Shown piece after piece: positions 1-55,272 of a DNA stretch of 55,272 bases (its first letter is position 1; the number at the start of each line of letters is the position of its first letter). The translations under genes were made by a program, and so were the position numbers. The notes beneath the pieces were generated by a model that searched no databases, was not told where the DNA came from, and saw only the letters and a list, made by a program, of their open reading frames with translations. Origin of the DNA: Nitrospirota bacterium (GTDB lineage: Bacteria; Nitrospirota; Nitrospiria; JACQBW01); the NCBI GenBank assembly GCA_016194305.1, contig JACQBW010000024.1, positions 1 to 55,272 of the forward strand, read 5' to 3'.

Positions 1-447
1 GGGAAGGAGTTTCCCAATCACGCTCTCGACTGGGATCGTTTCATAAAATATTCTCCTTAATAAGTCAAGCCCTTTCAGAAGCGGATAGAGCGGACGTCCC
101 CATGCGACGCCCGAAGCGATCCACCGGTTCAAAATACCCATTCCTCTGTAAAACGCGATCTTTTCTTTTGCAGCATTAAAAAGGGTATCCAGTTCAACGC
201 CGCTCGGACAATGCGTGACGCAGGCCTTGCAATCGATACAAGAGGTCAAACGATCGATAAAGGACGATGTGGGTTTAAAATCTCCCATCAGGAGATTCCC
301 GGCAAGTTCCACTCTCCCGCGGGGGCCATAGGATTCAATCAGCTCCGACTGATAAGTCGGACAGACCGCGAGGCAAGCACCGCAGCGGACGCAACTATCA
401 TACTCCTCTTTCCATCTCGGAACGCCTTCCAAAAACATCTTAACCAT
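1..447 (-). CDS. Glycolate oxidase-type iron-sulfur subunit (GlcF-like), N-terminal 149 residues
   Basis: The gene runs off the left edge, so only the first 149 codons are present. Two ferredoxin-type clusters are visible: CVRCGACLAVCP near residue 19 and CIDCKACVTHCP near residue 69, the spacing of the 2x[4Fe-4S] N-terminus of GlcF/LutA-type electron-transfer subunits. These proteins normally pair with an FAD-linked glycolate or lactate oxidase and carry CCG domains further on, which are outside the window. The start ATG at 447 overlaps the stop of the upstream 82-aa gene by 8 bp, so the two are translationally coupled; a second in-frame ATG lies at 438. The exact substrate cannot be told from this fragment. 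Confidence 0.82.
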   Translation of the reverse strand, partial: MVKMFLEGVPRWKEEYDSCVRCGACLAVCPTYQSELIESYGPRGRVELAGNLLMGDFKPTSSFIDRLTSCIDCKACVTHCPSGVELDTLFNAAKEKIAFYRGMGILNRWIASGVAWGRPLYPLLKGLDLLRRIFYETIPVESVIGKLLP

Positions 448-688
448 TCCCCTGTAGAAATTTTGTCTGACATTCTTTACCGCAAAAGTAATAAAGCTTC
501 CCTTTCGCCTCTAAGGTTTCGGCCCGGTCCTTTGGAATATAGACTCCGCAGACTTCATCCCGGGCCAATTCTGATCCCTTGTCCAATTGATCTTTTCTCG
601 AAGGGGATTTCCGGAATAGCGAACCCAGGAGAGGCAAAATAAAAAGTAAGATAAGAACGATCCAGCCGCCTAGAATCAGAAATCTCAC
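440..688 (-). CDS. Small membrane-anchored TRASH/YHS-like metal-binding protein (PP0621-like)
   Basis: 82 residues. One N-terminal membrane helix (about residues 2-23), a basic linker, then a small domain with a single Cys (EVCGVYIP) followed by YFCGKEC, which resembles the metal-binding TRASH/YHS fold of the PP0621 family. The globular part would lie on the cytoplasmic or periplasmic face next to the membrane; orientation is not clear. It overlaps the TPR lipoprotein upstream by 4 bp (ATGA) and the Fe-S gene downstream by 8 bp, so it belongs to a tightly coupled minus-strand operon. Function beyond probable metal binding is unknown. Confidence 0.7.
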   Translation of the reverse strand: MRFLILGGWIVLILLFILPLLGSLFRKSPSRKDQLDKGSELARDEVCGVYIPKDRAETLEAKGKLYYFCGKECQTKFLQGNG

Positions 689-1299
689 TGGAGGGACCCC
701 TTTTCTTCCCGCATCAACAGGGCAATCTTTTCAGAAAGACCATGCGTAAACGGACTTTCGGGATGTTTCTTAAGAAGCCGCCGCCACATTTCAACCGCCT
801 CCTTTTTGTCGCCTTTGTCTCCGAGCAAAATAACACCCAGATTAAAGAGCGCTGCAGGATGATCCGGGTTCAAAGCAAGTACCGTTTTCAGTTCAACGAT
901 CGCCTGGTCCGACTCTCCCAGATTTCTGAAACAGGTCGCCAGGTCGGTTCGGACAGACGAGTTTTTGGGTTCAATCATCAAGGCTTGAATATAAAGCTCT
1001 TTTGCTTTTTCATACCTTTTGATATCAAAATTAGAATTTCCCAGAAAAATCAATGCTTCCAGATCTTTTGGGTTCTTCTTCAAACGCTCCTTGAAAGAAG
1101 AAATTTCTGCCATCGGACCCGTACCGGGATGGTCTTCTTCAGGCGCATTCTCGGTGGGAGGAAGATTGGCATTCGAAACAGCCTGATTCTTGCTCATGCC
1201 TGGCGTTCCGGATTTGCAGCCTGAAAATGGAAAAATTAAGATAGCGATGGCGATAAAGAATAAGAACGGCATCTTTGTTGTCGTCGATTTGCCGGTCAA
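685..1299 (-). CDS. TPR-repeat lipoprotein
   Basis: 204 residues. A signal peptide ends in the lipobox FSGC (about residues 25-28), so the mature protein should be lipid-anchored in the envelope. A Pro/Glu-rich linker follows, then at least three tetratricopeptide repeats from about residue 70 to 185, with typical pattern residues such as ALIFLGNSNFDIKRYEKA and PAALFNLGVILL. TPR proteins act as scaffolds; the partner is not evident. Start and stop overlap the neighbours by 4 bp on each side, which places it in the operon ending in the GlcF-like gene. Confidence 0.78.
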   Translation of the reverse strand: MTGKSTTTKMPFLFFIAIAILIFPFSGCKSGTPGMSKNQAVSNANLPPTENAPEEDHPGTGPMAEISSFKERLKKNPKDLEALIFLGNSNFDIKRYEKAKELYIQALMIEPKNSSVRTDLATCFRNLGESDQAIVELKTVLALNPDHPAALFNLGVILLGDKGDKKEAVEMWRRLLKKHPESPFTHGLSEKIALLMREEKGSLQ

Positions 1300-1880
1300 C
1301 GATTTCTGATCCCTTGCCCTTGATCAAGCCTCTCAACCACTTCCGAAATCTGTCTGGCGAGATTGATGTCGGAAACCGTAATCCCGCTTGAAAACCTGCC
1401 AGAGATGATGATTAACACGCTTCCGCCTGTCACGACGAGGTCAGGGAGATGTCCTGATCCCACCCCGATTGCGGCCACCCGGTTTGAAAATTCTACCGCG
1501 GTTTTGAAGGAGTCTACGGGTATTAATCGCTGTAACGCGCGATCGGAAAAGGTCCAACCTGAAAGACCCGGCTTCAGTTCAGCGATTTCGACATACGTCA
1601 ATGGCGGGTCCTCTTCGTCTATAATCTCCCGGTAAGCCATATCTATTTTAAGGGCCATCTCTCTTTGCTCCGGCAAGACCTCATTTCCCTCTTGATGAAA
1701 AATGACCCAGAGGCCATCCTTGTCAACCACCAGATCAGGAGGAATCCCGTCTTTATGAGAACGACCTATTTTGTTCATAAATGAGACCGCGGCACGATAC
1801 GATCCCCTGAAAAACTGTTTCCTGAATCCCTGGTCAATAAAGTCCCAGGACTCGAGTCCCTTTATCTTTTCCATATTCAT
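1296..1880 (-). CDS. Tandem pterin-4a-carbinolamine dehydratase-like (DCoH-fold) protein, probably inactive
   Basis: 194 residues. Two copies of a DCoH-like unit are visible, at about residues 10-85 and 108-185. Each has the aromatic start (WDFIDQGFRKQF; WTFSDRALQRL), the helix 'F-x2-A-x2-F-x-N/M-x-V/I' and a Pro-Asp-Leu-Val-Val strand. The usual His-His-Pro catalytic motif is replaced by Ile-Pro-Pro in copy one and by His144-Leu-Pro in copy two, and the later Thr-His is missing. Family knowledge says PCD recycles pterin cofactor or, as DCoH, acts in protein binding; the lost catalytic residues favour a non-enzymatic role. It overlaps the TPR lipoprotein gene by 4 bp. Confidence 0.6.
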   Translation of the reverse strand: MNMEKIKGLESWDFIDQGFRKQFFRGSYRAAVSFMNKIGRSHKDGIPPDLVVDKDGLWVIFHQEGNEVLPEQREMALKIDMAYREIIDEEDPPLTYVEIAELKPGLSGWTFSDRALQRLIPVDSFKTAVEFSNRVAAIGVGSGHLPDLVVTGGSVLIIISGRFSSGITVSDINLARQISEVVERLDQGQGIRNR

Positions 1881-1900
1881 TACCCCGTCCGTTCTGATGC

Positions 1901-2200
1901 CTAATCCAGGTCGATCGGCCGAATCGGTTTTATTTCCTCGTTTGGGTCAAGATGTTTCATCGATTCCTTGAACTTTTCTTCCAGAATTCTCGACCTCTCC
2001 CTGAGCGCATGGCCTTCACTCAAGAATTTCTCCTCAACCTCTTTTTTTCGCACTTCAAGATTCCGGATCATCTCATTGATGGAGGGGAAACTTTTATCCG
2101 GCTTTTTTCCTTCATGCCAAAGAACTGCGCCAGTCGTTTTATCAACGATCAGACGGGATTGACAGGTGGGGCACTGGGTCTCGATCTTGGCATCATCCAT
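1901..2200 (-). CDS. Hypothetical CxxC protein with coiled coil
   Basis: About 99 residues from the ATG at 2200; an alternative ATG at 2224 and a GTG at 2230 are in frame, and none has a good ribosome-binding site. Near the N-terminus there is one metal-ligand-like pair, CPTC, in a short beta-rich segment, then a long charged helix (about residues 40-85) likely to form a coiled coil, and an acidic Pro-rich tail. No catalytic motif is seen. It lies 20 nt upstream of the tandem DCoH-like gene and probably leads that operon. A candidate promoter is TTGCGA (2291-2286), 18 nt, TATTTT (2267-2262). Confidence 0.55.
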   Translation of the reverse strand: MDDAKIETQCPTCQSRLIVDKTTGAVLWHEGKKPDKSFPSINEMIRNLEVRKKEVEEKFLSEGHALRERSRILEEKFKESMKHLDPNEEIKPIRPIDLD

Positions 2201-2277
2201 GATCAATTCAGTATAAAGAATCATCCTCACAAATGCAAACGTCCGAGATTTTCGAGAACACAAAATACACGAATTGA

Positions 2278-2305
2278 TTGACAATTCGCAATAGTGTGAT
2301 ATTTT
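2278..2305 (+). promoter_or_regulatory. Sigma-70-type promoter for the outer-membrane protein gene
   Basis: TTGACA at 2278-2283 and TATTTT at 2300-2305 with a 16-nt spacer, 60 nt before the start codon at 2366. It overlaps the candidate -35 element of the divergent minus-strand gene. Confidence 0.6.
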
Positions 2306-2365
2306 AAAACTCATTTGTTAAAGAAGGTTCAACCATATTAAAAACTACAGATAGGGGATTATTGA

Positions 2366-3220
2366 ATGCTAAAAGTTCGTTTAACACTATTTTTGTTTTT
2401 GCTTTCCACCACTTCGTTTTCCGCAATGGCTGCCACCACGACGAGCCCGTCGCCAGGCGATATGAAATCCATAAGCGGCCCGTCCCGGACCATTACCCAG
2501 GAAATGGGAGGAATTAATAGGGATGGGGATGTGAATGTGGATCTGTCGGTTTTAGATGGAACAGGGTTCTATCAGTCAGGTTATTCATCCGGAGCCCCCC
2601 AGGGATATATCCCCACCCTTCAGATTAACATGGGGATCTGGGGCGGGGAATTGCGCGTCGGTGGAGGATACGGAACCGAAAGTTCAACTCGCACAGGAAG
2701 TCTGGGATATAAATTTATCGCGGGACCGGGAGCCGCCTATGGAAGAATAAACTTTAACAGAGTCTCGCCTTCTCCAAATACCACTCCGGGATATCCGGCC
2801 AAAACAGGGGATTTTGATATCACGGCTGGATATGCTTTTTCGAAAGACTTGAAAAATATGATTGTTAATCTCAATGGCGAGTTTACAATCGATTCGGACT
2901 ACTTCGATAACGGCACAAGCACCAATCAATCAACGACCGATTTGAAACTCAATGGCGCCATTTTGATGCCGGTAATCTCAAAATTATCTTTCATCTGCGA
3001 GCTTGGTTTTGACACCAGTGCCAATCCCACGAAAACGGCAAACGGGAATTCGTCTACGGCTCTGGTGGTTGGTCTGGGTGGCCGCCTTACTCCAAATAGC
3101 AAAGTCACAATTGATGGGCTGGTTCTAAGTTACGCTTCGCTTTCAGGAAGCGGTCGGCCTTACGATTCAGTTTCCGGTATCGGGACACCGGTTGTGCTCC
3201 GGGCAAACTATCAGTTCTAG
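2366..3220 (+). CDS. Predicted outer-membrane beta-barrel protein
   Basis: 284 residues. A clear signal peptide (hydrophobic core residues 6-18) ends at about AMA|A23. The mature part is rich in Gly, Ser, Thr, Asn and alternating hydrophobic residues typical of beta strands. It ends in Tyr-Gln-Phe, the C-terminal aromatic expected of BamA-inserted barrels. I do not recognise a named family. The start has an AGGGGA site 8 nt upstream. It is monocistronic: its own promoter lies upstream and a hairpin-plus-T-run terminator lies 150 nt after the stop. A palindromic repeat element begins 4 nt after the stop codon. Confidence 0.7.
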   Translation: MLKVRLTLFLFLLSTTSFSAMAATTTSPSPGDMKSISGPSRTITQEMGGINRDGDVNVDLSVLDGTGFYQSGYSSGAPQGYIPTLQINMGIWGGELRVGGGYGTESSTRTGSLGYKFIAGPGAAYGRINFNRVSPSPNTTPGYPAKTGDFDITAGYAFSKDLKNMIVNLNGEFTIDSDYFDNGTSTNQSTTDLKLNGAILMPVISKLSFICELGFDTSANPTKTANGNSSTALVVGLGGRLTPNSKVTIDGLVLSYASLSGSGRPYDSVSGIGTPVVLRANYQF

Positions 3221-3224
3221 CTTG

Positions 3225-3347
3225 CAGGTCGATGAAAAAGCCCATTTGCTTCGTTCTCGTCCCTCAGACTCGTCAACGTACATCCACCGTACGCTTCCAT
3301 CGTCTTCAGGACTGCGGCCTTCCAACTGGAGCTTTTTGATCAACCTG
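3225..3347. repeat. Short palindromic intergenic element with 17-bp terminal inverted repeats
   Basis: Left end CAGGTCGATGAAAAAGC (3225-3241) and right end GCTTTTTGATCAACCTG (3331-3347) are inverted repeats matching at 15 of 17 positions. Near the centre an inner hairpin CGTAC-ATCCACC-GTACG is present. There is no believable coding sequence inside. Size and structure fit a non-autonomous REP/MITE-type element that has landed directly behind a gene. Only one copy is recognisable in the window. Confidence 0.55.
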
Positions 3348-3369
3348 ATTTTCAGGAAATTATTTCAAA

Positions 3370-3396
3370 GGGCGGCCGGATGGCCGCCCTTTTTTT
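3370..3396 (+). terminator. Rho-independent terminator
   Basis: GGGCGGCC (3370-3377), loop GGAT, GGCCGCCC (3382-3389), then seven T (3390-3396). It ends the outer-membrane protein transcript. The reverse strand has only TTTG after the stem, so it is mainly one-directional. Confidence 0.88.
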
Positions 3397-3410
3397 AGTA
3401 CCGACGGTTT

Positions 3411-4010
3411 TTACGAGTCGGATAAATGATTAATGATGTAAGTGATGTAGACCAACGGCGTAACCGGATCGGTCATCTTTAGAAGCTCCTCGGTCTTTCT
3501 CCCTTCGCGTTCTATTTGAAACCCTTCCGCGTTTGGCGTGACACCCAGAATCTTTTTATACTCCGCGGCCAGATCTTTGGAGGTTCCCATAAACACGATC
3601 CGTTTATTGGTAATGACCAGTTTACCCTCATCAATTTTCATCATCTCCTTTCCGATCACGGGATGGCTCTGAAACAATGACGGGTGGAGCGTGACCCCTT
3701 TGATCAAACGGATACTTAAACCAATTCCTTCTCCCCGCGTAGATTTTCTCGAGATCTTTTCTTCAAAAAGAGCGACTCCGGTAACCACGTAATAAGCTTC
3801 CTCTCCCTTTTTCAATATCATCGGCGTGTCCAACTTCGACAACGGAATCAGTCCATCGTGTTCCACTCTCTGAGTCAGTGTTTCCAATTTTGAAGTCTCT
3901 TGAGAAGTGAAAGGAGGGGGCTTGGCCTCTTTAGACGATGGATTGCAGCCAGTGACCAGGGCCATCGATATCATGAATCCCGTCACGAATATTTTGATAT
4001 CTTTCATCAA
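3411..4010 (-). CDS. Hypothetical lipoprotein with PH-like domain
   Basis: 199 residues. The signal peptide has the lipobox LVTGC (Cys at about residue 22), so it is probably membrane-anchored outside the cytoplasm. Residues 60-165 look like a bacterial pleckstrin-homology/GRAM-type fold: 'LKKGEEAYYVV' followed by 'GKLVITNKRIVFMG', a recurring pattern in such domains. No catalytic residues are visible. The start overlaps the cobO stop by 4 bp (ATGA), so it is the last gene of a three-gene minus-strand set. Function is unknown. Confidence 0.62.
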   Translation of the reverse strand: MMKDIKIFVTGFMISMALVTGCNPSSKEAKPPPFTSQETSKLETLTQRVEHDGLIPLSKLDTPMILKKGEEAYYVVTGVALFEEKISRKSTRGEGIGLSIRLIKGVTLHPSLFQSHPVIGKEMMKIDEGKLVITNKRIVFMGTSKDLAAEYKKILGVTPNAEGFQIEREGRKTEELLKMTDPVTPLVYITYIINHLSDS

Positions 4011-4570
4011 AACTCAATCCCTTTTTGCGCTTTTATCCCTTTTTTGTAGGGATGTTTAATCTCCTTCATTTCCGTCACCAGATCCGCGAGTTCAATGACA
4101 TGGGGATCGGCATCTCTCCCTGTCAGGACGACATGCAGTTTTCTAGGTTTCGCTTTCAGAAATGTGAGGAGCTCTTCTACCGGAAGGTAACCGTAGGATG
4201 TGACATAATTGATTTCATCAAAGATGAGCATGTCGTACTGCTCTTCTTTAACCTTGCGAAGTCCAAAATCAAAGGCTTCCTTCGCTTTTTCCATATCGCG
4301 TTCCCGATTTTGGGTGTCCCAGGTAAATCCTTCACCCATGGGATAGATCTCGGGATTATTTCCAAGCTTTTTTGCCGTTTCCATCTCGCCATACTTCCAT
4401 TTTCCCTTGATAAACTGAACAATAAGAACCTTCATTTTTTGTCCCACGGCCCTGAAAGCAAGCCCGAGTGCCGCCGTCGTTTTTCCCTTCCCGTTTCCGG
4501 TATGAACGATAATTAATCCGTCTTTCTTTTGCCGGCCCGACGGCGGAGGAGTCTGGGGAGATTCCGGCAT
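4007..4570 (-). CDS. cobO: Cob(I)yrinic acid a,c-diamide adenosyltransferase
   Basis: 187 residues. It transfers the adenosyl group of ATP to reduced corrinoid during cobalamin synthesis or salvage. The P-loop GNGKGKTT is at residues 25-32, followed by VLIVQFIKG and the acidic DEINY segment (around residue 118), all typical of the CobO/BtuR family, and the length matches. The reading frame stays open upstream to 4978 but that part overlaps a real membrane-protein gene in another frame, so ATG 4570 is the start; it overlaps the upstream stop by 1 bp (TGATG). No cobalamin riboswitch was seen nearby. Confidence 0.9.
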   Translation of the reverse strand: MPESPQTPPPSGRQKKDGLIIVHTGNGKGKTTAALGLAFRAVGQKMKVLIVQFIKGKWKYGEMETAKKLGNNPEIYPMGEGFTWDTQNRERDMEKAKEAFDFGLRKVKEEQYDMLIFDEINYVTSYGYLPVEELLTFLKAKPRKLHVVLTGRDADPHVIELADLVTEMKEIKHPYKKGIKAQKGIEF

Positions 4571-5376
4571 CAGAGCAACCGCTGGCTTGCGAGGAGAAAG
4601 AAACGTGAAAAAAATTCTCCCGAGATTACCATCATCATAGCCACATACATCAACCCCGTCGCGGATTGCGTCGACCGGATCCGAACAGTATGAAGAATCA
4701 TAAAAATCAGGACCAACGGAGCAAGAAATCCAATCAGAATTCTGATCCAGAGAAAAAGTCCTTCGATATTTTCCAGATAAATCGCCTTTTTGATCAATTC
4801 GATATCCCGGAGTTGTATGAGACTGATCAGAGATACCAGCGCCTGAAACAGGAGAAACAGGAGAAAAAGGTAAGAGAGCCTTTTGTAGGGCGAGATGGGG
4901 AGATGGATATTGGTGAGGTAGCAGTGACCCAGATTCATTCCTACGAGACCCGCACCCATCAGAAGAGCTGAAAGACAAAAATTGATCGGGAGAAGATAGG
5001 TTAAACTATCCGGCGTCAAGGGACGGCTATAGGCAACTCCGCTCCAGACTAATCCGATAAGTCCTACGGCACTTGAAATCCAGAGTGCCCCTTTTCCTAA
5101 AGACTCTCCTCCAAGCCAGAGGGTCAGTAAATGCAGAAACAGAAAAACCAGATAGAGAAGAAAACAGATCCCTATTCCGATTCGGTCTGTCTTAGAAAAC
5201 TGATGATTAAAAGAAAAGAAAAAGAGTGCGAGTATGATACTGATAAGAAACAGGATTCCGTTTGTCCGAAAAAGGACCCTTCCTGTAATCCTGATGTCCA
5301 GAAGATTCATGAGGAATGTTCCACCCACGGCAATCTGGCTTAAAATGAGAAACCCGATATCAAAAAGTTTATCCAT
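4570..5376 (-). CDS. Polytopic membrane protein of unknown function upstream of cobO
   Basis: 268 residues with about seven to eight hydrophobic helices spread over the whole length. One conserved-looking polar spot is LGHCYL in the middle (about residue 150). No transporter or enzyme signature is recognised. The stop codon overlaps the cobO start by 1 bp, so its expression is coupled to corrinoid adenosylation; a role in corrinoid handling is an inference from position only. A candidate promoter (TTGACA 5415-5410, 18 nt, TAGTTT 5391-5386) would give an almost leaderless mRNA, in line with the absence of a ribosome-binding site before the ATG. Confidence 0.6.
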   Translation of the reverse strand: MDKLFDIGFLILSQIAVGGTFLMNLLDIRITGRVLFRTNGILFLISIILALFFFSFNHQFSKTDRIGIGICFLLYLVFLFLHLLTLWLGGESLGKGALWISSAVGLIGLVWSGVAYSRPLTPDSLTYLLPINFCLSALLMGAGLVGMNLGHCYLTNIHLPISPYKRLSYLFLLFLLFQALVSLISLIQLRDIELIKKAIYLENIEGLFLWIRILIGFLAPLVLIFMILHTVRIRSTQSATGLMYVAMMMVISGEFFSRFFLLASQRLL

Positions 5377-5472
5377 AGAAACCGAAAACTAGCATATCCG
5401 TTTCATTCGTGTCAATTCTGGCTTCCGCGAAAAGAGCCTCTTCTGTCCGCAAAACCGCTTCAAGGAGATGAT

Positions 5473-5501
5473 TTGACATAGTCCAGGGAATATATTAGAG
5501 T
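5473..5501 (+). promoter_or_regulatory. Candidate promoter for the Ntn hydrolase gene
   Basis: TTGACA at 5473-5478, 17-nt spacer, TAGAGT at 5496-5501, 30 nt before the start at 5532. The -10 match is only moderate. Confidence 0.45.
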
Positions 5502-5531
5502 GGCTCGATTATCGTTTTTTGAGGAGATCTA

Positions 5532-6281
5532 TTGTCTTTTGTGATCACGGTTTACGTTCCGGAAGGTATCGTGATGGCGGCTGACAGCCGTCAGATTATC
5601 ACGATTGAAAATAAAATGCCGAACGGAACTATTTCACTTATTGAAACAATCCGTTCGAATTTTGTCTATAAAATATTTTACCTGGCTCAACAACAGGTCG
5701 GAATCAGCACCTTTGGAGAATCGATTTTAGGAAAATTGACGATTGAAAGTCATATCAAGCGTTTTACCGAGGAGATGCTCGAAACGGATGACGACGTCGC
5801 AACGGTCCCGGAGAAGCTCGTCACCTATTTTCGAGCTCGTTTTCCGAACTCCGACACCGCGTTTCATGTGGCGGGATACAAGAGAAAAGGGAAAATTAGC
5901 GAAGCCCAGGTGACACATTGCCAGATTTCCAGAAACGAAATTAAGCCCCTGAATACCCATCCGGAAACCAAAGAAACGGTTTATGGAACCAGCTGGGGAG
6001 GTCAGGGCGATATTATTGCCAATCTTCTTCAACCGGGTCAATTTATGACCTCTGACGGGGTCACTCACATACCCAAGCCGCCGATACTTTTCGACACCCT
6101 CCCTCTTCAGGATGCCATCGATTTTTCCATATACGCCGTCCGAACCACCATTGACACGATGCGTTTCCAGACCCGACCCAAAAACGTCGGAGGACCGATT
6201 GACGTCCTGGTCCTCTCTCCGGACGGGTCACGTTGGGTGCAGAAAAAGGGGTTACATGGCGAAAGACGTCAATCCTATTGA
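5532..6281 (+). CDS. Proteasome-like N-terminal-nucleophile hydrolase with Ser in the first position
   Basis: 249 residues. The N-terminal segment 'GIVMAADSR' is the hallmark of proteasome beta/HslV/Anbu-type Ntn hydrolases. Numbering from residue 2 (Ser) as position 1 puts the Asp of AADSR at position 17, as in the proteasome; a Lys-Ile pair (position 46) may be the counterpart of Lys33, shifted by an insertion. The nucleophile would therefore be Ser rather than Thr. The start must be TTG 5532: an in-frame TGA is at 5520-5522, no ATG lies between, and GAGGAG sits 5 nt upstream. It probably cleaves peptides in the cytoplasm; substrates are unknown. No ATPase partner is adjacent. Confidence 0.65.
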   Translation: MSFVITVYVPEGIVMAADSRQIITIENKMPNGTISLIETIRSNFVYKIFYLAQQQVGISTFGESILGKLTIESHIKRFTEEMLETDDDVATVPEKLVTYFRARFPNSDTAFHVAGYKRKGKISEAQVTHCQISRNEIKPLNTHPETKETVYGTSWGGQGDIIANLLQPGQFMTSDGVTHIPKPPILFDTLPLQDAIDFSIYAVRTTIDTMRFQTRPKNVGGPIDVLVLSPDGSRWVQKKGLHGERRQSY

Positions 6282-6432
6282 TCTTAAAGTTGGTCTAAAA
6301 ATTTTAATGCCAGACCACAGAATCGAAACGACGCAGGCCTACTTAGTTTGTACATTGAGGCAGTCGAAATTCGAGAACGCAGCAGTTGAACTTTTTCACC
6401 AACCTTTTAAAAGAGGAAAAATAAATGGGTGA
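6256..6432 (+). CDS. Possible small protein between the Ntn hydrolase and exonuclease genes
   Basis: 58 residues from ATG 6256, preceded by an AAGGGG site about 4 nt away. It overlaps the end of the Ntn hydrolase gene by 26 nt and the start of the exonuclease gene by 8 nt (ATGGGTGA), filling the only gap in this plus-strand operon. The product is mixed basic and polar, with no motif I can name. The neat overlaps are the main support; it could also be chance reading through a spacer. Confidence 0.35.
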   Translation: MAKDVNPIDLKVGLKILMPDHRIETTQAYLVCTLRQSKFENAAVELFHQPFKRGKING

Positions 6433-6985
6433 TATCCTTGTACTAGACCTTGAGACACAAAAATCATTTGAGGAGGTCAATGGACGCAATTTCAGAGATC
6501 TCCTGGTCTCCGTCGTCGGTCTCTACTCCTATCAAAAAAATGTTTTCGAATGCTACGTTGAAAATGAGGTTCATCTATTACTTCCGATGCTGGAATCGGC
6601 CGACCTGGTTATTGGCTTCAATACAAAAAGATTCGATTATCTTGTTCTGGAACCTTATTTTAAGAAGAGCCTCGATCACCTTCGAAGCCTGGATATTCTC
6701 GAAGAAGTTCAAAAAACGCTCGGACATCGCTTAAGCCTCGACACGCTTGCCAAAGCCACTCTTAATCAATCCAAAATCGGCGAAGGATTGGACGCGATAC
6801 GTTATTTCAGGAGCGGGGAAATCGACAAGCTTAAGAAATATTGTCTGGAAGATGTCCGGTTAACCCGGGACCTCTATGAATACGGCAAGAAAAACGGAAA
6901 GCTCTATTATTCCGATCGATCGGGCAAGGGAATTCTCAGCTTCTCCGTTAAATGGGAGATGGAAACTCAGCAGTCCCTTTTTTAG
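6425..6985 (+). CDS. Predicted 3'-5' exonuclease, DEDDy type (RNase H-like)
   Basis: 186 residues. DnaQ-like exonuclease residues are all in place: Asp8 and Glu10 in LDLET, Asp71 in GFNTKRFD, and the Tyr139/Asp143 pair in YCLEDVRLT, which marks the DEDDy subgroup. The closest look-alikes are YprB/RNase_H_2-type single-domain nucleases rather than DNA polymerase proofreading domains, as no polymerase follows. It should degrade DNA or RNA from the 3' end in the cytoplasm. An AGAGGA site precedes the ATG. It converges on folP with a 4-bp overlap. Confidence 0.75.
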   Translation: MGDILVLDLETQKSFEEVNGRNFRDLLVSVVGLYSYQKNVFECYVENEVHLLLPMLESADLVIGFNTKRFDYLVLEPYFKKSLDHLRSLDILEEVQKTLGHRLSLDTLAKATLNQSKIGEGLDAIRYFRSGEIDKLKKYCLEDVRLTRDLYEYGKKNGKLYYSDRSGKGILSFSVKWEMETQQSLF

Positions 6986-7848
6986 GCTATCGGATACCTC
7001 TCATCCTGAATGGCCCTGATCATTTTGAGAACATCCCTGGTCGCTCTGACGTCATGTACCCTGACAATATGAATCCCTTTCCACTGGGCCCAAGCCGCCG
7101 CGGCCAGAGAACCGAATAGGCGCTTTTCAATCGGACGTTCGAGTACTTTTCCAATAAACGATTTGTGAGAAACTCCGATCATCACCGGTCTGTTGAGCAT
7201 CCGAAACCGGTCCAGAGAACGAAGAATTTCCAGATTGTGTGACAGAGACTTTCCAAAACCGATTCCGGGATCGAGGATAATCTGCTCCGGCCGTACACCT
7301 CGTTCAATCGCTCTCTCAAATCTCCCTTTAAGAAAAAGAAGAACCTCCTGAACAACCGACTGATACTCGGGTTCGTCCTGCATCGTTCCGGGTGTCCCCT
7401 TCATATGCATGAGTACTGCCGCAACACCCTGCCTGGCGACGAGATCCATCATACCGGGCTCGCCCAAAGCCCGAATGTCATTGATCATCGCAGCCCCGCA
7501 TTCAATCGCTCGCCGGGCCATTTCGGTCTTACAGGTATCAACTGAAACCGGAATTTTTAGTCTGGGAATAACCGCTTCAAGAACAGGTATCACCCTTTCA
7601 AGTTCTTCCGCCAGGCTCACCGACGCAGCCCCTGGTCTAGACGATTCCCCTCCGATATCGATGAAGTCAGCGCCCTCTTCTTCCATCTGAAGTGCCCGCT
7701 CTGCTGCCTTTTCCCGGCTGAAATAGAGACCTCCGTCTGAAAAGGAGTCAGGGGTCACATTGAGAATTCCCATGATCCTGGTTTGCAGTCCCAGTTGAAT
7801 TCTAAACCGGCCGCAGACGAGTTCCTGTTTTTGATTTGCGTCTTCCAT
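6982..7848 (-). CDS. folP: Dihydropteroate synthase
   Basis: 288 residues. It joins 6-hydroxymethyl-7,8-dihydropterin pyrophosphate to p-aminobenzoate, making dihydropteroate for folate. Signature segments are visible: GILNVTPDSFSDGG near the N-terminus, DIGGESSRPGA (about residues 61-71), and ILDPGIGFGKS (about 191-201). The length is normal. It follows ftsH after 80 nt; a hairpin with a U-run lies in that gap, so it is partly uncoupled from ftsH. The order tilS-hpt-ftsH-folP is common in bacteria. Confidence 0.95.
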   Translation of the reverse strand: MEDANQKQELVCGRFRIQLGLQTRIMGILNVTPDSFSDGGLYFSREKAAERALQMEEEGADFIDIGGESSRPGAASVSLAEELERVIPVLEAVIPRLKIPVSVDTCKTEMARRAIECGAAMINDIRALGEPGMMDLVARQGVAAVLMHMKGTPGTMQDEPEYQSVVQEVLLFLKGRFERAIERGVRPEQIILDPGIGFGKSLSHNLEILRSLDRFRMLNRPVMIGVSHKSFIGKVLERPIEKRLFGSLAAAAWAQWKGIHIVRVHDVRATRDVLKMIRAIQDERYPIA

Positions 7849-7860
7849 TCTTTCCAGGTC

Positions 7861-7888
7861 AAAAAAAACGGGCCCTCATGAGGCCCGT
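7861..7888 (-). terminator. Intrinsic terminator after ftsH
   Basis: On the minus strand, ACGGGCC (7888-7882), loop TCATGAG, GGCCCGT (7874-7868), followed by a run of eight T (7868-7861). It lies between ftsH and folP and may reduce read-through into folP. Confidence 0.75.
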
Positions 7889-7928
7889 CTACACACACCC
7901 TTGATCTTAATATCACCCGGATGAAAAT

Positions 7929-9734
7929 TTAAGCGGGCGTCGTCATCGCGGATTGAATTATCTTATCTATTTCAGGAGCATCCAGAGATTCTTTTTCCAG
8001 CAAGGCTTCGGCCAGCGCCTTTAATGCGTTAAAATGGGTCTTGATAATATGCCTTGCCCGCTCATAGTTCTCGCTGACAATCCTTCTGACCTCGTTGTCA
8101 ATCTCGATTGCGATTGATTCGCTAAAATCCCGATGCTGTGAAATTTCCCTTCCCAGGAAGATTTCCTGTTCTTTTCTGCCATAGGTTAACGGGCCGAGTT
8201 TATCGCTCATTCCCCATTCACAGACCATTTTTCGCGCCAGATCAGTGGCTCTTTCGATATCATTTCCGGCGCCGGTCGTCACAAACTGCAGGGCCACTTC
8301 TTCCGCCACCCTACCTCCCATCAAGATCGCAATGTTATTGAGGAGAAACTCTTTCGCATAGGTATAACGGTCATCCGTCGGAAGCTGCATGGTTAAACCA
8401 AGCGCCCTGCCGCGAGGAATAATGGTCACTTTGTGCACGGGGTCCGTCCCGGGCAATATTTTGGCGACAAGGGTGTGGCCCGCTTCATGATAGGCCGTGG
8501 TCTTTTTTTCAACATCATTAATCATGATGCTCTTCCGTTCAACCCCCATCAGGACTTTATCCTTGGCAAATTCAAAATCGATCATTTCCACTACTTTTTT
8601 ATTTTTCCTTGCAGCCAAAAGGGCCGCTTCGTTCACCAGATTTTCAAGGTCGGCACCGGCAAATCCGGGGGTTCCTCTTGCAATGATATTGAGATCCACA
8701 TTGGAATCGAGCGGTATCTTCTTCGTATGGACTTTAAGTATTTCAGCTCTCCCTTTAAAGTCGGGACGCGGGACCACCACCTGGCGATCAAACCTTCCGG
8801 GCCGAAGCAGGGCCGGATCCAAAACATCCGGACGATTTGTGGCCGCAATTAAAATGACTCCTTCGGCTGTTTCAAAGCCGTCCATTTCGACAAGAAGCTG
8901 GTTCAGGGTTTGCTCCCGCTCATCGTGTCCGCCTCCTAAACCTGCGCCCCGATGTCGACCTACGGCATCAATTTCATCAATAAAAATAATACAAGGCGCC
9001 TGCTTTTTCCCCTGTTCAAAGAGATCGCGCACGCGCGAGGCTCCTACTCCCACAAACATTTCTACAAAATCAGAACCGCTGATACTGAAAAAAGGAACGC
9101 CCGCTTCTCCTGCGATCGCTTTCGCCAGAAGCGTTTTTCCTGTACCGGGAGGACCGACGATAAGAACCCCTTTTGGGATCCGCCCTCCTAATTTTTGAAA
9201 CTTTGGGGGGTCTTTTAAGAACTCGATAATTTCGACCACTTCGTCTTTCGCTTCGTCGACACCGGCCACATCGGCAAAGGTGACTTTTTTCTTATCTTCC
9301 GACAAGAGACGGGCGCGGCTCTTCCCAAACGACAGGGCCTTGTTTCCGCCCATCTGCATTTGTCTCATGAAGAAAATCCAGAGCGCAAGAAAGAAGACAA
9401 AAGGACCCCAGGTGATGAGAAACGTGATATACCACGGGTTTTCATCAGGAGGTTTCACCGTTATTTTGACATTTTTGTCACGGAGCGACTTAATCAGTTC
9501 CGGATAGTTTGCCGTATAGGTTTTGAACTTAACCCCGTCCTTCAGAACACCGGAAAGATGATTCTCTTTGATAATAATCTCCGAAACATCTCCTTTTTCA
9601 ACCCGGGCCATAAAATCGCTGAATATCAGTTCTTCTTCCCCGGGACGAGTCGGTACGTTGAATAGATTAAACAGAAGGATCATAAATAACCCTATGACCA
9701 ACCAAAGGGCTAAATTCTTAAAGCGCGGTTTCAT
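7929..9734 (-). CDS. ftsH: ATP-dependent zinc metalloprotease FtsH
   Basis: 601 residues. It is a membrane-bound AAA+ protease that removes damaged membrane proteins and some regulators. Two transmembrane helices (about residues 8-25 and 105-124) flank a periplasmic domain; Walker A GPPGTGKT is at 194-201, Walker B IIFIDE at 249-254, the second region of homology near 300-320, and the zinc site HEAGH at 416-420. It is slightly shorter at the C-terminus than the E. coli enzyme. It follows hpt after 169 nt, with a TATAAT match at 9837-9832 that could start a separate transcript, although no good -35 is seen. Confidence 0.97.
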
Positions 9735-9903
9735 TTAAATCTCCAGTTGTTTGGGAGTCCGTCCTGTCTCAAACAGAATCATGATCGATCGGAAAACGGC
9801 TGCGAGAAACTCATGTTCTTTTAGCCATTACATTATATGACAGGTGGGTCAGTCTATCACAGTTTAATCTTAAACAACAATAATATTTATTTTTTAGTAA
9901 TAA

Positions 9904-10440
9904 TTACTCATTAAAGTTTTCAAGCACGGCCATATAAGGAAGGTTTCGATATTTATTGTCAAAATCCAGACCATAACCAACGATAAACTTGTCCGGTATT
10001 TCAAATCCAGCATAATCGAGATCCACTTCAACCTGCCTTCCCTCGATTTTATTCAAAAGAACACATACTTTCAGAGAATTCGGCTTTTTGGTCTTGATCT
10101 GCTTCTTGAGATATTGAAGTGTCAGTCCGGAATCGATGATATCTTCTACCAGCAAAACATCCTTTCCCTTGATATCATCCGGAATGTCAGACAGAATTTT
10201 GACTTTCCCGGAGGAATGGGTCGCCCCCTGGTAACTGGAAACGATAATAAATCCGACCTGGAGCGGGAGTGAAATGGCTCTGGACAAATCGGCATAAAAC
10301 GCGTAGGCGCCTTTCAGTATTCCGATGAGATAGAGTTCTTTGCCCGAATAATCTTTGGCTATTTTATTGCCTAATTCTTTAATTCTTTTTTGAACCGCCT
10401 CCTGCGTAATGAGCGGTTTTCCGAAAATCTTTACAGCCAT
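9904..10440 (-). CDS. hpt: Hypoxanthine phosphoribosyltransferase
   Basis: 178 residues. It salvages hypoxanthine (and often guanine) to the nucleotide using PRPP. The PRPP-binding loop VLLVEDIIDSGLT is at about residues 94-106, and the 'LIGILKGAYAFYADL' and 'FIVGYGLDFDNKYRNLPY' segments match the Hpt family. Length is typical. It lies 80 nt downstream of tilS and upstream of ftsH, the same neighbourhood as in many bacteria. Confidence 0.95.
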   Translation of the reverse strand: MAVKIFGKPLITQEAVQKRIKELGNKIAKDYSGKELYLIGILKGAYAFYADLSRAISLPLQVGFIIVSSYQGATHSSGKVKILSDIPDDIKGKDVLLVEDIIDSGLTLQYLKKQIKTKKPNSLKVCVLLNKIEGRQVEVDLDYAGFEIPDKFIVGYGLDFDNKYRNLPYMAVLENFNE

Positions 10441-10520
10441 TCAATTTCCTTTCGAAAGAGTAGGACCGTGGGGAGCTCTCTTAAGTTTTTTTCATATTTT
10501 TAGTAAAAAAGCAAGCCAAT

Positions 10521-11903
10521 TTATGCCGGGTAAAATGACTCAATTGACAGAATGGATTGCGTTTCCAGATTCACAAGCGATTTGTAATCCCTCTCAATTC
10601 CGACCACCCATAAAATCCGGTCTGGACCCGCCAATAAGGGTATCCGATCCCTGATCGGTCTGGATATTTTCAGGTCCACAAAAAGGTCCTGAAGTTTCTT
10701 CTTCTTTCCTTTCAAACGCTCGGTATAAATCAGATCTCCAGGACGACGGCATCTCAGTTTTAACGGGTGCGTGATGCGATCATAGTCAAACCAGATTTCA
10801 TTCGCTTTCGGCGGTCCTGAAAGCGGCCCTCTTTTCAAAAGAGTGCGAAGCGTTATTTGGAGTTCCGGTCTGGAAATCTCCCCGGGAACAGGTAAAAGAA
10901 AATCAAATTTTTCGCTCGAGTCAGGAATTCTCTCAAAAGCGAATTCCAGTTCGGCGTCCTGTTTAAAAACCTGGATCCCCGCCGGAAGATCGATCTGTTT
11001 CCCGTTTTTCCCTTCTTTTGCCAGGCGGATGATCTGTTCAATATGTTTAAACTGGAGATGGTCCAGATTTCCTTTGAGTTGATACAAGAGAGACCTCAAT
11101 ATCCCTCTCTGTATCGCCCGGGAGAGACTCATAAAAGACGAAATTCTCAATATCTTCTTTTTTGAATCAGAAAACCGGACCACGGCCGGCATTTCCAGGT
11201 GAATCCTTTCCTCAAAAACCTGCTTTTCTTCCTGCAAGATATTCATTTCATCGCCCAGCACTTTCACAATATTTGGATTATACCGCTTAAGTAAGGGAAG
11301 GAGTTCATGACGAACCTGATTTCTAAAATAGATGGGCAGATCGTTTGAATAATCTTCCCGAAAACTCATTTTGTTCAGCCGCAGATAATCTATGATCTCT
11401 GTCCGGGTCACATGAAGAATCGGTCGTATAATCTTTCCCCGTTTCTTCGGAATGGAGGTCAGCCCTGAACTACCGGCACCCCGAATGAGCCTCATCAAAA
11501 AAGTTTCGGCCTGGTCGTCTGCATGGTGACCTGTGACAATCCAATGACATTGATAACGGCTGGCGATATCTTCAAGGAATTCATATCTCACTTTCCGCGC
11601 CGCATCCTGCATCGATCTTTTCTGCAATTTGGCCAGAGAGGCGATCTCCTTCTTAGCGACGGTAGAGGGTATTTTCATGGCGTCAGCCATCCGACGGACA
11701 AACCGGGCGTCTTCATCGGAATCTTTTCCGCGAAGGGCATGGTTTAGATGGGCCACGTGAAGCTGGAAAGGATAGCTGTCGGAGATCTGAAAAAGAAGAT
11801 GCAGCAGAAAGCTGGAGTCAGCGCCGCCTGATACCGCAACAAGGAGGCGGTCATTCGGACTTACACCGAGCAATTCCAAATTTTCTTTAAGTTGAGTTAA
11901 CAC
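10521..11903 (-). CDS. tilS: tRNA(Ile)-lysidine synthase
   Basis: 460 residues. It adds lysine to C34 of the CAU-anticodon tRNA-Ile so that it reads AUA. The PP-loop VSGGADSSFLLHLL is at about residues 24-37, with GHHADDQAETFLMRLIRG further on; the C-terminal half carries the TilS-specific region 'RCRRPGD'. The start is GTG at 11903, directly adjacent to the ribF stop (TAG at 11906-11904), so translation is probably re-initiated from ribF. Confidence 0.94.
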   Translation of the reverse strand: MLTQLKENLELLGVSPNDRLLVAVSGGADSSFLLHLLFQISDSYPFQLHVAHLNHALRGKDSDEDARFVRRMADAMKIPSTVAKKEIASLAKLQKRSMQDAARKVRYEFLEDIASRYQCHWIVTGHHADDQAETFLMRLIRGAGSSGLTSIPKKRGKIIRPILHVTRTEIIDYLRLNKMSFREDYSNDLPIYFRNQVRHELLPLLKRYNPNIVKVLGDEMNILQEEKQVFEERIHLEMPAVVRFSDSKKKILRISSFMSLSRAIQRGILRSLLYQLKGNLDHLQFKHIEQIIRLAKEGKNGKQIDLPAGIQVFKQDAELEFAFERIPDSSEKFDFLLPVPGEISRPELQITLRTLLKRGPLSGPPKANEIWFDYDRITHPLKLRCRRPGDLIYTERLKGKKKKLQDLFVDLKISRPIRDRIPLLAGPDRILWVVGIERDYKSLVNLETQSILSIESFYPA

Positions 11904-12836
11904 CTAATTGGGTTGGTTCAGAATTTCTTTCGCTTTAACAATGTCCCGGGTAATCTGCTGAATCAATGCTTCCCGGTCGGGAAATTTCATTTCGTTTCTC
12001 ACTTTCCCGTAGAAATCAACTTTTAACTCTTCGCCGTATAAGGTCCCGCCATTCTTAAAGAGATGAACCTCGATCTGGCGCAGCGCATTTTCAAATGTCG
12101 GCTGTGTTCCAATATAGACGATTCCTGAAAAAGTTTCGCTTTTCTTTTCGGCCCGGACTGCATAAACCCCGTTTCCCGGAATGAGCTTATCTCCAGGCAG
12201 AATATTGGCAGTTGGAAATCCAAGCTTTCTTCCCCGACCCTCTCCCGCCACAACGGTTCCTTCAATCTGATAGGGCCGTCCCAACAACCTGTTCGCTTCC
12301 TGTACTTTTCCTTCAAGCAAGAAATTCCGGATTAAGGAGGAGCTAACCATTTGGCCCTTCAGAACCACGGGAGGAATGATCTCAACATGAAACCCGAATT
12401 CAGCGCCGAAAGATTGGAGCATATCTACATTTCCGCTCCTACCCTGACCAAATCCGTAATTTTTTCCTACCATGACCTCCCGAACCTTCAGACCATTAAC
12501 TAAAAAAGTCTTCACAAAATCACGGGGAGTCTGAAAAGAAAACTCCTTTGTGAATTCAATGCAGAAAATCGTGCTGATTCCACATTTTTCAATCAGCTCG
12601 ATCTTTTCCCTGGTGGTACAGAGAAGTTCAAGTGCACGTTCCGGAAAGAGAACTTTGACCGGATGAGGGTCAAATGTGAAGGCCATGGCCGTCCCGTTTC
12701 TTTCTTCTGCTTTTTGAACGACCCTTTTCAGAATACTCTGGTGTCCGATATGGAGCCCGTCAAAATTGCCCAGCCCGAGTACTGGATAAGGGTAGGTTAT
12801 TTCGCCCCGGATTGTTTTGAGAAATTCCGGGGTCAT
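11904..12836 (-). CDS. ribF: Bifunctional riboflavin kinase/FAD synthetase
   Basis: 310 residues. The N-terminal nucleotidyltransferase module has [11 protein letters not shown] (about residues 21-31) and makes FAD from FMN; the C-terminal flavokinase module has the [13 protein letters not shown] segment. The frame is open upstream to 12947, but ATG 12836 overlaps the hemB stop by 4 bp (ATGA) and gives the expected protein length, so that start is used. It sits within the tetrapyrrole operon between hemB and tilS. Confidence 0.94.
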
Positions 12837-13807
12837 CGATTCAGAATTCGGGCAGCGTCTTTTGCAAAATAGGTCAGGATCATATCTGCTCCGGCCCTCT
12901 TGATCGAAACGAGCGATTCCAGCATGGCCGCCTTTCCGTCGATCCATCCTTCTTTTTCAGCCGCCTTAATCATGGCATACTCACCGCTCACCTGATAGGC
13001 CGCGACGGGAACCTCAAACTTTTTCTTGATCTGATAAATAATATCAAGATAGGGCATCGCCGGTTTGACCATGATGATATCGGCTCCCTCTTTAATATCG
13101 AAAGCCACCTCCCTTAAAGCCTCCCGGCTGTTGGCCGGGTCCATTTGGTAAGTCTTACGGTCTCCAAAGGAAGGAGCGGATTGAGCCGCCTCCCGAAAGG
13201 GTCCGTAAAAACAGGACGCATATTTCGCGGAGTAGGCCAGAATAGGGGTTCCGGTCTTACCGGCCTGGTCGAGAAATTTCCGAATGAATCCAATGCGGCC
13301 ATCCATCATATCCGACGGAGCCACCATGTCGGCTCCCGACTCAACATGCGTTAATGCCATTTTGGCCAGAAGCGGCAGAGTCTCGTCATTTTGAATTTCT
13401 CCATTGAGGACGACTCCGCAATGCCCGTGGGAGGTATATTCGTCGATACAGACATCGGTTATCACGAGCAACTGAGGAAATTTCTGTTTAATCTTCCTGA
13501 CGGCGGTTTGTACGATTCCGTTCGGATTGTAAGCTTCACTTCCGAAATCGTCCTTCTTTTCGGGGATACCGAACAAGATGACCGACCGGACTCCCAATGA
13601 AATAATTTCCTCTATTTCAGGCAAAATCTGGTCGACTGAAAAGCGATAGTGTCCCGGCATAGACGAGATTCCGGAACGGATCGCTTTACCGTAAGTCACA
13701 AATAATGGATAAATAAACTGATCGGGTTCCAGGCGAGTCTCTTTTACCAAAACGCGAATCTCTTCGCTTTTTCTGAGTCGTCTTGGACGATGTACGGGGT
13801 AAGTCAT
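12833..13807 (-). CDS. hemB: Delta-aminolevulinic acid dehydratase (porphobilinogen synthase)
   Basis: 324 residues. It condenses two 5-aminolevulinate molecules to porphobilinogen. The Schiff-base lysines are Lys195 (AYSAKYAS) and Lys248 (IIMVKPAMP). The metal loop reads [13 protein letters not shown]: Cys120 and Cys130 of the zinc-type set are kept, but the middle ligand (Cys122 in E. coli numbering) is Asp, a hybrid between the zinc (C/C/C) and magnesium (A/D/D) types. It overlaps ribF by 4 bp and follows cobA-hemD after 11 nt. Confidence 0.96.
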
Positions 13808-13818
13808 TTTCTTTCCTG

Positions 13819-15333
13819 TTATTTATAATATTCCAGAATCGCATCTGTTAATGCCTTGATCGTATGCTCTTGAGGCTGAATATCGACTGCGAAACCCGCC
13901 TCCCGAAGCGTTTGGGAAGTGATCGGTCCGATACTTGCTATCTTGGTATTATTAAAAATGTTTTTAAGTTCCCTGGACTGAAACAAATCTAAAAAGTTCT
14001 TGACGGTCGAAGAACTCGTAAAAGTGAGGACTGCAATTTTATTGTCAATTAACAGCCTTTTGATTCGATCGATATTGTCATGTGGCCTGATATTTTTATA
14101 AGCCGTAACCAAATCCACTTTAGCTCCCATTTTTCTGAGAGATTCTGGAATGACTTCTCTCGCCTCTTTTGCCCTGGGTATAAGGAATGAAAGGCCTTTG
14201 ATGTCCATCTCCTGGAACGCCTCCACCACACTTTCTCCCTGAAACGAAGCGGGAACCAGGTCACATTGAATTCCATATTTCAGCAGATCTTCTGCAGTGG
14301 AAGAACCGACCGCGCAAATCTTGATACGGTGAAGAACCCGGATATCTTTTCCCAGGACTTTCAATCGACTCATAAAGAAGTGAACGCCGTTGACGCTTGA
14401 AAAAAGGATCCAGTCGTATTTCTCGAGCGATCTGATTGCCAGATCCATTTCTTCCCAGCTCTCTGGCGGAACAAGAGAAATGGTCGGAAAAATAACGGGC
14501 TCCGCCCCGTAATAGAAGAGGAGATCCGAAAAATCTTTGGACTGTTCCTTGGAACGGGTAATTAATATTTTCTTTCCGAACAGAGGTCTTTTTTCAAACC
14601 AGTTGAGTTTCTCTCTTAATTGAATCACTTCACCAACCAGTATCAGTACAGGGGGTTCAAGCTCGTTTTCGTCGCTCTTTTTCAGAATATTCGATAATGT
14701 GCCTATGACCGATTTTTGATCATACCGGGTCCCCCACCTGATCAGGGCAATCGGCGTGTCGGGGCTTCTCCCGTTTTTGATCAGCTGTTTGACAATTGTT
14801 TTCAGATTTCCCAGACCCATGAAAAAAACCAGCGTGCCGATTCCGGTAGAAATCCTGGACCAGTCTATTGAGGACTCCAGTTTGGATGGATCTTCATGTG
14901 CGGTAATAAACGCAACGCTGGAGCTCAACCCCCTATGCGTGAGCGGAATTCCGGCATAGGCCGGCACCGCGATCGCAGAAGTAATTCCGGGAACGACTTC
15001 AAACGGGAGCCCTTCTTCAACCAGCGCCTCGGCTTCTTCACCTCCTCTTCCAAAGATAAACGGATCTCCCCCTTTAAGTCGGACGACCGTTTTCCCTTCC
15101 ATCGCTTTCTGAATAACCCGCGCATTAATTTCGGCCTGCTGAAAGGAGCCGTCTCCCTTCTTTCCGACAAAGATCTTTTCCGTCCCGGTTTTTGAAAAAT
15201 CCAGAATGTCCGGATTGACGAGGGAATCATAAAATATCACATCGGCCTCTTCCAGACATTCTTTCCCCTTTAACGTCAGCAGTTTTGGGTCTCCCGGACC
15301 CGCTCCCACCAAGTAAACTTTTCCCCGTGTCAT
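13819..15333 (-). CDS. cobA-hemD: Uroporphyrinogen-III C-methyltransferase / uroporphyrinogen-III synthase fusion
   Basis: 504 residues. The N-terminal half (about 1-245) is a SUMT ([29 protein letters not shown]) that methylates uroporphyrinogen III to precorrin-2 for sirohaem and cobalamin. The C-terminal half (about 255-504) is HemD, which cyclises hydroxymethylbilane to uroporphyrinogen III. One chain thus makes the branch-point compound and takes it toward corrinoids. The frame extends upstream to 15543 inside hemC, but ATG 15333, 5 nt after the hemC stop, gives the exact SUMT N-terminus. Such fusions are known in several phyla. Confidence 0.93.
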
Positions 15334-15338
15334 CTTTT

Positions 15339-16262
15339 CTACTGATAAACCTCTTCTAAGATCTCGCGTCCACCCAGGGAAAGAATTCTGTCGGCAAGCG
15401 CCAGTCCCAGCTCTTCGGCTTCCCCTTCCGCACCCTGAATCGATTCGCGGATCATCGCCTGTCCGTCTAAACTCGACACCATCCCCTTCAAAACGATTCC
15501 CCCGTCCGCTACCCGGGCAAGTGCCCCAATGGGCACCTGACATCCACCTTCCAGCCGTTTTAGAAAGCTCCGCTCGGCCCGCATTCTAATTCGGGTCTCG
15601 GGCTCTTCAAGAAACGCCAGTATCTTGTGAAGAAAGAGATCATCCTTCCTCAATTCTACTCCCAGAACACCCTGTCCGACCGCAGGAAGAGAGATTTCCG
15701 GATCAAGATATTCCGTAATTCTATCTTCGAAACCAAGACGTTTCAATCCAGCGGCTGCCATGATCACCGCATCCAGGTTTTCTTCCTCCAGCTTTCTCAA
15801 CCGGGTCTCAACATTCCCTCGAATGGATCGAATCTGAAGGTCGGGCCTCGCTGAGAGTAATTGCGCCTGCCTACGGAGACTGGATGTTCCCACTTTTCCC
15901 CCTCTTGGAAGCTCAAGAAATCCAATCTTGTCCTGACTGACCAGGACATCCCTGGGATCATCCTGGCTCGTATAAAATGCAAGATGGAGCCCATCCGGAA
16001 GATCTGATGGGACATCTTTCATGCTATGAACCGCCAGGTCTATTTCATCTTCCAGCAGTTCCTCCTCGATCTCCTTGACAAAAAGCCCTTTTCCGCCCAC
16101 CTGGGCAAGCGGAACATCGAGGATCTTGTCTCCGGATGTGTGAATCACCTTAAGATGCACCTGCAGACCGGGGTGATTTTTTTCTATGCCCGATTTGATC
16201 CAATGGGCTTGCCATAATGCCAGTTTGCTTCCGCGTGTGCCGATCCAGATTGCATCCCTCAT
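15339..16262 (-). CDS. hemC: Porphobilinogen deaminase (hydroxymethylbilane synthase)
   Basis: 307 residues. It polymerises four porphobilinogens to hydroxymethylbilane. The N-terminus IGTRGSKLALWQA, the catalytic Asp in HSMKDVPSD (Asp83), and the dipyrromethane cofactor Cys241 in LEGGCQVPIGA are all present. It lies 54 nt after hemA and 5 nt before the cobA-hemD fusion in the tetrapyrrole operon. Confidence 0.97.
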   Translation of the reverse strand: MRDAIWIGTRGSKLALWQAHWIKSGIEKNHPGLQVHLKVIHTSGDKILDVPLAQVGGKGLFVKEIEEELLEDEIDLAVHSMKDVPSDLPDGLHLAFYTSQDDPRDVLVSQDKIGFLELPRGGKVGTSSLRRQAQLLSARPDLQIRSIRGNVETRLRKLEEENLDAVIMAAAGLKRLGFEDRITEYLDPEISLPAVGQGVLGVELRKDDLFLHKILAFLEEPETRIRMRAERSFLKRLEGGCQVPIGALARVADGGIVLKGMVSSLDGQAMIRESIQGAEGEAEELGLALADRILSLGGREILEEVYQ

Positions 16263-16316
16263 TCACTCGCCTTTCTCACGGAATAAGATATCAAAAAATG
16301 GTTATAAAAAATTAAA

Positions 16317-17717
16317 TTATTTATTATCCTGCGATTCTCTGGCGCGGGAGAGGGGATTTTCCTGGGACTCCGGGGACGCGTCCGGGTGAGGCAGGTCGAC
16401 TCCTGAATCGGACAGGATTTGATTTTCCTCCGCTTCAAGATCAAACAATTTACGCGTGGTTTGGATGACCTGCTGTCCATGGGACTGATGTGCCTCGGAT
16501 TTCAACACGGAAAGGGGGAAATGAAGAATTTTATTAATAATATTCTGGGAAAGGGTTTCAATGGCGCTGATCTCATCCTGAGAAATTTCCCTTCCCCATT
16601 TCGCAATGGTCTTGTCGACTTCCGTTTTTCGGATCGACTCCACTTTCTCCCGAATCGCAATAATCGTTGGTACCACATTCAGGGATTTTAGCCATCGATC
16701 CATCGTTTCAACTTCTTCTGAGATAATCAATTCGGCTTTTTCCGCCTCTTTCATTCTCTCTTTCAGATTCGCTTCGACCACGGACTGCAGGTCATCAATA
16801 TCATAGAGAAATACGTTATCCAGGCTGTTGACCTTTGGATCAATATTCCGCGGCACTGAAATGTCGACCAAGAAAATAGGCCGATTCTTTCTTCGAGATA
16901 TGGCGTGCTCAACCATTTCTCGGTCAATGAGGAAATAGGGCGCTCCGGTTGAACAGATCACAATATCGGCTTCGGCCAGGTCCGCTTTAAGATCATCGAA
17001 TTTGACCGACACCCCATTGAATTCCCTGGCCAATTCCACGGCTCTCTGGTAATTCCTATTTGTGACCATGACCGTCTTGACCCCATTGTTCACCAGGTGC
17101 CGGGCGGCGAGCTCGCTCATTTCGCCTGCACCGACCAGCAGAACTGTTTTTCCGCTTAAATCTCCAAATATTTTCCTGGCCAATCCTACTGCAGCGTAGC
17201 TGACCGAGACCGCATTTTCCGAGATCTTGGTCTGCGTTCGAACACGTTTCGCTACGGAAATCGCTTTTTTGAAGAGCTTGTTTAGAATCACCCCCGTCGA
17301 CTTATTGATCATCGCGTAATCAAATGCTTCCTTCAACTGCCCTGAAATCTGAGGCTCTCCGACCACCATCGAGTCGAGGCTGGAAGAAACCCGGAAGATA
17401 TGGCTGATCGCGTCTTCCGATGAATAAAAATAGAGATGCCGGGTGAATTGTGAAAACGGGATGGCAGGATTTTCTCTTGAGCTTTCGAAAAGAAACCGGC
17501 TCAGAAAGTCGAAAGTTTCAGGAACATTCTCCGTGGTCGTACAAATTTCGACCCGGTTGCAGGTCGAGAGAATGAGTCCTTCTGAAACCAGGGGAGAAGC
17601 GACCAGCTGAGAGAGATATTTTCCGAGCAATGATTCGGGAAAGGAAAATTTCTCTCTGATTTCAACGGGAGCGGTTTTGTGATTCAGGCCTACAAGAACG
17701 ATATTCATATTATTCAT
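16317..17717 (-). CDS. hemA: Glutamyl-tRNA reductase
   Basis: 466 residues. It reduces glutamyl-tRNA(Glu) to glutamate-1-semialdehyde, the first step of the C5 route to 5-aminolevulinate. The nucleophile is Cys53 in LSTCNRVEI; the NADPH-binding segment VLLVGAGEMSELAARHL and the C-terminal dimerisation helices are seen. The last 40 residues are an extra Ser/Pro-rich tail. It lies 9 nt after the ccsA/hemX-like gene, a pairing seen widely (hemX-hemA). The aminomutase gene hemL is not in the window. Confidence 0.96.
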   Translation of the reverse strand: MNNMNIVLVGLNHKTAPVEIREKFSFPESLLGKYLSQLVASPLVSEGLILSTCNRVEICTTTENVPETFDFLSRFLFESSRENPAIPFSQFTRHLYFYSSEDAISHIFRVSSSLDSMVVGEPQISGQLKEAFDYAMINKSTGVILNKLFKKAISVAKRVRTQTKISENAVSVSYAAVGLARKIFGDLSGKTVLLVGAGEMSELAARHLVNNGVKTVMVTNRNYQRAVELAREFNGVSVKFDDLKADLAEADIVICSTGAPYFLIDREMVEHAISRRKNRPIFLVDISVPRNIDPKVNSLDNVFLYDIDDLQSVVEANLKERMKEAEKAELIISEEVETMDRWLKSLNVVPTIIAIREKVESIRKTEVDKTIAKWGREISQDEISAIETLSQNIINKILHFPLSVLKSEAHQSHGQQVIQTTRKLFDLEAEENQILSDSGVDLPHPDASPESQENPLSRARESQDNK

Positions 17718-17726
17718 TTTTAGCGA

Positions 17727-18542
17727 CTAGATAAACCTGTGCGGTCCCTTTGCCAGAATATTGACCAGGAAGAAAGTGAACACAACGCCCATAAAACCAA
17801 TGATTGCCAAATAGGCGGCCTTCCTGGCTCTCCAGCCGATGGTCAATCTTCCATGAATCATCCCAAGATAAAATAACCAGGTAATCAAAGTAAAAATCCT
17901 CTGCGGGTCCCAGACCCAATAGGAGCCCCAGACATCACTCGCCCAGATCGCTCCTGCCAAGATTCCGAGCGTTAAGAGAGGAAAGCCTGCAGAAATCGCC
18001 CATTGATTCAATTGATCAAGCAGGTCCAGTGACGGGAGTTTGTAATACAGTATGCTGAATCGCTTTGATTTAAGGAGTCTTTCCTGAATCAAATACATCA
18101 ATCCGGCAACAAAAGCGATTGTAAAGGCCACCCCCCCCAACACAGAAAGTGTCGTATGAATACCAAACCAGGAACTGTTCAGGTCAGGCTGAAGTGTCCG
18201 GATTTCATGCGGAAACGCTGCGGCAGATGCCAGGAAAAGAAAAGCCAGGGGCAGAATGAACGATCCTAGGATATGAATCCGGTATCTCACTTCCAGAACC
18301 AGGTAAGTCAGGATCATGGCCCATGAAAAAAAGGAGAGCATTTCGGGCAGATTGGACAACGGAAGATGTCCCGATTCAACCGTCCTAAGCAGGAGAGCGA
18401 TCGTATGAAAAAGAAAGCCCGCTGCCGTGACTCCCAGTGCGAATTTGGAGAACGAGTCTTTTTTGCTGGAAAAGTAGAAGAGATAAAATACCGTTCCGAC
18501 AAAATAAATCAGGATGGTAATTTTAAAGAAGAAGATATTCAT
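17727..18542 (-). CDS. CcsA/HemX-family cytochrome c assembly protein
   Basis: 271 residues with eight hydrophobic helices. The tryptophan-rich haem-handling motif WGSYWVWDP is near residue 205, followed by a conserved His in GMIHGR. The family moves haem to apocytochromes c (CcsA/CcmC) or, as HemX, controls HemA amount; lying first in the operon directly before hemA fits either. It is shorter than plastid-type CcsA, and no CcsB/ResB partner is in the window, so HemX-like function is possible. The promoter TTGACA-18-TATAAT is 76 nt upstream. Confidence 0.85.
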   Translation of the reverse strand: MNIFFFKITILIYFVGTVFYLFYFSSKKDSFSKFALGVTAAGFLFHTIALLLRTVESGHLPLSNLPEMLSFFSWAMILTYLVLEVRYRIHILGSFILPLAFLFLASAAAFPHEIRTLQPDLNSSWFGIHTTLSVLGGVAFTIAFVAGLMYLIQERLLKSKRFSILYYKLPSLDLLDQLNQWAISAGFPLLTLGILAGAIWASDVWGSYWVWDPQRIFTLITWLFYLGMIHGRLTIGWRARKAAYLAIIGFMGVVFTFFLVNILAKGPHRFI

Positions 18543-18617
18543 CGCTTCGCTCTTATGACCCCTAACTTGAGTTCATCATGATCAGGACAGCTGTAACCCT
18601 CGATAAACTATCATTTT

Positions 18618-18647
18618 ATTATAGAAATGAAACCGAAATTATGTCAA
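18618..18647 (-). promoter_or_regulatory. Strong promoter of the ccsA-hem operon
   Basis: On the minus strand TTGACA (18647-18642), 18-nt spacer, TATAAT (18623-18618): both hexamers match the consensus. It drives the minus-strand run beginning with the ccsA/hemX-like gene. Confidence 0.85.
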
Positions 18648-18665
18648 GCACTTAAAGTTTAGAGA

Positions 18666-18695
18666 TTGACTTGTCGCTGTCGAAAAGAGTAGTAT
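18666..18695 (+). promoter_or_regulatory. Promoter for the first DUF151 gene
   Basis: TTGACT (18666-18671), 18-nt spacer, TAGTAT (18690-18695), 35 nt before the start codon. It is divergent from the haem-operon promoter with about 20 nt between the -35 boxes. Confidence 0.65.
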
Positions 18696-18729
18696 TTATC
18701 TTTGAATTTACTCATCTTTTTGGAAGGTC

Positions 18730-19185
18730 ATGTTAATTCAGATGAAAATAAGAGGCATGATGTTTGATCCTCTGAACAACTCTTATATTGTAATTCTAAG
18801 GGATGAAAATAACAGTGAAATTCTTCCAATCTGGGTAGGGAAAGCTGAAGCCAACGCAATTAGTCTCGCTCTTGAAGGCGCTCTATCTGCCCGACCGCTC
18901 ACCCATGATTTAATCAAGAATATACTGGACACGCTCAATGCAACCGTTATTAGCTGTGTCATTACAGATCTCAAGGAAAACACTTATTTTTCAAAGCTTC
19001 ATTTAATGTTTAAGGATTCAGAATATACCATCGACGCGAGACCGAGCGACTCCATCGCCCTCTGTCTTAAGACCGAAGCCCCCATTTTCACCAGCGAAGA
19101 AGTGTTAAAAAAACATAGTGCCGAAGAATTAGATCGCTGGCTGGACAATATTCGACCGGAAGACTTTGGAAAATATGACGCTTAG
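18730..19185 (+). CDS. Bifunctional nuclease family protein (DUF151), copy 1
   Basis: 151 residues. It matches the DUF151/BFN fold: 'LPIWVGKAEANAISLAL', 'ARPLTHDLIKNIL', and 'IDARPSDSIALCL' are the family's conserved blocks, with RPSDS the likely active-site strip. Characterised members are small nucleases; physiological substrates in this kind of organism are unknown. A GGAAGG site lies very close to ATG 18730, and ATG 18742 is a possible alternative. It overlaps the next lipoprotein gene by 11 nt. A second copy follows at 19912. Confidence 0.88.
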   Translation: MLIQMKIRGMMFDPLNNSYIVILRDENNSEILPIWVGKAEANAISLALEGALSARPLTHDLIKNILDTLNATVISCVITDLKENTYFSKLHLMFKDSEYTIDARPSDSIALCLKTEAPIFTSEEVLKKHSAEELDRWLDNIRPEDFGKYDA

Positions 19186-19801
19186 TCAAAAACAGGGCCT
19201 CTTTTCCTCACACAGCTTTCTGACTACTCTCCTGGCTCTCTTTTTTTTTAACGGCTGTGCTTCGATAGACCACAATTATTCCCTGAATTATAAGAAGCTG
19301 ACCCTTTCTCATGACCAATTGGTCCACGAAGGCCTAGCGGTACTTCCTATGAGCTTTCGATATGAGCAGGAACTCTATATCAAAACCGCCCAGTCCATTT
19401 ACCTGAAAAATCTCAAGGGAATTGAAAAAGATATTGCTCTGATTGAACCGTCAGAAGCAGCTAAACTTTCAAAAGAATCTGGAGTTTACGAAGCCTATTT
19501 ACAGCTGACCCAGATGGACTTGCAGAAAGAAGTTCCCCGTGAGCTTCTCATCCGAAAGGTGGGAAGGGCAATAGGTAAAAGATTTCTGATGATTCCTGAA
19601 TTATCGGATACTCGAATTTCCGAAGGAGCCACACAACTCAAGATCAGAGCCCAAATTTGGGATATCGAAGTGGGTGAAATTGTCTGGGAAGCGAGTGAAG
19701 AGTCTCGAGGATATGTCATACTGATCTTTCCGCAAACGGCTGCGCCATTTGAAAAAGTCATGGAGGTGGCCTCCATCGACCTCATCAAAAAAATCCCTTA
19801 G
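19175..19801 (+). CDS. Hypothetical lipoprotein between the two DUF151 genes
   Basis: 208 residues from ATG 19175 (a TTG at 19166 is in frame but less likely). The signal peptide ends in the lipobox FFNGC (Cys near residue 28), so the product is an envelope lipoprotein. The mature part, about 180 residues, alternates strands and helices and ends with 'RAQIWDIEVGEIVWEASEESRG', reminiscent of the CsgG/LpoB-like group of periplasmic lipoproteins. That assignment is only a resemblance by eye. It begins inside the first DUF151 gene, so the two are translationally coupled. Confidence 0.6.
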   Translation: MTLSQKQGLFSSHSFLTTLLALFFFNGCASIDHNYSLNYKKLTLSHDQLVHEGLAVLPMSFRYEQELYIKTAQSIYLKNLKGIEKDIALIEPSEAAKLSKESGVYEAYLQLTQMDLQKEVPRELLIRKVGRAIGKRFLMIPELSDTRISEGATQLKIRAQIWDIEVGEIVWEASEESRGYVILIFPQTAAPFEKVMEVASIDLIKKIP

Positions 19802-19911
19802 CCGGCTGTCAGGAAAAGTTACCTATGCTTTATTATGGTCGCTCGACGGGACCGGCCACCCCACTGACTCGGCAACACTCAAGTTGATGACTTAGAGGAA
19901 TTGAAAACGCA

Positions 19912-20367
19912 ATGAAAATTGAAGTCAGTGTCGAGGGCGTCATTCTTGATGCCCAGTCTAACCAGCAAATGCTTGTCCTGAAACCGAAAACAAAAGGGGA
20001 TGGGAAATTTCTTCCAATCTGGATAGGAAACGCCGAAGCCGTATCGATCAAAACGGCGTTGTCTCAAAATTCTACAATCCATGGAAGACCTCTTACCCAC
20101 GATCTTCTCAAAAACATGTTAGCCTATTTTCAGGTACCGCTTCAAAAAGTGGTGATTTACAAACTGGTTCAGGGGACATTTTTCGCTTATCTTTATTTCA
20201 GCAAGGATGGGAGTGAATGGCAGGTTGATTCAAGACCAAGCGACGCCATTTCGATGGCAGTCCGAGTGAACATTCCCATCTTCGTAGAAGAAGACGTTTA
20301 CAACAAGAAACAGGTCCGTTACAACGAAAAAACGGATCCCATTGAGATACCAAAAGGCTCATCCTGA
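19912..20367 (+). CDS. Bifunctional nuclease family protein (DUF151), copy 2
   Basis: 151 residues, the same length as copy 1 and clearly paralogous: 'LPIWIGNAEAVSIKTAL', 'GRPLTHDLLKNML' and 'VDSRPSDAISMAV' match block by block. The divergence is large, so the duplication is old or the copies came separately. The ribosome-binding site is weak (AGAGGAA is about 13 nt from the ATG). It sits 110 nt after the lipoprotein gene and ahead of the rplM promoter. Confidence 0.87.
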   Translation: MKIEVSVEGVILDAQSNQQMLVLKPKTKGDGKFLPIWIGNAEAVSIKTALSQNSTIHGRPLTHDLLKNMLAYFQVPLQKVVIYKLVQGTFFAYLYFSKDGSEWQVDSRPSDAISMAVRVNIPIFVEEDVYNKKQVRYNEKTDPIEIPKGSS

Positions 20368-20382
20368 ACCGATATTTTTTGA

Positions 20383-20411
20383 TTGACAATCTCACTTCCA
20401 TGGGTTATTAT
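20383..20411 (+). promoter_or_regulatory. Promoter of rplM-rpsI
   Basis: TTGACA (20383-20388), 17-nt spacer, TATTAT (20406-20411), 41 nt before the rplM start. Near-consensus and properly spaced. Confidence 0.8.
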
Positions 20412-20451
20412 TCCACCTTTGTTTTAATCTTTTTGGAAAAGGACTTTTCAA

Positions 20452-20892
20452 TTGAATATCTCGAAAACAACCCAGATTAACAAAGATACGGTCATACGAA
20501 AATGGATCATTCTTGATGCAACCGATCAAATCTTGGGTAGATTGGCGACCCAGGCCGCCTTGCTCCTGAGGGGAAAACATAAACCGGTTTTCACTCCCCA
20601 CCTGGACCTGGGGGATCACGTCATCGTAATTAATGCTGAAAAGATTAAATTATCCGGGAATAAGTTAAAAGGGAAGCTCTATCAACACCATACGGGGTAT
20701 CCTGGCGGGTTAAAGACGATTGCAGCCGGAAAGTTGCTGGCAGAGAACCCTGAAAAGCTCGTGTTCAAGGCTATTGAAGGAATGATTCCCCACAATACGC
20801 TTGGATCTGAAATTGTTAAGAAATTAAGAGTCTATAAAGGCTCAGACCATCCCCATCAGGCGCAACAACCCGAGCAATTGACCTTAAAATAA
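20452..20892 (+). CDS. rplM: 50S ribosomal protein L13
   Basis: 146 residues with the L13 blocks LGRLATQAALLLRGK, DHVIVINAEKI and YHHTGYPGG-like 'YQHHTGYPGG'. The start is TTG at 20452, supported by AAGGA about 9 nt upstream and by the length of the N-terminal extension before 'KWIILDAT'. It is co-transcribed with rpsI, 7 nt downstream. Confidence 0.97.
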   Translation: MNISKTTQINKDTVIRKWIILDATDQILGRLATQAALLLRGKHKPVFTPHLDLGDHVIVINAEKIKLSGNKLKGKLYQHHTGYPGGLKTIAAGKLLAENPEKLVFKAIEGMIPHNTLGSEIVKKLRVYKGSDHPHQAQQPEQLTLK

Positions 20893-20899
20893 GGAATTC

Positions 20900-21292
20900 A
20901 TGGCCACCATATTAAACATTTCAACGGGAAAAAGAAAAGAAGCTGTAGCCCGGGTTAGTATTGAACCCGGTGACGGCAAGATTTTGATCAACAAGAAGCC
21001 GATCGACCATTACTTTCCAAGAGGAACATGGAAAATGATGGTCAGACAACCTTTCGAAGTTGTCGGATTAAGCGGACGCTATAATGTGACTGCTAACGTC
21101 TATGGTGGAGGCCTGACTGGTCAGGCGGGCGCAGTTCGCCATGGCATTGCCAAAGCGCTACTTGTTCTGAACCCTGTTTTGAGAGAGCGTCTGAAAAAAG
21201 AAGGCCTCCTCACCCGAGATCCGAGGACCAAAGAAAGAAAAAAATATGGACAAAAAGGGGCCCGGAAAAAATTCCAATTCTCCAAACGTTAA
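20900..21292 (+). CDS. rpsI: 30S ribosomal protein S9
   Basis: 130 residues. It begins at the family's 'GKRKEAVARV' block and ends in the usual basic tail KKYGQKGARKKFQFSKR, whose last residues reach the decoding centre tRNA. Second gene of the rplM-rpsI pair; a terminator follows after 30 nt. Confidence 0.97.
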   Translation: MATILNISTGKRKEAVARVSIEPGDGKILINKKPIDHYFPRGTWKMMVRQPFEVVGLSGRYNVTANVYGGGLTGQAGAVRHGIAKALLVLNPVLRERLKKEGLLTRDPRTKERKKYGQKGARKKFQFSKR

Positions 21293-21321
21293 TTTTTTCA
21301 TTTAAAATATGATTTCGAAAG

Positions 21322-21352
21322 GAGGGTGGCATTTGTCACCCTCTTTTTTTTT
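21322..21352 (+). terminator. Terminator of rplM-rpsI
   Basis: GAGGGTG (21322-21328), loop GCATTTGT, CACCCTC (21337-21343), then nine T. It lies just upstream of argC and inside any upstream-extended reading of argC. Confidence 0.9.
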
Positions 21353-21362
21353 AGGAGAAAAA

Positions 21363-22412
21363 ATGAAAAATAAAATAAGAGTGGGAATTATTGGTGCAAC
21401 AGGGTATACGGGCGGAGAGCTTTTGCGCCTGCTGATCAATCATCCTTCGATTCAGATCACGGCATTAACTTCGGAACAGTCTGCCGGAAAAAAAATAAAA
21501 GATCTCTTCCCTTCCATGACTGGAATTCTCGATGTCACTTTAGAAAAAAGCGACTCGTTGGAACTCCCCCGGAAGGCAGACCTCTTCTTTCTCGCTGTTC
21601 CGCACGGGATGGCGGCAGAAATGACGCCGCGCTTCATGTCAAAAGTGACACGGGTGATTGATCTGAGCGCAGATTTTCGCTTGAAGAAGCCTGAACTTTA
21701 TTCGAATTGGTACCATTTCGAACATGCCAATCCAAACTTGCTTTCTCAGGCTGTCTACGGACTGACTGAAATAAACCGCGATGCGATTAAAAAGGCAAGT
21801 CTGGTGGCAAATCCGGGCTGTTATCCCACTTCTATTTTACTTCCCCTTTACCCTCTCCTGAAAGAAGGGATCGTCGATTTGAGTTTTCCTTTAATTATCG
21901 ATGCAAAATCCGGCGTTTCTGGTGCGGGCCGGACTCTTGACCTCCGAAGTCACTTCTCTGAAGTCGACGAAGGAATCGGTCTTTATAAAACCGGAGGGAA
22001 ACACCGCCATATTCCTGAGATCGAGCAGGAAATTGAAACTTATTCCGGGACCGCAGTACCGATTGTATTCACCCCCCACCTTATACCGATCGTGCGTGGT
22101 ATGCTTTGTGTCATCTACATCAAATTAAAAAGCAAAAAGGTATTTTTGGAAGATCTTTATCAAAAATATTATGGTAACGAGACCTTTATTAAAATCCTCT
22201 CTCCGGGTTCCACGCCAAACCCAAAGAACGTGAAAGGCTCAAATTATTGTCATATCGGATTCTCAAAGGAATCGCGTACCGGCGTCTTTTCTCTTTATAG
22301 CGCAATTGACAACCTCACGAAAGGGGCTGCCGGACAAGCGATACAGAATATGAATTTGATGTTCGGATTTTCGGAATCGTCCGGTTTAGCCTCGATTGGA
22401 ATCTTCCCATGA
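21363..22412 (+). CDS. argC: N-acetyl-gamma-glutamyl-phosphate reductase
   Basis: 349 residues. It reduces N-acetylglutamyl phosphate to the semialdehyde in arginine synthesis. The NADP loop GATGYTGGEL (residues 11-20) and the catalytic Cys153 in ANPGCYPTS are present. ATG 21363 has AGGAG 7 nt upstream; an in-frame ATG at 21309 is rejected because the rpsI terminator lies between. The stop overlaps argJ by 4 bp. Confidence 0.96.
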   Translation: MKNKIRVGIIGATGYTGGELLRLLINHPSIQITALTSEQSAGKKIKDLFPSMTGILDVTLEKSDSLELPRKADLFFLAVPHGMAAEMTPRFMSKVTRVIDLSADFRLKKPELYSNWYHFEHANPNLLSQAVYGLTEINRDAIKKASLVANPGCYPTSILLPLYPLLKEGIVDLSFPLIIDAKSGVSGAGRTLDLRSHFSEVDEGIGLYKTGGKHRHIPEIEQEIETYSGTAVPIVFTPHLIPIVRGMLCVIYIKLKSKKVFLEDLYQKYYGNETFIKILSPGSTPNPKNVKGSNYCHIGFSKESRTGVFSLYSAIDNLTKGAAGQAIQNMNLMFGFSESSGLASIGIFP

Positions 22413-23614
22413 AACTGAGCTATGAGGGTCTTGCCGAAGTACCCGGGTTTCTCGGCTCCGGACTTTTTTGTGGAATTAAACAGATTCAGAAGCCCGATTT
22501 AGCTCTGATCTATTCGACAACGGAATGCTCCGCCGCCGGGGTGTTTACCCGGAACCAGGTTGCCGCATCCTCGGTCATCATTACGCGGACTAAACTTCTG
22601 AAGGGAGGCCGGGCCCGGGCAGTCATTGTTAACAGCGGAAATGCCAATGTGTGCACGGGTAAAGCGGGAGAGTCGTCCTCATACGCCGCTATTCAAGCCA
22701 CCGCCCGATCACTTCGGATTGACGAAAGAGATGTTCTCATCGCGTCAACCGGGAAGATCAGCGAACCACTTCCAATTAAAAAGATTATCCGGGCCATTCC
22801 GAAATTAGTCGGACAACTCTCGGTCTCCGGCTGCCATCTCGCGGCAGAAGGGATTATGACCACCGATACCTTTCCAAAAAAAATTACCGTCAAAGGGAAA
22901 ATAGGGGGGAAGATTGTTACGGTTGGGGGATTTGCCAAGGGCTCCGGGATGATTCACCCCAACATGGCCACCATGCTTGCTTTTTTTGGTACCGACGCAG
23001 TAATTTCCTCTTCTCTTCTTAAAAAAATCCTAAAGGCGAGTACGGATCTTTCGTTTAATTCCATCACAGTGGATACCACAAGTACCAATGATATGGCGAT
23101 CGTTTTGGCCAACGGTCAGGCCCGGAATGAACCATTCAAAGCAGGCACAAGAGAATTTACCCAATTTTCGGAATTGATGCAGGTCGCCAGCCGGGAATTG
23201 GCCAAAATGATCATTCAAGACGGAGAAGGAGCAACGAAAGTCATTTCAATCGAAATAAAAGGTGCCAAAAATAGAAGCGATGCCCGAAAGGTTGCCTATT
23301 CCATCGCTCAATCCCCGCTTGTTAAAACAGCCTTTTTTGGAGAGGACCCCAATTGGGGACGCATTATGGCTGCAATCGGATGTTCGGGAGCGACCCTTTT
23401 GGAAGAAAGGATCTCGATGTCGATGAACGGGATCCCCTTTGTAAAACAAGGTATCGGTTTTGGAAATAAACGGGAAAAGAAAGTCGCAAACATTTTGAAA
23501 GAAAGAGAGCTCTCTTTAATCGTCGATCTCTCCATCGGCAAGGAGAGCGCACAGATCTGGACTACAGACCTTTCCTACGACTATATCAAAATAAACGCCT
23601 CATATCGCACCTGA
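22409..23614 (+). CDS. argJ: Ornithine acetyltransferase / N-acetylglutamate synthase
   Basis: 401 residues. It moves acetyl from N-acetylornithine to glutamate, giving the cyclic arginine route; some members also use acetyl-CoA. The autoproteolysis and nucleophile site HPNMATMLAF has Thr188, where the precursor splits into alpha and beta chains. The N-acetylglutamate-binding block EDPNWGRIMAA-like 'GEDPNWGRI' is present. Overlap with argC is ATGA; aat starts 7 nt after the stop. Confidence 0.96.
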   Translation: MKLSYEGLAEVPGFLGSGLFCGIKQIQKPDLALIYSTTECSAAGVFTRNQVAASSVIITRTKLLKGGRARAVIVNSGNANVCTGKAGESSSYAAIQATARSLRIDERDVLIASTGKISEPLPIKKIIRAIPKLVGQLSVSGCHLAAEGIMTTDTFPKKITVKGKIGGKIVTVGGFAKGSGMIHPNMATMLAFFGTDAVISSSLLKKILKASTDLSFNSITVDTTSTNDMAIVLANGQARNEPFKAGTREFTQFSELMQVASRELAKMIIQDGEGATKVISIEIKGAKNRSDARKVAYSIAQSPLVKTAFFGEDPNWGRIMAAIGCSGATLLEERISMSMNGIPFVKQGIGFGNKREKKVANILKERELSLIVDLSIGKESAQIWTTDLSYDYIKINASYRT

Positions 23615-23621
23615 TGAAACG

Positions 23622-24209
23622 ATGGGCATTCCAAATGCATTGACACCTCTTCTTCTGGAGACCGCCTACCGTAACGGTATTTTCCCAATGGGTCACCCTG
23701 ACGGAAGTTTCGACTGGTATTCTCCCGATCCAAGAGGCATTATTGACCTCAATCATTTTCATTTTCCATCCCGATTGAGCCGTACACTTCGTCAGGAAAA
23801 GTTTTCCATTCAGATTAACCATGACTTTGACCGGGTCATTCGGGAATGTGCCGCAAGAAAAGAGACCTGGATTACCGAAGAGATTATCTCCTCCTACATG
23901 GCGCTTCACCGTCTGGGGAAAGCCCATTCCGTAGAAGCTTACCTGAGAAACCATTTGGCCGGAGGGCTTTATGGCGTCGCTCTCGGTGGCGCTTTTATGG
24001 GGGAATCGATGTTTACACTCGAAAGGGATGCTTCCAAAGTCTGTCTGGTCTACCTTGTTCAGAGATTGAATGAGAGAGGATTTCAGCTCCTCGATACGCA
24101 ATTTATCACTCCTCATCTTAGACAATTTGGAGCCATTGAGATAAAAAGACAAGAGTATATGAAGCGTCTTCAAAGGGCTTTGGCTCTCCCGTGTCAGTTT
24201 GTCCCCTGA
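23622..24209 (+). CDS. aat: Leucyl/phenylalanyl-tRNA-protein transferase
   Basis: 195 residues. It adds Leu or Phe from tRNA to proteins with N-terminal Arg or Lys, marking them for ClpAP/ClpS turnover. Conserved blocks: 'YRNGIFPMG', 'DWYSPDPRG', 'GGLYGVALGGAFMGESMF', and 'LLDTQFITPHL'. It is about 40 residues shorter at the N-terminus than the E. coli enzyme, as in other compact members. It is coupled to arg genes only by position. Confidence 0.92.
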   Translation: MGIPNALTPLLLETAYRNGIFPMGHPDGSFDWYSPDPRGIIDLNHFHFPSRLSRTLRQEKFSIQINHDFDRVIRECAARKETWITEEIISSYMALHRLGKAHSVEAYLRNHLAGGLYGVALGGAFMGESMFTLERDASKVCLVYLVQRLNERGFQLLDTQFITPHLRQFGAIEIKRQEYMKRLQRALALPCQFVP

Positions 24210-24255
24210 GAGACTGGACACCCTGAATTTTATCCTCACTTTTTTTGATAAGTAT

Positions 24256-24285
24256 TTGACACTTTTGATTCATTTTTGCTAAGAT
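24256..24285 (+). promoter_or_regulatory. Promoter of the hrcA heat-shock operon
   Basis: TTGACA (24256-24261), 18-nt spacer, TAAGAT (24280-24285). The last base of the -10 is the first base of the CIRCE element. Confidence 0.8.
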
Positions 24286-24311
24286 TAGCACTCTTACTCA
24301 TTGAGTGCTAA
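24285..24311. promoter_or_regulatory. CIRCE operator (HrcA-binding site)
   Basis: TTAGCACTC (24285-24293), 9-nt spacer, GAGTGCTAA (24303-24311): a perfect 9-9-9 CIRCE inverted repeat. It covers the transcription start region, so HrcA would block initiation of its own operon. Confidence 0.97.
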
Positions 24312-24325
24312 AGTTTCAGGCCCCT

Positions 24326-25336
24326 ATGGAAAAAGAAGATCTAAATTACCGGGACCAAAATATACTCAAAGCAACCATCGCGTCCTATATTAAGACGGCC
24401 TCCCCGATCGGTTCTCGAACGATTACTAAACAGTTCGATTTCGGTATCAGTCCCGCAACTGTTCGGAATATCATGGCCGATTTGGAAGATCTTGGTTTCT
24501 TAGCCCAACCGCATACATCAGCCGGAAGAATTCCGACTGAAAAAGCTTACCGTTATTATGTTAATTACCTGTTAGACGAAAAAACGGAAGAATTTGAGCC
24601 GTATCAGCTAACTCAAACCGAAGATTTTTCTGTTTTGCTCGGGCATACTTCCAAAATGCTTTCTCTTCTTTCGCGATATACCAGCATCATTATGGCTCCA
24701 AAACTCAGCAATATCATGTTTAAACATATCAAATTTATCTCATTGAGAAAGAATGTCATTCTGGCGATTTTTGTGAATCATGAAGGAAATGCCTACAATA
24801 AAACCTTTGAAAGCGATGAGACCCTGACTCAAACCGAACTCGATCATCTTGCGACCATCATCAATGAAAGATTCTCCAACAAGAATCTGGAAGAAATTCG
24901 GAAACTTCTGACGCGGGAGCTCAAGGAAGAAAAAAAACATTACGAACATCTTTTAAACAAGGTATTTGAATTGAATAAGAAAAATAAAAATGACTTTCAG
25001 GATCAGAAATTATTTGTGGAAGGGACGACCAATTTCATGGACCTTCCTGAATTCATGGATATCGAAAAAATCAAATCGGTCTTCAAAGTATTTGAAGAAA
25101 GACTCGTACTTGTCAAATTGCTCGACCGTTTTCTCGCCTCGGAAGGAACCCAAGTCCTAATTGGTTCGGAAAATCCTTTTTTAGAAGAAAATGAATGCAG
25201 TCTGGTCATTTCCACCTACAAATTAAGCGAAAAAGAAATTGGCGCGGTAGGGGTTATCGGTCCCATTCGAATGGAATATCCGCGCGTCATCGCATTGGTC
25301 GATTACACCGCGAAAATGTTATCCAGAACTAATTAA
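24326..25336 (+). CDS. hrcA: Heat-inducible transcription repressor HrcA
   Basis: 336 residues from ATG 24326. A GTG at 24305 is in frame but lies inside the CIRCE arm, so it cannot be the usual start. The N-terminal winged helix has 'ASYIKTASPIGSRTI' and 'SPATVRNIMADLEDLGFLAQPHTSAGRIPT', the HrcA hallmark; the C-terminal GAF-like domain ends in 'GAVGVIGPIRMEYPRVI'. It represses through CIRCE and needs GroEL or similar for folding. First gene of hrcA-grpE-dnaK-dnaJ. Confidence 0.97.
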   Translation: MEKEDLNYRDQNILKATIASYIKTASPIGSRTITKQFDFGISPATVRNIMADLEDLGFLAQPHTSAGRIPTEKAYRYYVNYLLDEKTEEFEPYQLTQTEDFSVLLGHTSKMLSLLSRYTSIIMAPKLSNIMFKHIKFISLRKNVILAIFVNHEGNAYNKTFESDETLTQTELDHLATIINERFSNKNLEEIRKLLTRELKEEKKHYEHLLNKVFELNKKNKNDFQDQKLFVEGTTNFMDLPEFMDIEKIKSVFKVFEERLVLVKLLDRFLASEGTQVLIGSENPFLEENECSLVISTYKLSEKEIGAVGVIGPIRMEYPRVIALVDYTAKMLSRTN

Positions 25337-25359
25337 AACCTAATTCAAGGGCAATCCGT

Positions 25360-25917
25360 ATGATGTCACAAGAGTCAAATGAATCAAAATTAAACCAGGG
25401 AGAATCCGCTTCTGAAGATATTCTTCCGTTTACATCTGAACAGGAAGACGGAAAAGAGACATTGCAAGAAAAGAAAGAGAAGGAAATTCAAGAACTAAAC
25501 GATAAGCATCTGCGACTGATCGCAGAATTTGAAAATTTCAAAAAGCGGTCTTCCAGAGATCAGCTGGAATATATGAAATACGCCTATGAGCCGGCATTGA
25601 AAGAAGTCCTTCCGATCCTGGATAATCTGGAAAGAGCTTTTAAACATTCAAAGGAATCAGAAGATATTGAAAAATTAAATGAGGGCCTTCAATTAATCCT
25701 CAAACAGAGTCAGGAGGTTTTGTTAAAACTGGGAGTTTCGCCGATTCCTTCCAAAGGAGAACCTTTTGACCCGGCGAAACATCAGGCGATTACTCAAATA
25801 GAGACCGATGAAGTGTCTGAAAATGTCGTTGTCGATGAAATTTCAAAAGGGTATCTCTTCAAAGATCGTGTTCTTCGTCCCTCAATGGTTTCCGTCTCCA
25901 AGAAAAAAACCAAATAA
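25360..25917 (+). CDS. grpE: DnaK nucleotide-exchange factor GrpE
   Basis: 185 residues. A long N-terminal acidic coiled coil (about 35-100) is followed by the beta domain with 'GVSPIPSKGEPFDPAKHQAI' and the C-terminal 'LRPSMVSVSKK'. It releases ADP from DnaK. It lies 23 nt after hrcA. The start is ATG 25360 or the adjacent ATG 25363. Confidence 0.96.
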   Translation: MMSQESNESKLNQGESASEDILPFTSEQEDGKETLQEKKEKEIQELNDKHLRLIAEFENFKKRSSRDQLEYMKYAYEPALKEVLPILDNLERAFKHSKESEDIEKLNEGLQLILKQSQEVLLKLGVSPIPSKGEPFDPAKHQAITQIETDEVSENVVVDEISKGYLFKDRVLRPSMVSVSKKKTK

Positions 25918-26076
25918 AGTGCCCCTTATCCCTCTGGAATTGCCTATTTGCGATAAGAACAGGTAATTAATTTCGAAGACCCCCCTTGATTTCCATTCAT
26001 AATGTGATTAAAAGGAGTCCAAGAGGGTAGATTAAGTCATTTTTACATTGATATTATTGAAAACAGGAGGTTTTAG

Positions 26077-27993
26077 ATGGGAAAAGTAATAGGAATTGAT
26101 TTGGGAACAACGAATTCTTGCGTATCCATCGTTTCCGGTGGAGATCCGGTGGTCATTGCCAATTCTGAGGGAGGGAGAACAACACCTTCTGTCGTAGGGT
26201 TCACCGACAAAGAAGACAGGCTCGTCGGACAGATTGCGAAAAGGCAGGCGATAACAAATCCGGAAAATACGATTTTCTCGATTAAACGGCTCATGGGAAG
26301 AAAATTCAGTTCGAACCAGGTTTCCGAAGCCAAGAAAAGACTCCCCTATAAGGTCGTTGAAGCAAAAAATGGGGATGCTCACGTGGAGATCCGGTCAAGA
26401 AGTTACAGTCCTGCCGAGGTTTCAGCGATTATTCTTCAAAAAATGAAACAGACTGCTGAGGACTATCTGGGAGAAAAAGTGACTGAAGCGGTTGTGACCG
26501 TGCCCGCTTATTTTGATGATAGCCAGAGGCAGGCAACCAAAGATGCAGGAACGATTGCAGGACTTAATGTACTTCGAATTCTAAATGAACCGACTGCGGC
26601 TGCACTGGCTTACGGCCTGGACAAAAAGAAAGACGAAAAGATTGCCGTATATGATCTTGGAGGCGGCACTTTTGACATCTCAATTCTCGAAATCGGAGAA
26701 GGGGTTTTCGAAGTTAAATCGACCAACGGGGATACTTACCTGGGCGGAGACGATTTTGATCTGAAGATTATGGACTGGCTGGTGGATGAGTTCAAAAAAG
26801 ATCAAGGAATCGACTTAAGGAAGGATAAAATGGCCCTCCAACGATTGAAAGAGGAGGCCGAAAAAGCGAAAATCTCGCTCTCTTCCTCCACGGAGACTGA
26901 AATTAATCTCCCTTTTATTACCGCGGACGCCAGCGGGCCAAAACACCTGGTCACCAAATTGACGAAAGCAAAATTGGAACAGCTTGTAGATGATCTGATC
27001 CAAAGGTCGGTTGAACCGTGTAGAAAAGCACTGAAAGACGCCGGCTTAACGGCAAAAGAAATTAATGAAGTCGTTTTGGTCGGCGGAATGACCCGGATGC
27101 CGAAAGTGCAACAGGTTGTTAAAGAATTTTTTGGAAAAGATCCTCATAAGGGAGTCAATCCTGATGAAGTGGTTGCCATCGGAGCCGCCATACAGGGAGC
27201 AGTCCTGAAAGGCGAAGTAAAAGACGTCCTGCTGCTTGACGTCACGCCCCTATCTCTTGGAATTGAGACGCTCGGCGGGGTTTTTACAAAATTAATTGAG
27301 AGAAACACGACCATTCCAACAAAAAAGAGTCAGGTTTTTTCGACTGCGGCAGATAATCAGACAGCGGTCACGATCCGGGTTTTCCAGGGAGAGCGAGAAA
27401 TGGCTGCCGACAACAAGCTCCTGGGCCAATTTGACCTGGTCGGAATACCTTCGGCACCCAGAGGCGTTCCCCAAATCGAAGTGGCTTTTGACATTGACGC
27501 GAACGGAATTGTGCATGTCTCCGCAAAAGATACGGCAACTCAGAAGGAGCAGTCGATCAAGATTACGGCCTCCAGCGGGTTAAGCAAGGAAGAAATCGAC
27601 ACGATGTTGAAAGAATCCCAGGCCCACGCAGAAGAAGACAAAAAGAAAAAAGAACTCGCTGAGGTTCAAAACGAAGCGGACACGATGATTTACAGCGTGG
27701 AAAAGTCTCTTCGTGAATTGGGAGATAAAATTTCCGGAACAGAGAAGTCCGCGGTAGAAGAGAAAATTGCCGCGACAAGAAAAGCGCTCGAAACCAAAGA
27801 AATAACGGTGATTCGCGCTGCGCTGGAGGAGCTGACTAAAACATCTCATAAATTAGCCGAAGAAGCCTATAAGAAGACGGCTTCCGCTGAATCTGCGAAT
27901 TCAGCAGACGGTCACGCCCAATCGGAGGCCCCCGATAAGAAAGAAGATGTGGTTGATGCTACGTTTGAAGAGGTCGACAAAGAAAAGAAATAA
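26077..27993 (+). CDS. dnaK: Molecular chaperone DnaK (Hsp70)
   Basis: 638 residues. The N-terminus [10 protein letters not shown], the phosphate loops [12 protein letters not shown] and [13 protein letters not shown], and the linker '[17 protein letters not shown]' are all standard; it has the long Gram-negative-type nucleotide-binding domain and ends in 'EEVDKEKK'. It has a strong AGGAGG site. The gap to grpE is 159 nt and to dnaJ 178 nt, larger than elsewhere in the operon; no terminator or second CIRCE was found in either gap. Confidence 0.98.
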
Positions 27994-28171
27994 CCCCTGA
28001 ACAAGTTGCTAGGAAGGTAGCTGCACCGTTCTCGAGTTTCGGCTTCTTTAGGTATGGTATCCCACCATGACGCCTTGATTCTGCGGCTTCGCATCTGCCA
28101 TTCTTATCCTCTGTTCAAAGTCTATCCCGGCATGATCCAGGGCAGGATGAACCGAAAAATGGAGAACCCGA

Positions 28172-29266
28172 TTGGCAAAACATGACTATTATGAAATTCT
28201 CGGCGTCAATCGAACCGCATCCGATGAGGAATTAAAGAAAGCATTCCGGAAAATGGCGATGAAACACCATCCGGACCGCCATGCCGGCAATAAGGAAGAA
28301 GAGGAAAGATTTAAGGAGATCAATGAAGCCTATTCCGTCCTGAGCGATCCCAAAAAGAGGGAGATTTATAATCAATACGGGCACGAAGGTCTCGCCGCGG
28401 GAGCCGGAGCAGGTGGATTTGGCGGATTCAGCGATATCTTTTCGGACATCTTTGAGGACTTTTTTGGCGCGGGGGGACGACCCGGACAGAGGGCCCAGCG
28501 AGGGAATGATCTGAGGTACAACCTCGATATCTCGTTTGAAAATGCGGTCTTCGGTGTTGAAACCAAAATAAAAATTCCCCACTGGGAACTTTGCAAAAAG
28601 TGTGATGGCAGCGGAGCTCGCTCTCCGGAAGACATCAAACCGTGCGATACGTGCCGGGGCGCAGGACAAATCAGATTACAGCAGGGATTTTTCACAGTTA
28701 GCCGCACCTGTCCAAAATGCCATGGAGCGGGTAAAAAGATTGCCGCAGTTTGTCCATCCTGTCGTGGAGAAAGAAAAATTCAGAGAGAAAAAACGCTCTC
28801 TCTAAAAATACCAGGAGGCGTTGAGACCGGCTCACGTCTCCGTTTAAACGGCGAGGGTGAACTTGGGGAGTCGGGAGGTGGACCCGGAGATCTCTACGTA
28901 TTTCTGACAGTTAAAGAACACGAGTTTTTTCAGAGGTCGGAAAATAACATTCTTTGCGACGTCTATATTACCTTTCCGCAAGCAGCTCTTGGGGGTAAAT
29001 TAGAGGTACCCACCTTGAAAGGAACGCAATCGCTAAAGATTCCCCCAGGAACACCGCACGGAAAAATATTTGAGTTAAAAGGCCTGGGAGTCCCGAACCT
29101 GAATTCCCACGGTATAGGGGACCAAATGGTCAGAATCAATATCCATGTTCCACAAAAATTGAGTTCAAAACAGAAGGAGCTATTAGAAGAATATTCGAGG
29201 TTGAGCGACGAAAAAGCCGAAATGGAAAAGGAAGGGCTTTTTCACAAAGTGAAGAACCTGTTCTAA
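28172..29266 (+). CDS. dnaJ: Co-chaperone DnaJ
   Basis: 364 residues. The J domain has HPD at 33-35, then a Gly/Phe region, four zinc-finger repeats ([32 protein letters not shown]) and the C-terminal substrate-binding domain: a class I DnaJ. The start is TTG at 28172, with GGAG 7 nt upstream and the exact family N-terminus [10 protein letters not shown]. It delivers substrates to DnaK. rsmE follows after 14 nt. Confidence 0.97.
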
Positions 29267-29280
29267 TCCGGGATTTTTCA

Positions 29281-30027
29281 ATGCCTCGTTTTATGATCAA
29301 TTCCAATGACATTCAAAACGGCAGGCTAGTTCTTTCAGGAACCCTCTTCCACCATATTAAGAATTCCCTCAGATATCAAATCAACGACCTCATCAAAGTC
29401 GTCGATGAAAATCAGATATCCTATCAAGCCCAAATTAATCGCATTACTCCGGATACCCTGGAAGCGGTCATTACGCAAAAAGAACCGGTCCCGTCAACTT
29501 CGGGTCCCCGAATTATTCTTGTGCAGGCCCTGGTTAAAAAGAAAAAAATGGATTTGTTGCTGGAAAAGGCTGCTGAACTCGGCGTGTCAGAGATTTTCCC
29601 AGTGGTGACCGATCGAACAGTCGTTCATCCTCTCGAAGATCGATGGGAACATCAACGGAGTCGATGGGAGAGTATCCTTCTGGAGGCCTCCCAACAATCC
29701 GAACAGCCGGCACCTCCTGAAATTCACCCCCCGGAAGAATTTCGCTCGTTCCTTCAAAGAAAACGAAATGGCCTCGGTTTCATATTTTGGGAAAAGGAAA
29801 CTCAGCCCTTTAAACAACGATTTTCCTTGATCTCTCCTGCTGAGCCCAGTCATTCGATCTATTTGATCATTGGTCCAGAAGGAGGGTTTCAACAAAATGA
29901 AATTGAACTCTCGCAGGAAAAGGGTTATATTTCTGTTTCTCTTGGCCGGCAAAAACTGAGGAGCGAAACTGCGGTAATGGTCGCCATTACGCTGTTACAA
30001 TATGAACTGGGATACTTCGGGAAATAA
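29281..30027 (+). CDS. rsmE: 16S rRNA (uracil(1498)-N(3))-methyltransferase
   Basis: 248 residues. SPOUT-class methyltransferase with an N-terminal PUA-like domain; the knot and SAM site are in LIIGPEGGFQQNEI and 'VSLGRQKLRSETAVM'. It methylates U1498 near the decoding site. A dnaJ-rsmE order is frequent in bacteria. The last 26 nt overlap the RDD gene. Confidence 0.95.
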   Translation: MPRFMINSNDIQNGRLVLSGTLFHHIKNSLRYQINDLIKVVDENQISYQAQINRITPDTLEAVITQKEPVPSTSGPRIILVQALVKKKKMDLLLEKAAELGVSEIFPVVTDRTVVHPLEDRWEHQRSRWESILLEASQQSEQPAPPEIHPPEEFRSFLQRKRNGLGFIFWEKETQPFKQRFSLISPAEPSHSIYLIIGPEGGFQQNEIELSQEKGYISVSLGRQKLRSETAVMVAITLLQYELGYFGK

Positions 30028-30472
30028 GCAAGCCGTAAATTATGGCGGGTTCTGGAGACGGAGTGCCGCGTTGTTGATCGACCTCTTCATAATCAAATTT
30101 CTTGATTTGATTCTAATCGGAACCGGAATCTGGGCCGCCGGAAAAGCATTGCGCGACCTGAATATCGCAGCACCATCGGAAGATCTCGTTTTTCTCCTGA
30201 TCGGATTATTTATCTTAACGGGCATCATTCTCTTTATTTCCTATTTTTTATATTTCAATCTTACAGGACAAACGCCCGGAAAAAAGTTTCTTGGACTAAA
30301 GATCATTTCACAATCGGAAGGGCCCATACGATTTCTGCAAGCAGCACTCAGGTCTTTCGGGCTATTCATCTCTTGTTTTTTCTTCTTCATGGGATTTCTG
30401 CTTGTTCCGTTTAACAAGAAGAAACTCTCCTTTCATGACCTGCTGGCAGGAACCTATGTTATTCAGGTTTAG
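30002..30472 (+). CDS. RDD family membrane protein
   Basis: 156 residues with three to four membrane helices. It shows the family's 'GGFWRRSAALLIDLF' start (Arg and Asp conserved) and 'GQTPGKKFLGLKII' later. RDD proteins are small integral membrane proteins; a few have been linked to ion transport, most are uncharacterised. It overlaps rsmE by 26 nt and the SurA-like gene by 17 nt, so all three are coupled. Confidence 0.8.
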   Translation: MNWDTSGNKQAVNYGGFWRRSAALLIDLFIIKFLDLILIGTGIWAAGKALRDLNIAAPSEDLVFLLIGLFILTGIILFISYFLYFNLTGQTPGKKFLGLKIISQSEGPIRFLQAALRSFGLFISCFFFFMGFLLVPFNKKKLSFHDLLAGTYVIQV

Positions 30473-31160
30473 AATAACTGTCTTGATATTCCTGTTTACT
30501 CTCACATTGGTTCTCCCTGTCATTCCAGTTTCAGGCAAGGTCATAGATCAAATCCTTGCGGTAGTCAACGATCACCTGATTACGGAAAGCGATTTGAGAA
30601 TCCAAAAGCGATTTTCACTTGAATTCCCGTTACTTGAAGAAGAAGGGAAAGACACCCACCTTCAGTTCGCCATTGATCAGGTTCTTTTATTGGAGGACGC
30701 GGAGAAATTTGCGACTGAAAAACCGGAAGAATCAGAAATCACAGCCTGGCTGAAGAAGATTGAACTGGCGGCAGGTGGGGCGGAAAACCTTTTGGTGCAA
30801 CTCTCTGAGGAAGGGATAAACCAGAGCGAGTTAAGGCAGAAGATCAGCAACACCCTTCTCTCAAAAAAATTTATCGAACAACGGATTAATTATTTTATTT
30901 TTATTTCCGACAACGAAATTAATGCCTATTATCAAGATCATCTGACGAGCTGGAACGGATCCGCCCTGGAAAACGTCAAAAGTCAGATTTATGCCAACCT
31001 CTTTGAGCAAAAAAGAAAGACGAAACTCGAAGAGTTCTTAATCAAGAGAAGATCAAGAAGTACCATTCGAGTCAGCCCGCCCTATTCCTCCGACGTCCGG
31101 CAGAACAACTTCTACTCTCCTACAAACTCGCTTCGGCATGTGGTGCAAATCAGAGTCTGA
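30456..31160 (+). CDS. SurA N-terminal-domain-like periplasmic protein lacking a rotamase domain
   Basis: 234 residues from ATG 30456, which lies within the RDD gene end. A signal peptide (about 1-27, ending PVSG) is followed by 'KVIDQILAVVNDHLITESDL', the opening motif of SurA/PpiD-type chaperones, and a helical region to about residue 195. No parvulin PPIase domain follows, so it would be a chaperone-only form. The last 30 residues have low helical character and overlap, on the opposite strand, the 3' end of a small zinc-ribbon gene. Confidence 0.72.
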   Translation: MLFRFRITVLIFLFTLTLVLPVIPVSGKVIDQILAVVNDHLITESDLRIQKRFSLEFPLLEEEGKDTHLQFAIDQVLLLEDAEKFATEKPEESEITAWLKKIELAAGGAENLLVQLSEEGINQSELRQKISNTLLSKKFIEQRINYFIFISDNEINAYYQDHLTSWNGSALENVKSQIYANLFEQKRKTKLEEFLIKRRSRSTIRVSPPYSSDVRQNNFYSPTNSLRHVVQIRV

Positions 31161-31267
31161 TTGACGCCAGAACCCAATTTGTAGAGTTTATCGGTTACTT
31201 TTCCACAGCGGTGACACCGGTTCTCACGCAGCTCGTCGAGTTCCTTGCTCTGAATTGGATAGGCCAT
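31112..31267 (-). CDS. 51-residue zinc-ribbon protein
   Basis: ATG 31267 to TAG 31114-31112. The product has two Cys pairs, CHRC (18-21) and CTTC (41-44), separated by 19 residues with Gly in the turn, the layout of a small zinc ribbon, after a charged helix (SKELDELREN). The two Cys pairs and uniform protein-like composition argue for a real gene. No strong ribosome-binding site is seen. It begins 20 nt after the 3' end of tRNA-His on the same strand and may share its transcript; its last 49 nt overlap the end of the SurA-like gene tail to tail. Confidence 0.6.
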   Translation of the reverse strand: MAYPIQSKELDELRENRCHRCGKVTDKLYKLGSGVNQTLICTTCRSEFVGE

Positions 31268-31287
31268 TGATTTCATTCAGAAAAGAG

Positions 31288-31360
31288 GGTGAGTGAGGGG
31301 TTTCGAACCCCCAACCACTGGAGCCACAGTCCAGTGCTCTACCCTTGAGCTACACTCACC
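31288..31360 (-). tRNA. tRNA-His (GTG)
   Basis: Cloverleaf on the minus strand: acceptor GTGAGTG (31359-31353) pairs with CACTCAC (31295-31289), and the extra 5' G-1 typical of tRNA-His is at 31360 facing C73 at 31288. The anticodon arm is CTGGA-CTGTGGC-TCCAG, anticodon GTG; the T loop has TTCGAAA. No CCA is encoded. The gene is isolated, with the zinc-ribbon gene just downstream. Confidence 0.96.
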
Positions 31361-31451
31361 GTGATGGATTTAAATTGGGATCTTTTATATAACACTATCC
31401 TGGCAAACAAGTCAACCCGATCGCATCAATTCGGGCTCAGTTCGAGGTGAA

Positions 31452-31480
31452 ATTGACAGAAGCGGGATCGGGGGTTAAGC
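31452..31480 (+). promoter_or_regulatory. Candidate promoter for the Hsp100-type ATPase gene
   Basis: TTGACA (31452-31457), 17-nt spacer, TAAGCT (31475-31480), 38 nt before ATG 31519. Its position inside an upstream-extended reading of the gene supports the later start. Confidence 0.5.
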
Positions 31481-31518
31481 TTAAATCGAAGAACGGATAT
31501 TTCAGAGGAGTTTATCTT

Positions 31519-32604
31519 ATGAGCGATTTGATACCGAAAGCGACCATACCCATTTCGATCACCGACCGATCTAGAAACCCGTTGACCCATATTGAAAATA
31601 CCTTACGTGAGGAAGTCATTGGACAGGAATTGGCGATTGGAACAATTTTGAAATCGCTTCTACGCGCTTCAACCGGTTTTCGTGACACCGGACGGCCGAT
31701 TGCGACCATGTTTTTTTCAGGTCCAAGCGGCGTCGGAAAAACAGAAACAGTCAGAGCTCTCGCCAAAGCCCTTCACCAAAATTCAAAGGCCTGTATTAAA
31801 GTAGACTGCTCCGAATTTAGCGAAGGACATACGATTTCAAAGCTAATCGGCTCACCGCCCGGCTATATGGGGAGCGATCTTCCTGTAGTTCTCGACAAGC
31901 AGGAAATTGAAGGGAGAAACTGGAATATTATCTTATTTGATGAAATTGAAAAAGGACATCATTCCCTTCACAATCTTCTCCTGCAAATAATGGACGAAGG
32001 AACTGTAACATTGAGCCGCAAAAACAAAGGAGAAAACGGAAAGGTCAATTTTTCTTCTACCCTTCTTGTGATGACCAGCAATGTAGGGTCTCGAAAGGTT
32101 TCAGAAGTTTTGGAAGATCAGCATATCGGATTCAAAAAGAGAGATAATTTTCAAGAACTCTCCCAATTGATTAATCAGGAAGTTCATAAAGAAATCGAAA
32201 AGACTTTCAGTCCAGAATTTAGAAACCGGATTTCTGACTTTGTGGTGTTTCACCCCCTTTCGCAGGATTCCCTCCTTCAAGTCCTTGAAAAATATCTTAG
32301 ACAGATCAGTTCACGCTGCGCATCCAAAGGATTTGCGGTACTTCTTTCTGACGAGGCAAAGGAATACTTGATACAAAAGGGGACAAACAACGATCTTGGA
32401 GCACGTCCACTACTGCATCTGGTTGAAAAAGAGGTGGAAGCAAAAATTGCCGAATATTACGCCATGGGCGAAATTCAGGCAGGAGACTATATTGTTGGGG
32501 AATTACAGAGAAATGAAATCGCTTTCAAAAGAGCCGAACGGGTATCGATAACCGTAAAAGCCGATTTTTCGACTTTAAAAAGAAATCCTTCACAAGAGTG
32601 TTAA
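31519..32604 (+). CDS. Stand-alone AAA+ ATPase resembling the D2 module of ClpB/ClpA
   Basis: 361 residues from ATG 31519 (AGAGGAG 8 nt upstream; a GTG at 31447 is less likely). Walker A GPSGVGKT (68-75), pore-loop GSPPGYMG with Tyr116, Walker B ILFDEIEK (138-145), arginine finger region 'FRNRISDF', and sensor-2 'GARPLLHLVEKEVE' are those of the second ATPase domain of Hsp100 unfoldases. No N domain, D1, middle domain or ClpP-binding IGF/IGL loop was recognised. It probably forms hexamers that remodel proteins; the partner is unknown. It is not ClpX, which has a zinc-binding N-terminus. Confidence 0.8.
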   Translation: MSDLIPKATIPISITDRSRNPLTHIENTLREEVIGQELAIGTILKSLLRASTGFRDTGRPIATMFFSGPSGVGKTETVRALAKALHQNSKACIKVDCSEFSEGHTISKLIGSPPGYMGSDLPVVLDKQEIEGRNWNIILFDEIEKGHHSLHNLLLQIMDEGTVTLSRKNKGENGKVNFSSTLLVMTSNVGSRKVSEVLEDQHIGFKKRDNFQELSQLINQEVHKEIEKTFSPEFRNRISDFVVFHPLSQDSLLQVLEKYLRQISSRCASKGFAVLLSDEAKEYLIQKGTNNDLGARPLLHLVEKEVEAKIAEYYAMGEIQAGDYIVGELQRNEIAFKRAERVSITVKADFSTLKRNPSQEC

Positions 32605-32638
32605 AACAGATTCGCCAGATTCAATTATTCTGAGCATT

Positions 32639-32962
32639 TTAGGGTTCATCATCCTTATTCCCTGGTTCAATCGGACCCACTTTCATCACGATATCCTGGA
32701 CCCAGTTTTCTCCAACCTCCTTATTAATTTTGTTTTTTAACTCCTCCTTCAAATAGATCAACTGATTCATCCAGGCCGGACTATCGACATAGAGAAAGAG
32801 TTTGTGAAACTTGAGCTGATAGGGAAGTGTGTGGGAAGCCAGCTGATTTCCTACAAGTTCTTTCCACTCTTCAACCAGGGTATAAATCTGAATCTGCGTT
32901 TCGAGGCCATATCTCTTCAGGAGCGGCTTTAAAATTTCCGATATCTGCTGTGGCCTTCCCAT
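32639..32962 (-). CDS. dciA: DciA-like protein (DUF721), predicted replicative-helicase loader
   Basis: 107 residues. The DUF721 core is clear: 'LVEEWKELVGNQLASHTLPYQLK' with the conserved Trp and 'KLFLYVDSPAWMNQLIYLKEEL'. DciA is the ancestral DnaB loader in bacteria lacking DnaC/DnaI, so it is expected to act at replication initiation. The KH-like fold occupies nearly the whole chain. It converges with the Hsp100-type gene and diverges from the hydrolase gene 43 nt away. Confidence 0.85.
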   Translation of the reverse strand: MGRPQQISEILKPLLKRYGLETQIQIYTLVEEWKELVGNQLASHTLPYQLKFHKLFLYVDSPAWMNQLIYLKEELKNKINKEVGENWVQDIVMKVGPIEPGNKDDEP

Positions 32963-33005
32963 TGCCTATATTCTTCCATCTTGGATATGTTAAGATATCA
33001 AAACT

Positions 33006-33782
33006 ATGGATGAAAGAGAAATAAAAGTCAATGGAGCGAAAATAACCTATTTTCAGGCCGGAAAGGGACATCCTCTGGTACTCCTCCCGTCAGGAGGAGG
33101 GAGAGGAAAAGAATACAAAGAACTTTTTCCCCATTTAACCCCCTTTTTCACAATTTATACGCTGGATTATCCGGGATTCGGCCGTTCAGACGAGCTGAAA
33201 TGGGTCGACGGCGTCGAAAAAATGAGTGAATTTGTCCTTCTCTGGCTTGATACGCTTGGTATCCAGGAATTTTACCTGAGCGGATTCTCGATGGGGGGTA
33301 TCATAGCACTTCTGATGGCTATCGAGAGGACCGATCGGATCAGGAGGCTTTGCGTTATTGCCACCGCCTCGGGAAAGATTAATCACATTCCAATTATTAG
33401 TCCAGTCGGACTCAATCTAAAGGAAATTCTCGCCTTTTTTTATCATCGTCCGGAAATAAAGGAGCGGATCAGGAACGAAAAGCTCTCAACCCAGGAAAAA
33501 AAAGAAATCCATCGTTCATCAGAAACTTTTGCCAAAATGGCACGAAGCGCTAAAATTTTTATACATGTCACTGAACAGCTTTCCCTGATTCGCTGCCCTA
33601 CTCTCGTAATCGGAGCTGAAAATGACCAGGTGATTCCTATGGCCTATCCAAAAGAGATACAAAAACATATTCCGAAAGCACAGTGGAAGCAATATTCGGA
33701 AACGGGTCATTTTATTATCGTGGAAAGACCGGCCGAATTGGCTTCAGATCTCGTCCAATTTTTTAGTCAAAAGGAAGTCTGA
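33006..33782 (+). CDS. Alpha/beta-hydrolase fold protein
   Basis: 258 residues. The nucleophile elbow GFSMGG puts the Ser at 95, with Asp207 in GAENDQVIP and His235 in SETGHF completing the triad; the N-terminal LLPSGGGRG supplies the oxyanion-hole strand. It has no signal peptide, so it is cytoplasmic. The substrate cannot be told; MhpC/BioH-like hydrolases are the nearest general type. smpB starts 5 nt after the stop, so the two probably share a transcript. Confidence 0.8.
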
Positions 33783-33787
33783 TCTGG

Positions 33788-34261
33788 ATGAACAAAAAAG
33801 AATCCCCAAAAAATTCTACCGTGATATCCAACAAGAAGGCTTTTCACGATTACTTCATTGAAGAAACTTATGAAGCCGGCCTGGTCTTGACCGGGACCGA
33901 GGTAAAATCGATCCGCGGAGGCCAGGCGAACTTAAAAGATAGTTTTGCCCGAATTGAAAACGGGGAGGTTTTCCTCTATCAATTCCATGTCTCCCCTTAT
34001 GCTCATGGCAATCGTGCCAATGTCGATCCGGAACGGACGCGAAAACTCCTTTTGCATAAAAAGGAGATCTCTCGTCTTTTCGGAAAAACACAGCTGAAAG
34101 GATATGCTCTTATCCCGCTCAAGATATTTTTTAGAAACGGAAAGGCAAAGGTGGAACTCGGTCTGGGACAGGGAAAGAAAACGTATGACAAAAGAGAAGA
34201 TCTGAAAATAAGAGCGGCCAAACGCGAGGTTGAAAAAGCCTTTAAAGAACGGCAGCGGTAA
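33788..34261 (+). CDS. smpB: SsrA-binding protein SmpB
   Basis: 157 residues. It has the OB-fold blocks '[28 protein letters not shown]' and '[10 protein letters not shown]' and the C-terminal basic tail needed for trans-translation ([24 protein letters not shown]). It binds tmRNA and brings it to stalled ribosomes. Its RNA partner ssrA is also in the window, 10 kb away at 44294. It follows the hydrolase gene after 5 nt. Confidence 0.97.
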
Positions 34262-34487
34262 AATCTTCTATTTTACTGAACAATCGTCCACCTGTCATGA
34301 ACACGGCATTCATGCGGAATCCACCTGGGAGGTGAGCATATTGCATAGAATGGGAATTAAGCATGATCTAAAGAAAGAACATGTTACGAGAAATTCGGAA
34401 GTCTATTCGGAAAAATCATGTGTGCTTTTACCATATGTTTTAGCTGCTCCAACATTTTTTGGGTCAGAGCGTCCTTGATCTGACATA

Positions 34488-35660
34488 CTAACGATTTTGT
34501 ATAGCAGTTTGTTTCGGTTCGATTACTCGTGCCAAGACGGGTCCAAGCACCGCCAGAAATAACACATAGGCAGCCGACAGCGGGCCTAATTGCGGTTCCA
34601 GACCTGCGGTCACTCCAAGGCCTGCAATGACCATAGAAAACTCGCCATGCGCTACTAAAGTGCAGCCAGCACGTAGACGACCCGGAATATCCACTCCGAC
34701 GTAGCGTGCGGCCCATATACCGGTTAAGAATTTCGTCAGCACAGTAATAAGACCCAGCCCTACTGCCAACATAAGAACTGGCGGCAGCGTGGCGGGGTCT
34801 ATTTGTAATCCGAAGAACAAAAAGAAAATGGCAGCGAATAAGTCACGAAGCGGCCCGATCAGGCGCTGAGCTTGGGCGACAACAGGTCCGGAAAGCGCGA
34901 TGCCGACCAAAAATGCGCCAACTGCAGCTGATACTTGTAACAATTGCGAAATGCCTGCAACGAGTAGAACAATGCCAAATATCGTCAGCAGGGTGATCTC
35001 GTCCGATTGATGAGAAACAATCCGGCTCATGACATTGCTATAGCGTATTATCGCAGTCAGCACTATCCCAACGGTAACAATTGTAATCAGAATTGAAATC
35101 AGCCCCGCAAGTGCGCCCTGGCCGATGAGGAGTACGGCGATAACCGGCAGAAAGATTGCCATAGCCAGGTCTTCCAGTACAAGGATTGAGAGGATTGCGG
35201 GAGTCTCCGGGTTATTTATTCTTCCGAGTTCTGTCAAAATCTTGCTGATGACCCCGGTAGATGAGATATAGGTTATTCCACCCAGCAGAACCGAAGCCAG
35301 CGGGCTCCATCTCAGCAACAACCCGACGACCAAACCGGGAGTAAAATTGAGGATGAGATCAAAAACAGCTGCAGGTAAACCCGACCTCAGGTCTGCTCCT
35401 AATGTCTCATGTGTATATTCCAGACCCAGCATAAAGAGTAGTAAAATCACACCAATCTCTGCACCTATGTGAATAAAACTCTCGCTGAAGTGAAGTGGCA
35501 CTAATCCACCGTTGCCAAAAGCAAGTCCCGCTAGCAGATATAGAGGAATGGCTGATAAGCCCCATCGGTTGGCCAGTCGGGCCAAAAGGGCCAAGCCGGC
35601 AACCGCGGCACCCAATTCTATAAACACCCAAGACAAATCAGTGGAGTTAATTACAAGCAT
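34488..35660 (-). CDS. Cation:proton antiporter (CPA2/KefB-like, membrane domain only)
   Basis: 390 residues with about 12 hydrophobic helices. It matches the Na+/H+ exchanger fold of the CPA2 group: 'VILLLFMLGLEYT', 'ISSTGVISKILTELGR', 'LVLEDLAM' (with the transport-site Glu-Asp) and 'AHGEFSMVIAGLG'. No TrkA-N or TrkA-C regulatory domain follows, so it is the short type. It exchanges H+ for K+ or Na+ at the inner membrane. No ribosome-binding site is apparent. The 226 nt between it and smpB hold no gene I can support. Confidence 0.88.
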   Translation of the reverse strand: MLVINSTDLSWVFIELGAAVAGLALLARLANRWGLSAIPLYLLAGLAFGNGGLVPLHFSESFIHIGAEIGVILLLFMLGLEYTHETLGADLRSGLPAAVFDLILNFTPGLVVGLLLRWSPLASVLLGGITYISSTGVISKILTELGRINNPETPAILSILVLEDLAMAIFLPVIAVLLIGQGALAGLISILITIVTVGIVLTAIIRYSNVMSRIVSHQSDEITLLTIFGIVLLVAGISQLLQVSAAVGAFLVGIALSGPVVAQAQRLIGPLRDLFAAIFFLFFGLQIDPATLPPVLMLAVGLGLITVLTKFLTGIWAARYVGVDIPGRLRAGCTLVAHGEFSMVIAGLGVTAGLEPQLGPLSAAYVLFLAVLGPVLARVIEPKQTAIQNR

Positions 35661-35779
35661 ATGACATTTTGATGAAGCAAATCGATTAAACCCTGCGGCA
35701 ATTTACATTACTTTTGATGTCAAGTGAACGCGCGATTTCAGGAAGGATTCGTAGTTGATTTGTTTCTCCGCCGCTTCAT

Positions 35780-36145
35780 TTATTTCAGATTCTTTTGTTT
35801 CAAACCACCGACAACCTGAGGCAGAACAAAAGTTAAACCATAATATAAATAGACATCTACTTTGTAGTACCCATCCAAAGGCTTAAACACCTTCACGAGA
35901 AACAAATAGTCAAAGACTACTGCGATCAGCGTCCAAACAATCGCCAAAAGAAAATAGTACTGAATTGATTCCGCTTTTATTTTCTTAAATAGAACCCAAA
36001 GCGTGATCATTGTGCCAATAGGCAGAATAATCCATCCTATCAGAGTAATGGACACGACCGAAAAAAGCACTATGCCTAGCAGGTATCCGATAAGCCACAG
36101 AACAAAACCCCAGCCCAGCGCGTCTTTATAAAATTGTTTGGTCAT
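35780..36145 (-). CDS. Small membrane protein of unknown function
   Basis: 121 residues with four hydrophobic helices (about 10-35, 38-55, 64-84, 97-112) and short charged loops. No family is recognised. It is 119 nt upstream of the antiporter gene on the same strand, and may be co-transcribed with it. The 283 nt between it and the divergent aldehyde dehydrogenase hold no gene; only scattered TATAAT-like matches without paired -35 boxes are seen. Confidence 0.55.
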   Translation of the reverse strand: MTKQFYKDALGWGFVLWLIGYLLGIVLFSVVSITLIGWIILPIGTMITLWVLFKKIKAESIQYYFLLAIVWTLIAVVFDYLFLVKVFKPLDGYYKVDVYLYYGLTFVLPQVVGGLKQKNLK

Positions 36146-36428
36146 AAATGTATATAACTATTATTGAGCGCCATTTTGCAAGCATTTCGATTGAAAACGG
36201 CGAGTGCCTGTAAGACCCGCTTAAGTCACCATCCTGTTAAATCATGAAAATGATTGAACACCGTTCATAATCTTCGATGTTTCGAAAATCAGGAGGAATG
36301 AAGGTGGGAAGAAGATATTGAATTGATCCCCTATACGCATTTATAATGTTGCAAAACTGCTTGAATTCTACAATAAGTGTGGTGTCCCATGGTATAAAGT
36401 AAAGGTCATCATCACATCGAAAAAACCT

Positions 36429-37922
36429 ATGAAGAGAAAATTCCTTAATTATATTGACGGCAAGTGGGTAAATGCCACTTCCGGAAGAACGATAGTCAGC
36501 ATCAATCCGGCGGATAGCGGTGATACCATCGGCACAGTTCCTTCATCCTCCGATGAAGATGTTGACAGCGCTGCACGCGCAGCTAAATCCGCCTTTCAAA
36601 GCTGGCGACGGATTCCTCCTCCTCGCAGAGGAGAAATTCTATTCCGCGTCGCTGAACTCCTCCAAAAAAATAAACTGGAACTTGGGAAATTGGTATGCCG
36701 TGAAATGGGAAAGGTTTTACCGGAGGCCTTGGGAGATGTACAAGAGGCTATTGACATGGCCTATTACATGGCGGGGGAAGGACGCCGCTTAAGCGGCGAA
36801 ACTGTGCCCTCTGAACTTCCGAATAAAGATGCTAAATCGATCCGCGTTCCTATTGGGGTTTTTGGATTGATTACCCCATGGAATTTCCCAGTAGCAATCC
36901 CATCCTGGAAAATTTTCCCCGCGTTAATTTCTGGGAATACGGTCATATTTAAACCCTCAAGTGATACACCGGTCTGTGCTACACGCTTTGTAGAGATTAT
37001 CCTGGAGTCAGATCTTCCCCAAGGGGTATTGAATCTCGTTCATGGAGAAGGGAACGTCGTTGGATCGGCCATCGTCAAACATCCTGATATTCAGGCCGTC
37101 TCGTTTACGGGTTCTTCAGAGACGGGTTCCATACTCGAAGGGATTTGTGGAATTCTTCACAAACCAATCTCCACAGAAACTGGTGGTAAAAATCCGATCA
37201 TCGTTATGGAAGATGCCAATCTCGATCTGGCGGTTGATGGAGCCCTCTGGGGAGGATTTGGAACGACGGGTCAGCGATGTACGGCAGCAAGCCGTGTCAT
37301 CGTCCATGAGGCAGTACATGATCGATTCATTCAAAAATTCAAAAAAAAAGCATCTAAACTTCGAATTGGAAACGGGATGAAGAAAGCCACCCAAATAGGA
37401 CCTATCATCAATCGGTCCCAATATCAAAAGATTCTTAATTATATTGAAATTGGGAAAAATGAAGGAGCGAAGCTCATTCTTGGAGGAAAAGCCCGCACTT
37501 CCGGAGAATGTTCGAAAGGACATTTTATCGAGCCGACCATCTTTATCAATGTCAGCCCAACAATGCGAATTGCGAACGAAGAAATATTTGGACCTGTCGT
37601 TTCTATTTTGAAGATAAGGAGTCTTGACGAAGCAATTCAAATCGCCAACCAGGTTGCGTATGGCCTCTCGTCAGCAATTTACACAGGAAATGTCAACAAT
37701 TCTGCCATAGCCGAGAGGGAGCTGGATACGGGAATTGTTTATATCAATGCTTCCACCATAGGAGCTGAGATTCAACTCCCGTTTGGAGGAACGAAAAAGA
37801 CGGGATATGGCCCTCGCGAGGCAGGGGGAAGAGGTGGTGCGCTGGATCATTATAGCAAGTGGAAAGTTATCTATCGGGATTATTCTGGAAGACTTCAAAA
37901 AGCTCAGATTGATAAATCCTGA
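36429..37922 (+). CDS. NAD(P)-dependent aldehyde dehydrogenase, ALDH7-like
   Basis: 497 residues. It oxidises an aldehyde to the acid. The cofactor region has [13 protein letters not shown], the general base Glu is in STETGGKNP (about 261), and the nucleophile Cys is in [12 protein letters not shown] (about 294). The GQRCT context is close to that of antiquitin/aminoadipate-semialdehyde dehydrogenases, so lysine breakdown is a fair guess; succinate- or ketoglutarate-semialdehyde enzymes remain possible. It converges with a 2-oxoadipate-oxygenase-like gene, 14 nt away. Confidence 0.87.
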
Positions 37923-37936
37923 TCCGGTGTGAATGA

Positions 37937-38560
37937 CTAACGGGTTTTGGTTTTGGTTGAAGATTTCATCAATCCATCAGCTTGTTCAGGGTAAAAGCCC
38001 TCATAGTGATTTCTTTCTGTCAGCTCCAAAACAGTAAAGGCCGATCCGCTCCTGATTTCAGCCGAGGTAAATATCTGCCTTAATCGAGTTCCGGAAGCGC
38101 CGATGATGTTTCCCGAAAATTCCACTCCTTTTTGTTCCAAGGCTTTCTTGGATTGATCAATATTTTTCACCAGAACTGCAACATGATGAAGGATTTTGTC
38201 GCCAAACATTTTTACCCAGGGTGTGATAGGACTGTTTAATCCTTTTGTATCGGTATAGTCCTGGTCAATAAATAGTGCCGGACGATCTTTTTTGCGGTAA
38301 ACCTTGGCCCACCACCCCTGTTCAGGAAATTCAATTATTTCATTTTTCCAGGCGTAACCCATTTGGGTGAACTCCATGGCTCTTTGATCTACATTCATGC
38401 ATCGAATAGCGACATGATCGATGATGAGCGTACTGTTTTGCTCCCGCAAAAGTTGAAGATAGGTGTTTGACGCTTCATTCTCTCTAAAATAATTTTCAAT
38501 AAGTCTGATAACGAGTGGCTCGGAATATCCCTTAATTTGGTTTTCTAAGATCGGATGCAT
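37937..38560 (-). CDS. VOC/DUF1338-like metalloprotein, possible 2-oxoadipate dioxygenase
   Basis: 207 residues. Two related halves each contain an 'xHVAxx' strand: DHVAIR (His49) and HHVAVLV (His125/126); Glu179 in TVLEL could be the third ligand. Two His and one Glu in this order match the iron site of vicinal-oxygen-chelate proteins, including HglS (DUF1338), which turns 2-oxoadipate into 2-hydroxyglutarate in lysine catabolism. The chain is shorter than HglS (about 450), so this is only a family-level suggestion. Its neighbour, an ALDH7-like enzyme, makes the lysine link more plausible. Confidence 0.55.
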   Translation of the reverse strand: MHPILENQIKGYSEPLVIRLIENYFRENEASNTYLQLLREQNSTLIIDHVAIRCMNVDQRAMEFTQMGYAWKNEIIEFPEQGWWAKVYRKKDRPALFIDQDYTDTKGLNSPITPWVKMFGDKILHHVAVLVKNIDQSKKALEQKGVEFSGNIIGASGTRLRQIFTSAEIRSGSAFTVLELTERNHYEGFYPEQADGLMKSSTKTKTR

Positions 38561-38895
38561 ATTACAATTCTCTCAATCTTGTATAGAGGATTCAGGCTAT
38601 GCTTTTTTAAAGTCTCAAACAGGTTCTCTTTTAAATGTATCTCAAAGAAAGAAGATGGTCAAACTCTGTTGAATCGAATATTGTCACTGGAAATCCTTTT
38701 ATATTTCTAGAAGAAATGAGTCCCTAAACTTCGGGCATGAATTTATTTCGGAAGGTTTTAGAATTCAGTCAGGACAATCTGCTTATCGATCAGATATTCC
38801 ACAGGATTGTCCTCTTTTGCGACTTTGAATCGCATTTCCTTAGGTTGTCGTTTATCCGTGGTGAATCTCAATATTTATAGCATCTTCCCATTCCT
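38561..38895. other. Gene-poor AT-rich stretch
   Basis: 335 nt between two minus-strand genes. It holds no gene I would call. The only protein-like reading is a 25-codon minus-strand ORF from ATG 38835 to TAA 38758, preceded by AAGGA but too close to it. No paired promoter hexamers, strong hairpins or T-runs stand out. Confidence 0.4.
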
Positions 38896-39225
38896 CTAAT
38901 TATTATCCATGACTTGGCCGGTACAGTACCATCCGTCGCCCTTTGCGCTTTTAATGGCCTCAACCAGTGACTTTGACTGAACGGAATCGTCATGCAATAC
39001 GATGGCATGGCCTGGTAGACTATTAAGGTCCACTGTCTTGACTCCTTTCACCCCCATCAGGACTTTGGTAATCTCCTTCGGATAAGATTCACAGTAAGTC
39101 CCCCCTAGCATCAGGATCGTTTTTTGATCATTTGCTTTGGCCAATGGAACTAAAGATAAAAGAACGATAACCGTGCTCACGAAAATGCCAGTTATTTTCC
39201 GTATTTGAATTCTACCTATATTCAT
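38896..39225 (-). CDS. Small periplasmic protein with HMA-like fold
   Basis: 109 residues from ATG 39225 (AGGGA 8 nt upstream; a longer frame to 39273 lacks a site). It has a signal peptide of about 31 residues ending AKA. The mature part has 'GTYCESYPKEITKVLMGVKGVKTVDLN' and 'HAIVLHDDSVQSKSLVEAIKSA', the beta-alpha-beta pattern of heavy-metal-associated (MerP/CopZ) domains. The usual CxxC is reduced to a single Cys in the loop, and a second Cys (GWYC) is near the end. Metal binding is possible but not shown. It stands alone. Confidence 0.55.
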   Translation of the reverse strand: MNIGRIQIRKITGIFVSTVIVLLSLVPLAKANDQKTILMLGGTYCESYPKEITKVLMGVKGVKTVDLNSLPGHAIVLHDDSVQSKSLVEAIKSAKGDGWYCTGQVMDNN

Positions 39226-39498
39226 ATCGAATTCCCTTCGGTTAGAAGTGAGAAAAGAAAAGCTGGATCTCAAATGTCTTACTCGTTCATGAGGATTAAA
39301 TCAGCTCCACGATACCCAAATCTATTTTTAAATACAAAATATAATTTATTACTCGGACATGCCAATTCAGGTTGGCACCCTGTTTTTTTAAGAATTCGAC
39401 ACGCTGAAAAGAGGAGGAGCCCCTATTTTAGGTTTAATAATTTAACTTTGATTGATACGATTTTCAGGAGATTTGAGATAGGACTTTTTGCTTCAAAA

Positions 39499-39888
39499 CT
39501 AATCAGATTTAGGTTGAAGAAGGACCACTCTTGACGCTGCCTGGTTTATAGTCTCAATAGCCGCCGGTGTAATTTCAAAATATTGTAATCCAATTGCATA
39601 CGATTTAATGGGGTCTTTTGGATCGGACCATTCCTTGATCCAGGCGACTCTGGCAGAAAATTCGACCAGTTTCTTTTCGACATAAAGATTGACCAACAGA
39701 TTTTCTCCCTGTTTGAGTTTAAAATAGGAATAGAACATGAGACCTCCTATTCCGATGTTTTCGGTTTCGAAAAAACCTTTCTTCTTTCCCAATTCCCCTG
39801 GCTGAAGAATTCGATATTCTGCGGGAATATGAATGTCAACCCGTGGATGTCTTCGAAGATCTTTTTTAGAGCCTGTTTTCCGGTTCAT
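39499..39888 (-). CDS. PilZ-domain protein
   Basis: 129 residues, almost all one PilZ domain. The RxxxR-type motif is present (RRHPRVDIHIPAEYRI), but the second c-di-GMP motif D/NxSxxG reads NIGIGG, with Gly for Ser, so nucleotide binding may be weak. The strand order and 'VARV-WIKEW' region fit. It is a single gene, cytoplasmic, with no enzyme domain; it could be an effector for motility or surface traits. A chemoreceptor gene lies 0.7 kb away. Confidence 0.7.
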   Translation of the reverse strand: MNRKTGSKKDLRRHPRVDIHIPAEYRILQPGELGKKKGFFETENIGIGGLMFYSYFKLKQGENLLVNLYVEKKLVEFSARVAWIKEWSDPKDPIKSYAIGLQYFEITPAAIETINQAASRVVLLQPKSD

Positions 39889-40143
39889 CTGATTAATTAT
39901 ACCATTTTTAAAAAAAATTGACTTGACCCATTCTGGAAAAAACAGATTCTGTATCGGTCTATTTTTATAAGCGGATAAATAAGGGAAAATCAGTTTTACA
40001 ACCGGGTTTTAATTCTTCTCAAAAAACTCGATCATGGATTCAGAGATCTTTATGTTACGATTCCTTGATTTTAGATTTCGAAGGGTCTATGCTTTTCCTA
40101 GAATCAGAAAAGGGGAAATATTCTTTTACAAAAGGAGGAAGCA

Positions 40144-40383
40144 ATGGCAAGAACCATCGTAAAGAAACTGACACCCGCTGAGACCAGCTCTTCTAAGACC
40201 GGCATTGATCTTCACAATTTAGATCTGCAAAAAAATGACGCTCAGAGCCTCAACAGTCTCATTTCAGAGACAGCCTATCAACTCTATTTAAAAAGAGGAG
40301 GAGAACATGGTCATGATCTCGGCGATTGGCTGGAAGCCGAATTAATCGTTCAGGCCCAGATGAAGTCAGGAATCCGCACTTAG
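40144..40383 (+). CDS. DUF2934 family protein
   Basis: 79 residues. The C-terminal half is the DUF2934 motif: 'ISETAYQLYLKRGGEHGHDLGDWLEAE', with the conserved Tyr, Gly-His-Asp and Trp. The N-terminal half is a polar, probably disordered linker. The family is common in Nitrospirota, Acidobacteriota and Proteobacteria and has no known function. It has an excellent ribosome-binding site (AAAGGAGGA, 4-7 nt from the ATG), which suggests strong expression. Confidence 0.8.
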   Translation: MARTIVKKLTPAETSSSKTGIDLHNLDLQKNDAQSLNSLISETAYQLYLKRGGEHGHDLGDWLEAELIVQAQMKSGIRT

Positions 40384-40604
40384 AAACATGTTCCCTTATG
40401 GCCTATAAAATTAATCTGAAATCCTTCCGATTTAATAGGCACAGGACTGTTAAAATCTCGTTCCTACCCACTTTTTCACATTTGACATTTTATCACGATA
40501 TATTAAACTTTAAGTCATATTGATGATCTGATTCTGACAGATCCGGAAAAACCGTTTACATTCAAATTTTTTAAATCTCTTTCATTTGAGGATTTCCTTA
40601 GAAA

Positions 40605-42734
40605 ATGAACACCTTGATAACATTCATTCGCAATCTAAAAATACAGCAAAAATTGGCTGCGAGCTTCTCCTTAATCTTGTTGACATTTCTGGCTCACTCC
40701 ATTTATGGGTGGATTGAGGGGGTCAGTTTGATCAATGCAGCGAGGGATCTACAGGAAAAAGATTATTTGACTTCCAGAGATGGATTGATATTAGAAGAAA
40801 AATTTACCAATCTGGGTAAAATATATGTGGATGCCATCAGTTTCAGCGACGACAGAAAATTAGCCAAAACCCAGGAAATCGAGACTGATTTTACGGCAAC
40901 CATCAATGATCTGAAAAAATATGAAGTAAAGGATATTCATTCTGTGGAAGAGATGGAAACCGCTTTTGCGGCATATACCGTCATGGGCAAAAATCTTGTC
41001 TCCTCGATTATCGCAAAAAAGGAATCTTCTGAGATCGAGAAAGGAATGAATGAGTTTTCAACACTTCATCGCACTCTAAAAGATAAAATAAAAAATTACA
41101 CCTCTGCGAAGGATACGGTGTTTCGCAATGACATAGCGAATATGAAGCAGCGGATCAAGACCTTCAATCAAATTACGATCGCGATTACCATTGTCATATT
41201 GATAGGAGGAATGATTCTCAGTGTGCTTGTGGCTCGTAACATCAGTACCAGGCTGACTTCCATGATCACTCTGGCAACCAAGATTTCGGAAGGGGACTTT
41301 ACACAGAGATTCACAGTCAATTCTCAGGACGAAATTGGAATTCTAAGCGGGGCATTTATAAGAATGTCGGATCGCCTGAGCGCCATGATCAAAAATATCC
41401 GGGAAGTCACTCACCATGTGGCTTCCGCCACCGAACAGATGGGGAAAAACACGAAAACCGTTATGGAAGGGGCCAGAAATCAGGCTTCCTGTGCGGAAAC
41501 GGGTTCCAGTTCCATCATTGAAATGAATTCTGCAATTATGGAAATCTCCTCGAATGTAGAAAGTCTTTCGTCTTCTTCTGAAATTACCTCGTCTTCCATT
41601 CTTGAAATTTCCGCTTCTTTTAATGAAGTAACCAACGCAACAGTCGGCATGGTGGGTCAGGTCAATGACACCTCTGCCTCGATTGTCGAAATGACAAACG
41701 CGATCAAGGAAGTATCCCAGAACGTCCAAAACCTTTCCAACTCCTCGACTCAAACAATGACCTCGCTTAAGGAAATGAACAATTTTATCAAGGAGATAGA
41801 AAACCATTCCAAGGAATCCACTTCCTTGTCTGAAAAAGTGAAATCGGACGCCGAACAGCTTGGCATGGTCGCGGTGGAAAAAACGATCGATGGAATGAAC
41901 CAGATTAAAGAAACCGTTCAGACCTCGGTCAAAGCGATTAACCAGCTCGGCGAACGTTCAGAACAGATTGGCAACATTCTCAATGTCATTGACGAGGTGA
42001 CGAAACAGACCAATCTTCTGGCCCTGAATGCCGCCATTCTTGCCGCTCAGGCCGGGGAACAGGGAAAAGGATTTGCGGTGGTCGCCCAGGAAATCAAGAA
42101 TCTCGCAGATCGCACGGCGGGTTCGACCCAGGAGATATCCCAGGTGATTAATGATGTGCGTAAGGAGGTCGGTGAAGCGATTCACATTTCGCAGTCCGGG
42201 GTCGGCCGCGTTGAAAACGGAATCACGCTTTCATTGAATGCCAGAGAGGCTCTGAAAAAGATATTGGAAAGTTCTCAGCTTTCAAACGTAAAATCGCGCA
42301 AAATAGAAGTGGCCACAAGCGACCAGACGCTGGCGGCCCAGAAAATCACCGAGGCAATGGAACAGATCAATGAAATGGTTCAACAGATTTCTACTGCTTC
42401 CATTCAGCAGAAGAAGGGGAGTGAACAAATACTCCACGCGACAGAAATGATGGCAAACTCCACTCATGTGGTTCAAAGATCGATTCAAGAACAATCTAAG
42501 GGAACAAAACAAATCAGTGATTCCGCAGAAAATGTAAATGAACGCGTACAGCAGATTCTAAGATCGATCAAGGAACAGAAGAAAGGAACAGAGACCTTCG
42601 TCGGTGTGATGGAAAATATCCGTCATACGTCAAGTTCCAATCTTGAACTCGCCACAGAAATGAGCACTTCCGTCGAAGTGCTCTCAGGACAAGTCTCCAT
42701 TCTAAAAAAAGAAGTCGATAAATTTATAATTTAA
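40605..42734 (+). CDS. Methyl-accepting chemotaxis protein
   Basis: 709 residues. Two membrane helices (about 18-36 and 188-210) flank a 150-residue helical periplasmic sensor, probably a four-helix bundle. HAMP is at about 210-262, followed by a long coiled-coil signalling domain with the hairpin tip '[26 protein letters not shown]' split around residues 468-494. The usual AAIEAARAGE tip reads [10 protein letters not shown], so the first Glu is replaced by Leu. The ligand is unknown. No che genes are adjacent. The start codon is ATG 40605, with GAGGA 12 nt upstream. Confidence 0.92.
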
Positions 42735-42746
42735 TCAGATTCCCGT

Positions 42747-42953
42747 TCAGACGTTAACCTTGACACTCTTAATGGCACTCTTTATCTTCGCCGCGACATC
42801 CGGAGGGACCTGTGCCATGTCATGCATCTTCTTGCCGTGATCCGATACCATCCTCAAAACCTCCTCTTCTGTCTCTGCGCGTATTTCAAATGCACAGCCT
42901 CCAGAGGGGCTGACGTCCAAACAACCTAATTTTTTATATTCTTTACTGGGCAT
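42747..42953 (-). CDS. DUF1059 family protein
   Basis: 68 residues from ATG 42953 with AAAGGAG 7 nt upstream (a longer frame to 43010 lacks a site). The chain shows 'LGCLDVSPSGGCAFEIRAETEEEVLRMVSDHGKKMH', the DUF1059 pattern of two Cys with a Gly-Gly turn and a helix containing His residues. The function is unknown; small metal binding is conceivable. It lies 66 nt downstream of the cupin gene, in the same TetR-controlled unit. Confidence 0.8.
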   Translation of the reverse strand: MPSKEYKKLGCLDVSPSGGCAFEIRAETEEEVLRMVSDHGKKMHDMAQVPPDVAAKIKSAIKSVKVNV

Positions 42954-43018
42954 GATCTTCTCCTTTACTTTTTTGAGACTCATAGGCAACCGAAGCACGC
43001 AATTGACCACGCGTTCTC

Positions 43019-43375
43019 CTATAATTTAGCGTATTCCGTGGCGCCATGCCAGTCGATCACAACGACCGGATCGTCTCCCACAACCCAGGCGTCATGGCCA
43101 GAAGGAAGAGACGTTACATCGCCCGGACCCGCTTCAATTTCAGTTCCGTCATCCATCTTAATCCGAAGACGGCCAGTGACGTGATATTGGAAATGGGGCG
43201 CTTCACAACTTTGGGTTCCCGCGATCGGCTTGACATGATCAGACCATTTCCATCCGGGCAGGAGAGTAAGTCTGCCAATGACCCCACCCCCCATATTGAT
43301 TAAATCGAGCTTTCCTTTTTCAAATTTTCGAGTCTCGTCCGGCGCGTCGAGACGCTTATATTCAGTTTGAAGCAT
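43019..43375 (-). CDS. Cupin-domain protein
   Basis: 118 residues from ATG 43375 (GGAG about 10 nt upstream; a longer frame to 43444 overlaps the promoter and is rejected). A single cupin barrel is seen: 'RLTLLPGWKWSDHVKPIAGTQSCEAPHFQYHVTGRLRI' and 'AGPGDVTSLPSGHDAWVVGD'. Only some of the usual metal-binding His are present (His in SDH and PHFQYH). The catalytic role is unknown. It is first in the operon controlled by the promoter and palindrome at 43443-43471. Confidence 0.78.
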   Translation of the reverse strand: MLQTEYKRLDAPDETRKFEKGKLDLINMGGGVIGRLTLLPGWKWSDHVKPIAGTQSCEAPHFQYHVTGRLRIKMDDGTEIEAGPGDVTSLPSGHDAWVVGDDPVVVIDWHGATEYAKL

Positions 43376-43442
43376 GGTGCAATCTCCTTTTTGGAAGAAT
43401 GGTTGATATGGGTATTCCTGGGAATTCTGGATCAACGGAAGC

Positions 43443-43471
43443 ATGCTAACCTACTAATAGGTAGATGTCAA
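43443..43471 (-). promoter_or_regulatory. Promoter with an inverted-repeat operator in its spacer (cupin operon)
   Basis: On the minus strand TTGACA (43471-43466), 17-nt spacer, TAGCAT (43448-43443). The spacer contains the inverted repeat ACCTA-CTAA-TAGGT (43449-43462), placed where a bound repressor would block RNA polymerase. The adjacent TetR-family gene is the obvious candidate for the repressor. Confidence 0.72.
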
Positions 43472-43486
43472 GAAGAAAAAAAGGGG

Positions 43487-44089
43487 CTATTTTTTATCTA
43501 AAAGCCTTAACAATTGATTCTTAACTGCCTTGAATTGCGGCACACCTCCCTCGGTCCGCGAAACAATCATCGCTCCCTCGAGGAGCGAAAGTATCAATGC
43601 ACCCAGAATGGCGCTATCGCCCGTGAAACTGAGGGACCCCGAACTATTGCCTTCGTCCAGGATTTGGGAAAGCCTGCCTATATTCTCCCGGTAAAATCGG
43701 CGTAAAAGAAGCACGGTCGGATTCCCCATACTGGCCAGTTCTGCGCTCAACATTCCGCAGAGACACACTTTCATTCCAGGTTCATCCTGAAGCGTTTTCT
43801 CAAACAACTCGATGTATTTCTTCAATTTGATCCGGGCGGATACAGGGAGAAGGATTAAGTCGTCGACGCACTTTAAAAACTTTGGACTATAACGCCGCAC
43901 CAGGGCTTCAATAAGCCTGTCTTTGGTGGGAAAGTGATAGTGAATGCTCGCTTTACGGATATTAACGATATCGCTAATATGTTGATAACTTATTCCGTTT
44001 GCCCCGCATGACTGAATGATTGACTGAGCCGCGTCCAGAATCGCTTCTTTGGTATCTTTCTTTCCGTCTACATTTTTAGGCAATCTCAT
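43487..44089 (-). CDS. TetR/AcrR family transcriptional regulator
   Basis: 200 residues from ATG 44089; an in-frame TTG at 44125 is possible. The N-terminal helix-turn-helix 'GANGISYQHISDIVNIRKASIHYHFPTKDRLIEALV' is typical of TetR regulators, and the C-terminal ligand domain has a CLCGM Cys pair seen in members sensing reactive electrophiles. It lies just upstream of the cupin/DUF1059 operon, whose promoter carries a matching-style palindrome. The ligand is unknown. No copy of the palindrome was seen before its own start. Confidence 0.88.
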   Translation of the reverse strand: MRLPKNVDGKKDTKEAILDAAQSIIQSCGANGISYQHISDIVNIRKASIHYHFPTKDRLIEALVRRYSPKFLKCVDDLILLPVSARIKLKKYIELFEKTLQDEPGMKVCLCGMLSAELASMGNPTVLLLRRFYRENIGRLSQILDEGNSSGSLSFTGDSAILGALILSLLEGAMIVSRTEGGVPQFKAVKNQLLRLLDKK

Positions 44090-44249
44090 ATCAGATCCGA
44101 ACGTGCGATTTATTTTAGGCGGCAATCTCTCGATTGTCCATCGTTTCAGGCAGTTTTGGCCAGTTCAATGTCCATTCGAATCCTGATCACTTGCAAGGGA
44201 AATCATATTCTATCCTTGCCTGTCATGCAAGCAGATCGAGCGATAGCAG

Positions 44250-44278
44250 TTGTGTCAGGCGTCAAAATAGGATAGACT
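44250..44278 (+). promoter_or_regulatory. Candidate promoter of tmRNA
   Basis: TTGTGT (44250-44255), 17-nt spacer, TAGACT (44273-44278), 16 nt before the mature 5' end. Moderate matches; spacing is right and the transcript would need only a short 5' trim. Confidence 0.45.
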
Positions 44279-44293
44279 GATAAAATCATATCA

Positions 44294-44646
44294 GGGGGCG
44301 ACTGGTTTCGACAGGAGCTCTATATTTCAAGGTTGCATGCCGAGGTTCCATCGGTCTCGTTAAACAGGTGGAAAAAAAAGCAACTGCCAACGAAGAACTG
44401 GCACTCGCAGCCTAATTTAGGTCTGTGACGTCTTTCTCATGAGGGCCTGCGTAATGAGAAGGGCGCAACTGCAGCAGGCTGGTCCCCCGGATCCGTTGAT
44501 GTCAGAGGGATAAGATCAAGTCGACTAGCCCTTCTTCTAAGCCTGTCTTTGGGCGTGGGGAAGAGCGAATCCTAAAACAAAGAACACGCATGTAGGAGCT
44601 TTGGGGTTTAGGCTTTTGGACCGGAGTTCGATTCTCCGCGCCTCCA
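44294..44646 (+). ncRNA. ssrA: Transfer-messenger RNA (ssrA), one-piece
   Basis: 353 nt. The tRNA-like ends pair: GGGGGCG (44294-44300) with CGCCTCC (44639-44645), discriminator A 44646, no encoded CCA. The T arm reads GGAGTTCGATTCTCC. The tag reading frame begins at GCA 44380 and gives ATANEELALAA before TAA (44413-44415), ending in the ClpXP degron LAA. It works with SmpB to rescue stalled ribosomes. The pieces are not permuted. Confidence 0.95.
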
Positions 44647-44651
44647 TTTAT

Positions 44652-44689
44652 TTTGGGGCCCGCCAGGAAGACCACCTTCCTGCCCCAAA
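44652..44689. other. Long hairpin just after tmRNA
   Basis: Outer arms TTTGGGG (44652-44658) and CCCCAAA (44683-44689), a 5-nt bulge, inner arms CAGGAAG (44664-44670) and CTTCCTG (44676-44682). No T-run follows, so it is not a standard terminator; it may set the tmRNA 3' end or be the first of three hairpins here. Confidence 0.6.
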
Positions 44690-44698
44690 CCTGCGTTT

Positions 44699-44720
44699 AG
44701 CACTGGCAAAGCCAGATGCT
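44699..44720. repeat. Hairpin repeat unit 1 downstream of tmRNA
   Basis: AGCACTGGC-AAA-GCCAG-A-TGCT: a nine-pair stem with one bulged base. It matches unit 2 at 44783-44804 in layout and in most bases. Confidence 0.5.
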
Positions 44721-44782
44721 TCACTTGTTTTATTTGTTGAGGCCTTCGTTAAATACACTCATTACCCCCGAACCCCTCGTTC

Positions 44783-44804
44783 AGCACGGGCAGAGCCCGT
44801 TGTA
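44783..44804. repeat. Hairpin repeat unit 2 downstream of tmRNA
   Basis: AGCACGGGC-AGA-GCCCG-T-TGTA: the same stem with T-A of unit 1 changed to G-C, a compensated pair. The 84-nt separation is free of genes. Confidence 0.5.
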
Positions 44805-44886
44805 CGTCCCCCTCTCACCTGCCTTGCGCCCTGAGCGTTCTGATCTGGCACACCAACCTTTAAGAACATTTGACTGTAAGTCAGGC

Positions 44887-45219
44887 CTAGTGATAGTCCT
44901 TTTCGTAATTCTCTTCATACTCCGCCTCTTTTTCCACATCCAAGGCGGTTCGGGTGCTGAATCCGACTAGTTTATAAATCGGACAGATGGCCATCTGACT
45001 GGTTACCATGGGAAACAGCGATAGAGCCATTACCCAGAGCCCGAAGTGGTTTAGACTGAATCCATCAAATAGAAACAGTCCTGCAAACATCAAGGTGATT
45101 CCGAGAATGCCCCGCATAGTCCGATCCGTTCCTCCCATATTATAACGGGATGGTTTGAGCAGGCAGGCATCCTTATCGGACTGAATTGCTTCGGGGGGGG
45201 TATCTTCGGATAGCGCCAT
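44887..45219 (-). CDS. DUF2892 (YgaP-type) inner-membrane protein
   Basis: 110 residues. The DUF2892 pattern is clear: 'NMGGTDRTMRGILGITL' followed by two hydrophobic helices (about 36-53 and 58-76) and the ending 'MAICPIYKLVGFSTR' with its conserved Cys-Pro. The function of the domain is unknown; it is often fused to rhodanese, which is absent here. The tail is acidic. It lies 10 nt downstream of the cyclophilin gene. Confidence 0.83.
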   Translation of the reverse strand: MALSEDTPPEAIQSDKDACLLKPSRYNMGGTDRTMRGILGITLMFAGLFLFDGFSLNHFGLWVMALSLFPMVTSQMAICPIYKLVGFSTRTALDVEKEAEYEENYEKDYH

Positions 45220-45229
45220 ATTTGATTTC

Positions 45230-45829
45230 CTATTTGATTCTCATAATGGTGACTTTCTTCATCACAATATCTGTAATCGGCTTGTCATTGGGTCCTTTGG
45301 GTACCATAGCCATCTTATCGATAATTTCTTGACCTTCGACAACCTGTCCAAAAATCGTATGGTGCCCGTCAAGCCACGGCGTTGGAACCTGAGTGATAAA
45401 AAACTGACTTCCATTGGTGCCCGGACCCGCATTCGCCATAGCAAGCCTCCCCGGAACATCAAACTTTAGCTTGGGAGAAAACTCATCTTCAAATTGATAC
45501 CCTGGTCCGCCGACTCCGATTCCGAGAGGATCTCCGCCCTGTGCCATGAAATTCGGGATAACGCGATGAAAGATTAAGCCATCATAAAAAGGTTTTTTGA
45601 CTTTTTGGCCTGTTTTCGGATCGGTCCATTCCTTGCTTCCTTCTACCAGACCGATAAAGTTTTGAACCGTCTTGGGGGCATCCTTTTCATAGAAAATGCA
45701 GGTAATTTTTCCAACTGTGGTATCCAGGAGAACGTAAGTTCCTGGAGCAAGTTTTTTGTCCGCCGCAAAGCTGATTTCTGAAAACACCATAAGAACGATA
45801 AAGGTAAAAGAAAAAAAACCTTTCATCAT
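45230..45829 (-). CDS. Secreted cyclophilin-type peptidyl-prolyl isomerase
   Basis: 199 residues with a signal peptide of about 22 residues (cleavage after ISFA). The cyclophilin core follows: 'FYDGLIFHRVIPNFMAQGGDP', 'GRLAMANAGPGTNGSQFFITQVPTPWLDGHHTIFGQV', with Arg of FHRVIP, Phe-Ile and Trp residues of the active site in place. It should assist folding in the periplasm. The trmI stop is 32 nt upstream. Confidence 0.94.
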   Translation of the reverse strand: MMKGFFSFTFIVLMVFSEISFAADKKLAPGTYVLLDTTVGKITCIFYEKDAPKTVQNFIGLVEGSKEWTDPKTGQKVKKPFYDGLIFHRVIPNFMAQGGDPLGIGVGGPGYQFEDEFSPKLKFDVPGRLAMANAGPGTNGSQFFITQVPTPWLDGHHTIFGQVVEGQEIIDKMAMVPKGPNDKPITDIVMKKVTIMRIK

Positions 45830-45861
45830 GAAAACTCCTTTCTGATTATAGTGATTATTTA

Positions 45862-46662
45862 TTAACGATTGACCCGGCGTGCTGTCGTTAAAAATGCCGT
45901 ATGGGCCACCATCCGGTGATCAGGCCGAACGCTCATCCCATCGACATTCCACCCCCGGACAAGAGATTCGCTGACGCTAATCTGGAAAAACCCTTTCTCT
46001 CTTCGTAAGGTCTCGACCAGTTGTACCACCTGAATGATCGTCGGAAGATACGAGAGAAAAATACCGCCTGTTCTTAATGCGTACTTTAAATGAGGAACCA
46101 CCTGCCAGGGTTCCGGGACATCCAGCACGACACGATCCAGATCGGTTTCCGTAATTTCCTTGTAGACATCCTGATTTTTAATCAGAAGATTGTACGGAGT
46201 TTGCATAAATTGTTCGATATTCAACTTTGCCCTCGTCGCAAAATCTTCCCGAACTTCATAAGAAATCAGAGTCCCGGTCGGCCCGATAGAACGGAGAATG
46301 GCCATTGCGAGTGCGCCCGATCCAATTCCGGCCTCAAGCACTTTAGCCCCAGGATAAATGTCGGCCAACATGAGTATCTGCCCGGTGTCCTTTGGATAGA
46401 TGACCTGCGCCCCTCTTGGCATATGAAGAACATATTCTCCATAGGTCGGTCTCAAAACAGTCATCTCCCTTCCGCTGGGAAATACCGCCTTTTCCCCTTC
46501 TTCTTTTCCGATCAAATCGTCATGCGATAGAAAGTCTCCGCTAAACTGAAATTTCGCCCCTTTTTTTAAGATTAGGGAATAGACCCGTTCTTTATGATCG
46601 ATCAGCTCTATCCACTCACCTTCTCTTAATGTTTTCCCACTGTTCGATTCTAGTCGTTCCAA
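45862..46662 (-). CDS. trmI: tRNA (adenine(58)-N(1))-methyltransferase
   Basis: 266 residues. It methylates A58 in the T loop. The N-terminal beta-rich part is followed by the Rossmann domain: SAM motif EAGIGSGALAMAIL (about residues 105-118), and the catalytic-region DVPEPW (about 180-185). It follows the ttuA gene with no gap (stop at 46663, start at 46662). The neighbours modify position 54, so both genes serve T-arm stability. Confidence 0.92.
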   Translation of the reverse strand: MERLESNSGKTLREGEWIELIDHKERVYSLILKKGAKFQFSGDFLSHDDLIGKEEGEKAVFPSGREMTVLRPTYGEYVLHMPRGAQVIYPKDTGQILMLADIYPGAKVLEAGIGSGALAMAILRSIGPTGTLISYEVREDFATRAKLNIEQFMQTPYNLLIKNQDVYKEITETDLDRVVLDVPEPWQVVPHLKYALRTGGIFLSYLPTIIQVVQLVETLRREKGFFQISVSESLVRGWNVDGMSVRPDHRMVAHTAFLTTARRVNR

Positions 46663-47595
46663 CTAAAGCGCCTTCTCATGTAGTGGGGCCGTATAACCGG
46701 GTAGGCGCACGATTAATTTGCAATATCCGCAAACAGATGAAACAGAAGAGGTGGGTTCTCCACAAATTGTGCAAGAGCGCATTTCCATCGACCCTGATCC
46801 GGTCGGAGCCGTTTTCCGATTTTCCAAAAATGAGAGATAAAACTGATGTTTCGTTCCAGGGGAATGGTTCTCGATTAAATTGAGTGCCTTCTTGTATATC
46901 AGCATAGGTGAACTTTGGCTCATGGGACATTCTTCAACGACGTAATCGATGCCCTTCAAAAAAGAGTAGGCTGCGACTTCATATTCAGAAAGCCGATAGA
47001 GAGGTTTGATTTTTTTTACAAATCCCCCTTCATTCCCTTCCAGGATTGGAGACTGCTTATTCAAATATTCCTGCTGCCATCTTAAAACATTTCCTAGCAG
47101 CCTTGCGGCTTCATCATCCAGGTTATGACCGGTTGCCAAAACCGTATATCCATGCTCCATCGCAAAACGATTGAAATGATACCTCTTGATTGTGCCGCAG
47201 GCAGAACAGGGGGACCTGTCAGTTGCTTCCGACAGTTCCACAATTCCCATTTGATGCGCTTCTTTCAAACGGTAGGTATAAAGCCTCTGTCCGTATTTCT
47301 CGGCGAATTTCTCGACTTTTTGCCTTGAAGATTCAGAATAGGAACCAATTCCCAGGTCGACGTGGAGTCCCGCGGTCTGATAGCCTGATTCAACCAAAAT
47401 ATGCCAGAGGGCCAGGCTGTCTTTTCCGCCTGAGACGGCAATTAGAATGCGATCTTCCAGAGTAACCATTTTGTCTTTCGTCAGTGCCCGTTTGACCTGA
47501 ACCGAAAAGGTTTCAAAGAAACAAGGCTTGCAATATTTTGCATTTGACCGGGAGATTGTTAAAACAGCTTTTTGACGACATTTTTGGCACCTCAT
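46663..47595 (-). CDS. ttuA: tRNA-5-methyluridine(54) 2-sulfurtransferase
   Basis: 310 residues. It is a PP-loop enzyme that puts sulfur on m5U54 (giving s2T), using TtuB as sulfur carrier. The N-terminal zinc site is C3/C6/C22/C25, the PP-loop SGGKDS is at 55-60, and the C-terminal zinc ribbon is C275/C278/C289/C292. The iron-sulfur Cys are C130 and C133 (SPCSAC) and C223 (EECPMSQ), numbered almost as in the Thermus enzyme. Start overlaps ttuB by 4 bp; trmI follows directly. TtcA is less likely because of the two zinc ribbons. Confidence 0.88.
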   Translation of the reverse strand: MRCQKCRQKAVLTISRSNAKYCKPCFFETFSVQVKRALTKDKMVTLEDRILIAVSGGKDSLALWHILVESGYQTAGLHVDLGIGSYSESSRQKVEKFAEKYGQRLYTYRLKEAHQMGIVELSEATDRSPCSACGTIKRYHFNRFAMEHGYTVLATGHNLDDEAARLLGNVLRWQQEYLNKQSPILEGNEGGFVKKIKPLYRLSEYEVAAYSFLKGIDYVVEECPMSQSSPMLIYKKALNLIENHSPGTKHQFYLSFLENRKTAPTGSGSMEMRSCTICGEPTSSVSSVCGYCKLIVRLPGYTAPLHEKAL

Positions 47596-47813
47596 CGGCT
47601 TCCTCCAGATATCACTGGACGAATTTCGATACTGTCAGAGTCCCCAATCTGACTATCAGGCGGCAAAAGTTCATCGCTTTCCCTTGTCCCCTCTTTTTTT
47701 AAGATAACCAGGACCGTCTCGGGTAGAATCTCCAGTTCTTTTAACAACTGAGAGACTTTCCTGGGACCACAAAACTCCAGAATCCTTGTGGGGTGATGAA
47801 AAGTGATTTTCAT
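47592..47813 (-). CDS. ttuB: Ubiquitin-like sulfur carrier (TtuB/MoaD/ThiS family)
   Basis: 73 residues, beta-grasp fold. It would carry sulfur as a C-terminal thiocarboxylate for TtuA. The protein ends ...VISGGSR: the diglycine at 70-71 is followed by Ser-Arg, so two residues would have to be trimmed before activation, unless the family uses another route. The two Gly codons GGA GGA also form the ribosome-binding site of ttuA, whose ATG lies 6 nt later. MoaD or ThiS function cannot be excluded, but the neighbour points to TtuB. Confidence 0.78.
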   Translation of the reverse strand: MKITFHHPTRILEFCGPRKVSQLLKELEILPETVLVILKKEGTRESDELLPPDSQIGDSDSIEIRPVISGGSR

Positions 47814-47935
47814 AAGTGCTGTCCGGTGAAACGTGATTTTATCTGATTCAAACTAATTATTCAACTTCCTGTTTTTCCATCACTTTCCGAGAATTGACTC
47901 CAGGACCGCGCTTTTGAGACACTGACAAACAAATC

Positions 47936-50131
47936 ATGATAAAGCAAAATGATAAGGAAACGATTGAATCTCTGACTCGCGAAATTGATCCCGATATTCG
48001 AAATCTCTTTTTTTCCCATCTTGGACCTGATTATTTTTCCCTTTACACTCCTGATGAAATCGCAAGGCACATAAAACTGACTGCCGAAGTGACCGGAGAA
48101 CACCTTGTCCGTTGTCAGATCAAGCCGATTGAAAAAAAACTCTTGAATATTGTCATCGCGGGTTACGACTATTTTTCAGAATTTTCTCTCCTCTGCGGAC
48201 TTTTGACGTCATACGGATTGGATATTGAATCCGGTCACATTTTCACTTTTGAGGAATCATCCCTAAACCAGGATTGCAAAAGAATTATCGACCACTTTCA
48301 AGTCACAGGTGCGGACAGGACTTCATTTAATCAAGAAGCCCGAATAAGGTTTAAAGCAGATCTGGACACCGTCGTCAAATACTTGGAAAACAATCAGCTC
48401 GATCGTGCAAGAGAGAAAGTGAATTTGCAGGTTGTCGAATTCTTATCTGGCATTGAGTTTCCGATGGATGGCAAGACATTTCCTACCAAAATCACATTTA
48501 ATAACAAACTTTCCGCCGAGTCGACTCTGATGGAGATTGAATCAAGAAATAGTCCGGGTTTTCTATATGCTTTTTCTAATGCGATTTCGTTGCAGAACAT
48601 CAATATTGACAAAGTCACCATTGAAAGCAGCGGTCAGACAGTTCATGACCGGATATTTTTAAGGTATGCGCAGGGGGGACAGATAAAAGGTGGAAAAACT
48701 CAAAACCAGTTAAAAATCGCAATCTTATTTACAAAGCAATTTACTTATTTTCTCGCTGCGGCACCCGATCCCGTAAAGGGCATTCAATACTTTGACCGGC
48801 TTTTGGGTAAAATCATGGAAAAAGGACTTTCTCCGTCCGCGATCACGTTTCTAAATGGCGAAAGAAATCTGGATCTTCTCGCCCGTCTTCTTGGAACAAG
48901 TGAGTACCTTTTTGAAGATTTTCTCAAAATGCATTTTGATGAACTCCTTCCTATACTTAAAAAGTATCGTGCGGAAAAACTTCGTCCGGGCAAGATTCGC
49001 CTCAAGCAGGCCCTGCGCAAAACCATTCGAGTGACCAATCGTTATGAAGGGAAAAAGGAAAGACTCAATCAGTTTAAAGACCGGGAGCTTTTCCGCATTG
49101 ACTTGGTCCATCTTTTGTCGCGTAAAAGGAATCTGGTAACCTTTTCGCGTGCTCTTTCTGATTTGGCAGAAATCGTTTTGGAATCGGCCTATAAAATTGG
49201 ATTTGACGATTTGCAACATCGGTTCGGAATGCCGAGGCTTGAGAACGGGAAGCCCTGTCCCTTTGCGATCTGCGGGTTGGGAAAGTTTGGGGGAGGGGAG
49301 ATGGGATTTGGATCTGATATCGAACTGCTTCTCGTTTATGGCGGGGATGGAGAAACGGATGGCAAAGATCCCATGACCAACCAGGAATTTTATGAAAGAT
49401 TGGGTCAATCCATTCTCAACCTGATTGAAGCAAAACGGGAAGGGATTTTTCATGTGGATCTACGTCTAAGACCTTATGGAAGTAAAGGGTCGCTGACTAA
49501 TTCACTGGATTTTCTTGAACGGTATTATCAACTGGGTGGAGACGCGGCACCCTTTGAAAGGCAAGCCCTTACAAAATTGTGCTGGGTAACGGGAAATGAA
49601 TCTCTAGGACGAAAGATTGAAAACATTCGGGACCGGTTTACCTATTCCGGCGCCCCCTGGAACCTGAAAACCGCATTGAATCTCCGTCAGCGTCAGACGA
49701 AAGAACTCGTACAACCCCGGACCGTAAATGTTAAATATAGTCCCGGAGGAGTTGTGGATCTCGAATATGCTGTGCAATATTTCCAAATACTCAAGGGCCG
49801 TACCTATCCGGTAATAAGAACCCCCACTACGTTGATCGCGATAGAACGGCTTTCCCAGGTCGGACTGATTTCCAGAAAAGAAAGAGAGGAATTGATTGAG
49901 TCATATCTTTTCCTCAGAAATCTGATCGATGCCTTAAGAGTGGTCCGGGGAAACGCGCGAGATCTCATTCTTCCTGAACGTTCATCAAATGAATTCAAGT
50001 TCCTCGCGCGGCGAATGGGATATTTCAGGCCGGATTGGGAAAATGGGGCTATCGAAATGGACAGGGATATTCGACGGAACATGAAGTGGGCACATCAATT
50101 TTATACCGGACATTTCTCGAAAAAGAGGTGA
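47936..50131 (+). CDS. Single-module GlnE-like nucleotidyltransferase with N-terminal ACT domains
   Basis: 731 residues. Two ACT-like segments come first (about 66-110 and 205-250; the second, 'SPGFLYAFSNAISLQNINIDKV', is close to the ACT domains of GlnD). After a helical region (about 300-400), a GlnE-type nucleotidyltransferase core has GLGKFGGGEMGFGSD, with Asp461-Ile-Glu463 where GlnE has Asp-x-Asp, and VDLRLRPYG with Asp508. 'GGVVDLEYAVQ' and a GlnE-like helical bundle follow. It resembles the adenylylation half of GlnE, joined to GlnD-style ligand sensors. The converse half lies on the other strand, 14 nt away tail to tail. Confidence 0.78.
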   Translation: MIKQNDKETIESLTREIDPDIRNLFFSHLGPDYFSLYTPDEIARHIKLTAEVTGEHLVRCQIKPIEKKLLNIVIAGYDYFSEFSLLCGLLTSYGLDIESGHIFTFEESSLNQDCKRIIDHFQVTGADRTSFNQEARIRFKADLDTVVKYLENNQLDRAREKVNLQVVEFLSGIEFPMDGKTFPTKITFNNKLSAESTLMEIESRNSPGFLYAFSNAISLQNINIDKVTIESSGQTVHDRIFLRYAQGGQIKGGKTQNQLKIAILFTKQFTYFLAAAPDPVKGIQYFDRLLGKIMEKGLSPSAITFLNGERNLDLLARLLGTSEYLFEDFLKMHFDELLPILKKYRAEKLRPGKIRLKQALRKTIRVTNRYEGKKERLNQFKDRELFRIDLVHLLSRKRNLVTFSRALSDLAEIVLESAYKIGFDDLQHRFGMPRLENGKPCPFAICGLGKFGGGEMGFGSDIELLLVYGGDGETDGKDPMTNQEFYERLGQSILNLIEAKREGIFHVDLRLRPYGSKGSLTNSLDFLERYYQLGGDAAPFERQALTKLCWVTGNESLGRKIENIRDRFTYSGAPWNLKTALNLRQRQTKELVQPRTVNVKYSPGGVVDLEYAVQYFQILKGRTYPVIRTPTTLIAIERLSQVGLISRKEREELIESYLFLRNLIDALRVVRGNARDLILPERSSNEFKFLARRMGYFRPDWENGAIEMDRDIRRNMKWAHQFYTGHFSKKR

Positions 50132-50145
50132 ATTCTCACTTTTGA

Positions 50146-51810
50146 TCAGCGCGGAAACTTGAGGAGTGCGGAGGACTCGGGCCCGTTAAATAGATCTTCA
50201 AAAATCCGGTGAATCCGGCCGGTATGTGTCTTGTAATCTTTCGCAAATTGCACCGTGGCCGTTTCATTCTCATTGTCACGGTAATCAAGCCTTAGAGCGG
50301 CCATTTGAAACTCTTCCTCACCCTCTGGAAGCGTGTGAGTCTGATTTTCATGGACCATTTGAAGTGAGTTTTCAACTTTTCTCAAAAAGACATAACCATC
50401 TGTTAAAGTACCAAAGCACTCCATCGGAATCACCCCAAGACCATAAAGTTTTCTCAAACCTCCCAGGGTCTGGCGGTCTCGAATTTCCGGGTATTTCTTC
50501 CCGTAAAAAATCTGTAAACACTGCACGATAAACTCCACCTCGCGGATCCCCCCGATCCCCAATTTAACATGGAGAAAGCTCTTCCCTCGGGCGGACATTT
50601 TATTATCTATTTCCTCTTTGATCTTACTGACTTCCGAGAAATGAATGGTTGAAAAAGGGGATTGGTAAATGAAACGGCTTGCCAAACGGAGGAATTTTTC
50701 TCCAAGACGCATCTCCCCGGCCACAGGCCAGGCTTTCAACAAAGCCAGTTTTTCCCAGCTCTCTCCTCTCTTTTCATAATATTTCCGGAATCTGGTGAAC
50801 GAACTCGTGATTTCTCCTGATCTTCCTTCGGGGCGAAGTCTTAGATCGACCCGATAAAGAAAACCCTTGGATGTCATGGCGTTCAATCCGGCAATCATCT
50901 CCTGCGAAAGGAGGGTAAAATAGGTTTTGTTTGGAATCATGGAGTGCGGTAATCCTTTTCGATTTCCTGAACTGACTCCCTGATCGCTTTCATAAAGAAA
51001 AATCAGATCGACATCAGAAGAAAAATTTAATTCTCCACCTCCCAGTTTTCCCACGGCCAGGACGACGAAAGCGGCTCTTTCGCCCTCCCCGCCTCGCCTT
51101 CTCACTTTCGGAACGCCGTATTGTCTTTTGACTGTCTCTTCTGAAATGCGCAAAATATTTTCAAGAACGACTTCGGCCAAAACGGACAAGGAGGAGATCG
51201 TTTCTTCCAGCGACGCTTTCTGCAGTAAATCCCGAACGCCGATACGAAGAAGCTCTTTATGTTTTAATACACAGAGCATTTCGATCTTCTTCTCTTTGCT
51301 TTTCAAGTTTCTTAATGTTTTTTTAAAATCGCCCGCAAGATTTTTTTTGGGGACATTTCCGTCAAGCGTCTGGCTTTCAGCAATCCAATAGAGATAATGC
51401 GGATAACGAATCAGAACTTCCGACATAAAGGGACTGCTCCCAAAAACTTTTGCGAGCAGCCAGACAGTATAGGGAGAGTCTTTCAGGTAGGAGAGGAGAT
51501 TGGCTTTATTCAACGCCATTCTGGTAAATCGTTCAAAATAGTTCAGGGCTTGATCCGGATCGGGCGAACGGGAAAGAGAATCCAAAAATTCGACGATGAT
51601 TTCTGACAGAAGCAGACGGGAGCGGGGGTCGTCGGCAATCAGTTGAAGGTTCATATCCCCCTTCTTGATGTCTTTAATTCCCACCGGGGATAAAATGGCC
51701 GAAACTCTCTCGTAACTGAGATCGCCCGCCAGCAGGAGCTCTTTGGGATTGGGTTTTCTTTTAGTCACATGATCATTATAATAAGACGTGACTGAAAAGG
51801 GAATCTTCAT
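50146..51810 (-). CDS. Single-module GlnE-like glutamine-synthetase adenylyltransferase/deadenylase
   Basis: 554 residues. One nucleotidyltransferase core with AVGKLGGGELNFSSD and Asp266-Val-Asp268, VDLRLRPEGRSGEI with Asp322, and 'GIGGIREVEFIVQCLQ'; helical bundles flank it. The ELNFSSDxD form is that of the N-terminal (deadenylating) half of two-module GlnE (about 950 residues). Here only one module is present. Together with the convergent 731-aa gene it could replace full GlnE. The start is ATG 51810, 89 nt from the divergent Tim44-like gene. Confidence 0.85.
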   Translation of the reverse strand: MKIPFSVTSYYNDHVTKRKPNPKELLLAGDLSYERVSAILSPVGIKDIKKGDMNLQLIADDPRSRLLLSEIIVEFLDSLSRSPDPDQALNYFERFTRMALNKANLLSYLKDSPYTVWLLAKVFGSSPFMSEVLIRYPHYLYWIAESQTLDGNVPKKNLAGDFKKTLRNLKSKEKKIEMLCVLKHKELLRIGVRDLLQKASLEETISSLSVLAEVVLENILRISEETVKRQYGVPKVRRRGGEGERAAFVVLAVGKLGGGELNFSSDVDLIFLYESDQGVSSGNRKGLPHSMIPNKTYFTLLSQEMIAGLNAMTSKGFLYRVDLRLRPEGRSGEITSSFTRFRKYYEKRGESWEKLALLKAWPVAGEMRLGEKFLRLASRFIYQSPFSTIHFSEVSKIKEEIDNKMSARGKSFLHVKLGIGGIREVEFIVQCLQIFYGKKYPEIRDRQTLGGLRKLYGLGVIPMECFGTLTDGYVFLRKVENSLQMVHENQTHTLPEGEEEFQMAALRLDYRDNENETATVQFAKDYKTHTGRIHRIFEDLFNGPESSALLKFPR

Positions 51811-51899
51811 TTGTCTCTTTATGCCCTTGAAGAGAGAAAGTATCCCTGTTACACTTGTTTTCTATTCAATAACCACTCCCTATAAGGATTATCTTAAAG

Positions 51900-52859
51900 A
51901 TGAAAAAGAAAAATGCTGTCGGCTGTCTAATTCTCATGCTCCTGTTCGGTCTTATTGTTGCTGAATCGGATTCGTTCGCCCGTGCCGGAGGGTCCAAATC
52001 ATTCGGAAGCCGTGGAAGCCGTACCGCCGCTCCTGCCGCTTCGCCTTCTCCCACCACAGGATCCTCACCCGCAGCAATGGGTCAAACGCCCGTTCAGCCC
52101 ACATCCCAGCCATCCCCCGGTTTATTCGGGGGTGGGTTTGGAAGAGGCGTGATGGGAGGCTTGATCGGCGGTATGATCGGGGGAATGCTCTTCCGGAGCC
52201 TTGGTTTTGCGGGGGATGGCTTCGGCGGAAGCGGTATCGGTCTATTTGAGGTCCTCCTCATTGTCGGAATCGGATTTGGAATCTACACCTGGATGAAAAG
52301 AAATTCGAGTCTTTCTTACTCTTCACCCGAAAGAGGAAGTTCATCGGTTGCCATTCCAGGGTCCATCTACCAAGGTTTTCCTACCGGCAGCGGAGGTGTC
52401 GCCACTTTCAAATCCGTTGGAGAAGGACTGAGGGCTATTTTGGCTATGGATCCTCAATTTAAAGTTGAAAATTTTAAGAATCTTGCAAGCGATATCTTCT
52501 TCAAAATTCAAATCGGATGGGGCAAAAGGGATATCTCCTATCTTTCAAAATTTTTGACTCCTGAAATGAATTCAATATTCGATAGGGAAATCGGTCGGTT
52601 AAAGGCAGAGTTCAAAAATAACCATATTGATAATATCTCCCTCCGTGCAGTTGAAATTGTGGAGGCCTGGCAGGAAGAGGGCTGCGACTACATTACCACA
52701 CTGATTTCAGCCAATTTGCTCGACTATACCAAGAGTGACGTTTCCGGAGAGATTGTTTCGGGGTCGGATATCGAACCGGTCTCTTTTAATGAAAACTGGA
52801 CTTATTGCCGGCCCGTAGGAACCGGCAACTGGACACTGTCAGCTATTCAGCAGGTTTAA
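51900..52859 (+). CDS. Tim44-like domain protein, membrane-anchored
   Basis: 319 residues. A signal or anchor helix (about 6-22), a long Ser/Pro/Gly-rich linker, a Gly-rich membrane segment with another helix (about 115-133), and a C-terminal Tim44/MbaM-like domain (about 170-315) with 'FKNLASDIFFKIQIGWGKRDISYLSKFLTPEM'. Bacterial members are membrane-bound with unknown roles; mitochondrial Tim44 binds Hsp70 at the import channel. It heads a plus-strand operon with the next two genes (13 nt and then an 8-nt overlap). Confidence 0.82.
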   Translation: MKKKNAVGCLILMLLFGLIVAESDSFARAGGSKSFGSRGSRTAAPAASPSPTTGSSPAAMGQTPVQPTSQPSPGLFGGGFGRGVMGGLIGGMIGGMLFRSLGFAGDGFGGSGIGLFEVLLIVGIGFGIYTWMKRNSSLSYSSPERGSSSVAIPGSIYQGFPTGSGGVATFKSVGEGLRAILAMDPQFKVENFKNLASDIFFKIQIGWGKRDISYLSKFLTPEMNSIFDREIGRLKAEFKNNHIDNISLRAVEIVEAWQEEGCDYITTLISANLLDYTKSDVSGEIVSGSDIEPVSFNENWTYCRPVGTGNWTLSAIQQV

Positions 52860-52872
52860 CAAGAGTCATTCG

Positions 52873-53607
52873 ATGAATATCGTTGAGACCTTAAATCATG
52901 GCATTCTTTTTGAAAAAAAAGTCTCCCAGCTCTTTAAACAAACCCTTTCATTTCAAAAAGAAAAATCGGCCGGACAAGCAATCTGGAAAGAAATTGTTGT
53001 TCAAAAAGAAAAACAGATCTTGCTTCTGAAAAAGGCTGTCAGTGGAAATCCGGGACAGAGTCCCAACGCATCCCGAATAAAACTCCTCCCTGCACGAGAA
53101 ATGGAAGAGGGGCTTGCCTGGATCGATCAGACGGAAGAGGAACTTAAAGTGTCCGATCCGGTTCCGGCAGCCCTCGTCAAGCTGATCCCACGGATCGCCT
53201 CTTTTGAACTTCGACTGATCTATTCTCTCCTTTTGAAAGTTTACGATCTCCATCTTTTTAAAAAAGATCCCGAGTTGATTTCTCTCTTAAACCGGCATTT
53301 TCAGTCTCTCAACTTTTATTTGAAAAAGCACCACGCCTCACCGCTCAATGCTTTGACCCATGAATATCCATTTCTGGTTATAAAGGCGGATGGAAAAAAA
53401 GGTTTTCGAGAAGACGAGCTATATCAGAATCTCATGTCGCAAAAAAAAGAGATCACACTTCGTTTAAAAAACGGGGATTCCTATTCCGGAAAGCTTGACA
53501 GCTTTGACCATTTCTCTCTCCTCTGCCGTCCGCTCATACCCACCTCCCCTCCTATCAGTACGCTTTTTTTGAAAGAATCTATTTTATCCATTCTAATCCA
53601 TGACTGA
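52873..53607 (+). CDS. Helical (ferritin-like?) protein with C-terminal Sm/Hfq-like domain
   Basis: 244 residues. Residues 1-170 are nearly all alpha helix, in two pairs (E15-centred and E47-centred, then SFELRLIYSLLLKVYD), reminiscent of rubrerythrin-type bundles but without the ExxH metal pairs. Residues 190-244 form five short strands: 'ITLRLKNGDSYSGKLDSFDHFSLL' followed by 'TLFLKESILSILI', the Sm1/Sm2 pattern of Hfq (NG...G..ESFDQF...KHAIS). Both resemblances are by eye. An RNA-binding Sm domain next to a tRNA methyltransferase gene (8-nt overlap) is suggestive. I know of no named family with this layout. Confidence 0.55.
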   Translation: MNIVETLNHGILFEKKVSQLFKQTLSFQKEKSAGQAIWKEIVVQKEKQILLLKKAVSGNPGQSPNASRIKLLPAREMEEGLAWIDQTEEELKVSDPVPAALVKLIPRIASFELRLIYSLLLKVYDLHLFKKDPELISLLNRHFQSLNFYLKKHHASPLNALTHEYPFLVIKADGKKGFREDELYQNLMSQKKEITLRLKNGDSYSGKLDSFDHFSLLCRPLIPTSPPISTLFLKESILSILIHD

Positions 53608-54265
53608 TCCGGAGTTTTCCAAAAGACCGATTATCAAACTCGAAGAAGAGAGAATTCCCGACTTCTCATTCCTGGATAAAGAACTCGTTCAGCCTGAAAA
53701 AGGTTATCGATTTACGGCAGATGCCCTTCTTTTGGCCGACACGATTCACCCCCAGCCCAACGAAAATATCCTGGAATTCGGCGGCGGATGCGGCATCATT
53801 TCTCTTATTCTGGCTAAATTGAATCCGGAAGTAAAAATCATCTCGATCGAAATTCAGGAAGAATTGGCCCAATGTGCTCGAAAGAATATTGAGCTCTATC
53901 AGCTTCAGAATCAAATTGAAATTGTCAATGAAGATGCTCGGGAAGGTTGGCAAAAATTTACGAACGGCTCGTTTCAAAGAGTCGTCACCAATCCTCCCTA
54001 CAGGGAAAGCGGAAAAGGAAAACTGAATCCATTAAATGATAAGGCCATTGCCAGGCATGAAATCAGTTTAAGCCTCAGCAGTATTATTCAGTGGAGCTCC
54101 TTCCTTCTCCAACCGGGTGGAAAACTCAACTTTATTTTTCCCTCAAGCCGCTATCGGGAAGCAACGCTTCTTCTAGAAAAAAATAATTTTGATTTGACCG
54201 ATACGGAAGAGGTCAAACGGTCAAGAAATTCGGTACGAATTCTGGAAGCCTGTTATAAACCGTAG
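53600..54265 (+). CDS. tRNA1(Val) (adenine(37)-N6)-methyltransferase-like (TrmN6/YfiC)
   Basis: 221 residues. A class I SAM methyltransferase: 'RFTADALLLADTI', the SAM loop EFGGGCGIISLILA (about 55-68), acidic 'ISIEIQEE', and the N6-adenine signature VTNPPYRESGKGKLN (about 128-142). The combination matches TrmN6 rather than RsmC-type enzymes, but the substrate is not certain. It overlaps the upstream Sm-like gene by 8 nt and converges on the MBL gene with a 13-bp overlap. Confidence 0.85.
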   Translation: MTDPEFSKRPIIKLEEERIPDFSFLDKELVQPEKGYRFTADALLLADTIHPQPNENILEFGGGCGIISLILAKLNPEVKIISIEIQEELAQCARKNIELYQLQNQIEIVNEDAREGWQKFTNGSFQRVVTNPPYRESGKGKLNPLNDKAIARHEISLSLSSIIQWSSFLLQPGGKLNFIFPSSRYREATLLLEKNNFDLTDTEEVKRSRNSVRILEACYKP

Positions 54266-54912
54266 CCGCCGGTCGTCATTCCGATAAACGCATCGAGCGA
54301 AGGACAAAGCAGGTAAGGATTATTTTCCAGCTCTCTGCCCACGGTCGAAGTCGGCGTCGGACCATAGTCATGACCGGGATAAATTAAACTTTCCTTCGGA
54401 AGTGGCATAATCCTGGTTTTAAGACTTCGGAACATTTCCTCCGGAGACCCGCCAGGCAAATCACATCTCCCGATACTTCCTACAAATAGCGTATCTCCGG
54501 TCATCACCGAACCATCAACAAGAATAATACAGCTGCCGGGAGAATGTCCCGGGGTATGAATAAACTTAAATCCGATTTTGCCCAATTCGACCAGCTCGCC
54601 ATCTTCCATCTCTTTATCAGCAGGAGGGGGAGTAAAATGCTTGAGATATTTTGCATCTTCCCGATGAATAACAATCGGGGCACCGGTCGCGGATTTAATA
54701 TCCTTATTGGCTCCTGTATGGTCAAAATGGCAATGGGTATTTAAGATCAATTTGATCTGAATTTTCGCCTCTTGTGCCGTTTTTAGGATTTTTTGGGCTT
54801 CAAATCCTGGATCCACAACGACACCTTCGCCTGAGGAAGGATCGCCGATCAGGTAGCAAAAATTTTGCATGTGGCCTACAGAAAGTTGATGGATCTGAAT
54901 GGTTTTGTTCAT
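54253..54912 (-). CDS. Metallo-beta-lactamase-fold hydrolase (glyoxalase II-like)
   Basis: 219 residues. The metal motif THCHFDHTG is at about residues 60-68, with His ('TPGHSPGSC', about 119), Asp ('MTGDTLF', about 137) and a last His ('YPGHDYGP') in order. It is similar to GloB and to persulfide-dioxygenase-like enzymes; the chain lacks the long C-terminal domain of classical GloB. It should hydrolyse a thioester or similar substrate in the cytoplasm. The start codon at 54912 has no clear promoter. Confidence 0.88.
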   Translation of the reverse strand: MNKTIQIHQLSVGHMQNFCYLIGDPSSGEGVVVDPGFEAQKILKTAQEAKIQIKLILNTHCHFDHTGANKDIKSATGAPIVIHREDAKYLKHFTPPPADKEMEDGELVELGKIGFKFIHTPGHSPGSCIILVDGSVMTGDTLFVGSIGRCDLPGGSPEEMFRSLKTRIMPLPKESLIYPGHDYGPTPTSTVGRELENNPYLLCPSLDAFIGMTTGGYGL

Positions 54913-54956
54913 ACAGAGAGATTATATCAGAGAGGTGATGTCTATTCTAGAAAGGA

Positions 54957-54985
54957 TTGACAATAACCGGGGTTTCGTTTAGATT
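54957..54985 (+). promoter_or_regulatory. Promoter upstream of tRNA-Glu
   Basis: TTGACA (54957-54962), 17-nt spacer, TAGATT (54980-54985). Near-consensus. The transcript would begin at about 54992, over 200 nt before the tRNA. Confidence 0.65.
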
Positions 54986-54991
54986 CTAGGT

Positions 54992-55199
54992 TCTCTTTTG
55001 ACAAGTGAGGACCTGGCTCGGCTGGTCCGAACGAGGGGGCGAATGATGCGACGAATAAGGAGCACCACGCCATGAGCGCCACCGAGCAGGTGAGGTGGCC
55101 GGAAAATGGGGCATTGAGAAGATTTCCCGAAGGCCCACTTTAAAAGAAAAATCAGAAAAAATTACTCTGCTGCGGAACTGCTCGCGAGCAAGCTTAGTA
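54992..55199 (+). other. Structured GC-rich leader before tRNA-Glu, possible ncRNA
   Basis: From the predicted start to the tRNA there is no supportable gene. Positions 55008-55130 are distinctly richer in G+C than the surroundings. Local pairings include GGACC with GGTCC near 55008-55028, GCCACC (55078-55083) with GGTGGC (55094-55099), and the perfect palindrome TGCTCGCGAGCA (55179-55190). It could be a leader trimmed by RNase P, an independent small RNA, or a degenerate repeat. Confidence 0.4.
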
Positions 55200-55272
55200 G
55201 GTCCCATCGTCTAGCGGCCCAGGACGCTGGCCTCTCACGCCGGAAACACGGGTTCGAAACCCGTTGGGACCA
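55200..55272 (+). tRNA. tRNA-Glu (CTC)
   Basis: Acceptor GGTCCCA (55200-55206) pairs with TGGGACC (55265-55271), discriminator A 55272 is the last base of the window. The anticodon arm is CTGGC-CTCTCAC-GCCGG, anticodon CTC; the T arm is CGGGT-TCGAAAC-CCG. Whether CCA is encoded cannot be seen. Confidence 0.96.

Follow-up and report, generated by a model that had tools for sequence, protein, structure and literature searches.

A GlnE system split into two single-module genes, one carrying GlnD-type ACT domains, in the Nitrospirota class that contains Nitrospira

The Nitrospirota class that contains the nitrifier Nitrospira carries, as a class-wide character, a GlnE split into two genes. One encodes a stand-alone AT-N module of 554 aa, the counterpart of the N-terminal, deadenylylating half of GlnE and a predicted glutamine synthetase deadenylylase, and the other a 731-aa chimera (ACT-GlnE), a predicted glutamine synthetase adenylylase in which a GlnD-type sensory N terminus is followed by one GlnE-type module. 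In the textbook cascade by which GlnE, PII, and GlnD control glutamine synthetase, GlnE is normally a two-headed single enzyme, and we consider it probable that the two proteins, as deadenylylase and ACT-controlled adenylylase, together replace it. The 554-aa protein would take AMP off adenylylated glutamine synthetase, while ACT-GlnE would add it under the control of its fused sensor. Nitrogen status, most simply glutamine, would thereby act directly on the protein that inactivates GlnA, and PII, which the host's intact GlnD would continue to modify, would probably supply a further input, for instance at the 554-aa protein. We infer the reaction direction of each protein, glutamine as the ligand, and the residual control by PII.

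The pair was found in a window of 55,272 nucleotides, the whole stretch of DNA that was analyzed. The ACT-GlnE gene occupies positions 47936 to 50131 on the forward strand and the 554-aa gene positions 50146 to 51810 on the reverse strand; both end in TGA, and a spacer of 14 nt (positions 50132 to 50145) separates the convergent stop codons, exactly as the first-pass annotation had described the two open reading frames. In a domain profile search, PF03710 (GlnE) and PF08335 matched each protein once, with PF03710 scores of 144 bits for ACT-GlnE and 215 bits for the 554-aa protein (cut-off, 24 bits). Each polypeptide has one nucleotidyltransferase module, not the two in one chain that characterize GlnE, which agrees with the annotation's proposal of a GlnE split into two single-module genes and, as shown below, holds across the class. 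The GlnE NCBIfam scores (189 and 335 bits, respectively) were below the equivalog cut-off of 487, as expected for half-length proteins. The ELNFSSDxD-type module noticed earlier in the 554-aa protein was seen as GKLGGGELNFSSDVD (residues 254 to 268; positions 51007 to 51051, reverse strand), and the protein contains GELNFSSDVD, with the SSDxD and GG-x-R-E motifs of AT-N. In ACT-GlnE, residues 261 to 729 (positions 48716 to 50122, forward strand) form the GlnE-type module, consisting of a helical region, the nucleotidyltransferase, and the PF08335 helices. Its catalytic motif, GKFGGGEMGFGSDIE (positions 49280 to 49324, forward strand), includes D461 and E463, and a third carboxylate, D508, lies within DLRLRP. 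The earlier description of this motif as ELGYGSD-like was right with respect to its ELGY-like part, but Glu takes the place of the second catalytic Asp. A promoter and terminator scan gave nothing above chance. A gene for a Tim44-like domain protein (PF04280; positions 51900 to 52859, forward strand) adjoins the 554-aa gene and is divergent from it.

The host is placed in the class Nitrospiria on the strength of the labels of the ACT-GlnE matches given below, and its genome is 2.27 Mb and 95% complete. A complete glnE elsewhere in this genome, which the first-pass annotation had set against its own proposal, was looked for and rejected: the PF03710 search found no full-length GlnE, and the sole other match was a weak one in glnD.

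The distribution of the pair was followed in 296 genomes of the phylum Nitrospirota, some 114 of which were of the same class as the host. ACT-GlnE gave a strong match in about 100 of these 114 genomes; matches in other classes were weak, and all 12 of the other-class genomes examined had an ordinary two-module GlnE, in open frames of about 980 to 1,310 aa (typically ~1,050 aa). When 127 genomes of the class were searched with PF03710, the listed matches were single-module frames with no two-module GlnE among them, and genomes without the pair typically had one weak match only, as expected for glnD. Because about 100 relatives share it, the pair cannot be a product of chance or of an assembly error; since the genes also lie on opposite strands, a single glnE broken by a frameshift or by the assembly was rejected. 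Among the best 80 of 428 named matches to the ACT-GlnE family, the labels were Nitrospirota, Nitrospira, or Manganitrophaceae, with the complete genome of Nitrospira moscoviensis included; one record was labeled uncultured Nitrosospira. An AT-N-like partner adjoined the ACT protein in 78 of these best 80 loci, and one of the two exceptions was at a contig end. All 78 adjacent pairs were divergent. The convergent order reported by the annotation is thus correct for the window but not general: it is a lineage feature, common to other lineages of the class (L029, L030, L032, and L034), and most relatives have the divergent order. No full-length ACT-GlnE was found in the plasmid records searched.

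Twelve genomes lacked the ACT protein or were doubtful for it, and in nine of them the 554-aa homologue was absent as well. The remaining three were G131, G216, and G197. In G131, which belongs to the same family as the host, the ACT-GlnE match (contig C55:7053-8480) was limited to residues 4 to 467, with an in-frame TAA and near a contig end, and the match found for the 554-aa homologue was this cut-off ACT protein itself, no more. G216 had a piece at a contig end. In G197, the ACT-GlnE gene was not found, and a truncated 554-aa homologue, its C-terminal ~300 residues, lies in a 661-aa frame (L188 6072-8054) with an unrelated signal-peptide-like start, adjoining glnA and what looks like glnD.

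We placed the two modules in a tree of 66 modules comprising AT-N, AT-C (the adenylylation half of GlnE), and the 554-aa and ACT-GlnE families. The split between AT-N plus the 554-aa family and AT-C plus the ACT-GlnE family had support of 100/98, which contradicts an origin of the ACT-GlnE module as a recent duplicate of the 554-aa protein. Each of the two families formed a clade at 100/100, and AT-C formed a clade at 100/96 with ACT-GlnE outside it, on a long branch. Adding one long-branched actinobacterial GlnE disturbed the deep order, and the 554-aa family still grouped with AT-N. Against the full GlnE of L049, the 554-aa protein matched AT-N better than AT-C (326 versus 262 bits), and on the strength of this match and its placement in the tree it behaves as an AT-N orthologue. 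At the diagnostic motif, GG-x-R-E in AT-N and GG-x-V/I-D in AT-C, the 554-aa protein has R-E and ACT-GlnE has D, with two of five diagnostic sites in ACT-GlnE being AT-N-like. Constraining ACT-GlnE to group with AT-C sequences from its own phylum cost 9.2 log units (AU p 0.024), so that descent of the module from the AT-C of that phylum's GlnE was weakly rejected. ACT-GlnE therefore appears AT-C-like with an uncertain deep origin, lying on the AT-C side of the split yet joining the phylum's AT-C only at that cost. In this respect the annotation's interpretation needs correcting, since the ACT-GlnE module cannot simply be equated with the local AT-C. As a tentative further step, the usual adenylylation half may have disappeared in the Nitrospiria lineage, its place being taken by a third, ancient branch of GlnE nucleotidyltransferases joined to a GlnD sensor; the result would be a PII-independent adenylylase that senses glutamine directly.

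The catalytic carboxylates are retained in both proteins. The ACT-GlnE family as a whole has S-D-I-E where GlnE has S-D-x-D, the second Asp being replaced by Glu; the motif reads GKFGG[RK]E[LM]GYASDIE in most relatives and ends in SDIE in 79 of the best 80 of 428 loci. ACT-GlnE also has Asn at a site where both halves of GlnE carry a nearly invariant Arg. These two changes would fit a catalytically dead or purely regulatory ACT-GlnE that senses nitrogen and controls the 554-aa protein as the sole modifying enzyme, which we regard as very unlikely: S-D-I-E and the carboxylates D461, E463, and D508 are invariant in all 26 family members compared, as are the glycine-rich loop GKxGG and D-x-RLRP, and D-x-E is found in active nucleotidyltransferases such as kanamycin nucleotidyltransferase. 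Because of this last point, we infer that ACT-GlnE is catalytically active. The same D-x-E motif and Asn, together with the long branch outside the AT-C clade and the four PII-like proteins encoded in the host genome, could instead point to a target other than GlnA, such as a PII protein or a different glutamine synthetase-like enzyme, with the 554-aa protein alone acting on GlnA. We consider such a target unlikely, given that the two genes are almost always adjacent and mostly lost together, that glnA is near or beside the pair in many genomes, and that ACT-GlnE retains the AT-C-type aspartate motif.

Many genomes, though not all, have glnA linked to the pair. The distance is no more than about 21 kb in 17 genomes, and in two glnA directly adjoins the ACT gene; in at least two others (G009 and G110) it shares the contig but is distant. 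In G112, glnA is 6 kb from the pair and has an apparent glnD next to it. GlnE adenylylates and deadenylylates Tyr397 of GlnA, and this site was conserved as KNLYEL or KDLYDL in the 25 canonical GlnAs of the class that were examined. Canonical glnA was not found in the host draft genome; it exists in a genome of the same family, and its absence from the draft is probably an assembly gap. The draft has a single glutamine synthetase-type gene, which belongs to a second, divergent type (L008, contig C35:5240-6241).

The annotation's assignment of GlnD-type ACT domains to the 731-aa protein was confirmed. Residues 3 to 262 (positions 47942 to 48721, forward strand), which cover post-HD helices and two ACT domains, align with positions 601 to 844 of the GlnD family TIGR01693 (whole-protein E value, 2e-23). 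The ACT profiles PF01842 and PF24931 match the protein, the latter in 26 of 26 family members. An AlphaFold model (mean pLDDT, 82; pTM, 0.74) has two ACT-type folds, at residues 58 to 151 (positions 48107 to 48388, forward strand) and 185 to 273 (positions 48488 to 48754, forward strand), and a Foldseek search with it returned first 1V4A and 3K7D, which between them represent both halves of the E. coli enzyme GlnE, and then, weakly, ACT-containing proteins. A BLASTP comparison of the N terminus with the host's own GlnD gave no significant match, despite the strong GlnD profile match. The ACT domains of GlnD are regarded as a glutamine sensor, and the ACT ligand loop has a nearly invariant glycine (PMC3173338). 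In ACT 1 of the family, this glycine of the beta1-alpha1 loop is absent, the window protein having D-Y-F-S-E-F instead of D-R-P-G; in ACT 2, the window protein has N-S-P-G-F-L-Y and the family D-T-P-A-F-L-Y, with Gly in 4 of 26 members (the window protein included) and Ala in 20. Amino acid binding by the region therefore appears uncertain, and glutamine sensing is at most plausible.

The host genome also encodes an intact GlnD (890 aa, with nucleotidyltransferase and HD motifs) and a canonical PII, which keeps the uridylylation tyrosine Tyr51 and whose gene sits beside glnD and amt. Three additional PII-like proteins have atypical T-loops (contigs C12:29159-29826 and C16:11802-12089), and two of them adjoin each other. 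The intact GlnD and PII and the mostly unconserved loop glycine would suit ACT domains that are structural, serving oligomerization, or that respond to another effector, with control passing solely through PII as in E. coli. This seems doubtful in view of a recognizable ACT profile match in all 26 members and the invariance of loop residues D78, F80, G88, P207, and F209 to Y211. The same GlnD and PII leave the annotation's idea of sensing instead of passage through PII unsupported; an ACT input that is additional to PII is the more likely.

Overall, replacement of GlnE by the two proteins is supported by the adjacency of the pair, its mostly joint absence, the lack of a two-module GlnE in the class genomes examined, the linkage to glnA, the conserved GlnA tyrosine, the split in the tree, the diagnostic motif, the retained catalytic carboxylates, and the match of the ACT-GlnE model to both E. 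coli GlnE structures. Against it stand the long branch of ACT-GlnE outside the AT-C clade, D-x-E, the change of Arg to Asn, the mostly missing ACT loop glycine, and a host draft without canonical glnA.

Compared with GlnE (NF008292/PRK11072; 1V4A and 3K7D), the pair has the same two kinds of module with conserved catalytic loops, 1V4A and 3K7D are the best structural matches of the ACT-GlnE model, and the GlnA target site is conserved in relatives. However, the modules are encoded by two separate genes on opposite strands, and the adenylylase-like module is divergent, has D-x-E, and is fused to GlnD-type ACT domains. The first ~260 residues of ACT-GlnE match the C-terminal sensor of GlnD (its two ACT domains with the helices before them), whereas the nucleotidyltransferase and HD hydrolase domains of GlnD are lacking and the catalytic module is GlnE-type. 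In the full-length GlnE of other Nitrospirota classes, both modules are in one chain and no ACT domains were recognized; its N-terminal half is the closest out-of-class relative of the 554-aa protein, with up to 36% identity. The glnE of Geobacter has been described as one gene (PMC2700814); the other literature found consisted of general papers on PII. In the literature searched, which covered few subscription journals, we found no description of a split or ACT-containing GlnE, and the pair is thus a variant of the GlnE system with no published description found there.

An entire class of nitrifiers of environmental importance apparently has the rearranged cascade, which is relevant to the way ammonium assimilation is limited in Nitrospira. 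With the opposing activities predicted to lie on separate proteins, the two could be independently expressed and regulated, and an ACT sensor on one of the two suggests rewired nitrogen control. The pair also offers a natural single-module system for the old question of how the two halves of GlnE share out the signals from glutamine and PII.
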